Assembly: GCA_002688155.1 (NCBI GenBank) | Contig: NZCH01000029.1 | Location: forward strand, 1-45,188 | From: Phycisphaerae bacterium | GTDB lineage: Bacteria; Planctomycetota; Phycisphaerae; Phycisphaerales; Phycisphaeraceae | DNA length: 45,188 nt | Reading direction: 5' to 3' | In this document: positions 1 through 45,188 of the stretch, piece by piece | Layout of the letters: the number at the start of each line of letters is the position of its first letter | Numbering within the stretch: the stretch's first letter is position 1 | Made by a program: the position numbers and the translations under genes | The notes under the pieces: generated by a model | Database searches by the model: none | What the model was told of the DNA's origin: nothing | What the model saw: the letters and a program-made list of their open reading frames with translations, nothing else

Positions 1-250
1 AGCGTCGGTGCCGGTAGCTGCCAGTGCTCCGGTGATTGTCTGCGAATCGGGCGATGGTGGCGCCGGTAGGTTGGCCAGCGCCGAAACCAGGTCACCACTT
101 AACACATGTGTATACCTGCTCATGGTCATATCCAACGTCTTGTGTCGTGCCAGCGTTTGCGCAACCTTTGGGTGCGCCCCGGTTCTGGCCAATTCGCTGA
201 TGAACGTATGACGCAAGGCGTGGAAGTCGGCGAACCTGCCGGACGCATAC
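1..250 (-). pseudogene. Tyrosine recombinase (integrase), C-terminal fragment
   Basis: The minus strand is open from about base 250 to base 1 in a frame absent from the ORF track because it has no start codon. It reads FADFHALRHTFISELARTG, then LARHKTLDMTMSRYTHV. These are the C-terminal catalytic boxes of phage-type tyrosine recombinases: the HxLRHTF box with Arg, the ARH box with His, and the nucleophile Tyr in SRYTHV. A Pro/Ala-rich tail follows and runs off the window edge. The N-terminal part is missing. To the right the frame passes into recJ-coding DNA and hits a stop at 337-339. The family cuts and rejoins DNA in integration and excision. This piece cannot be functional as it stands unless the junction is an assembly artefact. 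The family call is firm; the cause of the truncation is unknown. Confidence 0.85.
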
Positions 251-1504
251 GTGATCGTGCACCCGCGCTTGCAGGAAACAGGCGAACAATCGGTTTCCGC
301 ACCAAACGAGGGTGGTGACACTGATCCGCCGGGCGGCTACCCGTTTGGCGACCTGTGCGGTGCTGGTGTGGCGTTCAAACTTGCATGGCAGATCGGGCGT
401 GCGCACTGCGGGTCCGACCGGTTGCCCGACGCGATGCGAGATCTGTTGCTGGACCTGTTGAGTCTGGCAGCGCTGGGCACGGTTGCGGACATCGTACCGC
501 TCGTCGATGAAAACCGCGTGATCACGCGCTTCGGGCTCGGGCAGATCAAGCGGACACGCTTTGTAGGGCTCACGGCGCTGATCGGCGCGTCTGGGCTCGC
601 GAGCGACGACATCAGCACGTACCACGTCGGGTTTGTGCTCGGGCCGCGGCTCAACGCGTGCGGGCGCATGGGCCACGCGCGCGATGCGGTGCACCTGCTC
701 ACGCAGGCAACACCCGACGAGGCGCAGGACATCGCATACGCATTGACCCATGCCAACGAACAGCGTCGCAGCACCGAACGCGACATGGTCGCCCGTGCCC
801 GGCACATCATCGAAACCAGTGGGTACGACAGTGACGACACGCGCGCCCTGGTTGTGGGCGACATATCGTTTCACGCCGGCGTGGCGGGCATCGTTGCCAG
901 CCGGCTGACCGAGCGGTACGCCCGCCCGGCGATTGTGCTGGCGTACGACGGTGACAATGCGTCCGGCTCGGCGCGCAGTGTGCCGGGCGTGTCCGTGCAC
1001 GAGGCGATTGGTGAGTGCGACGATTTGTTGACCAGCTGGGGCGGCCACGCAATGGCCGCGGGATTGCAGCTGCCGCGCAAACGCGTTGACGTGTTTCGCA
1101 ATCGGTTCGTCGGTGCGGTGAACGACCGTTTGGCCGCAGAGGATATGGTCGCGTTCGTCGACGTCGACGCACAATGCACGCTGAGCGACGTGCGCATCGA
1201 CGTGTGGGACCAGATCGACCGCATGGCGCCGTTTGGCCGAAGCAATCCGAGTCCGACACTGTGCGTGCGCGACGCCGTCATCGCCCAGCCGCCCAGGCGC
1301 ATGGGCAAAGAGGGCAAACACCTGCGCATGATGATCCGACGGGAGGGCCGGACCGTCGATGCAATCGCGTTCGGCATGGGTGATCTGGCCGACCAACTCG
1401 CCGCGGGCACGAAACTCGATGTCGTGTTCGAACCGAAACTCAACGTGTGGCAAGGGTCACGGCGCGCGGAGGTACATGTGAAGGATTTGAAGATTGTGCG
1501 GTGA
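242..1504 (+). CDS. recJ: RecJ single-strand-specific exonuclease, 5'-truncated
   Basis: About 420 residues of RecJ, the 5'-3' ssDNA exonuclease used in recombinational and mismatch repair. It begins at PDAYVIVHPRL and continues through YPFGDLCGAGVAFKLAWQI, the DHHA1 signatures GSARS and GGHAMAAGL, and the OB-fold region with APFGRSNPSP, ending in EVHVKDLKI. Full RecJ is usually about 560-580 residues, so roughly the first 150 are missing, including the metal-binding DHH motifs. The ORF-track start (GTG 251) is not credible because it lies inside a conserved strand. Upstream DNA belongs to an integrase on the other strand, so the gene is broken at about 240-260. As it stands the product would lack catalysis. 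There is a run of extra residues (ETGEQSVSAPNEGGDTDPPGG) before YPFGDL. Convergent with parA. Confidence 0.9.
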   Translation, partial: DAYVIVHPRLQETGEQSVSAPNEGGDTDPPGGYPFGDLCGAGVAFKLAWQIGRAHCGSDRLPDAMRDLLLDLLSLAALGTVADIVPLVDENRVITRFGLGQIKRTRFVGLTALIGASGLASDDISTYHVGFVLGPRLNACGRMGHARDAVHLLTQATPDEAQDIAYALTHANEQRRSTERDMVARARHIIETSGYDSDDTRALVVGDISFHAGVAGIVASRLTERYARPAIVLAYDGDNASGSARSVPGVSVHEAIGECDDLLTSWGGHAMAAGLQLPRKRVDVFRNRFVGAVNDRLAAEDMVAFVDVDAQCTLSDVRIDVWDQIDRMAPFGRSNPSPTLCVRDAVIAQPPRRMGKEGKHLRMMIRREGRTVDAIAFGMGDLADQLAAGTKLDVVFEPKLNVWQGSRRAEVHVKDLKIVR

Positions 1505-1505
1505 C

Positions 1506-1527
1506 CGCCCTAACCCGGGTTAGGGCG
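1506..1527. terminator. 22-nt perfect palindrome between convergent recJ and parA
   Basis: CGCCCTAACCC is followed directly by its exact reverse complement. It begins two bases after the recJ stop and contains the parA stop codon. As RNA it would form a GC-rich hairpin from either strand, fitting a bidirectional terminator for the convergent pair. No U-tract follows on either side, so it is not a textbook intrinsic terminator; a protein site is an alternative. Confidence 0.5.
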
Positions 1528-2518
1528 TTGGGATGGCGATGGATTTAGCGAGGTTCATGTAATCCGCGGCGCCGCGGCAGTCGGGGGCGTAGTCGAACAC
1601 GGTTTGGCCGAAGCTGGGGCACTCAGCGAGCTTGATGTTGCGCCGGATCGCCGGCTGATAGACACGTGCGCCCGCCCACGGCAGGTTCGTGCCGTGCGCT
1701 TCGCGTAAGAACGTCTCGATGTCCGCCAACACTTCACCGGCCAGCAGCGTTTGCTTTTCGTGCATGCACAGCACGATGCCGCTGACTCGCAGCTGATCGT
1801 TGAACGACTGCCGCACCAGGCTGACCGTTTCCAACAGTTGCGACACCCCCTGCAGTGCAAGGAAGTGCGCCTGCATGGGGATGATGACCTCGTTGGCCAG
1901 TGTCATCGCGTTGATCGCCAGCAGGCCCAGGCTCGGCGGGCAGTCGATGAAGATGTGGTCGAACGGGCGGGCATTTGTAGCCGCGCCCGCACCGTCTTGT
2001 ATCGCCAGTTTCTTCGCGAGAATGCGCTGTGCCTGGCCGGTGATCATCTTCGGCGCCAGCTCTGCCTCGACGCCCGCCAGATCGACACTCGCCGGCAGCA
2101 CCCACAGGTTGTCAGATACGGCCCGTACAACCTGCCCGGCCGTGACCGTGACATCGGTCATCAGCTCGTACGCCGACAACTCCAACTCTTCGGGGTGCAG
2201 CCCCAGATGCAGTGTCAGGTGCGCCTGCGGGTCCATGTCGACCAGCAGCACGCGATGCCCCATCCGCGCCAGGGCCGCGCCGATGTTGACTGTGGTCGTG
2301 GTCTTGCCGACCCCGCCCTTTTGATTGATCATCGCGATCCGCCGCGCCTGTGGGTTTGCGCCGGCGTCCGCGTCACCACCCGGTTCCATGCGATGATCTG
2401 CTGCCCCCGCGGGCAACGCAACCACCGCTGCTTGCGGCTTGGCGCGCACGACCGCCTTGCCGGCAGCGGACGCCGGGGCCTCCACAGGGACAGGTTGCTC
2501 AACAGTCGAATCGGTCAA
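1520..2518 (-). CDS. parA: ParA/Soj-family chromosome-partitioning ATPase
   Basis: A ParA/Soj P-loop ATPase of the MinD/ParA superfamily. The deviant Walker A is KGGVGKTTT, followed by VLLVDMDPQAHLT and the switch IFIDCPPSLGLLAINAM. The C-terminus matches the Soj pattern (RNIKLAE.PSFG, then YMNLAKSI). Such proteins dimerise on ATP, bind DNA non-specifically and move ParB-bound origins or other cargo. I chose a TTG at 2518, eight bases after GGAGG, giving 332 residues; the ORF-track start is 53 codons further upstream and lacks support. Before the ATPase core there is an Ala/Pro/Val-rich tail of about 57 residues. No parB lies nearby, so this may be an orphan ParA that positions something other than the chromosome. 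It diverges from atpD, with about 300 bp between the starts. Confidence 0.9.
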   Translation of the reverse strand: MTDSTVEQPVPVEAPASAAGKAVVRAKPQAAVVALPAGAADHRMEPGGDADAGANPQARRIAMINQKGGVGKTTTTVNIGAALARMGHRVLLVDMDPQAHLTLHLGLHPEELELSAYELMTDVTVTAGQVVRAVSDNLWVLPASVDLAGVEAELAPKMITGQAQRILAKKLAIQDGAGAATNARPFDHIFIDCPPSLGLLAINAMTLANEVIIPMQAHFLALQGVSQLLETVSLVRQSFNDQLRVSGIVLCMHEKQTLLAGEVLADIETFLREAHGTNLPWAGARVYQPAIRRNIKLAECPSFGQTVFDYAPDCRGAADYMNLAKSIAIPTP

Positions 2519-2631
2519 AGACAACGCCTCCGTGCGTGTGCGAATCGCTTCCGTACTTCGTTCACAGCATCGTACCAGCACGGCCTGTGGGTGACAATGT
2601 TGTTCGTGACAGACGTGTACCTGGATTTTGA

Positions 2632-4266
<1,635 letters not shown>

Positions 4267-4397
4267 GGCGGAATATCAGCGCGGTGCGCATAAAGCCTGC
4301 GGACGGCGTTGGGAGGCGGTGCGATAACTGGTGGACTGTTGGAGGGGCTCAAATAAGATTCAGTGGAGCAATGAATCCCCTGCCTGGAACGGGGACG

Positions 4398-5903
4398 TCA
4401 GCCTGGCACGCGGCAGACGTCGCCGACGTAGTGAATGGACATGGCGTTGGTGACGCCGGGAACGCCGATGGGTTCACCGGTTATCAGGACGATGGGGTCA
4501 CCGGTGGTGACGAGGCCCTGGGTGAGCAGGAGCTGGTCCATGGCGTTGCGAAAATCGTAAACGCTTGGCGGGGTGGGCATGTGGATGGGGAGAACGGCGT
4601 ACATGAGCGCCATCTGGCGGAGCACGGCCGGATCGGAACTGGCAGCGACGATCGGGACGGGCATGTGGTTCTGGGACAGGTAACGTGCGCCACCGCCACG
4701 CTGGGACCAGACGACGATGAGCTTGGCGCCAAGGTCTCGCACGACGGAGTTGACGCCATGCGCCAATGCGGTGGTGCGGTAGCGGCTCTCCCGGAAGCGC
4801 ACGGGCGCGTCGACGGCGCGGCGCGGAACGCGGAAATGGCGTGTGGTGCGAAGGTGCGCCTCGGTGGCGAGCAGTGTACGTGCCATCATGTGAACGGTTT
4901 GGATCGGGTATTGGCCGATGGCGGTTTCGCCTGAGAGCATGACGGCGTCGGCGCCGTCGTAGATGGCGTTGGCGACGTCGCTGACCTCGGCGCGGGTCGG
5001 CATGGCATTGCCGATCATGGACTGAAGCATCTGCGTGGCGACGATGGCGGGTTTGCCGTAGTCGTGCGCTGCGTGAATGACGCGTTTCTGGATGATCGGG
5101 ACCTGCGGCAGGTCCATCTCGACGCCCAGATCACCGCGGGCGACCATAACGCCGTCAGCCTCGTCGATGATCGCCTCGAGTTCGTCGAGTGCCTGCGGCT
5201 TCTCGATCTTGGCGATCACGGTTTGCGGTGCGGTGCGTCGTGTGAGATAAACCTTGAGTTCGCGCACGTCACTGCTTTGGCGGATGAAGCTCAGTGCAAG
5301 CACGTCGACCTGGTGGTTGATCGCCCACTCAACGCACTGCCAGTCGTACTGGGTGAGGCTTGGCAATGTAAGCCGGCTGTCGGGCAGGTTCATGCCTTTG
5401 GCGGTGGTGATCAGGCCGCCGACTGTGACGGAACAGACGAGTTGTGCGTTGTCTTCGGTGAAGGTCTTCTCGTGGACGAGCATGCGAACGGCACCGTCGT
5501 TGACGAGGACGCGCTCACCGGGCTGAATGTCCTCGAACACGTCGGGCCTTGTGGTAGAGAATGTGATGTTACGTACGGCGGATTGGCCTGCCACGACGGA
5601 CTCGGTCTGGAAAACGACCATATCGCCGGTATGGACGTCGATACCCTCGTCGATGACCTGTCCGACGCGGACCTTCGGGCCGCTGATGTCGCCGATGACG
5701 GTCACGTGTGTGCGTTTGTGCTGCTCGGCAGTGCGCACGGCTGTGAGCAGGCGTTTGAAGTCGTCAAACGAGCCGTGGGAGAAGTTGATACGAAATGCGC
5801 GGACGCCCTCTTCGATCAGGCGGCCGAGCATGCCGGCGTCGGCGCACGCAGGACCGATCGTCGCGATCATTTTGGTGAGGATGAACTGGTCAGACGCGGG
5901 CAT
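4398..5903 (-). CDS. pyk: Pyruvate kinase
   Basis: Pyruvate kinase, transferring phosphate from phosphoenolpyruvate to ADP in the last step of glycolysis. Visible features are the N-terminal TKMIATIGPA, RINFSHGS, GDISGPKVR with a B-domain insert, the catalytic strand VIAKIEKPQAL, the metal-binding MVARGDLGVE, the signature ATQMLQSMI..PTRAEVSDVANA (quoted in part), and the C-terminal domain ending before VTNAMSIHYVG. At about 500 residues it is slightly longer than the usual 470. Start: ATG 5903; an upstream in-frame GTG at 5930 is possible, and neither has a convincing Shine-Dalgarno sequence. KMIATIGPA stands where most enzymes have TKIVCTIGPA, a conservative change. Convergent with atpD and divergent from the deacetylase gene. 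Confidence 0.96.
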   Translation of the reverse strand: MPASDQFILTKMIATIGPACADAGMLGRLIEEGVRAFRINFSHGSFDDFKRLLTAVRTAEQHKRTHVTVIGDISGPKVRVGQVIDEGIDVHTGDMVVFQTESVVAGQSAVRNITFSTTRPDVFEDIQPGERVLVNDGAVRMLVHEKTFTEDNAQLVCSVTVGGLITTAKGMNLPDSRLTLPSLTQYDWQCVEWAINHQVDVLALSFIRQSSDVRELKVYLTRRTAPQTVIAKIEKPQALDELEAIIDEADGVMVARGDLGVEMDLPQVPIIQKRVIHAAHDYGKPAIVATQMLQSMIGNAMPTRAEVSDVANAIYDGADAVMLSGETAIGQYPIQTVHMMARTLLATEAHLRTTRHFRVPRRAVDAPVRFRESRYRTTALAHGVNSVVRDLGAKLIVVWSQRGGGARYLSQNHMPVPIVAASSDPAVLRQMALMYAVLPIHMPTPPSVYDFRNAMDQLLLTQGLVTTGDPIVLITGEPIGVPGVTNAMSIHYVGDVCRVPG

Positions 5904-5973
5904 GCAGGCATTGTACCGACAGCGAGTCACGCGACCGGAACTCTTGTGGCGTGTGGGTCGTGGCCCGTGGCCC

Positions 5974-5991
5974 GTGGGACTTAAGTTCCAC
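5974..5991. promoter_or_regulatory. 18-bp palindrome in the pyk/deacetylase divergent region
   Basis: GTGGGACTTAAGTTCCAC is an 18-bp inverted repeat without a spacer; one pair of positions is G:T instead of complementary. It lies between the divergent starts of pyk (5903) and the deacetylase (6025), and just upstream the sequence GTGGCCC is repeated. It could be an operator or only part of a degenerate tandem repeat. No promoter boxes were recognised with confidence. Confidence 0.35.
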
Positions 5992-6024
5992 GCCCGTTAG
6001 GAACCGATATTTAAAGTAAGCATA

Positions 6025-6993
6025 ATGGCGATGGTTTCACAGAATGAGTCAAACGCATCGGGTGCGCCCGGCCCTGGCCACAGCGCCAGTCCGGCGTGCG
6101 CAGGTGCCGGCGCGCGGTGTCTGACGATCGACGTCGAGGAATACTTCATGATCGAGGCGGCACACGGCGTGGTTGCGCCGGCGGACTGGGGTGACTGGCC
6201 GTCTCGGGTGCAGCGGAACATTGACCTGCTGCTCGAGATGTTTGCCCGCCATGATCGCGTGGGCACCTTCTTCATTCTGGGCGATATCGCACGCGATCAC
6301 CCGAAGATGGTGCGCCGCATCGCCGACGCGGGTCACGAGATCGCGAGTCATGGCACAGGGCATCAACGCCTGCATCGGCTGACGCCCGACGTGTTCGCCG
6401 ACACGCTAACGACCAGTTTCAAGCTTCTCGAAGACGCTACGGGTCAACGCGTGGCGGGATATCGCGCGCCGACGTTCAGCATCGTGCCGGGAACAAGCTG
6501 GGCAATCGATGTGCTTGCAGAGCACGGCGTTGAATACGACTCATCGATTTTTCCCGTGCGTCACCCGCAATACGGCGTGCCCGATGCGCCGCCGGCGCCA
6601 TTTTATGTACAAGGCCGGGATGGCGGCGCCCGGGTGTTGGAGATCCCGCCATTGGTGTGGGAAATCGCGGGCCGGCACGTGCCGGTCGCAGGCGGTGGAT
6701 ACTTCCGGTTGCTGCCGCAGTGGTTGATGAAACGCGGACTGCATCAGGCGCGGATACAAGGTCGCCCGGCAGTACTCTATTTTCATCCCTGGGAATTTGA
6801 CCCGGACATGCCGCGCATGCCGTTGTCGTTTACAGGGCGCATCCGCACGTACACACGGTTGCGACAGGCTGCGGCACGATTGGACGAGGTGATGCGGCTG
6901 GACGGACCGTGGATGCGCATGTGCGACGTAGCGTCGCGGGCGCGGCCAGAAGCCCAGGAGCGGCTACTGCTTTCCGAAGCGGCCAGTCCGTGA
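6025..6993 (+). CDS. XrtA-type polysaccharide deacetylase (DUF3473 family)
   Basis: A NodB-fold polysaccharide deacetylase of the subgroup found with exosortase/PEP-CTERM exopolysaccharide loci. After a Gly/Ala-rich N-terminus of about 30 residues comes LTIDVEEYF, whose Asp-Glu pair sits where the metal-binding motif 1 lies. Then follow TFFILGDIA, the motif-2 region HEIASHGTGHQRLHRL, GYRAPTFSI, and the C-terminal DUF3473 part with LYFHPWEFDP. The family removes N- or O-acetyl groups from surface polysaccharides. There is no clear signal peptide, as is usual for this subgroup. The exosortase, glycosyltransferases and chain-length genes that normally accompany it are not in this window. Convergent with the secretin gene. 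The subfamily call rests on motifs, the substrate is unknown. Confidence 0.85.
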   Translation: MAMVSQNESNASGAPGPGHSASPACAGAGARCLTIDVEEYFMIEAAHGVVAPADWGDWPSRVQRNIDLLLEMFARHDRVGTFFILGDIARDHPKMVRRIADAGHEIASHGTGHQRLHRLTPDVFADTLTTSFKLLEDATGQRVAGYRAPTFSIVPGTSWAIDVLAEHGVEYDSSIFPVRHPQYGVPDAPPAPFYVQGRDGGARVLEIPPLVWEIAGRHVPVAGGGYFRLLPQWLMKRGLHQARIQGRPAVLYFHPWEFDPDMPRMPLSFTGRIRTYTRLRQAAARLDEVMRLDGPWMRMCDVASRARPEAQERLLLSEAASP

Positions 6994-7105
6994 GCGCGAT
7001 GCCAACGATCATTCGTCACCACACCGCCTCTTCGCTGGCGCCCGGCGTGCGGTCTTGTATGCCGGTGAGCAGACAGTTCCACACCTTCAGCCGCAGCGTG
7101 ACGAG

Positions 7106-10100
7106 TTAGTACGCTCGGCCGATCGTGAATGAACCGGGGTCCTGCATCATGCCCGGGAAATGGTCTTCTTCCAATTCGCCCTGGATCAGGATCGTGGGCT
7201 TGATCAGGATAAGCAGCGACCGCTCGTCCTTGACGTGACTGCGGTTGGTGAAGAATCGGTTGAGGTAGGGAATTCGCGAGAGCACGGGAACACCGGACTC
7301 GATCTCAACGTCTGCCATCAAGCGCTGGCCGCCCATGAGCAGCGTGCCGCGGTCGGGCACACTGACGGTCGCGGCCGCCTGAGTGAGTTCCAGTTCCGGA
7401 GCTTCGATGAATGCGGTAGTCAGCCGCTGTTCAGGTTGATTATTGTCCTGATCATCGTCCTGGAAGACCGCCTCGTCGGTGAGGGCAACCTGCGGGATTT
7501 CGCGGATGTTGACGACGGATGCCAGGCTGGGCCTGACCGTCAGTGTGACATATCGCCGATCGGCGCTGATCGTGCCTTCAACATCAAGCACGGCGCCGGC
7601 ATTGACGATCGACAAGGTCGGATCGAACCCGCCGGTGTTGGACACCGGCTCGAGGTCGCTGACGAACGTGACCTGTCGCGCGACGACGACGAAAGCGCGC
7701 TGGCCGTTGAAGAACGTGATGCGCGGCGCGGTCAACGAAATTGACCGCTTGGTGCTTTGCGTAGCGCGAATCATCAGGTTGACCTGGAAGTCATCCAGGA
7801 ACGACACATTCAGGTCCATCGCCCGTCCCGTCGAAGCGAATCCGGACCCATTGATGAAGGTGCCTAAGCCCGAGCCGCCGATTCCGACGCCGAAGCTGCC
7901 CGGTAGCCCGGTGTTGACCGGGTTTGCAACGCTGATGCTGTCCTGCGCGAAACGCAGCGGTCCCCACTTGTTGCTCAGTCCCGTGTACTGGACGTCAAAA
8001 TCCACGCCGATGTCTTCGAGAAAGTTACTGTCAACCAGCAGGAATCGCGCTTCGACGGCGATCTGCATGGCGCGGGCTTCGCGAAGCTTGGTCAGAAGCG
8101 TTGCGATCTCACGGTGGTTCTGCGGTGTGGACTTGACGATGAAGTTTCCGTTAAGTTCCTGGATGCTGCTGACGTCGCCGCCATACTGCACCCATTCATC
8201 GGGTCGGCCGACCGTGTCGCGGATCAGGTTCATAATCGCTTCAATCAATTCTCCGCGCGATCGGCCGTCCCCAGCGCCCTCCACATCGTCATCGAACAGT
8301 TCGCCCGACGCTTGCGCCACGCCTTGGGCACCGCCGCCGCCGCCCGTGCTCGTATTCGATAGCGCCGCCCCCAGGTCAAATTGCGGCGCGTCGCCGAACG
8401 AGCCGACCTCCACCAGCAGGTCGCGGATGTCGTACACCTGCCGATCGGTCGTGCGCGTCAGGTCGCGCTGCGTCGAGACCGTGACGATGCCTTCGATGAT
8501 GCTAAAACCCAGCGGGTCCAACGGCGAATCGGCGCTCGCCTGTTGCAGCACCAGCCTTAAAATCAACTCCGCGGGCACTTCGCGCAATTGCAGCGAGATC
8601 GGGAAATCGCGGTCGATGCCCACTGCCTCGAGTTGCGCCCAGTTGAAGAAGAAATTCTGCGCGGTCTGGGTCTGCAGAAATTCGAGCACCTGCGACAGTT
8701 TGGCGTTTTCGAACTCGACGTTCTTGATCGGCTGATCGAGCTGCGCCGCAACGCGGCGGTTGATCTCGCTTTCACCAAAGTCCTCTTTTTGCGAGCTCAG
8801 CCGCCGCGAGGTGATCTGGGGCCAATCGTTGGGGTAGGCCATCAACTCTTGGAACGGAGTGCTCGCCCTGAGCAAATCGAGCGACACCTCGGCGAATTTA
8901 ACATTGCGATTGCGCATCGCATTGTTGACATCGACGAAGATCTTGGCGTCTTCGACCGTCTCCTTCATCAACTGGGCCGCGATGTTGTTCGCGTCCAGAA
9001 ACAGTGCCTGGCTAAGTAATTCCAATGCACGGTCGTATTTTTGTTCACGTCGCAACGCGTGCGCGCGGTGCAGCAGTTCGTTGACTTCCTGCTCGCGTTG
9101 CTCCTCTGCTCGGAGTTTGTTTTTCTGAGCCTCACCCGTGCGTATGATCTCCGCATCGCGTCGCACGCGCGCTTCCTCCTGGATGCGCAGGTTGTTGAGT
9201 TCTTTGGCAAACTGGACCGCTTGATCGCGGTAGTCGTTGTAATCCGCGGCGGGCAGAATGGTCTGATTCTGATCGATGACGATCTTGGACTGCTGGACTG
9301 CTTCGAGCGCGGCCGTGTAGTTGCGCTGTCGTTCCAGTTGGCGCGCCTTGTTCATGCGTTCTTTGAACTCGGCGACCGCGGCTTGAGCACGGATACTCAG
9401 CTTCGCCAGCTCGTTGTCGAGCAGCCCTTGAGGACGACTGTCGACAACGCTGGCGGTGGCCTGCGTCAAGCCCTGCTGCGCCTGTTCGCTGTCCGGGTCC
9501 ATCCGCAGCGCTTCCTCGAAGTGGCGCGCTGCAAGGTGCGATTGGCCGGACATCTGCGCTTTTCTACCTTCGGCGAGGTGCTCCTGAGCGCGCAGTTGAC
9601 GTGCCCTGGCGAGAATGTCTTCGTCAACGCTGGCGGACTGACTGGCCGGCGCACTTGCGTCCGTGCTGTGGCCGTTGGTCGTGGAAGCCATGTCGTCTGA
9701 TGGCGTGCCCGCTTCGTGTTCGCCACCGCCGCCGAGGCCAAGGTGGTTTTGCGCTGTCTTGAGTTGCCGGTCGAGTCGCTTGTTGTCGAACCAGCCCAGA
9801 TCGAGCCTGCTGTGTTTGATCGCGGTGAGTTTCTGGTATGCCTGCTGATACTGGCCCGCCTGAATGTCGGTTGTCGCCTCATCGAGCGAGCGTCGCGCTC
9901 GCGTCAGTTCGGCGTTGAGTTGGCGCTTGGCCGCGGCTGCGCCGGAACTGGCCTGCGATTTCTGCTCAGGGGTCGCCTGCCCGTGGCGCAGGACGGCTTT
10001 GTAAAAGCGAAGCGCCTGCGCAGGCCGTTTCGCCTGCGCTTGCTTGTGCCCGTGCGCCAACAGTGACGCGGGGTCGTCGCCGGCCGAGGTCTTGTGGCCA

Positions 10101-10330
10101 ATGTCCTGAATCATTTCGTACAGCGTCACGCGCTCCTGCTTCGAGAGCTGGACCGGGTCAACACGCATGAGCGTCGTTTTGGCGCCCAGCAAGTCCTTCT
10201 GCTGGTAAAGCTTTGTTCCCTGCTGGAACAGTTGCAGCGCGGTCGGGTGGTCATCCGCCGCTTTGACGGTGGCGCAGGTCTGTACGGAAACGATGGAGGC
10301 CAAAACGACAATAAGAAATGGACGTGGCAT
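7106..10330 (-). CDS. TPR-containing secretin (type II/III secretion or type IV pilus family)
   Basis: A 1074-residue secretin, the family that forms outer-membrane gates of type II/III secretion and type IV pili. Order seen: a signal peptide (MPRPFLIVVLASIVSV..ATVKAA); TPR-like repeats and long charged helices to about residue 540 (for example FEEALRMDPDSEQAQQGL and ALELLSQALFLDANN); an STN/N0-like domain (about 545-640, from IKNVEFENAKLSQVLEFL); a Gly-rich loop; an N1-like domain with NGNFIVKSTPQNHREI; then the secretin core with VPDRGTLLMGGQRL and IPYLNRFF. Start: ATG 10330, eleven bases after GGAGG; the TTG at 10339 is too close to that site. The TPR half is much longer than in GspD or PilQ and probably binds partners in the periplasm. 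No GspE/F, pilin or PilMNO genes lie nearby, so its machine cannot be named. Confidence 0.9.
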   Translation of the reverse strand: MPRPFLIVVLASIVSVQTCATVKAADDHPTALQLFQQGTKLYQQKDLLGAKTTLMRVDPVQLSKQERVTLYEMIQDIGHKTSAGDDPASLLAHGHKQAQAKRPAQALRFYKAVLRHGQATPEQKSQASSGAAAAKRQLNAELTRARRSLDEATTDIQAGQYQQAYQKLTAIKHSRLDLGWFDNKRLDRQLKTAQNHLGLGGGGEHEAGTPSDDMASTTNGHSTDASAPASQSASVDEDILARARQLRAQEHLAEGRKAQMSGQSHLAARHFEEALRMDPDSEQAQQGLTQATASVVDSRPQGLLDNELAKLSIRAQAAVAEFKERMNKARQLERQRNYTAALEAVQQSKIVIDQNQTILPAADYNDYRDQAVQFAKELNNLRIQEEARVRRDAEIIRTGEAQKNKLRAEEQREQEVNELLHRAHALRREQKYDRALELLSQALFLDANNIAAQLMKETVEDAKIFVDVNNAMRNRNVKFAEVSLDLLRASTPFQELMAYPNDWPQITSRRLSSQKEDFGESEINRRVAAQLDQPIKNVEFENAKLSQVLEFLQTQTAQNFFFNWAQLEAVGIDRDFPISLQLREVPAELILRLVLQQASADSPLDPLGFSIIEGIVTVSTQRDLTRTTDRQVYDIRDLLVEVGSFGDAPQFDLGAALSNTSTGGGGGAQGVAQASGELFDDDVEGAGDGRSRGELIEAIMNLIRDTVGRPDEWVQYGGDVSSIQELNGNFIVKSTPQNHREIATLLTKLREARAMQIAVEARFLLVDSNFLEDIGVDFDVQYTGLSNKWGPLRFAQDSISVANPVNTGLPGSFGVGIGGSGLGTFINGSGFASTGRAMDLNVSFLDDFQVNLMIRATQSTKRSISLTAPRITFFNGQRAFVVVARQVTFVSDLEPVSNTGGFDPTLSIVNAGAVLDVEGTISADRRYVTLTVRPSLASVVNIREIPQVALTDEAVFQDDDQDNNQPEQRLTTAFIEAPELELTQAAATVSVPDRGTLLMGGQRLMADVEIESGVPVLSRIPYLNRFFTNRSHVKDERSLLILIKPTILIQGELEEDHFPGMMQDPGSFTIGRAY

Positions 10331-10843
10331 CGAATTCAAAGCCTCCCAAGGTGGGTGTGGTGCAATAGTCCGGTACGGCGGCGCGTGGATCGTCGGGCAG
10401 GGGTTCCCTGATATCGCGGTGGACGTCGAGCCGCCAACCGGGGCAGGCCCAGTCAGTGTAAGTGCTTATCAGACCGGCCGCAAGTGGCATCGCCGGCCAA
10501 GCTGAACCTGGTTCAAGCGCGGGCATGCAAGGCCGGCGTGCCAGGCGTCCGCCGGCATCCGGCCGGCAGTGATGGGGCAGGTGCGCTCGTTTGGTCATTG
10601 CCGAGGTAGTTATCAGCCAGCCGCACCTTGTGGGTGTAATTCTGGGAACCACCCTCGGCCCGTGAGAGCCCAATGGGGGCACTCGTGGCAAGCGCGGGGC
10701 TTGCAGCCCGTGGATTTCCTAGGAGTAATTCAACCCATGACACGCTCCGCTCGTTTAGTATTCGATATGTTAATATATCTATGACAGGTGTTTACGTGAT
10801 ATTCCCCCCGTGTCAGAGGCACACGGCGGTTCATGGAAAACTT

Positions 10844-10852
10844 TGTGGATAA
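10844..10852 (+). promoter_or_regulatory. Single DnaA-box-like nonamer
   Basis: TGTGGATAA is the exact reverse complement of the consensus DnaA box TTATCCACA. It lies near an AT-rich patch. No second box was found nearby, so an origin is not supported; chance is a fair explanation. Confidence 0.25.
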
Positions 10853-11150
10853 AGGCTGTAAGCGAGTTTGCACAAATATGTTTCATCAGTGCGTTGTGAT
10901 TGCGTGGGCGTGCCACCTCCAACTTCATGCAAACGGCACGATTCCTGTTGTTTTCGTGTCGTAATATTGCCAGGGACGATATCTCGGCGAAGCGGCGAAT
11001 TCACCGCAAAATGCGCAGGGGGCGCATAGGCCTAAGGCCAAAGGTTCAATACAGTTACGTTTAAGAGCGCCGATCCGGCCCTTCGCCGGAAAAACAGTGC
11101 TGCCGATCAAGCGATTCGGCCATCATCGCAACCCCCTGTAATTTCTGAAT

Positions 11151-11167
11151 CTCTGCGTCCTCTGCGG
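11151..11167 (+). repeat. CTCTGCGTCCTCTGCGG tag, copy 1
   Basis: An exact 17-nt match, in the opposite orientation, to 17681-17697, where it follows the stop of a decayed GxxExxY gene. Here no GxxExxY remnant could be read beside it. Confidence 0.7.
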
Positions 11168-11309
11168 CGCATTCATTGCGGACAGCGGATCAGCGGGTCA
11201 ACGCAATCAAGGTGCCCACTTGGCGTGGGAACTTTCAGCGGTTTGGGGTCCGACCCTGAACGAGGCAATGATTTGGAGACGATCGGTCGGCGCCGATAGA
11301 AGGCTGGCA

Positions 11310-12113
11310 TTACTCCTCGACGCGCTCAATCTGCCAGTACTCGATCTCCAGCGGCGTTGCGCGGCCGAAGATGGTCACGATCACGCGCACCTTACCCTGG
11401 TCGGGCAGCAGTTCATCGACGGTGCCTTCCATGTTCTCAAAAGCGCCTTCCTTGATTTTGATGTGATCGCCCTTCTGGTACTCCATCTTGACCTGCGGCG
11501 ATTCCTCGGGTGCTTTTGATGCAGCGAGCATCTTTTCGATCTCGTGATGCTCCATGGGCGCCGGTCGGCCTGCGGTGCCGATGAAGTCGCCCACGCCCGT
11601 GGTTTCCTTGATCAGGAAGAACACGTCCTGTGGGATGCGGCCGTCGTCTTCGAGTTTCATTTCAACGAACACGTAGCCCGGGTAGAGCAGTTTCTGGGTG
11701 ATGCGCTGCTTACCAGCTTTGATGGTTTTGTGTTTTTCGGTGGGCACGAGGATACGGTTGACCAGGTGCTCGAACCCTTCGATTTTGATTTTGCGCAACA
11801 GCGTTTCGCGGACGCTGTTTTCCTTGTTGGACGCGACGCGCAGGACGAACCAGTTCATCCCTTCGTGAACGAGCGGCTCTTCTGCACCCCCATCGTCGAC
11901 GTCGGTGGCAACGGTGCCTGTGTCAGTTGCCTCGGTTACCAGCGCGTCGGTGTTTTGTGCCTGAGGCTGCGATTCTTCGATGTTCGCTTCCTCAACGTGC
12001 GAGTTGTCGGCCTGCACCTCTTTGTCGTCGGCGTCCTGGGCTACTTCGGTCGCGCCGGCGACCTCATCGGCCATCGGCTCGGTTTCTCTCGCGTGCGGTT
12101 GCTGCTCGGACAT
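11310..12113 (-). CDS. nusG: Transcription termination/antitermination protein NusG, with acidic N-terminal extension
   Basis: NusG links RNA polymerase to Rho or to ribosomal S10. The NGN domain starts at MNWFVLRVASNKENSVRETL and includes LLYPGYVFVEM; the KOW domain carries KGDHIKIKEGAFENMEGTV. Start: ATG 12113 with AAGGA ten bases upstream, giving 267 residues against a usual 175-190. The extra 85 residues are rich in Glu, Asp, Gln and Ala, with no predicted fold by eye. An internal ATG at 11858 (MNWFVL) would give a normal-length NusG, but has no well-placed ribosome site. The ORF track adds a further 143 codons that read through secE and are spurious. It lies 62 bases downstream of secE in the conserved secE-nusG order, but no ribosomal-protein genes follow. 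Confidence 0.93.
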   Translation of the reverse strand: MSEQQPHARETEPMADEVAGATEVAQDADDKEVQADNSHVEEANIEESQPQAQNTDALVTEATDTGTVATDVDDGGAEEPLVHEGMNWFVLRVASNKENSVRETLLRKIKIEGFEHLVNRILVPTEKHKTIKAGKQRITQKLLYPGYVFVEMKLEDDGRIPQDVFFLIKETTGVGDFIGTAGRPAPMEHHEIEKMLAASKAPEESPQVKMEYQKGDHIKIKEGAFENMEGTVDELLPDQGKVRVIVTIFGRATPLEIEYWQIERVEE

Positions 12114-12175
12114 GATGGTTGTTCCTTCTCGATGCGATATCAGTCGAATTACAGGGCCACCCACCGGTGCCGGTA

Positions 12176-12571
12176 TTAGCGAATCAGCACTCCCGCTTCT
12201 CGGAAGAGAAACTGAAACCCAAAGTCCGCCAGGAACAGCAGCACGGCCATGATCAGTGTCCCAAGGATCACGATCCATGTCGACCCGGTGATTTCCTTTC
12301 GCGTGGGCCAGTTCACCTTCTTCATTTCGCCTTCGGTCGCGATCATGAAGTCCGCGAATTTCGGTTTGTTGACGAGGTACCAGACCAAAGCGCCGAAACC
12401 GACGATGACCGCCAGTGCGGTGCCAGCCTGAATATAAATCCCGTACGCTTCGTTTTGGATCACCGACAGTTCGTTCCACAGCCAAAAAGCGCCGGACACC
12501 ACCAGCGTCATTGTTCCGATGCCGGTGAGCATGCGTGTCCAATAGCCTTGTCCGGATTTGTAGATTCCCAT
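12176..12571 (-). CDS. secE: Preprotein translocase subunit SecE
   Basis: SecE clamps SecY in the Sec translocon of the inner membrane. The diagnostic cytoplasmic helix EGEMKKVNWPTRKE is followed by the final membrane span (STWIVILGTLIMAVLLFLADF). Two more hydrophobic segments precede it (about residues 20-36 and 48-67), so the protein appears to have three spans, like enterobacterial SecE and unlike the one-span form of many bacteria. Start: ATG 12571 (131 residues); the longer ORF reads into the tRNA-Trp gene. No strong Shine-Dalgarno sequence. Part of the tuf-rpmG-tRNA-Trp-secE-nusG cluster. Confidence 0.94.
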   Translation of the reverse strand: MGIYKSGQGYWTRMLTGIGTMTLVVSGAFWLWNELSVIQNEAYGIYIQAGTALAVIVGFGALVWYLVNKPKFADFMIATEGEMKKVNWPTRKEITGSTWIVILGTLIMAVLLFLADFGFQFLFREAGVLIR

Positions 12572-12726
12572 GAGATCGTTCCAGTTCAAGCCTGCCCCCG
12601 GCCCCCTGCCCCCGCGAGCGTGGCGGGTTGTGCCCGGGTGTTTGCAGTGGCCGGACTCACCCGGTTCACCGCGGCCCCACCTGCCCTCGCGGAAGTTTCG
12701 CCCCCGCGAGCGTGGGAAATTCGTAA

Positions 12727-12799
<73 letters not shown>

Positions 12800-12809
12800 A
12801 ACGGACTTC

Positions 12810-12879
12810 CGATTTCCGATGTTCGATTTCCGATTTAAAGCGGGCCGAAGCCAAATCTGAAATCGTCAATCGAAAATCG
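12810..12879. repeat. Imperfect inverted repeat, 27-bp arms, between tRNA-Trp and rpmG
   Basis: Arm 12810-12836 (begins CGATTTCCGATG) matches the reverse complement of arm 12853-12879 at 22 of 27 positions, around a 16-nt GC-rich centre. Each arm is made of CGATTTC-like units. Transcribed with the operon, it would give a long stem-loop between the rpmG stop and the tRNA 5' end. A related unit occurs at 22049-22069. Confidence 0.75.
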
Positions 12880-12882
12880 CCC

Positions 12883-13062
12883 TTACTTTCGCTTGATCTT
12901 ATGCACCGTGTGCTTGCGAAGTCGAGGGCTGTACTTTTTGAGCCCTTCCTTGAGTTTCTCGGGGAGCCCGCCCTTGGCATTGATGGGCGTGCGATAGTTC
13001 AGGTCCCCGCACTCGGAGCACTGGAGCCAGACATACTCAACGGCAGCGGTTTTTTTTGCCAT
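12883..13062 (-). CDS. rpmG: Ribosomal protein L33 (bL33)
   Basis: bL33, a small protein of the large ribosomal subunit near the E site. This copy has 59 residues from ATG 13062, and the ORF-track start is 19 codons too early. It shows [18 protein letters not shown] and the C-terminal RKHTVHKIK. The first zinc-ribbon CxxC is kept (C15, C18). The second, normally YCPRCRKHT, reads YSPRLRKHT, so the zinc site is half lost. It lies between tuf and tRNA-Trp, 65 bases after the tuf stop on the same strand. Confidence 0.94.
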
Positions 13063-13127
13063 AATGGCACCTGGTGAAAACGGCGCGCCCGGGTCAGCGC
13101 GATGCGCCGGTTGGATCAATCAAATGC

Positions 13128-14330
13128 CTACTCAACAATCTTGGTAACGACACCGGCGCCGACGGTTCGGCCGCCTTCGCGAATGGCGAAGCGCACCTGT
13201 TCTTCCATGGCGATCGGCTTGCCCAGCGTGATCTTCATGGTGATATTGTCGCCGGGCATGCACATTTCCGCCCCGCCGGTAAGTTCGACGTTGCCTGTCA
13301 CGTCGGTGGTGCGGAAGTAGAACTGCGGCTTGTAACCGTTAAAGAACGGCGTGTGCCTGCCGCCTTCTTCCTTGGTGAGCACATAAATCTCGCCTTCAAA
13401 GGTGGCGTGGGGAGTGATGGAACCGGGTTTGGCCAGCACCTGCCCGCGTTCGACCTGTTCTTTATCGACGCCACGCATCAGGGCGCCGACGTTGTCACCG
13501 GCCTGGCCTTCCTCGAGCGTCTTGTTGAACATCTCAACGCCGGTACAAGTTGTGTCAAAGGTATCGCGCAGGCCGATGATCTGGATCTTGTCACCTACGT
13601 GCACGATGCCGCGTTCGATGCGCCCGGTCGCGACGGTGCCGCGGCCTTTGATTGAGAACACGTCTTCGATTGCCATAAGGAAGTCCTTGTCGACTTCGCG
13701 CTCGGGCTCGGGAACCCACGTGTCCAGTGCTTCCAACAAATCCTGGATGCACTTACCCACTTCGGCGTCTTCGGGGTTCTGCAGCGCCGGGAAAGCAGCG
13801 CCCTTGATGATCGGCGTGTCTTCCTCGAAATCATACTTGGCGAGCAGCTCCTGCACTTCCAGCTCGACCAGGTCGAGCAGCTCTTCGTCATCGACGAGGT
13901 CTACCTTGTTCAAGAACACGACGAGTTTCGGCACGTTAACCTGGCGAGCCAACAGCACGTGCTCACGCGTCTGTGGCATCGGCCCGTCGGCCGCCGACAC
14001 GACCAGGACCGCGCCGTCCATCTGGGCGGCGCCCGTGATCATGTTCTTTACGTAGTCGGCGTGGCCGGGACAGTCCACGTGCGCGTAGTGGCGGTTGTCC
14101 GATTCATACTCGACGTGGCTGGTGGCGATGGTAAGAATCTTGGTGGCATCGCGCCGGCCGTCGGATTCAGACGCCTTGGCGACTTCGTCGTAACCTTTGA
14201 AGTTTGCCAGACCTTTGGTCGACTGGACCGCGGTGATGGCAGCAGTGAGCGTGGTCTTGCCATGGTCCACGTGGCCGATCGTCCCGACGTTCACGTGGGG
14301 TTTGGTTCGGTTAAAAACGTCTTTAGCCAT
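13128..14330 (-). CDS. tuf: Translation elongation factor Tu
   Basis: EF-Tu delivers aminoacyl-tRNA to the ribosome as a GTP complex. The 400-residue protein has G1 GHVDHGKT (19-26), G3 DCPGH (86-90), G4 NKVD (141-144), and intact domains 2 and 3 ending [11 protein letters not shown]. Start: ATG 14330 with GGAGG about ten bases upstream. The odd part is switch I. Where nearly all EF-Tu read EEKARGITI, this one reads [13 protein letters not shown] (residues 56-68). The magnesium-binding Thr is kept as T67, but the Arg-Gly before it is gone and a few residues are inserted. I recall similar variants in planctomycetes, so this may be a lineage trait and not damage. The gene follows tRNA-Thr and heads the cluster that runs to nusG. 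Confidence 0.97.
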
Positions 14331-14473
14331 TGGATGTTAGCCTCCAACTAGGGGTATCTGGATCGTGTTGCGATTCACGAACGCCAATCGAATGCATCTG
14401 TCCGGTCACACGAACGACGGCCACTGGGCCGTCCGAACCGCGAATACTAGGTCATTGACCCCCTATCCGTCAA

Positions 14474-14546
14474 AGCCACCCATGGGACTTGAACCCACGA
14501 CCTCACCCTTACCAAGGGTGTGCTCTACCAACTGAGCTAGGGTGGC
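14474..14546 (-). tRNA. tRNA-Thr (GGT)
   Basis: Cloverleaf on the minus strand: acceptor GCCACCC/GGGTGGC, D-arm AGCTCAGTTGGTAGAGC, anticodon stem CACCC/GGGTG with loop TTGGTAA (anticodon GGT), and T-loop TTCAAGT. Length is 73 nt with the discriminator. It lies upstream of tuf on the same strand, as in many bacteria. Confidence 0.96.
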
Positions 14547-15188
14547 GTCGCACGGTCCCGGTTCCCGTCGTTGGTAGCTTCGGGGCAAGGCCGGCAGATC
14601 AGGCGTGGGGGCGCCGAGCCCACCGGGCGCAAGATACGCCCGTCACCGGTCCAAGTCAATGTGGCCAGGCGGCGCCGAGCCGGCAATATTACGTATTCCT
14701 ATCGGCAACGTGGCCTGGTCGGATTGATCTCTTGCTGCTGCAGGTCATACCCGCCATGCCCGGCCCGTAAACCCATCTGGTGGTTGAACATCCTTGCCCG
14801 CCGCACGGGGCCCCCGGTTGTATGATGGCATGACGGGACCCATCCCGGCTCTGGCAGAATCGGCGACCTCGAATCGACGATTCATCCAGGCTTGTCATTA
14901 ATGCATTCAATGGTGTTAGGTCCCCGGGGTGTGTCAGGCCTTGTAGACGAAATCTTCCAATAATCCGCCAGCCATTTCGGTCGATGCAAATCGTTTATTA
15001 AAAGATTTTTAAGTCTCAATCCCGGCGCGCAGAATATGCCGCAGCAATGCATGAGCCGACGATGCCCGGTATTGTGCCGTGGCAGGTTTTGGCGATTACG
15101 CGCAGGTGATAGCGCAAAAGATGTGCACGGGTGCTAGAATGATTCCAATCAGATACGCCCGTACTGGCGTGTTAAAAAAGGACATTGG
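14547..15188. other. Intergenic region between divergent tRNA-Thr/tuf and the NifU-domain gene
   Basis: About 640 bp without a credible gene. It holds the tRNA-Thr promoter (14631-14659) and a weak CGGGA-CCCA-TCCCG hairpin near 14839. Just upstream of the plus-strand gene is a TAGAAT box near 15137, with no good -35 partner. Confidence 0.6.
14631..14659 (-). promoter_or_regulatory. Sigma70-type promoter for tRNA-Thr and tuf cluster
   Basis: On the minus strand TTGACT (14654-14659) and TATCTT (14631-14636) are separated by exactly 17 bases, about 85 bases upstream of the tRNA-Thr gene. It matches the housekeeping consensus at 5/6 and 4/6 positions. Confidence 0.65.
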
Positions 15189-15455
15189 ATGAGCCAGGAA
15201 GCCACGAAGTCCGATTCTTTGGCCGTCAGTTTGTACGACCGAGTTGAACAGGTAATCAACAGGATTCGTCCAGCGGTGCAATCTGACGGGGGGGACTTGG
15301 AGTTAATAGCAGTCTCGGATGACGGGATTGTCAAGATTCGCCTTCACGGGGCGTGTGTGGGCTGTCCTTCAAGCCAGATGACGCTGCAGATGGGCGTCGA
15401 GCGCAACCTCCGTGAACATGTTCCGGAAGTTGTGGCAGTCGAGCAGGTTGAATAA
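15189..15455 (+). CDS. NifU C-terminal-domain (Nfu-type) Fe-S protein
   Basis: An 88-residue protein made only of the NifU C-terminal (Nfu) domain. Signature: VQSDGGDLELIAV, then LHGACVGCPSSQMTLQMGVE, whose CxxC pair binds a 4Fe-4S cluster at a dimer interface for transfer to client enzymes. Start: ATG 15189 with AAGGA six bases upstream. It is far from the isc operon at 32-34.7 kb, but would act in the same pathway as a late carrier. csrA follows on the same strand after about 140 bp. Confidence 0.92.
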   Translation: MSQEATKSDSLAVSLYDRVEQVINRIRPAVQSDGGDLELIAVSDDGIVKIRLHGACVGCPSSQMTLQMGVERNLREHVPEVVAVEQVE

Positions 15456-15596
15456 AACGCGGCGCCCGCGGGTCGTGCCACAAGGATTGGCGCGACAGAT
15501 GGCCGACGTGTTAGAGACGCGGGTGGGTGGACCCGCTGCCATTAACGAGAGCGTCCAGGACCTGATCCCACTGACAGGCCACGGAGTGACTGTTCC

Positions 15597-15800
15597 ATGC
15601 TCGCACTGACGCGACGTGTCGGCGAAGAAGTGGTGATCGGCGACCCGCAGAGCCCGCTGGGCATTCTGCGCGTGGTTGAAATCCACGGTGACAAAGTGCG
15701 CCTGTCTTTCGATTTTCCTAGGGAAGTAAAGATCAATCGCCGTGAACTGGCTGAGCAGAAGGCAAAGCAGGCGCGCGAGCAGGGAGCGCAGGCCGACTGA
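15597..15800 (+). CDS. csrA: Carbon storage regulator CsrA/RsmA
   Basis: CsrA is a small dimeric RNA-binding protein that binds GGA motifs in 5' leaders and changes translation or mRNA stability. The 67-residue protein begins MLALTRRVGEEVVIG (consensus MLVLTRKVGE) and keeps the C-terminal INRRELAEQK. An insert-like DPQSPLGI sits in the first loop. Start: ATG 15597 with GGAG about ten bases upstream. It is not next to fliW or flagellar genes, so its targets cannot be guessed from context. Confidence 0.93.
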   Translation: MLALTRRVGEEVVIGDPQSPLGILRVVEIHGDKVRLSFDFPREVKINRRELAEQKAKQAREQGAQAD

Positions 15801-15832
15801 TCGTTGCGCCGCCGGTTTAACCCATCACCCGT

Positions 15833-16174
15833 TTACCAGATGTGCATCGCCAGTTGTACGTAGGCGGCCATCACAGGCAGACACCCAAGTCCGATCAGCC
15901 AATGCGCCAGGCGACGGCCGGAGGCCTCGCGCATTCGCCCGACCTCCTCACATAGCACGATCGCCATCACCACCAGGGCGTATTTATAAATGATCGCCGT
16001 GCGAAAGCCGCCCCACACAATTACGCGGTCGGCGATGACGTTGACTTCAGTGCCGCCGATGGAAAGGATCAGCCCAGTGAGCATGACGTCAATGGACGAC
16101 ACGAGTACGAGCCATGCATACTCGTCCCCAAACCGCATCGGTGGCGTCAACTGTCGTATACGCTGCCACGTCAT
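15833..16174 (-). CDS. Small integral membrane protein (DUF5658-like)
   Basis: A 113-residue protein with about three hydrophobic segments: WLVLVSSIDVMLTGLILSIG, TAIIYKYALVVMAIVLCEEV and a C-terminal LIGLGCLPVMAAYVQLAM. The pattern SxxDxxLT..L..GGxEVNxIAD resembles DUF5658 membrane proteins, which have no known function. ATG 16174 is the only good start. It is convergent with csrA and has no operon partner. The family assignment is from memory of the motif and is moderate. Confidence 0.7.
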   Translation of the reverse strand: MTWQRIRQLTPPMRFGDEYAWLVLVSSIDVMLTGLILSIGGTEVNVIADRVIVWGGFRTAIIYKYALVVMAIVLCEEVGRMREASGRRLAHWLIGLGCLPVMAAYVQLAMHIW

Positions 16175-16330
16175 AACCGGTTGATTATATCCGTGCGGCA
16201 GCCGGCCCCAAAGACCTTTTTGTAACCACTGCGTTTGCAGATATTTACGTCGGAACCTGCGCGGATCGCACCATGACTATCAGGCCTGCCCGCTTCAGCG
16301 GTGCGGGGGCCCGACCACGATGAATCGCCG

Positions 16331-17641
16331 TCATTTGCTTACAACGCTCGCCCGAAAACCGATCCACTCTATCGCCTGAGTCAAAGCGTCGCATTCAATA
16401 TCTTCACCGCGCACCATCGCCTGACCTGTTGACAGGTCAACCGCCACATCCCGCACGCCCGGCGTCTCGCGGATCGCATCCGTGGCAGCAACGGCGCAGT
16501 GCGAGCACGTCATGCCGCTGATGTCGACGACCAGCAACTGTGCCGATTCGGTTGTTGTGCCATAGCGGCCTTTTGCAATGTCGGAGGTATTCCCGAGCCG
16601 TCGCACGAAGATGCTGGCCGCCAGCACGACCAGCAGCGCACAGCTCGTCGTGTGGCCTAACCAGCCGACCGCGTGTTGATGGTCGTGCACGGCGTGTACG
16701 CCCTTGGGCGCCTGGACCGCAAGCCAGTCAAGCAGCAACCCCGCCAGCAGCGCGGTGACCACAATGGTTGCCAGGTAGATCACTGTTGACCGTTTGCCGA
16801 GCACCCTCCACATCACAGCGAGCGTCGCGATGTTGGTCGCCGGCCCGGCGATCAGGAACACCAGCGCCGCGCCCGGCGATGTGCCCAGGTGCATGAACCC
16901 AAGAGCGATCGGAATGGACGCCGTCGAGCAGACGTACATCGGCACACCGATCGCCATCATGATGAGCATGCTCACGAGTCCCGCGCCCAAGAGTGAGTCG
17001 AAACTCCCAGGTGCAATCAGCACGGATAAAACGCCGCCAATGATCAAGCCGATGATCAGGTGAAACGCGATATCACCCGGCAGTGTGACCAGGCCGTAAC
17101 GCAGGGCGCGCAGGATGCCAGAGCGATGCGCGTCGCCCACGGCGGGCGGCTGATCGTGCACACCGCCGGCGCCCGCGTCATCCGCGGCCGGGACGAACCC
17201 GTCGGCTTCGTTTCGCGTGGCGCGGTCGATCAGTGTGCCGCCGAGCACGCCGCTGATCAGCGCAACCACCGGCCGCACTCCAGCGAATATAGGGCCCAAA
17301 AGCGCATACGTGGCGAGAATCGAATCGACACCGGTCTGTGGCGTGGCAATCAGAAAACTCGACGCCGCCCCGCGCCCGGCACCGTGCTGGCGCATCGCAG
17401 CCGTCACCGAGATCACCCCGCACGAACAAAGCGGCATCGGCACACCAAACAGCGCTGCCTTGGCCACCGGCCAGAACCCCCGCCCGCCCAGGTGGCGCCT
17501 AACCCAACGCGCATTGACCAGCACGTGCAAAAACCCAGCTACCACGAAACTGAACAACAGCCAGGGCGCCATCTCGCCCAGTACGCGCCAGCAAGCGATC
17601 GCGATGTCACCCATTATGTCAAGCACGGCGGCCGTCACCAT
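16331..17641 (-). CDS. SO_0444-type metal permease (DUF318/ArsP-like) with C-terminal HMA domain
   Basis: A 436-residue membrane permease of the ArsP_1/DUF318 superfamily. Two half-repeats carry the family marks FGVPMPLCSCGVISV and IGVPMYVCSTASIPIA, where Cys pairs lie in membrane helices; between them is a His/Asp/Ala-rich loop. A cytoplasmic HMA domain is fused at the C-terminus (about residues 372-436) with the metal-binding GMTCSHC. Proteins of this build are described as SO_0444-type copper/zinc efflux transporters; the HMA domain would collect the ion and pass it to the permease. Start: ATG 17641. There is no merR- or arsR-type regulator beside it. The family call is firm; the metal is inference. 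Confidence 0.88.
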   Translation of the reverse strand: MVTAAVLDIMGDIAIACWRVLGEMAPWLLFSFVVAGFLHVLVNARWVRRHLGGRGFWPVAKAALFGVPMPLCSCGVISVTAAMRQHGAGRGAASSFLIATPQTGVDSILATYALLGPIFAGVRPVVALISGVLGGTLIDRATRNEADGFVPAADDAGAGGVHDQPPAVGDAHRSGILRALRYGLVTLPGDIAFHLIIGLIIGGVLSVLIAPGSFDSLLGAGLVSMLIMMAIGVPMYVCSTASIPIALGFMHLGTSPGAALVFLIAGPATNIATLAVMWRVLGKRSTVIYLATIVVTALLAGLLLDWLAVQAPKGVHAVHDHQHAVGWLGHTTSCALLVVLAASIFVRRLGNTSDIAKGRYGTTTESAQLLVVDISGMTCSHCAVAATDAIRETPGVRDVAVDLSTGQAMVRGEDIECDALTQAIEWIGFRASVVSK

Positions 17642-17680
17642 ACGTACATGTTAGACACGAGGGTCGAAGGCGGAATTGAA

Positions 17681-17697
17681 CCGCAGAGGACGCAGAG
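17681..17697 (-). repeat. CTCTGCGTCCTCTGCGG tag, copy 2
   Basis: On the minus strand CTCTGCGTCCTCTGCGG follows 13 bases after the stop of the GxxExxY pseudogene. It is identical over 17 nt to 11151-11167. A related CTCTGCGG also lies just upstream of the pseudogene (around 18126-18133, opposite orientation). Confidence 0.75.
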
Positions 17698-17709
17698 AAA
17701 GTAGAAAAG

Positions 17710-18105
17710 TTATTGGGAAGACCGCTTGCTCCGGGACAGACGTTTGATTCCGTCTTTAAGCAGCACGGCGTTGAAGTTGACGAGAAGGCCTGTCGCCAGA
17801 CCGGGCAACGTTAAATATGGAAGAAATTGGGCGTCATGAATGGGCAGTAACAAATCAGCGGCCTTAAGCTCAACAATCGCCAGGCCTTCAACAACAAGAT
17901 CGATTCGGTAACCCGCATCAAGAACAGCACTCCGGTAGTAGGTCGGCAGTTACTTCTGCTGCAGCGCGCGCAGGCCGCAGGCGATCAATTCATGAAAAAG
18001 ACAGATTCCGTACGTTGATTACAGCAGCCTGGACCCAAGTACTTTGTGCACATCAATCGCCGCACCAATAATCTGTTTGATCAGCGGAGCATCTTTCATC
18101 GTCAT
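17710..18105 (-). pseudogene. GxxExxY family protein, inactivated
   Basis: The frame from ATG 18105 reads KQIIGAAIDVHKVLGSRLL, then a stop (18019-18021), STYGICLFHELIACGL, a second stop (17950-17952), and YRIDLVVEGLAIVELKAADLLLPIH, ending GLLVNFNAVLLKDGIKRL. These are the conserved blocks of GxxExxY proteins, a PD-(D/E)XK-like family of unknown role. The name-giving motif reads RLL*STY: the Gly is replaced by Arg and the Glu codon is now TAA. The middle is also shortened, yet the frame is kept throughout. The ExK element (VELKA) survives. It is a recent, clearly dead copy. It sits between the permease and purE. Confidence 0.9.
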
Positions 18106-18142
18106 CCCTGGAATCTTCTCCGCGATCTCTGCGGCAAATGAA

Positions 18143-18637
18143 TCACGCAGAAGGCGGTTCTTCCGGCACCGCCGCCGCCTGTTTTTCGCGAAATGCGATC
18201 AGGCGGCCCTGAATGTCTTTGTCCGAAGTGGCGAGGATCGCCGCGGCGAACAGCGCAGCGTTGACGGCGCCGTGGCTGCCCATGCTCATCGTGCCCACGG
18301 GAATACCCTTAGGCATGTTGCAGGTGGCGAGCAGGGCGTCGAGTCCGCCGGCGAGCTTGCCTTCCATGGGCACGCCCAGGACAGGCAGGTGCGTTAGCGC
18401 TGCCATGACGCCCGCCAGGTGCGCGCTCATGCCCGCTGCGGCGATGATCACCTTTAAACCACGGCCCGCCGCCGTGGTGGCGAAGTCGTGCGCCCGTTGC
18501 GGCGTGCGGTGCGCTGAGCAGATTTTCATCTCATATCCGATGTCAAGTTCATCGAGCGTTTCGGCGCATTTGCGCATCGTGTCCGCGTCCGACGCCGAGC
18601 CCATCACGATTCCAACGGTTGGGGTAGTTGTTGTCAT
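18143..18637 (-). CDS. purE: N5-carboxyaminoimidazole ribonucleotide mutase
   Basis: Class I PurE converts N5-CAIR to CAIR in de novo purine synthesis. Seen: VGIVMGSASDADTM, SAHRTPQRAHDFA, the phosphate-binding AAAGMSAHLAGVMAALTHLPVLGVP (quoted in part) and MPKGIPVGTMSMG, with the catalytic Ser and His in place. ATG 18637 gives 164 residues, the family's usual size; an upstream TTG (18673) is less likely. No purK is adjacent. Divergent from tilS. Confidence 0.95.
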   Translation of the reverse strand: MTTTTPTVGIVMGSASDADTMRKCAETLDELDIGYEMKICSAHRTPQRAHDFATTAAGRGLKVIIAAAGMSAHLAGVMAALTHLPVLGVPMEGKLAGGLDALLATCNMPKGIPVGTMSMGSHGAVNAALFAAAILATSDKDIQGRLIAFREKQAAAVPEEPPSA

Positions 18638-18779
18638 GTTTTGGATTATGGCGACGGGGAACGTGTGTTGCAAGACCGTGTGTTCACATTGCGCCTCAGA
18701 CCCTCTAGATCCGGTCGCTTGCGACCGGCCCGAGAGGGCGATTTACCGGCGATGGAGGCACGGTTATGCTCACAAACGC

Positions 18780-19886
18780 ATGTCACCCAAATCAGCCAAT
18801 GATGCACCGCCCGAGCCTGGCGCCGTGTTCGCGCCGCTTATCAAGCGCATAGTTGCGTCGCTTGGCCGGCGCTGCCACGTGCCACGTGATGCGCATTTGC
18901 TGCTGGCGGTCAGTGGCGGCGCCGATTCGGTGGCCATGCTGCGCGCGTTGCACGCGATCGCGCAGCGGCGCGCCTGGTCGTTGCAACTGACCGTCGCGCA
19001 CGTACACCATCACATTCGGCCGGGCGCGACCGGTGAGCAAGACGCCGACGCCGACGCGGCGCTTGTCGCGGACTTGGCGCGCGAATTTGGATTGCCGTTT
19101 GTTCGCGCAGATCTTGATCCGAATACGAATAACGGACAGAACGTGGAGGCATGGGCGCGACGCGAGCGCTACCGGGCGTTGTCAACGCTCGCCCGGCATG
19201 TCGGCTCGCACTATGTCGTCACCGCGCATCATGCGGACGATCAGCTCGAAACGCTGCTCATGCGCATGCTGCGCGGCGCGTCGGTGAAGGGACTTGCCGG
19301 CATCGCGTGGCGGCGCCGGCTCGCAGGCGGCGACGGGCAACGCGCGTGCATTCTCGTGCGGCCAATGCTATGCGTCGATCGCGCTGACGTTTGCAAATAC
19401 CTAAGTGACCTTGGCCAAACCTGGCGGCACGATCACACCAACACTGACCCAACGCGCTGGCGCGCCCGTCTGCGACGTGATGTGCTGCCGGTACTGCACG
19501 ACCTTCGACCGGGCGCAGGGGCGCGAGCCGTCGCGCTCGCGGACCACCTGTGCCATGTTGCGTCGTGGCTCGAGTCGCAGGTGTGCGATGCGGTCAAGCA
19601 GGAAGTGACACAGACTGGCGACGCCATTGTCATCCCCCGCGCGGCGGCGCGCAAGTTGCCGCGCGCCGTGGTTGCAGGCGTGCTCAGACACGCGTTGCTG
19701 CAGGCCGGCGCCGGCGCGGACGACGTCGGGCAGAGCACGCTTGAGCCGATCATGCGCGCGGTGAGCGACCGCCGCGGCGGGACGCGATCGTTTGATATTG
19801 CCCACGGCATCACCATCGAACTGACGGCGCAACATGTGCGCATTTTCCCCTCGCAGATACCGCCCGCACAGAAGCCGCTGCTATGA
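18780..19886 (+). CDS. tilS: tRNA(Ile)-lysidine synthase
   Basis: TilS attaches lysine to the wobble cytidine of tRNA-Ile(CAU), turning a Met-type anticodon into an AUA reader. The PP-loop ATP motif is LLLAVSGGADSVAML, followed by VAHVHHHIRPGA and VTAHHADDQLETLLMRMLRG, which are typical of TilS. The C-terminal domain is short, for a total of 368 residues. I chose ATG 18780. The ORF track extends 189 codons upstream through antisense purE and is wrong there. A GGAGG at 18754-18758 precedes an out-of-frame ATG (18766), so the exact start is not settled. Confidence 0.93.
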   Translation: MSPKSANDAPPEPGAVFAPLIKRIVASLGRRCHVPRDAHLLLAVSGGADSVAMLRALHAIAQRRAWSLQLTVAHVHHHIRPGATGEQDADADAALVADLAREFGLPFVRADLDPNTNNGQNVEAWARRERYRALSTLARHVGSHYVVTAHHADDQLETLLMRMLRGASVKGLAGIAWRRRLAGGDGQRACILVRPMLCVDRADVCKYLSDLGQTWRHDHTNTDPTRWRARLRRDVLPVLHDLRPGAGARAVALADHLCHVASWLESQVCDAVKQEVTQTGDAIVIPRAAARKLPRAVVAGVLRHALLQAGAGADDVGQSTLEPIMRAVSDRRGGTRSFDIAHGITIELTAQHVRIFPSQIPPAQKPLL

Positions 19887-19929
19887 TCTACGTGGTCAAT
19901 CGATAAGGAACACGCACGGAGACAAGACC

Positions 19930-20742
19930 ATGCGGCCGGATCTTGGACAGCGCGATTTGCGATTTAAGCCGATCGACAACTCCAGCCCACGCAAACTCAC
20001 GCGCGAGCAGATTGATCATTACAACGAGCATGGCTACATCGCTCCGCTCGATTTATTTAACGAAGACGAGATCGCAGAGCAGCGCGCATACTTCGACGTT
20101 CTGCTCGAAAAACTCATGCGCACAAACGACGGGCGCAACCAGTACGCGATCAACTGTTACCAGGCGCGCTGTCGGGGCATATGGGACCTGGCGACGCATC
20201 CGAAGGTGCTCGATTACGTTCAGGACATTCTCGGGCCCGACATCGTCTGTTGGGCGACGCACTACTTTTGCAAGCTCGGACAGGATGAGCTGATAGTCCC
20301 CTGGCATCAGGACGGGTCGTACTGGGGCGTTACGCCTGCGCGGACGGTCACCGTCTGGCTGGCGATCGACGACGCGGACGAAGACAACGGCGCGATGAAG
20401 TTTCTGCCCGGCACGCACACGATGGAGCTTCTGGACTGGCAGGAACACGAGGGCCCAGCGGCGCTGCCGCAGGAAATCATCAGCACAGACAAGCTGGGCG
20501 AGCCCGTGTACGACGTACTCAAAGCCGGCCAGTTTTCGCTGCACGCCGACATGCTCGTACACGGATCGGACGCGAACACCTCCGGCCGGCGACGCTGCGG
20601 TATGACACTGCGATATTTCCCCCCGTACGTGCGCAGGTCGTGCGACTTTGCGTTAGACCCAATCATTGCCCGCGGCACAGACCCGGAAAACTACTGGCAG
20701 CACAACCCGCGCCCTGATGGCGACGACTTGTCACCGAAATGA
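19930..20742 (+). CDS. Phytanoyl-CoA dioxygenase (PhyH) family protein
   Basis: A non-haem Fe(II)/2-oxoglutarate oxygenase of the PhyH family (270 residues). The iron triad appears as HQDGSYW (His and Asp) and the distal His in MLVHGSDANTSGRRRCG, where the Arg would bind 2-oxoglutarate. WLAIDDADEDNGAMKFLPGTH is the typical strand before it. Such enzymes hydroxylate small molecules; the substrate cannot be read from sequence. Start: ATG 19930 with GGAGA seven bases upstream; the track start is 32 codons too early. It begins 43 bases after tilS and is convergent with the aminotransferase. Confidence 0.88.
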   Translation: MRPDLGQRDLRFKPIDNSSPRKLTREQIDHYNEHGYIAPLDLFNEDEIAEQRAYFDVLLEKLMRTNDGRNQYAINCYQARCRGIWDLATHPKVLDYVQDILGPDIVCWATHYFCKLGQDELIVPWHQDGSYWGVTPARTVTVWLAIDDADEDNGAMKFLPGTHTMELLDWQEHEGPAALPQEIISTDKLGEPVYDVLKAGQFSLHADMLVHGSDANTSGRRRCGMTLRYFPPYVRRSCDFALDPIIARGTDPENYWQHNPRPDGDDLSPK

Positions 20743-20772
20743 ATACCGCCGCCCCGCGCAGCCCAGAAGGGA

Positions 20773-21990
20773 TCAGCCTCGCAGTTCGTCCATCGCCGCA
20801 CGCGTCCGCGCCGCCATGTCATCGATCAGGTCGTCAGGCATGTCCGACCACCACGGGAAGATAACCATGTTATCGTAGAAACGGTCGACCTCGGGCACGT
20901 CCGCTTCACCGAAGCCGAACTGGTCGAACAATTCCGAGCGGTAGAGCGGCCAGTTGCCCACGTTAGTGTGCAACTTGTATTTGTTGCGCAGCAATTCGAT
21001 CAGGTCATCGTGTGATTTTCCGTGCGCGCCGCCGTCATAGCACGCAGGCGCCATGTAGTAAACGTGTTCGTGTTCATAGTCGGCATGCGGGAAATCAAGT
21101 TCGGGGTAATCCGCCAGCGCGTCGATGAGCCGGTTCGCCTGGTGACGGCGCTGCTCATTGATCGCGTCCAGCCGTTTGAGCATCGCCCGGCCAACGGCTG
21201 CGCTGATCTCACTCAAACAGAAATTTACAGGCCACTGGCCCGGCATTGGCACGACTAAATTGTTGCCCGACGGCACCCAGTCGCGCTCGCGCCCTGCTTC
21301 CCACGGCCAGTTGCCCATCCAGCGCAACCGTCGTGCCACTTCACCGTCGTGCGCTTCTTTCACGGCGAGCATGCCACCTTCGCCCAGGGTCGTGATGTTC
21401 TTTGCGGAGTGAAAACTAAAGCACCCGTAATCACCGATCGAGCCGACGCGCCGACCCTTATACGTCGCGCCCGGCGCCTGTGCGCAGTCTTCGACCACGA
21501 TCAGTCCGTACTCGTCGGCGACTTCCATAATGGCGTCCATGTCCACCGGCATGCCGTACAGGTGCACCGCGACAACGGCACGCGTCTGATCGCGGACCAA
21601 TGACCGAACCGAGTCGGCGCTGAGTACGCGCGAATTCGCATCGATGTCCGCCCAGGTAATGTTGGCGCCAGTGCGCGCAAACGGAACCGCGGTGGCGACG
21701 TAAGTGTGTGCGGGGATGATCACGTCATCGTCGGGGCCGAGCTGCGACATATTGGCCGCCAATTCCAGCGCCGAGGAGCAACTGGAAAGCGCCACCGCGT
21801 CGGCGCAGCCCATCATCGCGGCGAAGTCTTTTTCGAATGCCTCATTCTCCGGGCCGTTGGGCACACCAATGGCATAGCTCTCCCCCTCGCGCGCGACGCG
21901 AACCATTTCACTGATCTCAGCCTCGTTCATCCGGGTCTGTAGCCCCAGCCCTTTGATCAGCGTGTAAGTGTCGACGTCTGTGCCGGCCAT
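20773..21990 (-). CDS. DegT/DnrJ/EryC1/StrS-type PLP aminotransferase
   Basis: A 405-residue sugar-aminotransferase-family protein. Seen: SSCSSALELAANM, the cofactor-contact region VVEDCAQAPGATYKGRRVG, and FSFHSAKNITTLGEGGMLA with the Schiff-base Lys. The family transfers amino groups to keto-sugars, or dehydrates them, for surface glycans or natural products. Start: ATG 21990 with GGAGG seven bases upstream; the longer ORF runs into the yebC region. No nucleotide-sugar genes surround it, although a UAP1-like pyrophosphorylase lies 3 kb away. Substrate unknown. Confidence 0.9.
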   Translation of the reverse strand: MAGTDVDTYTLIKGLGLQTRMNEAEISEMVRVAREGESYAIGVPNGPENEAFEKDFAAMMGCADAVALSSCSSALELAANMSQLGPDDDVIIPAHTYVATAVPFARTGANITWADIDANSRVLSADSVRSLVRDQTRAVVAVHLYGMPVDMDAIMEVADEYGLIVVEDCAQAPGATYKGRRVGSIGDYGCFSFHSAKNITTLGEGGMLAVKEAHDGEVARRLRWMGNWPWEAGRERDWVPSGNNLVVPMPGQWPVNFCLSEISAAVGRAMLKRLDAINEQRRHQANRLIDALADYPELDFPHADYEHEHVYYMAPACYDGGAHGKSHDDLIELLRNKYKLHTNVGNWPLYRSELFDQFGFGEADVPEVDRFYDNMVIFPWWSDMPDDLIDDMAARTRAAMDELRG

Positions 21991-22048
21991 GAGCAAGCCT
22001 CCGTTGTGTGTACTGAACAGGTGATAGCAATGATAGCGGGTAACGTGG

Positions 22049-22069
22049 CGATTTCCGATTTCTGATCGG
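22049..22069 (+). repeat. CGATTTC-type degenerate repeat
   Basis: CGATTTCCGATTTCTGATCGG, in the gap between the divergent aminotransferase and yebC, is built from the same units as the inverted repeat at 12810-12879. It is an intergenic short repeat of unknown role. Confidence 0.5.
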
Positions 22070-22153
22070 TCTTCGCGCTCGGCGCATGGAACCAATCGGG
22101 AATTCCTTCGATCTTGTGTAGAATCCAACCCGACCCCCGACCGGAGTCCCCGA

Positions 22154-22906
22154 ATGGCTGGACACAGCAAATGGGCGAACATCAAGCACCGCAAAGCCCG
22201 CCAGGACGCCAGGCGCGGCACAGCGTGGAGCAAGTGCTCGCGCGCGATCATGGTCGCTGTCAGAAATGGCGGAGCTGACCCGGACATGAATCTGACGCTG
22301 CGCTACGCCATCGAGGAAGCGCGCAGTGCCAACATGCCCAAGGACACGATCGAGAACGCGATCACGAAAGCGTCCGGCGGCGTCGACGGTGTCATCTACG
22401 AGAGCTTTGTGTACGAGGGGTACGGCGCCGGCGGCGTCGCGATCATGCTCGAAATACTCACCGACAACCGCAACCGCACGGCGCCCGAAATCAAAAAGAT
22501 CTTTGAAAAGTACGGAGGCAACCTGGGCACCAGCGGCTGCGTCGCCTTCGTGTTCGACAACAAAGGCCAGATATTCGTCACCAAGGAGGCCGCCGACGAA
22601 GACACCATTATGACCATCGCACTCGAAGCCGGTGCCGAGGACGTGACGGACGAAGGTGAAGCCTGGCAGGTGATCTGCGAGCCGACTGACTTTATGGTGG
22701 TGCGCGAGGCGATTGAGCAGGCGGACATCGCTTTCGAAGCGGCGAGCGTGACCATGATTCCCAACAATACCGTCAGCTGCGCCGGCAGGGACGCACGCAG
22801 ACTGCTGCACCTCATCGAAGACCTCGACGATCACGACGACGTGCAGAAAGTGCACGCGAATTTCGATATCCCGGATGAGGAACTGGCAGCGCTGCAGGAA
22901 TCGTGA
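22154..22906 (+). CDS. yebC: YebC/PmpR-family protein (TACO1-like)
   Basis: A 250-residue YebC protein: MAGHSKWANIKHRKARQDA at the start, then NMPKDTIENAITKA and the block YEGYGAGGVAIMLEILTDNRNRT (quoted in part), ending with MIPNNTV and a domain III of normal size. Members were first called transcription regulators; later work links them to relief of ribosome stalling. Start ATG 22154. Acylphosphatase follows on the same strand 68 bases later. Confidence 0.95.
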   Translation: MAGHSKWANIKHRKARQDARRGTAWSKCSRAIMVAVRNGGADPDMNLTLRYAIEEARSANMPKDTIENAITKASGGVDGVIYESFVYEGYGAGGVAIMLEILTDNRNRTAPEIKKIFEKYGGNLGTSGCVAFVFDNKGQIFVTKEAADEDTIMTIALEAGAEDVTDEGEAWQVICEPTDFMVVREAIEQADIAFEAASVTMIPNNTVSCAGRDARRLLHLIEDLDDHDDVQKVHANFDIPDEELAALQES

Positions 22907-22974
22907 GCAGAATTTCCAAATACCCGGTGCCCGCACGGCGCTGCACAACTCAAAATTCGGCATTCAACATTCCC

Positions 22975-23256
22975 ATGACACGCTACACCGTTTATTTCGG
23001 CGGCCACGTGCAGGGCGTTTGGTTTCGCGCCACCGCACAGCGGCTGGCGGCCGGACGTGACGTGGCGGGCTATGTGCGGAACCTGCCCGACGGGCAGGTG
23101 CTGCTTGTTGCTGAAGGGACGCAGGAAGTGCTCGCTGCGCTCATTGCCGACATTGATGCAGCGATGGAAGGCAATATTCAAGAAAAGAGGATCGACGAAA
23201 CGCCGGCAACCGGTGAGTTCGGTGACCCCGGCGACGGGTTAACGATCCACCGGTGA
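22975..23256 (+). CDS. acyP: Acylphosphatase
   Basis: A 93-residue acylphosphatase that hydrolyses carboxyl-phosphate anhydrides. GHVQGVWFRATAQ carries the catalytic Arg and VAGYVRNLPDGQV the catalytic Asn. ATG 22975 is the family start; the preceding 24 codons include AT-rich, repeat-like DNA (AAAATTCGGCATTCAACATTC, quoted in part). No clear Shine-Dalgarno sequence. The 3' end overlaps the stop region of the convergent transporter by 18 bases. Confidence 0.93.
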   Translation: MTRYTVYFGGHVQGVWFRATAQRLAAGRDVAGYVRNLPDGQVLLVAEGTQEVLAALIADIDAAMEGNIQEKRIDETPATGEFGDPGDGLTIHR

Positions 23257-24612
23257 GGAGGTTACTGCCTGGGTTTCAGGTGGACGCGCGGCCTCGGACG
23301 TTTCGTGCCGGGGCGCCTTCGCTGTCTTGGACCACTTTTTGTGCACGTTGTTGAAGCCGACCCAGCCAAAGAACGCGATCACCGCGCACAGCAGGACGAC
23401 GGTGTACCACCGGTTGCGATGCTTTGCGCCGACCCAGTCGCTGCGCCCGTTGAGTACGAGCAGCGCCGCGGCCAACATCGGCATGAAACACGCGCCCAGG
23501 ATCGCGTACATCAGTTGAATCTTTTCAAACCCGCCGCCACTCAAAAGATAAAACATCGGAACGATTGCCAACGCAGCAAGGTAGAACCGGTACGGCAGCG
23601 AATTAATGTTCACCTGGACCGGCTCCTCCAGAGTCTCGCCGCGCTTGTGACGTCTGGACATCTCCCAGAAGTCCGTGAAGATATACGGCACCGACTGCCA
23701 CACGCCCAGCAGACTGCTGAACAGCGCCGCCCACGCGCCGACGAGGAACAGCCACTTGCCCGATGCGCCCAATGAGCTTTCGAGTTGCTGGGCCAGCGCG
23801 ACGATCAGCGCGACCTTCTTCTTGTCCTCAAGTCCGTCGGCACTGACGGTCGACGCGATGATCACGATGGCGATGCCGAACAGCGCGGTCAGTGAATACG
23901 CCACCGCCAGATCGATACGGCAGGTGCGCACTGCCTCGCCGCCGGCACGGCCGGCCTCGCGAATCCAGTAGCCGTAGCACAACACCGTCAGCGTCCCGCC
24001 CACGCCACCCATCAAACCGATGATGCGCGACAGTTGCCCGCCGTCAGTGAAATGCACCTTTTGTGGCACGAAGCCGCGCACGACGTCAAGCCACTGCGGG
24101 GCGATCGCCACAGCCGTGACAATCGCGGTTACGAACATCACCGCGATGCACACGCCCATGATCTTCTCGAAGACCTTGAATCCGCCAGCCGACACGATCA
24201 GCATGCCGAGGATGCTGTGCGCGATGCCGAACACCTGCCGCGCGCGCTGTGGGTCGTCGAAGACGGGGAAGATCGCGTGCGTCGCGTCGCCGCACGCCGT
24301 CATCAGCGCCGAGCCGACGAAAAAACTCCACAGCACCAGGTAAGGTAGAAACAGGTACTGCACAGGCCGGCCGATGCGATACACCGCGCCTTCAAGCAGT
24401 GTTCGCCCGGTCGCCAGTTGGTAGCGCGCGAGTCCTTCGTTGAGAACAAACTTTAAGAACGCCCCGATGACGACCGCCCACACGACGCCGACACCCAGCC
24501 GAATTCCCACAAACGCGCCCGTTGCCAGATCGCCCGCGCCCACGCCTGTCGCCGCGACCAGCACCCCCGGTGCGATGACGGCCAGAAACACGAACGGTCG
24601 GCGCGATGGCAT
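23239..24612 (-). CDS. Nramp-related membrane transporter
   Basis: A 457-residue protein with about eleven hydrophobic helices and the Nramp/SLC11 outline (APGVLVAATGVGAGDLATGAF at helix 1). The canonical metal site is not present: DPGN in helix 1 is replaced by ATGVGAGD, and the MPH motif of helix 6 is absent, with LTVLCYGYWIRE in that region. It therefore belongs to the Nramp-related branch whose substrates may differ from Mn/Fe (some relatives move Mg or Al). The C-terminal tail is charged. It is the last gene of the rsmE-cld-UAP1-Nramp minus-strand run, 66 bases after the UAP1-like gene. The family is firm; the ion is unknown. Confidence 0.85.
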   Translation of the reverse strand: MPSRRPFVFLAVIAPGVLVAATGVGAGDLATGAFVGIRLGVGVVWAVVIGAFLKFVLNEGLARYQLATGRTLLEGAVYRIGRPVQYLFLPYLVLWSFFVGSALMTACGDATHAIFPVFDDPQRARQVFGIAHSILGMLIVSAGGFKVFEKIMGVCIAVMFVTAIVTAVAIAPQWLDVVRGFVPQKVHFTDGGQLSRIIGLMGGVGGTLTVLCYGYWIREAGRAGGEAVRTCRIDLAVAYSLTALFGIAIVIIASTVSADGLEDKKKVALIVALAQQLESSLGASGKWLFLVGAWAALFSSLLGVWQSVPYIFTDFWEMSRRHKRGETLEEPVQVNINSLPYRFYLAALAIVPMFYLLSGGGFEKIQLMYAILGACFMPMLAAALLVLNGRSDWVGAKHRNRWYTVVLLCAVIAFFGWVGFNNVHKKWSKTAKAPRHETSEAARPPETQAVTSSPVDR

Positions 24613-24678
24613 GCGCGTATGGTAACGCCAACGCGTTCGTATCAGCGATCATGGGTCACGCAGACGGGGCCCGGCTGT

Positions 24679-26130
24679 TCACAAGAGTGTTTCCGACGCC
24701 CGTTCGACGTGTTGCGGTAATTCAATTTGGCGCAAATCGTCCGGCTCGATCGCGGTGGTTGGCCGAATCTCTATCACCGGGTCGACATTGCCGTCGCCGT
24801 TACGCGGTACACGCACGCCTGCGGACTCCAGCCAGCGCGCGGCCCGTTCGATTTGGAGGCGCCGGCTGGTCAGCGGACTGTCTACGCAGTCGGCGGGGTC
24901 GGCCGCATCGGCATTCTTGATCGGGGCGAACTCCTCGATGCGGTCGGTTTCGCAGACAATTGATGATTCGCACAGCGGCAGAGCATCGAAGACAAACATT
25001 TCGAGCTTGACGGCGTTGGGTTCGTCGGGCTCGATGATGTCGCCGGTGGCGATGTCGAGGTAGTCCACCTTTTTGTCCGCGCGGTGGTAGGGCAGCGCGA
25101 AGCCGCGAGTGGCATCGTTGAGCTGTTCGACGAAGTCGTGGCGGATGACGTGGATTGCGATCGACCCGGCGCTGAAGCGCAGTTCTCCGTCAGCCGTTCG
25201 CTGCTGCGCGAGCTCGTCAGGCAGGTCGGAGTATTCGATCACGGCCATCTTGTCGTCAACAAGGCAGAAGTTGCCGAGCTTTTCGGTCGGGTGGGCCTTG
25301 GACACCATTTTGGATGACATTTGCGCTTCGTCGAGCGCATGCAGGCCGATAAACAGCGGGTCAACGACTTTGACGAGCGGGTTGTCGACCTGCGTGTATG
25401 AGATCTGTTCGACGCCGCGCGCCCGCATGTCGGCTGTCGCGCCGCTGGTATGCAGCGCCTTGAGTGCCCCGCCGTGCCCGTTGGGCGACAGCGCCAGGCC
25501 GTCGCGCGATGTGAGCAGCACTTTCGCGGTTGTTGCGTCGATCGCAGGCATCATGGCCTGCGGGAACAGCATGATGTTGTCGCTGCCGAGGCCGAAGTAG
25601 CCGTGATCTTCAAAAAACGCGCGCGTATCGGCGTCGTTGGCAGGTGAGGTCATGATGTACCAGGGGACCGTGCAGCCAAACCGTGCCTGCGCTTTTGTGA
25701 TGTAGCCGGCCAGACATCCAAACAGCGTCGTGCCGGTGATCGGTGTGGCAGCGAACGTCCCTTTGGGCGCGTCCCAGCCCAGACGCGTGCCTTGTCCGCC
25801 CGCGACGGTAAACGCGGCGACCTTGCCGCCACGCAGCAACTGTTCGCCCAGCGCCCGGGCCTTTGTGTACTTGTCTTGCAACTCGGCGGCGGGTACGCAC
25901 GGGTACCATGGCGCGGGGTCGATGCAGTCCGGCAATTGCCAGCCAGCCCGGTTATTTACGTGCGATTCGATAAGCGACCCGATCTCACTCCAGTCGATCG
26001 ATTCGATCTGCGACAGCAGCCGGGTACAGTCTGCGTCATTCAGCGCGTCAACAAAGTGCAGCACGTGCTCCTGCCCGGCTAAGGCAAGCTGTTCACGGGC
26101 ACATGAAATGCGGTCGGTCGTGATTGACAT
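24679..26130 (-). CDS. UAP1/USP-type UDP-sugar pyrophosphorylase
   Basis: A 483-residue nucleotidyltransferase of the UDPGP family, closest in pattern to UDP-N-acetylglucosamine pyrophosphorylase UAP1. The nucleotide loop is VAGGQGTRLGWDAPKG. Further marks are SPNGHGGALKAL, YTQVDNPLVKVVDPLFIG and KMAVIEYSDLPDEL. It would join UTP and a sugar-1-phosphate, supplying activated sugar for cell-surface glycans; UDP-GlcNAc is a guess from family. Start: ATG 26130. An in-frame ATG at 26181 overlaps the stop of the upstream haem-protein gene as ATGA and would add 17 residues; neither has a strong ribosome site, and coupling by the overlap is possible. Confidence 0.88.
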   Translation of the reverse strand: MSITTDRISCAREQLALAGQEHVLHFVDALNDADCTRLLSQIESIDWSEIGSLIESHVNNRAGWQLPDCIDPAPWYPCVPAAELQDKYTKARALGEQLLRGGKVAAFTVAGGQGTRLGWDAPKGTFAATPITGTTLFGCLAGYITKAQARFGCTVPWYIMTSPANDADTRAFFEDHGYFGLGSDNIMLFPQAMMPAIDATTAKVLLTSRDGLALSPNGHGGALKALHTSGATADMRARGVEQISYTQVDNPLVKVVDPLFIGLHALDEAQMSSKMVSKAHPTEKLGNFCLVDDKMAVIEYSDLPDELAQQRTADGELRFSAGSIAIHVIRHDFVEQLNDATRGFALPYHRADKKVDYLDIATGDIIEPDEPNAVKLEMFVFDALPLCESSIVCETDRIEEFAPIKNADAADPADCVDSPLTSRRLQIERAARWLESAGVRVPRNGDGNVDPVIEIRPTTAIEPDDLRQIELPQHVERASETLL

Positions 26131-26177
26131 CGTGGTTCGTGTCCGGTCCGACGGCGGTTTGGCACCGTTGCCCGGTG

Positions 26178-26912
26178 TCATCCCGGCAGCATCGACTGCC
26201 ACGCGACCTTGCCAACGAGGAACGGGCCAAGGCGCTCTAAGTACATCGACGTCTGCTGCGTTTTTCGCATGGCCTGAACGATTGCGGACAGCGGGTACAG
26301 CTCCTTGCCGACGAGGCCGACGACGAAGTCATTATCATTTGCGTCCAGCCCGTGGCACGCGAGTCGAACATCGTGCGCCAGGTCGGCTTCGCCGAATGAT
26401 CGCCCGATAACGCCGTGCTCGCCGAGGATTTCACGCTGCTTGTCGTGCGGTAGTTGCGAGAACGCACCGCAGCGTCGCAGCGGATACCAGATGGACCAGC
26501 ACCAGTCGGGATTGAGCACCGTGCGTGTCGGCCGGCCAAAGAGCGAGTCTTCCAGGTCCGGCTCATAGCCAAGTGAATACGTTCGACCAGACATAGTGTA
26601 CCGGGGCCTGGGCGACAGCGACGCGAACGGCTCACGCTGCAAAAGGTTTCGCAGTTCACCAACGAAGAACGCGGGATCTTCGCTGAATGTCAGCAGCCCG
26701 ACGCCGAACGGGTCATTAACGTCTTCGTAAAGAGCGCCAGAAACACCGGCGGACTTTAGCGCATTCGTGAGCGCTGCCGTGTCCGCGCAATTGCCGAAAG
26801 CGAGCAGTTGCATGAACAGCCTGCGGTTGGACGTTTGCGGCTGGCCGTCTTTGGGCGCGCCTTTTTCACTGATGTCGGGTTTTTCGATGGCGGGTCGTTG
26901 CATGGCGGGCAA
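26178..26912 (-). CDS. Chlorite dismutase-like / coprohaem decarboxylase family protein
   Basis: A 244-residue haem protein of the Cld family. The C-terminal half has WYPLRRCGAFSQLP, GEHGVIGRSF and RLACHGLDANDNDFVVGLVG, ending QQTSMYLERLGPFLVGKV. By analogy with coprohaem decarboxylase (HemQ/ChdC), the Tyr of the YP motif and the His of HGxIGR would be the decarboxylation and proximal haem residues. That mapping is from memory of the family. Likely role: oxidative decarboxylation of coprohaem to haem b; peroxide-linked activity is the alternative. The N-terminal 30 residues are polar and variable. It follows rsmE by 24 bases. No other haem genes are nearby. Confidence 0.85.
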   Translation of the reverse strand: MPAMQRPAIEKPDISEKGAPKDGQPQTSNRRLFMQLLAFGNCADTAALTNALKSAGVSGALYEDVNDPFGVGLLTFSEDPAFFVGELRNLLQREPFASLSPRPRYTMSGRTYSLGYEPDLEDSLFGRPTRTVLNPDWCWSIWYPLRRCGAFSQLPHDKQREILGEHGVIGRSFGEADLAHDVRLACHGLDANDNDFVVGLVGKELYPLSAIVQAMRKTQQTSMYLERLGPFLVGKVAWQSMLPG

Positions 26913-26936
26913 GTCTATCGGTGTGGCGGTCGGTGT

Positions 26937-27704
26937 TCAATACGGCGCGTGTCGAACGACCGCCGCGGCCGCGGCTGCCGCCGTCTCAATGCGCAGCACG
27001 TTCGGGCCCAAAGACCAGGCGACGCAGCCACCATCGATGGCTTCGTGCCGTTCCTGATCGGTCCAGCCGCCTTCCGGTCCGATCAGCACGAGCACACGCT
27101 GCGCATTTCGCAGTTGGTCAGTCGTTTTGGTGAAAGTCAGCGCCGATGATCCCGTGTTCGCGTCGGGGGTATTGCTGTCGGCAATCAGCCGCGCGTCGTG
27201 TTGTTGGGCGAACATGTATGCGAGTGTCACCGCTGCCTCGACCGCCATCAGGTGCGTCCGGTCGCACTGTTTGGCGGACTCAATGCACACCCGGCGATAC
27301 TTTTCCAGGCGCCCATCCGAAGGCGCTGCGACGCCATGGTGTGTCACCAGCGGGTACAGCGTGTCCACGCCAAGCTGACTTAGCTGGCTGACCATGTCAT
27401 CGCCGCGCCCACCCTTGGGCCAGGCCACGGCCAATTCGAGCGTCGGCGTCGGTGGCGGGTGGACAGCAACCTGTCGCACCATGATGCCGACGGGCCGCCG
27501 CGCAGGCGAATCGTCCAGCACACCCGTTGCGACAAGTCCGCGCCCGTCGAACAATTCCACCTCGTCGCCGGCCGAGAACCGCAACACACGCCGCGCGTGG
27601 TGCGACTCTTCGCGGCTTAGCTCGATCATCGCCGGGGCCGCCTCATCAGCAGATACCGGAAACTTCCTCAACGCCGTTAATTCAGGACAGTAGAATCGTC
27701 TCAT
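26937..27704 (-). CDS. rsmE: 16S rRNA (uracil-1498-N3)-methyltransferase
   Basis: RsmE is a SPOUT-class methyltransferase that modifies U1498 in the decoding centre. The 255-residue protein starts MRRFYCPEL and has SHHARRVLRFSAGDEVELFDGRG, the lineage-typical ESAKQCDRTHLM, and the SAM-knot IGPEGGWTDQER with GPNVLRIETAAAAAA. Start: ATG 27704; the track's 149 extra codons are antisense to the neighbouring gene. First gene of the minus-strand run toward the Nramp-like transporter. Confidence 0.94.
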   Translation of the reverse strand: MRRFYCPELTALRKFPVSADEAAPAMIELSREESHHARRVLRFSAGDEVELFDGRGLVATGVLDDSPARRPVGIMVRQVAVHPPPTPTLELAVAWPKGGRGDDMVSQLSQLGVDTLYPLVTHHGVAAPSDGRLEKYRRVCIESAKQCDRTHLMAVEAAVTLAYMFAQQHDARLIADSNTPDANTGSSALTFTKTTDQLRNAQRVLVLIGPEGGWTDQERHEAIDGGCVAWSLGPNVLRIETAAAAAAAVVRHAPY

Positions 27705-27846
27705 GCGATGAACAAGAATGGTTCGGTGTGGCGGATCATACCGTCGAGCGTGTATGCGGCGGGTTTCGAGCCTTTCATCATGTGAGACGATAAAGAACGG
27801 ATGGCCCGGCCGCAATGATCCCACGCCCCGGCCGTCACGGAGCACG

Positions 27847-28869
27847 GTGTTGGCCAGGAAGCAGCCCGATAGTTCGATCAAAAACCAGCTCGACGATCTG
27901 ATATTGCAGATCGAGCAGAAAGACGAGCGCTTTCGCCAGATTGTTGGGCTGGCGGAAGCAGCCTCCGCCTCCAGCCAGACCACCGATACCCCTTTGGCGC
28001 CGGTTACCGCTGAACCGGCGTCGGAACATGACGAGCAGGGTTCTCCTGAACTTGAGCAGATACTCGACGATCTGGAAGATGTGTTCGAGACGCCGCAGCA
28101 GGTATCAGCGCAGAGCGCAGACGAGCCTTTGAGCACGGATTCAACCACCACCGCCGGTGAACTCGCCGACCAGATTCAGGAACTGCTTAACAAAGCGTTG
28201 CAGACACAGGCCGACACGAAGTCGACAGCTGATGAAGCGCCCGTTGCGCAGACACCACCGGCTGAATCACCGCTCACCGACAATACGACAAGTGGTATTT
28301 CAAGCGCCGCAAAACCGGCTGATGAACCCGGCGCACTTGAGGAAGACCTCGACGTGTACCTGGCTGATCGCGCGGATGACGCGGTGGCGGGTGACTTTGA
28401 GACAGTCAAACAGGTCCCTGGAGCAAACGGCGACGTCGCCGACGCGCCGGCAAATAAGACCGATGTCGAGCTGGAGGATGCTTTCGAAACGTCCCGGCAA
28501 GCCGCGGGCGGGATCGACGCCGTTGACACGGAGTCGGTCAAGGCGCCCGAACAGGCAGCCGCATCCGAACAAGGCAGTACCGCCGCCGACGTCTTGCGTG
28601 AACTCGACGAACAGCCGCCGCCCACCGCCGCCGAGCAGGATGGTGTGCCAAAGCCCGCTGGTCCGACATTGCGCAAACGCCTCGCGATCATCGTGACCGG
28701 CGCACGACTGGCCGCTTGGCCTCTGCGCATTGTCTGCGCCGTAATCTACAAGCCCTTTGGCAAGATCTCCAGGCCGACGCGCGACCTGATCGGTTACTTC
28801 GCGCTGCTGCAGCTGTTCATCGGCTCGGTCATACTGATCAACGCGGGCATCAAGTGGCTCGTGTCGTGA
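27847..28869 (+). CDS. Unrecognised acidic protein with C-terminal membrane segment
   Basis: I do not recognise this protein. From a GTG at 27847 (or TTG 27850, seven bases after GGAG) it has about 340 residues. A short N-terminal helix (SSIKNQLDDLILQIEQKDERF) is followed by about 230 residues rich in Glu, Asp, Ala, Ser, Thr and Pro, probably disordered. A motif recurs there: LEDVFETPQQ, GDFETVKQ, LEDAFETSRQ. The last 65 residues are basic then hydrophobic, with LIGYFALLQLFIGSVILINAGIKWLV as a likely membrane span. So the acidic region probably extends from the membrane. It diverges from rsmE and is convergent with ribD. Real coding is supported by length and by biased amino-acid composition, not by homology. 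Confidence 0.7.
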   Translation: MLARKQPDSSIKNQLDDLILQIEQKDERFRQIVGLAEAASASSQTTDTPLAPVTAEPASEHDEQGSPELEQILDDLEDVFETPQQVSAQSADEPLSTDSTTTAGELADQIQELLNKALQTQADTKSTADEAPVAQTPPAESPLTDNTTSGISSAAKPADEPGALEEDLDVYLADRADDAVAGDFETVKQVPGANGDVADAPANKTDVELEDAFETSRQAAGGIDAVDTESVKAPEQAAASEQGSTAADVLRELDEQPPPTAAEQDGVPKPAGPTLRKRLAIIVTGARLAAWPLRIVCAVIYKPFGKISRPTRDLIGYFALLQLFIGSVILINAGIKWLVS

Positions 28870-28879
28870 CACCCGCGGC

Positions 28880-30052
28880 TCATCCGGGCCATGGCACGCG
28901 ATAATCCAGCATGACGTCGTCACCGATTCGTTTGGTCGCGCGCAGTTGCATCGCCGGTACGGATGCGATCGTGTCAAACGTCAGCCCGCGCACAGCCGGC
29001 AGGGCGTTTTCGTCGCCAAGGAGTTTTGCCGCGACGAAGACGATCGCTTGATCAACCAGTTGCTGGCGGAACATCTCACCCAGCAGCGTCGCGCCGCCTT
29101 CGACCAGCAGGTTTGTGGCGTCATATTCGCTCACCAGGTATTTGAGCAACGGAGTCAGCACAAGGCGGGCCGGATGCGAGCGGTCATGGGGCAGTGGCAG
29201 CAATTCAATGTGCGGCAATTGCGAACGGTTGCCATCGTTCGTGTGATGTTCGGACGTGTCGTGTGTCACCGCGATGATGGTTTGGTTTTGCGTACTTTGC
29301 GAACCCGCAAGAGGCTGGAAAACGGCGGCGTGCGCGGGTGTGCGCAGATTCGGGTCGACCACGACACGCCGCGCGACACGTTTGATGGGCACGTCGCGCG
29401 CGGTCAGTTGCGGATTGTCGGCGATGACGGTGCCCGCGCCGACCATGCTCGCATCGACGCGAGCGCGAAGCTGGTGGACTACCCGCCGGCTGGCGGGACT
29501 ACTGATCCACTGGCTGTCGCCGGTGCGTGTCGCGATTCTGCCATCAACGGTTTGTGCCCACTTGGCGATTACCCATGGCAGTCCTCTCGTGGTGCGCTTG
29601 ATGTACGGTGCGATCTGCGCTTGCGCGTCACTTTCACACAACCCGACGTGTGTTTCGATGCCCGCGTCGCGTAGTTTCGCGATGCCTTTACCTTCAACGA
29701 GGGGGTTGGGATCGCGCATGGCGATGATGATCCGCTGCGGGCGGGCGTCAATCAGCGCGTCAACACACGGCGGCGTTTTGCCATGGTGCGTACATGGCTC
29801 GAGCGTGATGTACATGTCACATGTCGACGGGGCGACACCGCCCACCCGCGCAACGCGCAGCGCGTCCACTTCCGCATGCGCGGCGCCGAATTTGCGGTGG
29901 TGCCCCTTCGCTACGACCCGCCCTTTGCGCACGAGTACGGCGCCGACCATTGGGTTGGGCTCAACCCGGCCCTGACCGCGACGTGCCTGCTTGAGCGCTT
30001 CTCGCATATGCGCCGTCGCCTGAGCGTCCAAGGTGAATGTGTCGTTCATCAT
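28880..30052 (-). CDS. ribD: Bifunctional riboflavin deaminase-reductase RibD
   Basis: RibD performs the second and third steps of riboflavin synthesis: deamination of the pyrimidine from GTP, then NADPH reduction of the ribosyl ring. The deaminase domain (about 1-150) has the zinc site HAEVDAL and EPCTHHGKTPPC; the reductase domain follows from LPWVIAKWAQTVDGRIAT to LLVEGGATLLGEMF. 390 residues, normal length. Start: ATG at 30052 (a second ATG follows directly). ribE, ribBA and ribH are not adjacent. Divergent from the AsmA-like gene. Confidence 0.95.
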   Translation of the reverse strand: MMNDTFTLDAQATAHMREALKQARRGQGRVEPNPMVGAVLVRKGRVVAKGHHRKFGAAHAEVDALRVARVGGVAPSTCDMYITLEPCTHHGKTPPCVDALIDARPQRIIIAMRDPNPLVEGKGIAKLRDAGIETHVGLCESDAQAQIAPYIKRTTRGLPWVIAKWAQTVDGRIATRTGDSQWISSPASRRVVHQLRARVDASMVGAGTVIADNPQLTARDVPIKRVARRVVVDPNLRTPAHAAVFQPLAGSQSTQNQTIIAVTHDTSEHHTNDGNRSQLPHIELLPLPHDRSHPARLVLTPLLKYLVSEYDATNLLVEGGATLLGEMFRQQLVDQAIVFVAAKLLGDENALPAVRGLTFDTIASVPAMQLRATKRIGDDVMLDYRVPWPG

Positions 30053-30138
30053 TGGTGCACCGTACGCAATTCGCCCCGATCATCGTATATCATTGGCCGC
30101 GATTTCAAAGCCCGAATCTCTGCTCTGGAGAACCGGAC

Positions 30139-31089
30139 ATGAAATGGCTGTTCAAGGCCGTGCTGCTACTGGTCATCCTCGCGATCATCGGCGTGGGCGT
30201 ATTTGTGTATTACATCGACGCCGTGGTGCGCAAAGGCGTCGAAGAAGGTGGTACGTACGCGTTGGGTGTCGACGTGACGCTCGGCGGCGCGGACGTTGAC
30301 CTGATGGGCGGCACGTGCGAAATCAACGGTCTGCGAGTCGACAACCCACCACCATTTAAGGCGCCCTGCTTTCTCGATATGGATCACGCCGACATGAACG
30401 TGTCGCTGGGATCTCTGCGCGAGGACACGGTGCGCATGCCGAAACTGTCGCTCATTGGGCTTGAAATGTTCCTCGAAAAGAAGGGTGAATCATCAAACTA
30501 CGGCGCGATTCTCGAAAACGTGAAGCGACTGGAGCGTGGCGAGAAAGATCAGGCCAAAGAGCCGTGCAAGAAATTCGTCATTGAGACCGTCACCGTGCGC
30601 GATATCACCGTGCACGCCGATGTTGAAGTCCCGCTTGCGGGAACGAAGCGCGTTGACGTCACCGTGCCTGAAATTCAACTGCACAATGTCGGTTCGGACA
30701 CGGACAGCGGCGTGCTCATGGAAGAACTCACACCGCTGATCCTTAAGGCGATTCTGACGACGCTGGTGGAACAGGGCGCCGGGATCCTGCCCGACATTCT
30801 CGTGGGCGAATTGAGCAACACGCTCAAGTCGCTCAGTGACCTGAAAGGGCTGGGCATGCAAGTCATCGGCGACGTCGTCGAAGGGCAGGCAAGGCAGATC
30901 GTCGAACAGGCCATCGAAGAAGTGGGCAAGGCGATCGAGGGCACGGCCAGGGATGTGACCAAACAGGCCGACAAGGCCGTCGAGGGTGCTGCTGACAGCG
31001 TCGGTAAGGAAGCAGGTAAAGTGCTCGAAGGATTTGGCGATCTGCTCGACGGCGACAAGAAGGATGACGAATCGAAGCCGGTGAAGTAA
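30139..31089 (+). CDS. AsmA-like membrane-anchored protein
   Basis: A 316-residue protein. The N-terminal segment MKWLFKAVLLLVILAIIGVG is a signal anchor. Then comes an AsmA-like start of a beta-rich domain, VDVTLGGADVDLMGGTCEINGLRVDNPPPF (quoted in part), where AsmA/TamB relatives have a similar strand pattern ending in a GNPEGF-like turn. From about residue 250 it changes to amphipathic Ala/Val/Lys/Glu-rich helices (AIEEVGKAIEGTARDV, KAVEGAADSVGKEAGKV), ending in a Lys/Asp tail. Relatives are thought to act in lipid transport or outer-membrane assembly; this short form has no proven role. Start: ATG 30139 with GGAG about nine bases upstream. Confidence 0.75.
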   Translation: MKWLFKAVLLLVILAIIGVGVFVYYIDAVVRKGVEEGGTYALGVDVTLGGADVDLMGGTCEINGLRVDNPPPFKAPCFLDMDHADMNVSLGSLREDTVRMPKLSLIGLEMFLEKKGESSNYGAILENVKRLERGEKDQAKEPCKKFVIETVTVRDITVHADVEVPLAGTKRVDVTVPEIQLHNVGSDTDSGVLMEELTPLILKAILTTLVEQGAGILPDILVGELSNTLKSLSDLKGLGMQVIGDVVEGQARQIVEQAIEEVGKAIEGTARDVTKQADKAVEGAADSVGKEAGKVLEGFGDLLDGDKKDDESKPVK

Positions 31090-31119
31090 CCGTGATCGCC
31101 CGTGGGTTGCGTTGAATGC

Positions 31120-31920
31120 TCACCGATTCCCGTAAATCACCGGATTGATGCAGGGATTGTCCAGGTAAGAAGTAAGGTCATGTGGCTCGTCGACCGGCGC
31201 CGATTTTTCGGTGCGCATGTGAATGGCCAGGCTTCTGCGCGGCGTGTCCGAGACATTGGCTCCGCTGGCGTGGAAGGTCAGCCGATCGTGGAAGCTCACG
31301 CCGCCGGCGGGCAGCAGAACGGGCGCGGGATCCCACGCGTGCCCGTGCGTCTTCAGGTTTCGCTGCTGTTCTTGAAGGTCCTGGCCGAAGAAATCGCTGC
31401 CGCCCACGAGGTGGCCCCAGTGGTTGGACCCGCGCAGAAAAGTCATCGGCCCGCAGTCGGCCTGCACGTCGCTCAACGCGAACCACGCGGTGAACAACTG
31501 ACTGTCCTTTTGCCAGGAGGTCCAGTAATCACGGTCCTGGTGCCAGCCTATGTTCGTGTGAGCTTGCGCGCTCGGCGGCGAGGAGGGCTTGTACAACAAT
31601 TGTGTCCACCACACCTGAATCATGGCCCCGCCCGTGACACGGGCCGCCAGTTCACCCAGTGCCGGGTGACTGACCAGATCGTAGATCGCCTGGTTGGCGC
31701 GTTGTGGGTTCTCGATCTTGCAGAGTTGGTTCGGATCGTCACCGGGTTTCCAGTTCGATCCGTTGGGCTCGTCGCCTCGGTCGTACCGGCCATGGCGCAC
31801 CTCGTCCATGCCGGCGACCGCCGCCTCGACGATGTCGCGCGGCAACACGGGATGATCGACGATGAAAAAGCCATCGGCGAGGTATTGCTCGTGTGGTGGT
31901 GTTTGCACGTCTGCGCCCAT
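31120..31920 (-). CDS. Phytanoyl-CoA dioxygenase (PhyH) family protein, second copy
   Basis: A second Fe(II)/2-oxoglutarate oxygenase, different from the one at 19.9 kb. Iron ligands appear as WHQDRDYW and, near the C-terminus, the His of DRLTFHASGANVSDTPRRS, where the Arg pair fits 2-oxoglutarate binding. YLADGFFIVDHPVLP is the usual N-terminal strand. I chose ATG 31920 (MGADVQTPPHEQ); ATG 31986 or 31950 would add 22 or 10 residues, and none has a clear ribosome site. It lies downstream of the isc genes on the same strand, about 100 bases after the A-type carrier, so it may be co-transcribed with them. Substrate unknown. Confidence 0.87.
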   Translation of the reverse strand: MGADVQTPPHEQYLADGFFIVDHPVLPRDIVEAAVAGMDEVRHGRYDRGDEPNGSNWKPGDDPNQLCKIENPQRANQAIYDLVSHPALGELAARVTGGAMIQVWWTQLLYKPSSPPSAQAHTNIGWHQDRDYWTSWQKDSQLFTAWFALSDVQADCGPMTFLRGSNHWGHLVGGSDFFGQDLQEQQRNLKTHGHAWDPAPVLLPAGGVSFHDRLTFHASGANVSDTPRRSLAIHMRTEKSAPVDEPHDLTSYLDNPCINPVIYGNR

Positions 31921-32020
31921 GGCCCGAAGCAACTTTAAATGCCAACCCATTGTGGCGGATGGGTGCGCGAGTTGGCAAATGCGCATAGCAGCGTCCAGTG
32001 CAAACCGCACTGGCGCGGGA

Positions 32021-32365
32021 TCACGCCTGGAACGAACTGCCGCATCCGCACGTGCTGGTCGCGTTGGGGTTGCTGAACACAAACCCGCGGCCCATGACCT
32101 CGTCCTTAAAGTCGATCGTTGTGCCGTTGAGATACAGATACGATTTGGGATCGCAGATCACGGAAAGTCCGTCCTTGTCGAACGCCTCGTCGTTGTCGTT
32201 GACGTTTTCCGTCAGGTCGAGGATGTACGAGAACCCCGAACATCCCCCGCCCTTGACACCCACGCGCAGGCGCACGTTTTGCGGTTCAAGATTTCCGTCC
32301 TGGGATTGCTGATCGATGATCGTCTTGATCTCGCGAATGGCGGTTTCTGTCAGTTCGATGGCCAT
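32021..32365 (-). CDS. A-type Fe-S carrier (IscA/ErpA/HesB family)
   Basis: A 114-residue A-type carrier that accepts Fe-S clusters from the IscU scaffold and passes them to apoproteins. The three Cys are in VGVKGGGCSGFSYIL (first) and STCGCGSSF (second and third). Start: ATG 32365 with AGGAG close upstream. It is the last Fe-S gene in the run iscR-iscS-iscU-this gene; a 112-bp gap separates it from iscU. Whether it corresponds to IscA or ErpA cannot be told from sequence alone. Confidence 0.94.
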   Translation of the reverse strand: MAIELTETAIREIKTIIDQQSQDGNLEPQNVRLRVGVKGGGCSGFSYILDLTENVNDNDEAFDKDGLSVICDPKSYLYLNGTTIDFKDEVMGRGFVFSNPNATSTCGCGSSFQA

Positions 32366-32477
32366 GATGGGCTCCTGTGGGAAACACGTGATCGGTGGAC
32401 ATTGTACGTGTCGTGCTGGTGACGACCGCAGCGTACGCAGGCGGCGGTCGTGGATGCCTTTACGATCGTCCAGACGA

Positions 32478-32897
32478 TCAGTTGGCTGCAGCCGCGGCGG
32501 GCTGGTTAACTTGCTGGTCCTGTTTTTTCTTGTAGTCGGCGATCGCGGCCTTGATCGCGTCCTCCGCGAGGACCGAACAGTGTATCTTCACCGGCGGCAG
32601 GCTCAACTCCTGCACGATCTGGGTGTTCTTGATCGCCTCAGCCTCTTCGACGGTCCTGCCTTTCATCCATTCGGTCGCCAGCGAGGACGACGCGATGGCC
32701 GACCCGCAGCCGAAGGTCTTGAACTTGGTGTCTTCGATGACGCCGGTCTGCGGGTTGACCTTGATCTGCAGTTTCATCACGTCACCGCATTCTGGCGCGC
32801 CCACGATGCCTGTTCCGACGTCGGGCGCATCCTTGTCCAGGTTCCCCACGTTGCGCGGGTGTTCGTAATGTTCGATGACTTTTTCGCTGTATGCCAT
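32478..32897 (-). CDS. iscU: Fe-S cluster assembly scaffold IscU
   Basis: IscU is the scaffold on which 2Fe-2S clusters are built from sulfur supplied by IscS. The 139-residue protein has YSEKVIEHYEHPRNVG, the Cys positions GAPECGDVM and KTFGCGSAIASSS, and the chaperone-binding LPPVKIHCS with the third Cys. A Gln/Ala-rich tail ends it. Start: ATG 32897 with AAGGAG eight bases upstream. It lies 79 bases after iscS. hscA, hscB and fdx are absent from the cluster. Confidence 0.96.
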   Translation of the reverse strand: MAYSEKVIEHYEHPRNVGNLDKDAPDVGTGIVGAPECGDVMKLQIKVNPQTGVIEDTKFKTFGCGSAIASSSLATEWMKGRTVEEAEAIKNTQIVQELSLPPVKIHCSVLAEDAIKAAIADYKKKQDQQVNQPAAAAAN

Positions 32898-32976
32898 GAT
32901 CGCGGCTCCTTAATGTTGATTGCAATCAGTCAGTCTTTTGTCGGAACAGTCATCAGTCGCGGCAGGCGCTGCGCCA

Positions 32977-34197
32977 TCAATGCGCCGCCCACTCAACCTT
33001 GGACAGGTCGACGCCTTCCAGCACCATGTCGTAAAGCGGGCTCATCATCAAAAGGTGCTGTGCCGCGTGGATGACCTTGTCCACGACGTAGTCGACTTCC
33101 TCCTCGGTGTTGAACCGGCCCAGGCCGAACCGGATCGAACTGTGCGCCAGTTCGTCGCTGGCGCCCAGCGCCTTGAGTATGTACGAAGGTTCGAGCGACG
33201 CGGATGTACATGCCGAGCCTGACGACAGTGCAATGTCCTTGAGCGCCATCAGCAGCGACTCGCCTTCAACGTAGGGGAAACTGAGGTTCGCGGTGTGCGG
33301 CAGCCGGCGGGTCGGATGGCCGTTGAGCACGGCGGTCTCGACTTGGCCGGTGATGCCGTTGACCAGCTTGTGGCTCAGGCCCGCGAGTCGAATCGCCTCG
33401 TTGGCCATTTCGTTGTTGCAGATTTCGGCCGCGGCGCCCATGCCGACAATGCCCGGCACATTGAGCGTGCCCGACCGCATGCCGCGCTCGTGGCCGCCGC
33501 CTTCCATGATCGGTTCGAGCCTCACGCGTGGCCTGCGCCGCCGTACGTACAGCACGCCCACGCCTTTGGGGCCGTACATCTTGTGCGCTGACGCGGACAG
33601 CAGGTCGATTCCCGCCTCGTTTACGTCCGCCGGCATCTTGCCCACGTACTGCGTCGCGTCTGTATGAAAGATGACGCCTTTTTCCCTGCAGACCTTACCG
33701 ATTTCGGGCACTTCGTTGATCGTGCCGATCTCGTTGTTGGCCCACATGATCGTGACGAGGATCGTGTCGTCGCGTATCGCCTCGGCGATCTGCTGAGCGT
33801 ACACGATGCCGTAGCCGTCCGGCTCGAGCCACGTCACGTCGTAGCCTAGCTTCGCAAGCCGCTTGCATGGGTCGATCACGGCCTTGTGCTCCATCGTGGA
33901 CGTGATGATGTGCCTGCCTTTTTCCGCGTACATGTGCGCGGCACCCTTGATCGCCAGGTTGTTCGATTCCGTGGCCCCGCCAGTCCAGAGGATCTCTTTC
34001 GGATCGGCGCCAATCAGCGCACCGAACTGCCGGCGTGCGTTGTTCACGGCGCCCTCCGCCTCCCAGCCGAAGCTGTGGTTACGGCTCGCCGCGTTACCGA
34101 ACTTCTCGGTGAAGTAAGGCAGCATCTGTTCGAGCACACGCGGATCCACGCGCGTTGTCGCGTTGTTATCCATGTAAATCGGTATTTCAACTGCCAT
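32977..34197 (-). CDS. iscS: Cysteine desulfurase IscS (NifS-like)
   Basis: A PLP-dependent cysteine desulfurase, giving persulfide sulfur to IscU and other acceptors. Seen: YMDNNATTRVDPRVLE, GGATESNNLAIKGAA, the PLP Lys in LSASAHKMYGPKGVGVLYVR, and the mobile active-site loop SSGSACTSASLEPSY carrying the catalytic Cys. Length about 406 residues, typical of IscS. The start is ATG 34197, six bases after the GAGGA that overlaps the first ATG (34203). It overlaps the end of the Rrf2/iscR gene by 11 bases, so the two are translated from one message. Confidence 0.96.
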   Translation of the reverse strand: MAVEIPIYMDNNATTRVDPRVLEQMLPYFTEKFGNAASRNHSFGWEAEGAVNNARRQFGALIGADPKEILWTGGATESNNLAIKGAAHMYAEKGRHIITSTMEHKAVIDPCKRLAKLGYDVTWLEPDGYGIVYAQQIAEAIRDDTILVTIMWANNEIGTINEVPEIGKVCREKGVIFHTDATQYVGKMPADVNEAGIDLLSASAHKMYGPKGVGVLYVRRRRPRVRLEPIMEGGGHERGMRSGTLNVPGIVGMGAAAEICNNEMANEAIRLAGLSHKLVNGITGQVETAVLNGHPTRRLPHTANLSFPYVEGESLLMALKDIALSSGSACTSASLEPSYILKALGASDELAHSSIRFGLGRFNTEEEVDYVVDKVIHAAQHLLMMSPLYDMVLEGVDLSKVEWAAH

Positions 34198-34699
34198 AAA
34201 CATTCCTCTGATCTAAGCGCGAATCGCCCCATTTCCCTTCGATCCCGATACTGACCAGCGAAGGTGCCTGGCCACCACCGAGCGCAAAATCCGCGAGGGT
34301 GACCTCGCGCAGGAAGTCCACCAGCCGCTGATTGAGCTGGCGAATTGGCTGGTGAACCGGACAGACCTGCGCGATCTCGCAGCCAACCTCAGCGATGGCC
34401 GTGTCGTCGACGCAGCACGGCGCCAACCGCGCCGGTCCCTCGATGGCATCGACCACGTCCAACAACGTCACTTCCGATGGGTCGGCTAAGAGCTGGTAGC
34501 CGCCATGCGCCCCACGCGTCGAGTCGATGACGCCGCAGTGGGCCAGGTCCTTGAGGATGTTCATCAGCAGGGGGACAGGCAGTTTGAGCTGCTCAGCGAT
34601 TTGCCGGGCGCTGACCACCGGCTGGCCCGCGAGCCGCTGCTGGCCCAGGTACGCAAGGGCAACGAGTGCGTAATCCGTTTTGCGTGAGAAACTCAGCAT
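34187..34699 (-). CDS. iscR: Rrf2-family regulator, IscR-like
   Basis: An Rrf2 winged-helix regulator of 170 residues: MLSFSRKTDYALVALAYLG, the recognition helix region VSARQIAEQLKLPVPLLMNIL, and the wing DSTRGAHGGYQL. Cysteines at 95/96, 107 and 113 (APCC, VGCEIAQVCPVH) could hold an Fe-S cluster as C92, C98 and C104 do in E. coli IscR, though the spacing is wider. It leads the isc operon, and an inverted repeat lies in its own promoter, consistent with feedback control of Fe-S assembly. Start: ATG 34699 with AAGGA four bases upstream. Confidence 0.92.
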   Translation of the reverse strand: MLSFSRKTDYALVALAYLGQQRLAGQPVVSARQIAEQLKLPVPLLMNILKDLAHCGVIDSTRGAHGGYQLLADPSEVTLLDVVDAIEGPARLAPCCVDDTAIAEVGCEIAQVCPVHQPIRQLNQRLVDFLREVTLADFALGGGQAPSLVSIGIEGKWGDSRLDQRNVYGS

Positions 34700-34744
34700 C
34701 GCTTCCTTAGTTAAGAACGAGTCTCAATCACCGCCATGCAGGGT

Positions 34745-34775
34745 ATTATATAGTACTATTTTAGTACGATTTCAA
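34745..34775 (-). promoter_or_regulatory. isc operon promoter with overlapping inverted repeat
   Basis: On the minus strand TTGAAA (34770-34775) and a perfect TATAAT (34745-34750) are 19 bases apart. The spacer holds GTACTA-AAA-TAGTAC (34753-34767), a perfect inverted repeat placed to block or remodel polymerase binding. It lies about 45 bases upstream of iscR, so IscR itself is the likely ligand. The spacer is longer than the usual 17, common in regulated promoters. Confidence 0.7.
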
Positions 34776-34926
34776 GGGGTTTGGCTTAAATTTCTAAAAA
34801 TTCTAAACAATAGGGGGTAGTTGACCATCTACCCGTTGGTGCTCTAGATGAGGCAAGACGGGCGCCAGGCAGTTGTATGCGTCTATCCGTGTCCGTATTA
34901 TGTGCCACTGTTTTGGAGTTGTACGA

Positions 34927-35376
34927 ATGCAGCAAATGCTATCGGTTGCGATCTTTCTTGGCCTGGGCGTAGTTTTTGTGTTTGGCAATCTGCTCATTGG
35001 CAAACTTCTGCGCCCGAGCATGCCCAACACGGAAAAGAAAGCGATCTACGAGTGCGGCGAGCCAACCATTGGCACCAGTTGGGTGCAGTTTGACCTGCGG
35101 TTTTACATCGTGGCGTTGTTTTATCTGATCTTTGATGTTGAGGTGGCGCTGATATATCCGTGGGCGGTGGTGTACGGCGAACAGCCGGGCGTCGCGCTGG
35201 CGGTGGGGTTTCCGTTCATTGCGATCGTAGTGATTGGTTTTGTCTACGAATGGTATTCGGGCAGCCTTGATTGGGTGCGCAGCAGTATTAACACGAGTTT
35301 TAAGTCAACGACAGGTATCGACATGGGGGCTTTGGCGCGCCGTGACCCCGAAGCGCTCGAAGATGACGCTCCGTGA
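34927..35376 (+). CDS. nuoA: NADH-quinone oxidoreductase subunit A
   Basis: NuoA is a membrane subunit of complex I at the quinone site. The 149-residue protein has three hydrophobic helices, the conserved loop YECGEPTIGTSWVQFDLRFY with its Cys, and FYLIFDVEVALIYPWA. Start: ATG 34927, eight bases after GGAG (an ATG at 34936 is possible). The C-terminal tail of about 25 residues is polar and unusual in length. No nuoB, nuoC or nuoD follows; the next gene encodes a nucleotide kinase. So nuoA is separated from its operon, as atpD is from its own. Confidence 0.95.
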   Translation: MQQMLSVAIFLGLGVVFVFGNLLIGKLLRPSMPNTEKKAIYECGEPTIGTSWVQFDLRFYIVALFYLIFDVEVALIYPWAVVYGEQPGVALAVGFPFIAIVVIGFVYEWYSGSLDWVRSSINTSFKSTTGIDMGALARRDPEALEDDAP

Positions 35377-35481
35377 GTGTCACGTGTTGACCATGTGTGG
35401 GTGGCAGCGGGATGCCGGTCACCTTCAGCGCCAGGGATTCATCCAAACTAACTTTGGTGTTTTGCCCTCGATCACATTCAT

Positions 35482-36099
35482 ATGCCTGATCGATACAGAT
35501 CCATCTTGCTTTTCGGCGGCCCCGGCGTGGGCAAAGGCACACAAGGCACGGTGCTTGGCTCGATCCTCGGGTTATTCCACTGCGCCTCAGGCGATATCTT
35601 TCGGTCAATCGATCCGAACAGCGAGCCTGGCAGGACCTTCATGCGGTACAGCGCCCAGGGCGAACTGGTGCCTGATGACATCACCGTCAAGCTTTGGGCG
35701 CAGCAGATGTGCGCCTGGATCGAAGAAGGCCGGTACGCGGTCGACCGCGACCTGCTTGTTCTTGACGGCATCCCGCGCACCGCAGATCAGGCGCGAATCA
35801 TGGATCAGAGCATCAATGTTCTCAAGATCATTCATCTGGTGTGCCCGGATCGGGAAACGATCGTTCAGCGGATAAAGCGCCGGGCGCTTAAGCAAAACCG
35901 CAAGGACGATGCCGTCGAGGATGTGATCCGTAACCGATGGTCCGTCTATGATCAGGAGACGAAACCGGTGATCGAACATTACCCGCCCGATCGAGTCGTC
36001 GAGGTCAATGCCCTTGAGCAGCCTGTCGAGGTGATCCGCGCGGTGCTGGACGTAATCATGCCGATCTGGCTCGAGAATTTTGCGCCGTTCGAAGAATGA
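35482..36099 (+). CDS. Adenylate kinase-like nucleoside monophosphate kinase, short lid
   Basis: A 205-residue P-loop kinase: SILLFGGPGVGKGTQ, CASGDIFRSI, GELVPDDITVKLW and LVLDGIPRTADQA match adenylate kinase order. The LID segment, in the usual place after the LxxRxxxR stretch, is reduced to about a dozen residues (RALKQNRKDDAVED) without zinc Cys. C-terminal WLENFAPFEE is unusual. Likely a transfer of phosphate between ATP and a nucleoside monophosphate, AMP by family; whether this is the main Adk of the cell is unknown. ATG 35482; 105 bases after nuoA. Convergent with the regulator gene. Confidence 0.85.
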   Translation: MPDRYRSILLFGGPGVGKGTQGTVLGSILGLFHCASGDIFRSIDPNSEPGRTFMRYSAQGELVPDDITVKLWAQQMCAWIEEGRYAVDRDLLVLDGIPRTADQARIMDQSINVLKIIHLVCPDRETIVQRIKRRALKQNRKDDAVEDVIRNRWSVYDQETKPVIEHYPPDRVVEVNALEQPVEVIRAVLDVIMPIWLENFAPFEE

Positions 36100-36121
36100 C
36101 CTGCCAATTTCAGGGCCGCGC

Positions 36122-36154
36122 AAAAAAAAGGCCGTGCTGGTTTCCACCAGCACG
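36122..36154 (-). terminator. Intrinsic terminator of the HTH-receiver regulator gene
   Basis: On the minus strand CGTGCTGGT, loop GGAA, ACCAGCACG (9-bp perfect stem, 36133-36154) is followed after GGCC by eight T. It lies about 100 bases after the stop of the regulator gene and also faces the end of the kinase gene, where the plus strand offers only the hairpin. Confidence 0.85.
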
Positions 36155-36252
36155 ACCCGAATATTTGCGGCTTGCATGACGGGTCCGACCGTTGGTCCTC
36201 CATGATCCAGCCGCCGCTTCGCGCATCCCTGGGAAGCGGATGAATGCTGCAA

Positions 36253-36831
36253 TCAACAGATGACTGACGTCGCTTCCTCGACCGCTTCGATGACCTGTCG
36301 CACATGGAACGGCTTCTTCAGGTAACCGGCGAAGCCCTGGTGCAATAGCTGCTGTGCCTGACCGTCGGTGAGCTTGCCGCTCATCGAGATGACCTTGCAC
36401 AGCTGCAGGTCCGGATTGTCACGTACGAGTTTCAGTACCGCCTCACCGTTCACGTCGCCCAGGTGCATGTCGAGCAGCATCACATGAGGCCGAAACTTCT
36501 CGCATTCCACACCGGCTTCAAAACCGGAGTGCGCGATGACGACCTCATAACTGGCCTGTTCCACCAGTACCTTTTCGAGCACCTCGACGATCTCCGCTTC
36601 ATCGTCGACGATCAGCACGCGCGTCTGCCCGCTCTGCAGTCCATCGAGCGGAATCTGATGCGCTTTCATGAAACGAATCAGGGAGTTGAGCGGGATTCGC
36701 CGGTCCTTGGAACCGGGGATTCGGTACCCGCGAAGCTGACCCGAATCGAACCATTTGCTGACGGTCCGAGGCGCAACATTGCAAATTTTGGACACCTCAC
36801 CGGTGGTCAATATGTCCTTGTGTCTCGCCAT
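36253..36831 (-). CDS. Response regulator with N-terminal excisionase-type HTH and C-terminal receiver
   Basis: A 192-residue regulator in reversed order. Residues 1-65 form a MerR/excisionase-type helix-turn-helix (ILTTGEVSKICNVAPRTVSKWF, GYRIPGSKDRRIPLN, quoted in parts). Residues 70-192 are a CheY-like receiver with DD at 76-77, phospho-acceptor D121 in MLLDMHLGD, and K173 in LKKPF. Phosphorylation by an unknown histidine kinase should change DNA binding. Start: ATG 36831 with AAGGTGA upstream; the track start is 67 codons too early. I recall this architecture as frequent in planctomycetes. No histidine kinase is adjacent. A strong terminator follows. Confidence 0.88.
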   Translation of the reverse strand: MARHKDILTTGEVSKICNVAPRTVSKWFDSGQLRGYRIPGSKDRRIPLNSLIRFMKAHQIPLDGLQSGQTRVLIVDDEAEIVEVLEKVLVEQASYEVVIAHSGFEAGVECEKFRPHVMLLDMHLGDVNGEAVLKLVRDNPDLQLCKVISMSGKLTDGQAQQLLHQGFAGYLKKPFHVRQVIEAVEEATSVIC

Positions 36832-37000
36832 AATTCTGATCACCTTTCTCCAGAATCCTCCGAACTGTCCGGTTGCGCACCTTCCGACTTGAGATTCATC
36901 GGACAATCCCACGGCCGGATTAACCGGCGCGATCCGAAAAATGAGCGCGCGGATCACACGAAAGTCCCTTGCCGCGCGTGTGACACTTCGTTTTTGTTTG

Positions 37001-37270
37001 TTATTGGAAACAATCGAGACTGGGTGCACCACCCGACACCGGCGGAATCAGCGCGAGTTCATCGCCATCGCTTAAGACATGGTCCGATTTGATGTACGTA
37101 CAGTTCACGGCAAGCGCTGTTTTTTTGAAAAGGCCCGCTAATTCCGGGTGTTTTCCCGTCAGCACGGTAACCGCGTCACCGGCGGTCGCGCCTCGGTGTA
37201 ACTCCAATGGAACTGCGTCGGCGCCAATTTGCTGCTTGAGCGTCGCGAACAGGTGGACATGGATCGTCAT
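37001..37270 (-). CDS. moaD: MoaD-type sulfur-carrier protein with C-terminal extension
   Basis: An 89-residue ubiquitin-fold protein: MTIHVHLFATLKQQIGAD, then LSDGDELALIPPVSGG, which is the MoaD C-terminus. In molybdopterin synthase the last Gly of the diglycine is adenylated and thiocarboxylated, so it must be terminal. Here GG (80-81) is followed by APSLDCFQ before the stop, and the reading was checked base by base. The tail would have to be removed by a protease, as for some JAMM-processed carriers, or the protein has another role. It starts 22 bases after moeA on the same strand. Start ATG 37270; a slightly longer form from 37300 is possible. Confidence 0.85.
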   Translation of the reverse strand: MTIHVHLFATLKQQIGADAVPLELHRGATAGDAVTVLTGKHPELAGLFKKTALAVNCTYIKSDHVLSDGDELALIPPVSGGAPSLDCFQ

Positions 37271-37292
37271 TGGCATTGCATTGCTCACGCGG

Positions 37293-38561
37293 TCAAACAA
37301 CCATTGTCATGTACGGTACGCGGGTTCCCGCAGCAACGTGCTGATCGGTGACCGGCAGTCGCACAAAGCCGTCAGCCTTGTCGGTGTGCATCAGGTCACC
37401 GCTACCGTGCCAGTCGATGATATGCGCCCTTAAGTCGTCATCGAGCGTTGCGGCACGGAAAAGTTGTCGTGCGGGGCTCGCTTTCACGTCGGCTGCGAGT
37501 TCAACACGACGCCACCGCAGTGAACCCGTTGCCGGTGATATGCCGAGCATTTGTCCAATCACGGGCACAAGGAAGAGATGCGCCGTCGCCAGCACACTTA
37601 CAGGGTTGCCGGGCAACCCGACGATCAGTGTGACGTCGTCGCCTTCAGGCGTCTGTACAACGAGCAGCGGCTTGCCGGGTTGAATCGCGACGCCGTGGAG
37701 GATGGTTGTCATGCCCAGCGCTTGCCAGGCGCTTGCCCAAAGGTCGTGACTGCCGACACTGACACCGCCGACAGTGACGATCAAGTCGGATTCTGACAGT
37801 GCTTTGGCCGCATGATAGATTGTCAATTCCTTGTCGTCCGGTACGTGCACATGGCACGATACGGGCGCACCTATCGCGCCCATCATCGCCACAAGAGCTG
37901 GACCGTTCGAGTTGCGAATCTGTTGCCTGCCTAGTTCGTGCGTCGGCGTCGTGCTCGGGCGCACCTCGTCGCCACTGGTGAGTAGTGAAATACGCGGGAA
38001 GCGCGATACCGTTAACTCTGTTGCACCGACCGTGGCCGCGATGCTCAGATGATGCGGCGCCAGTTTGATGCCCGGCTCGAGCACGACCTGGCCAGACCGC
38101 GCGTCGACGCCCTGGGGGTGGATGTGCAGCCATGTTTTAACGTGCTCGATCTTGAATTGCACGTGCGGCGGATCGACCGACTCGTCGACGACCGCTTTTT
38201 CGATTGGAATAACCGCGTCTGCGCCCGGTGGCAGCGGAGCCCCCGTGGCGATGCGCACAACTTTGCCGGTCGACAACGGGCACTGCCAATCCTCTTGCGG
38301 CGCACCGGCGAGGATCGTTCCCGCGATCGGGATCGGCCGGCCCGGTGTGATATCCCCGGTGCGGACCGCGAAGCCGTCCATCGTCGCGCGGTCGAATGCC
38401 GGTTGATCGCGATCCGCGCGCACTGGAGCGCGCAGCACCCGTCCCAGGGCGTCTTTTTGGCTGACGATTTCGACCCCGGCGGTCCTCGTGCTCGCGAAGA
38501 TCCGCTCGAGTGCCTCCTCGTACGTCGGAAGTGCGCGCTTGCTGGGGATGTGAGCACCCAT
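37293..38561 (-). CDS. moeA: Molybdopterin molybdenumtransferase MoeA
   Basis: MoeA inserts molybdate into adenylated molybdopterin. The 422-residue protein has LGRVLRAPVRADRDQPAFDRATMDGFAV (quoted in part), ATGAPLPPGADAVIPIE, the domain-III motifs LTSGDEV and VGGVSVGSHD, and GLPGNPVSVLATAHLF. Domain IV ends it. Start: ATG 38561 (the track's TTG is six codons earlier). It is followed by moaD in a two-gene unit; moaA, moaC, moaE and mogA are elsewhere. A molybdoenzyme should be encoded in this genome, none in the window. Confidence 0.94.
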   Translation of the reverse strand: MGAHIPSKRALPTYEEALERIFASTRTAGVEIVSQKDALGRVLRAPVRADRDQPAFDRATMDGFAVRTGDITPGRPIPIAGTILAGAPQEDWQCPLSTGKVVRIATGAPLPPGADAVIPIEKAVVDESVDPPHVQFKIEHVKTWLHIHPQGVDARSGQVVLEPGIKLAPHHLSIAATVGATELTVSRFPRISLLTSGDEVRPSTTPTHELGRQQIRNSNGPALVAMMGAIGAPVSCHVHVPDDKELTIYHAAKALSESDLIVTVGGVSVGSHDLWASAWQALGMTTILHGVAIQPGKPLLVVQTPEGDDVTLIVGLPGNPVSVLATAHLFLVPVIGQMLGISPATGSLRWRRVELAADVKASPARQLFRAATLDDDLRAHIIDWHGSGDLMHTDKADGFVRLPVTDQHVAAGTRVPYMTMVV

Positions 38562-38694
38562 GGATTGCTTTGGCGTCAATTTGAGCAGGCTGGCTTATGC
38601 GGAACTTGCGCGATCCGCAGCCACCGCTTTCGCCGACAGTTTAACGCACATATGCACGCTTCGACGATATTCTTCTCGCGTGTAGAGTTTCCAT

Positions 38695-39366
38695 ATGCTC
38701 AAAGCGATCGTCTTCGATTTCGACGGGGTCATCGTCGACTCCGAGCCGTTGCACTACCGCGCGTTTGTTGAATTGACACGTGCGTTGGGCGTTGATTTCG
38801 ATTACGACGAGTACCTGCAGAAATATATCGGTTACGACGATCGGGAATTGTTCGCACTATTGACGAACGACACGCTGGACTCGCCGAAGGTGGCAGATCT
38901 TTGCCGGCGCAAGGCGCGGGTGTTCGAACGGGTTCTGGAGTCGGGAATTGACCCGATTCCCGGCGCGCGGGAATTGATCGACGAGGCGCGCAACGCGATG
39001 CCGATCGCCATCGCCAGCGGCGCCACGCGTGCGGATATTGACCTGATGCTCGCGCGGGCAGGCATCGCCAATGTGTTCGTGGAAATTACGACGGCCGACG
39101 ACGTGACGCGATCCAAGCCGGATCCGCAAACGTACACGCTTTGTGTTCAGCGGCTGGCAAAAGCGTGTTGCGGGGTAACGCTCGCGCCTGGCGACTGCCT
39201 GGCGATTGAGGATACCGCCGCGGGCATCGCGTCGGCGCGTGGCGCGGGGTTGCAGGCGCTTGGTGTCTCGACGACGGGACAGGCCAGGCAGCTGCGCGAG
39301 GCGAATCACACCGTCGACTCAATGACAGAAGTTACACTCGAACAGTTGCACTGTTGGTTCGATTAG
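38695..39366 (+). CDS. HAD-superfamily phosphatase / beta-phosphoglucomutase-like
   Basis: A 223-residue HAD hydrolase, subfamily IA with alpha-helical cap. Motif I AIVFDFDGVIVDSEPLH (nucleophile and acid Asp), motif II IAIASGAT, motif III Lys in RSKPDP, motif IV AIEDTAAGIASARGAG. The pattern matches phosphoglycolate phosphatase and beta-phosphoglucomutase types; the substrate cannot be told. Start ATG 38695. The phosphohexomutase follows 32 bases later, which favours a sugar-phosphate substrate and co-transcription. Confidence 0.88.
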   Translation: MLKAIVFDFDGVIVDSEPLHYRAFVELTRALGVDFDYDEYLQKYIGYDDRELFALLTNDTLDSPKVADLCRRKARVFERVLESGIDPIPGARELIDEARNAMPIAIASGATRADIDLMLARAGIANVFVEITTADDVTRSKPDPQTYTLCVQRLAKACCGVTLAPGDCLAIEDTAAGIASARGAGLQALGVSTTGQARQLREANHTVDSMTEVTLEQLHCWFD

Positions 39367-39398
39367 CAAGCGGTCAAGCGGTTTTGAGAGACGCAATC

Positions 39399-40787
39399 AT
39401 GTCGGATGCGAGTTTGATTTTAAGCGTCAGCGGCTTACGCGGCATCGTTGGTGAATCACTGACGAATCAGGTCGCCGCACGGTACGCCGCGGCTTTCGCC
39501 CAATGGCTGCGACGCGATCGCGATGTGGACACGGGGCTGCATGTTGTTGTCGGCTCGGACAGTCGGCCTTCGCGGGCCGAACTTGAACCGGTGATCGTCG
39601 ACGCGCTTGCCCAGGAGGGCTGCCGTGTCACGCGAGTCGGCGTGCAGACCACGCCAGCCGTGGCGCTAATGGTTCGGGGTGTTGGCGCCGAGGGCGGGCT
39701 CATGCTCACCGCCAGCCACAACCCGGAGCAATGGAACGGGATCAAACCCTTCACACCGGATGGCGCCGCACCGTCGCCCGAGCAGGTCACACAGATCATT
39801 GATGGCTACCACGCAATGGCGATGAGACTGAGCGGTCGCTCGCATACCGGTGCGATTGACGAGGACGATACGTGTGGCCAGGCGCACGTCGAGACAATCC
39901 TGCGAAACATTGATGTCGGTACCATCCGTGCGCGGCAATTCAGCGTCGTCCTCGACAGTGTTCATGGCGCCGGCGGGCCGTCGACGGCGCTGTTACTGGG
40001 CGAGCTGGGCGCAACGGTCAAACATCTTTACGCGGAGCCGACGGGGCGGTTTCCGCGCGTGCCCGAACCAACGGGCGAGTTGGTGACCGAGCTTTGTGAA
40101 GCGGTCTGCGACCAGCGCGCTGACATCGGCCTGGCGCAGGATTCCGACGCCGATCGGCTTGCCCTGGTCGACGAACACGGCGCCTACGTCGGTGAGGAAT
40201 ACACACTGGCGCTGTGCAGTCAGCACGTGCTTCAATGCGCGCCGAGCGGTCCGCACGCCGTCGCGGCGAATCTGTCGACGAGTCGAATGCTTGATGACGT
40301 TGCGGATCATTTTGGCGCCATCGTGCTGCGCACGCCCGTCGGTGAGGCAAACGTCGTCAAAGGCATGCGACAGACAGGCGCGATTGTCGGCGGTGAAGGC
40401 AACGGCGGCGTGATCTGGCCCCGGATCGGATGGGTGCGCGACAGTCTTGCCGGAATCGCCTTGGTTCTTGACATGATGGCGCGCGACGGCCGATCGCTGG
40501 GCGAGCACGTGGCGGACATCCCCAGGTATGCGATTGTGAAAGATAAGGTGTCAATTCCCGAGGGCGACATCGGGCCTGCGATCGCCCGTGTGCGAGAACA
40601 TTTCACCAGTGAAAAAAGCGATACACAGGATGGCCTGCGAATCGATTGGACGAATCGGTGGGTACACATTCGACCAAGCAACACCGAACCGATCGTTAGA
40701 ATTATCGCTGAGGCAAACGACGCCGGATCAGCGCAGGCACTGATCGATCAGGTGCGGGCGGTCATCGGTGCCCCGGCCACCGCGTGA
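39399..40787 (+). CDS. Phosphoglucosamine mutase / phosphomannomutase family
   Basis: An alpha-D-phosphohexomutase of 462 residues. Seen: LSVSGLRGIVGESLT at the start, the phosphoserine loop LTASHNPEQWNGIK, the metal loop LAQDSDADRLALVDE, the sugar-specificity loop VGGEGNGGVIWP, and the phosphate-binding RPSNTEPIVRIIAE. GEGNGG stands where GlmM has GEQSGH, so this is more like the GlmM/PGM relatives described in archaea and some bacteria; mannose, glucose or glucosamine phosphate are all possible. Start ATG 39399. Same strand and next to the HAD phosphatase. Its product could feed the UAP1-like enzyme 13 kb away. Confidence 0.9.
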   Translation: MSDASLILSVSGLRGIVGESLTNQVAARYAAAFAQWLRRDRDVDTGLHVVVGSDSRPSRAELEPVIVDALAQEGCRVTRVGVQTTPAVALMVRGVGAEGGLMLTASHNPEQWNGIKPFTPDGAAPSPEQVTQIIDGYHAMAMRLSGRSHTGAIDEDDTCGQAHVETILRNIDVGTIRARQFSVVLDSVHGAGGPSTALLLGELGATVKHLYAEPTGRFPRVPEPTGELVTELCEAVCDQRADIGLAQDSDADRLALVDEHGAYVGEEYTLALCSQHVLQCAPSGPHAVAANLSTSRMLDDVADHFGAIVLRTPVGEANVVKGMRQTGAIVGGEGNGGVIWPRIGWVRDSLAGIALVLDMMARDGRSLGEHVADIPRYAIVKDKVSIPEGDIGPAIARVREHFTSEKSDTQDGLRIDWTNRWVHIRPSNTEPIVRIIAEANDAGSAQALIDQVRAVIGAPATA

Positions 40788-40963
40788 GCACACGCAGCGC
40801 ACGCGTTGGCCACTGACCCTGTGATTGTCTGGGCAGCGTCTTATCCAGTGGGGTTGAAATTTTGTGAATTACAATCTGAAACGAGTTCATCGCGTGCACA
40901 GATCAGGGCAATGCCCATGTCCAAACTTGACCTCGCCGCGGATGCCGTGAAAATAGGCATCAA

Positions 40964-42625
40964 ATGGATCGCACTGCGACTGAATTAGACATCCTGGAGC
41001 AGATTGGTCAGATTCTGGGCGACAGCTCTGACCTTGGCCAGATTTTTCAGCGCGCCATGATCGTGCTCAGTGATCGATTGAACATTCGCCGCGCATCGCT
41101 GCTGTTATGGGACGACACCCACGACGAACTGCGCATTGTTGCATCGATCGGGTTGACGCCAGACGAAATGAACCGTGGTCGGTACGCGCTGGGCGAGGGC
41201 GTAACCGGCCAGGTGTTCGCCAGTGGTCAACGGCAGATCATCGCCGACATCGCGCGCCACCCGGAGTTCCTCAACCGAACAGGCAGCCGACCACAGGCGG
41301 ACGACGACGGACCCAAAGCCAGCATGCCGCCGGGGATCACCGCGCCACCCATCAGTTTCATCGCCGTGCCCGTCAAGGACGCCAACCGATACGTCGGCGT
41401 TATCAGCGTCGACAAACCGTTTGTCGACGAAATGTCACTCGCCGCCGACACGCGACTGCTGACGATCATCACCGGCTCGTTCGCACAAACCATTCGAGTT
41501 CACAACCTCGTGCAAACCGAAAAAGAAATGCTCCTCGCCGAGAACGAGCAGCTCCGCGAACACCTGTCCCGCCGGTACAAGTTCGATAACATCATCGCCA
41601 ACAGTTCCGCCATGCTCGATGTGCTCGGCACCAGCGCCCAGGTTGCCGACAGCCGCGCCACCGTCCTGCTGCTTGGCGAGACCGGCGTCGGCAAGGAACT
41701 CGTCGCCCGAGCGATTCACTACAACTCGCCCCGCCGCGATAAGCCGCTCATCCGCATCAACTGCGGTGCGCTGAGCCCGCAACTGCTCGAGTCAGAATTA
41801 TTCGGCCATGTCAAAGGTGCTTTTACCGGCGCCATCCGCGACAAGATCGGCCGGTTCGAAGCAGCCGACCAGGGCACCATGTTCCTCGACGAAATAGGCA
41901 CGCTCGACCCGCAGTTGCAGGTCAAATTATTACGCGTGCTCCAGGAACGCGAGTTCGAACGTGTCGGCGACCACCACACCGTCAAGGTCGACGTTCGCGT
42001 CGTTGCCGCGACCAATCTCGACCTCGAAGAGCAGGTCCGAAACGGTGAATTCCGCGAAGACCTGTACTACCGATTCAACGTCGTCACCATCCACATCCCG
42101 CCGCTGCGTTCGCGGCGGGAAGACATTCCCATGCTGATCGACTTCTTCCTGGACCGTTACAACCGCGAGAACAGCCGAAACTTGCACAAGATCAGCCGCG
42201 ACGTACTCAACACGATGCGCCGCTACCCCTGGCCGGGCAACGTGCGCGAACTGGAAAACGCCATCGAACGCGCCGTGGTGCTCAGCCAGGGCGAACAGTT
42301 CACCGAAGAACTGCTGCCCTTGAACATACGCATGTTCGCGCAGCAGGTGCGCACCAACACCGCCGACGAATCGATCGAAGCGCTGGCTGACAAAATCGCC
42401 ATCCAGGCGATCCGTCACCACCACGAAGACCACGGCCGAATCTGGGACCTGGTCATCAACGAAGTCGAACGCCGCCTGATCGCCGAAGGCCTCAACCACA
42501 ACAAAGGCACCAAAACCCGAACTGCCGACTTCCTGGGCATCAACCGCAACACGCTCAACAAAAAAGTCAGGGAACTTCGCATTGAGACACTCCCGGTCAA
42601 CTTGGCGCGCACCGGGTTGAGTTAA
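40964..42625 (+). CDS. Sigma54-dependent activator with GAF domain (NifA/NtrC-like)
   Basis: A 553-residue enhancer-binding activator. An N-terminal GAF domain (about 5-180) has a polar insert at 105-130; a coiled linker (TEKEMLLAENEQLREHLSRR) follows. The AAA+ domain has Walker A GETGVGKE (238-245), the sigma54-contact loop GAFTGA (285-290), Walker B TMFLDEIGTL and the R-finger region; the C-terminus carries a Fis-type HTH (TADFLGINRNTLNKKVREL). It should open sigma54 promoters when the GAF domain senses a ligand. No rpoN, kinase or clear -24/-12 promoter was recognised in the window. Start ATG 40964, without a strong ribosome site. Confidence 0.93.
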   Translation: MDRTATELDILEQIGQILGDSSDLGQIFQRAMIVLSDRLNIRRASLLLWDDTHDELRIVASIGLTPDEMNRGRYALGEGVTGQVFASGQRQIIADIARHPEFLNRTGSRPQADDDGPKASMPPGITAPPISFIAVPVKDANRYVGVISVDKPFVDEMSLAADTRLLTIITGSFAQTIRVHNLVQTEKEMLLAENEQLREHLSRRYKFDNIIANSSAMLDVLGTSAQVADSRATVLLLGETGVGKELVARAIHYNSPRRDKPLIRINCGALSPQLLESELFGHVKGAFTGAIRDKIGRFEAADQGTMFLDEIGTLDPQLQVKLLRVLQEREFERVGDHHTVKVDVRVVAATNLDLEEQVRNGEFREDLYYRFNVVTIHIPPLRSRREDIPMLIDFFLDRYNRENSRNLHKISRDVLNTMRRYPWPGNVRELENAIERAVVLSQGEQFTEELLPLNIRMFAQQVRTNTADESIEALADKIAIQAIRHHHEDHGRIWDLVINEVERRLIAEGLNHNKGTKTRTADFLGINRNTLNKKVRELRIETLPVNLARTGLS

Positions 42626-43005
42626 AGTGGAATCATCCGGATCGTTGCGACTGGCGCGGAGCACATTTTCTCTGACAGCCGGGAAGTTCTCAGATAGATG
42701 GTGCAATGCGCCATTGTTCGCGCGTTGAGATTGGTTGTGGTTCAGCGGCGATCGATGTGATGCCGTACCACGAATCAACGTCACCGAAAGCGAAGTACAT
42801 GAGGCAACTCGCAAACCCGTCAGGGCAAGACCGGCATGCAGCACGGCCATGGCGTCGTTCGATTGAATGTCCGGAAGCTTCGTGTGTACCGGCGCTTGCA
42901 CTGCCTTATGAATCGGCAGAGCGCGAAACTCACTCGCATGTCATCCAACGCATCGCCCTGTTCGCCGCTCAGTAGACGGGATTTCGAGGGCGCGGCGTTA
43001 CATGT
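42626..43005. other. Intergenic stretch of 380 bp between convergent genes
   Basis: Between the GAF-sigma54 activator and pepA, which converge here. ORFs on the track are short and show no family motif. No strong hairpin with a T-run was found. Nothing supportable. Confidence 0.5.
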
Positions 43006-44514
43006 TTACAACCCTTCCAGCGCCCGTACGATCAGCCGCACGCCGTAGCCCGTGGGGCCTTTGTTGAACATGGCCGAGTCGTTGTCAGTGTCACTGACGC
43101 CGGCGATGTCCAGATGTGCCCAGGCGGGCTGGCCTTGTTTGTTTTGTTGTACGAAGTGTGAGAGGAACACGGCGCCCTGGATGGAACTTGCGAGTCTCGG
43201 GCCGGAGTTGACCAGGTCGGCGTGGGGTGAGTCAAGCAGAGGTTTGTATTCATCCCACATGGGCAGGTGCCAGAGTTGCTGGCCGGTGTCTTCGGCGGCG
43301 TCGAGTAGTTTCTTTCTCAGGGCTGCATTTTTGCAGAACAGGCCAGCGGCTTCATGGCCCAGCGTGACGACGACGGCGCCGGTGAGGGTTGCCAGATCGA
43401 TGATTGATTTGGGTTTGTAGGTTTTGCATCCATAGGCCAGGGCATCGGCGAGGATGAGCCGGCCTTCGGCGTCGGTGTTGGTGATCTCGACGGTGACGCC
43501 GTTGTACATGCGGACGATGTCGTTCGGGCGGTAGGCGGTGCGGTCGACCATGTTTTCCGCGGTGGGGATGAGGCCAACGACGTGGACGGGGAGTTTGAGC
43601 GTGGCGATGGCGTGCATGGCGCCGATGACGGCGGTGCCGCCTGACTTGTCATACTTCATGCCCATCATGCTGGCGCCGGGTTTGATGGAGTACCCGCCGG
43701 TGTCGAAGGTGACGGCCTTGCCCACGAGCAGGACGGGAGGTTTGCTCGCGGCGGCGCGTGGTCGATGTTCGAGACAGATGAGTGCGGGCGGTGTCGATCC
43801 GGCGGCACCCACGGCGAGCAGGCCGCCCATTTTGAGTTTCTTTGCCTGCGCGGCGTTGACGATGCGGCAGCGCAGGCCGATCTGTCGCGCCATGGTTCGG
43901 CAGTAGCGCACAAGGTACGCGGGGTTGGCGACGTTGGGCGGCGACGCGGCCAGGTCGCGCGCGATGTTGGTCGACCGGCCGACCGCTATGCCCCATGACA
44001 GGCCCTTGCGAAACGTGGCGCTGGCATGCAATTGCAACGTGGCGGGGATGGCGCTTAACTGGCGTTTGTCGTTCTGGTCGGATTTGAACTTGATGAACTC
44101 GAAGTTGGCGGCCGCCATGCCGTCGCCGACTGCCCGGCCGGCGGGCTGGGCGTCGATCGCATCGCCGAGGCCGGGTGTGAGTTCCAGACCGATCGACCGT
44201 ACCTTGCCCTCCCACGCGATGCGCAGCAGTTTGGCTGCGGCGTTTCGCAGCACCTGGCCGGCGAACTTTTCGCGATCGCCCAGGCTCAGCAGGTATACCC
44301 TGCCCGGGCCGGTGTCTGGGTAGATGGTGGTGACGCGGCCGGCGTCGGCGACGAATTCGGCGCGTTTGACTGCCCGGCCCAGCGCGCCGCCGCAGCGGCG
44401 GTCGAGCGTTGCGTACTCGGCGGGCAATCGTGCGGGTTTGCCGAACAGCGCTACTGCAAGAGCATCTGGAGGGGCGGTTTTGGTTGTGGCGGCGGGGCGA
44501 AGCGTCCGATACAT
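43006..44514 (-). CDS. pepA: Leucyl aminopeptidase (M17 family)
   Basis: A two-metal M17 aminopeptidase of 502 residues that removes N-terminal amino acids. Metal and catalytic positions are visible in LLVGKAVTFDTGGYSIKP (Lys and Asp), MKYDKSGGTAVIGAM and the family signature NTDAEGRLILADAL; QPAWAHLDIAGVSDTDN leads to the C-terminal GPTGYGVRLIV. In several bacteria PepA also binds DNA; nothing here shows that. An N-terminal domain of normal size is present. Start: ATG 44514. Divergent from the secreted protein gene. Confidence 0.95.
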   Translation of the reverse strand: MYRTLRPAATTKTAPPDALAVALFGKPARLPAEYATLDRRCGGALGRAVKRAEFVADAGRVTTIYPDTGPGRVYLLSLGDREKFAGQVLRNAAAKLLRIAWEGKVRSIGLELTPGLGDAIDAQPAGRAVGDGMAAANFEFIKFKSDQNDKRQLSAIPATLQLHASATFRKGLSWGIAVGRSTNIARDLAASPPNVANPAYLVRYCRTMARQIGLRCRIVNAAQAKKLKMGGLLAVGAAGSTPPALICLEHRPRAAASKPPVLLVGKAVTFDTGGYSIKPGASMMGMKYDKSGGTAVIGAMHAIATLKLPVHVVGLIPTAENMVDRTAYRPNDIVRMYNGVTVEITNTDAEGRLILADALAYGCKTYKPKSIIDLATLTGAVVVTLGHEAAGLFCKNAALRKKLLDAAEDTGQQLWHLPMWDEYKPLLDSPHADLVNSGPRLASSIQGAVFLSHFVQQNKQGQPAWAHLDIAGVSDTDNDSAMFNKGPTGYGVRLIVRALEGL

Positions 44515-44644
44515 CGGCGAGGACCTCTATAACAGGCGTCGGCATCGCAGGATACGCTGTTCGGCGGGCAGTGCAAAGCCGGGGCGGCCGTGCCGGCGGC
44601 CGCACGGCGTTCATTTGACACGGCTCGTCGCGCGAATCGGCGTT

Positions 44645-44673
44645 TTGACAACGAAATGTCGCGTTGTTACCTT
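44645..44673 (+). promoter_or_regulatory. Candidate promoter of the secreted HEAT-like gene
   Basis: TTGACA (44645-44650) and TACCTT (44668-44673) are 17 bases apart, about 68 bases before the ATG at 44741. The -35 is perfect, the -10 weak. Confidence 0.4.
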
Positions 44674-44740
44674 GCCATGTTCTGTCAGGGGCCGCCCGAC
44701 GGATTCCTCCCGCCTTAACCTAAAGCCTTGGAGTGGCCAG

Positions 44741-45188
44741 ATGTTGCGTCAATGGTGTCCGGTTGCGATTGCAGCCGTCGTTCTTGTGTCCGCCGTAGCG
44801 GCGCCCATCGTGCGGGCACAGTCGGCCCCGGAAATCCCCGCCGAGATTTATACCAGGGATACCGAGTTCACCGAGTCGCAGCGGCAGGTGATCGAGGACT
44901 TCGTCGATCACTGGATCGACCTTTTGGACGACGGAAGCGCAGCCGAGATCGCCAAGGCACGGCGTCAACTGATCGATCAGATGGCGGGGGTCGGTTCACA
45001 ACTGTTCAACACGGTTTACTCGCAGACTGTTTGCAAGGCGCTTGAACCACTGCTGGCTTTGCAGGACCAGTTGTCGTTGCGTTTGAACGCGCTCATTGTC
45101 GCGTCAGTGCTTGCGGATGGGTGTGTCGTCAACCTGATCGCGACGGGTCTTGGCGACAAGTCACCGGCGGTGCGCTACTGGGCCGCGC
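44741..45188 (+). CDS. Secreted protein, HEAT-repeat-like, 3'-truncated by window end
   Basis: This open frame has no stop before the window ends and so is missing from the track. At least 149 residues. MLRQWCPVAIAAVVLVSAVAAPIVRAQ is a signal peptide with a likely cut after RAQ. The mature part begins acidic (SAPEIPAEIYTRDTEF), followed by helices; DKSPAVRYWAA at the edge is the pattern of a HEAT repeat (PxVRxxAA). A periplasmic binding or scaffold role is a guess. Start ATG 44741 with GGAG seven bases upstream. Confidence 0.75.
   Translation, partial: MLRQWCPVAIAAVVLVSAVAAPIVRAQSAPEIPAEIYTRDTEFTESQRQVIEDFVDHWIDLLDDGSAAEIAKARRQLIDQMAGVGSQLFNTVYSQTVCKALEPLLALQDQLSLRLNALIVASVLADGCVVNLIATGLGDKSPAVRYWAA

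Follow-up and report, generated by a model that had tools for sequence, protein, structure and literature searches.

The window analysed here, a stretch of 45,188 nucleotides from a Phycisphaerae bacterium (contig NZCH01000029.1), contains a moaD gene whose product extends eight residues (APSLDCFQ) beyond the diglycine. MoaD is the small subunit of molybdopterin synthase, a little sulfur carrier required for molybdenum-cofactor synthesis. The tail is real in the assembly. On balance, we favour the view that this is an ordinary syntenic MoaD of its family which has undergone a lineage-specific stop loss, and that the resulting precursor is trimmed after Gly81, probably by a JAMM protease. If the tail is trimmed, a simple stop loss would have turned this MoaD into a natural precursor, and the co-occurrence of tails with JAMM would offer a plain test of whether JAMM proteases mature bacterial sulfur carriers in general, and not only in fusions or in siderophore pathways. 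If it stays in place, one lineage would have lost the function, which would be of little wider interest.

The moaD gene and its tail

The moaD coding sequence (37004..37270, minus strand) has 89 codons, with the start codon ATG at 37270 and the stop codon TAA at 37001-37003. The diglycine is encoded by GGT GGT (37028..37033, minus strand), which corresponds to residues 80-81 of the translation. The core of the 89-residue translation ends DELALIPPVSGG; in the ORF the residues VSGG are followed by APSLDCFQ and the stop. The preliminary description of a MoaD with eight residues beyond the diglycine is therefore borne out, with APSLDCFQ and then TAA on the minus strand. According to the translation and a comparison with the loci of relatives, the eight-codon tail (37004..37027, minus strand) lies where the relatives have spacer. 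The frame is open further 5', with alternative starts at ATG 37276 or TTG 37300.

The protein matches the ThiS/MoaD beta-grasp domain profile PF02597 above the cut-off (E=1.5e-14) and has a TIGR01682 (moaD) score of 65.3 bits, which is 0.85 bit short of the cut-off of 66.15. These two profiles and the translation indicate a full-length MoaD domain with an intact core and no frameshift. As encoded, the GG is internal rather than C-terminal, with APSLDCFQ beyond it. A MoaE domain is absent from the polypeptide, and the ORF stops 8 residues past GG.

MoaD C-termini among relatives

The order-level search for MoaD covered 151 genomes, namely the source genome and 150 others from its family and its order, and gave matches in 86 of them. 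All 87 MoaD matches from this search were read at the C-terminus, which is GG or GGG in 84. The three exceptions are the MoaD of the window, that of genome G023 from the same family, which has three extra residues (RSD), and a fusion of MoaD to ThiF in genome G075. The fused MoaD-like domain of G075 (L167 / L171) lies beside JAMM and cysteine synthase genes. At 82 of 85 loci checked (85 of the 87 matches), the GG codons are followed immediately by a stop (TGA 62, TAA 13, TAG 7), and a tail after GG is not conserved in the orthologues among the 87 matches. The preliminary description had named GG with an immediate stop in relatives as the result that would speak against its interpretation, and this is what was found for nearly all relatives of the order. 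Since nearly all of them stop at GG, the tail is best read as a stop loss confined to one lineage and not as a conserved design of the QbsE kind.

Short tails also occur elsewhere. A contig search, which shares some genomes with the order-level search, returned 80 MoaD relatives, mostly MoaD-MoaE fusions. Among the stand-alone MoaDs in this set, seven have tails of 2-6 residues, and six of these loci adjoin moaE, the exception being L003 (genome G023). An in-frame start codon of moaE lies inside or at the end of moaD in L017, L018, L024, L031 and L044, and in L059 no start codon was met on reading back from the match. The phylum contributes five more tailed MoaDs (VA, IR, LA, AR, AHG), each with moaE closely downstream; these genomes were chosen for open frames past GG before their JAMM content was known. 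Altogether, 11 of the 12 tailed stand-alone MoaDs adjoin or overlap moaE, with tails of 2-6 residues (L017, L018, L024, L031, L044, L059, L194-L197 and L199). G023 is the exception, and the moaD of the window is a second case away from moaE. Overlap with moaE was rejected as the cause of the window's tail, since moaE is on another contig.

Neighbourhood and origin of the tail

The moaD gene is immediately preceded by moeA (molybdopterin molybdotransferase-like; 37293..38579, minus strand), as supported by profile matches and conserved adjacency. Downstream is a gene for a protein with HTH_17 and response-regulator receiver domains (36253..36832, minus strand, ATG 36832), assigned by Pfam and synteny. 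The order moeA-moaD-response regulator is conserved across the family. A regulator start at GTG 37032, giving a 259-aa frame, is unlikely because relatives align from ATG 36832. The response regulator (36253-36832) is 76-86% identical in most family members, compared with about 45-52% for moeA. Further along the minus strand (32021-34699), an Rrf2 regulator (Pfam) is followed by ORFs whose translations look like IscS, IscU and an IscA-type protein; together they may form a cluster for sulfur supply.

The spacer between the moaD stop and the regulator start (36833..37000, minus strand) was aligned with the spacers from the other loci, 25 in all. A patch consisting of TTAAnC, GATG and then GGAGAAAG ahead of the ATG is conserved in most of the 25 loci, and is perhaps the promoter and ribosome-binding site of the response regulator. 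GG and the regulator ATG lie 196 nt apart in the window and 194-201 nt apart, the commonest length, in nine relatives; others range from 173 to 781 nt. Since this distance is typical of relatives, there has been no insertion and the tail sits in former spacer. Judging by synteny and spacer length, the most likely origin of the tail is that the stop codon was lost and the frame read on into what had been spacer. The stop codon after GG would have mutated to a sense codon, so that translation would now run eight codons into the former spacer and end at TAA.

An AATAACA string occurs about 17-26 nt past GG in four relatives of one genus, near the end point of the tail. The alignment program left these strings unaligned, and their likeness to the tail end is weak and suggestive only. 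When stop loss is simulated, 19 of 82 relatives reach a stop within seven further codons, with a median of 20; therefore, the length of eight codons carries no signal and is what chance gives after stop loss.

Proposed maturation of the precursor

The terminal Gly of MoaD is adenylated by MoeB and converted to a thiocarboxylate. A peptide past GG would leave no free terminal Gly for MoeB; therefore, the precursor would need a cut after Gly81 in order to work with the stand-alone MoaE. The gene lies in a Moco context, with moeA adjacent, MoaE encoded as a separate gene on contig C37 and molybdoenzymes on contigs C9 and C16 of the source genome. Since MoaE and the molybdoenzymes are kept, a working MoaD is expected, and we infer that trimming after Gly81 takes place. 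The preliminary description had suggested proteolytic maturation of the QbsE type. The need for maturation is supported by the retained MoaE and molybdoenzymes, the intact core and the published fusions cut after GG; its QbsE-like, conserved form is not supported.

The likeliest cutter would be a JAMM/Prok-JAB metalloprotease, whose gene presumably lies in the genome half that the assembly lacks. Such a JAMM may have made the stop loss tolerable. Genome G023 (same family, tail RSD), which has the only other tailed MoaD away from moaE, encodes an orphan JAMM (L181:2974-3477) with a complete HSH-x7-S-x2-D motif; inspection of its surroundings by eye, out to about 3 kb, showed no ThiF, CysO or cysteine synthase. 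The rarity of JAMM in the order and its absence from the 52% complete source assembly count against the explanation. Using PF14464 and the G023 JAMM as queries, no JAMM was found in this assembly; since the bin holds 52% of the genome and ThiF/MoeB is likewise not seen in it, the missing JAMM is uninformative.

Alternatively, the tail may be left untrimmed, with MoaD inactive or decaying and the sulfur for MoaE coming from ThiS or from a second MoaD outside the assembly. The lineage-specific tail and the lack of a detected JAMM fit this explanation. So does the ThiS beside thiG, which ends GGG and is the sole other ThiS/MoaD-family match in the assembly; no second MoaD ending in GG was found in this 52% complete assembly. 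However, the core keeps the family motif DELALIPPVSGG without a frameshift, MoaE and the molybdoenzymes are kept in the genome, and at least two changes in the former stop suggest that this is probably no brand-new lesion. An untrimmed MoaD that is inactive or decaying is rather unlikely.

Co-occurrence of tails and JAMM

A strong JAMM was defined as a match of at least 50 bits, a line set after the first results were seen. It is present in all 12 genomes with a tailed stand-alone MoaD, in 27 of 29 MoaD-MoaE fusion genomes, and in 21 of 64 sampled GG-ending genomes (6/14 of the first set and 15/50 of a phylum sample, whose controls were hand-picked by a stop count that placed the stop near GG and not by reading sequences). 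For tailed versus GG-ending genomes, Fisher's test gives p=1.1e-5 overall and 6e-4 within the phylum, which are rough values since the genomes are related and several are incomplete. The earlier proposal of JAMM as the protease gains indirect support from this co-occurrence and not from the source genome, where none was seen in the assembled 52%. Within the order, JAMM is rare and reaches at least 50 bits in only four genomes with a MoaD ending at GG. In five of the order's genomes, four with a GG-ending MoaD and one with a fusion, and likewise in several tailed genomes, it lies beside genes recognised by eye as CysO/ThiF or cysteine-synthase-like. Shared ancestry and the history of fusion and fission confound the association, as 11 of the 12 tailed MoaDs adjoin moaE, unlike that of the window. 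More tentatively, there may be a scattered class of processed carriers, in which the stop codon is under weaker selection wherever the genome has a JAMM, and tails recur through moaE overlap or through stop loss into spacer.

The tail could instead be trimmed by a housekeeping protease. The rarity of JAMM in the order and its absence from the 52% complete source assembly are consistent with this, as is the fact that the enzyme cutting MoaX was not identified in the study of that protein (PMC4326299). However, MoaX is processed incorrectly in E. coli (PMC4326299) and a MoaD fusion gave no degraded fragments in E. coli (PMC3906898), so general proteases seem not to do the trimming. Since tailed MoaDs also co-occur with JAMM, a housekeeping protease is improbable.

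Accuracy of the sequence and assembly

A single-edit scan covered all substitutions and 1-nt indels between 60 nt ahead of the start of the GG codons and 12 nt past it. No substitution or 1-nt indel in this stretch makes the ORF end at the MoaD diglycine, and the sole GG endings are upstream frameshifts which end SDGG. The codon after GG is GCA, which is at least two changes away from any stop codon. A single-base error in the scanned stretch is therefore rejected as the source of the tail, which speaks against the sequencing error raised in the preliminary description. A chimeric contig or misjoin is unlikely, since the moeA-moaD-regulator order and the spacer length are as in relatives. An artefact in an incomplete metagenome bin (52% complete, 132 contigs), with a true moaD that stops after GG as in nearly all relatives, is very improbable given the result of the scan and the spacer length and gene order, which run on normally across the site.

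Comparison with known systems

In MoaX of M. tuberculosis, a cut between Gly82 and Ser83 is required, and the protein is incorrectly processed in E. coli (PMC4326299). A JAMM of D. radiodurans cleaves a MoaD-MoaE fusion (PMC8832034), a role that a 2006 survey had proposed for JAB domains (PMC1779556). Like MoaX (Mycobacterium tuberculosis) and DR2607 (Deinococcus radiodurans), the MoaD of the window has an internal GG which would be freed by a cut after the second Gly, and JAMM is the cutter in the Deinococcus fusion. Unlike these proteins, in which the extension is a whole MoaE domain, the extension here is eight residues of former spacer and MoaE is separate on another contig.

QbsE, the sulfur carrier of thioquinolobactin matured by the JAMM protein QbsD, shares with the window's MoaD a short peptide past GG for which removal by JAMM is proposed. 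QbsE belongs to a siderophore pathway with the JAMM in its operon, whereas the window's moaD sits between moeA and a response-regulator gene, its surroundings hold no JAMM, and the tail is not conserved. CysO carries nascent cysteine on its C-terminal Gly. The CysO / Mec+ system, which pairs a ThiS/MoaD-fold carrier with a JAMM and is present in the genomes of some relatives, resembles the present case in its carrier; it differs in that the window's MoaD belongs to a Moco context that includes neither cysteine synthase nor JAMM. As in canonical MoaD (TIGR01682), the domain is full-length with PPVSGG, and the gene is beside moeA in the synteny of its family; unlike canonical MoaD, its GG is not C-terminal as encoded.
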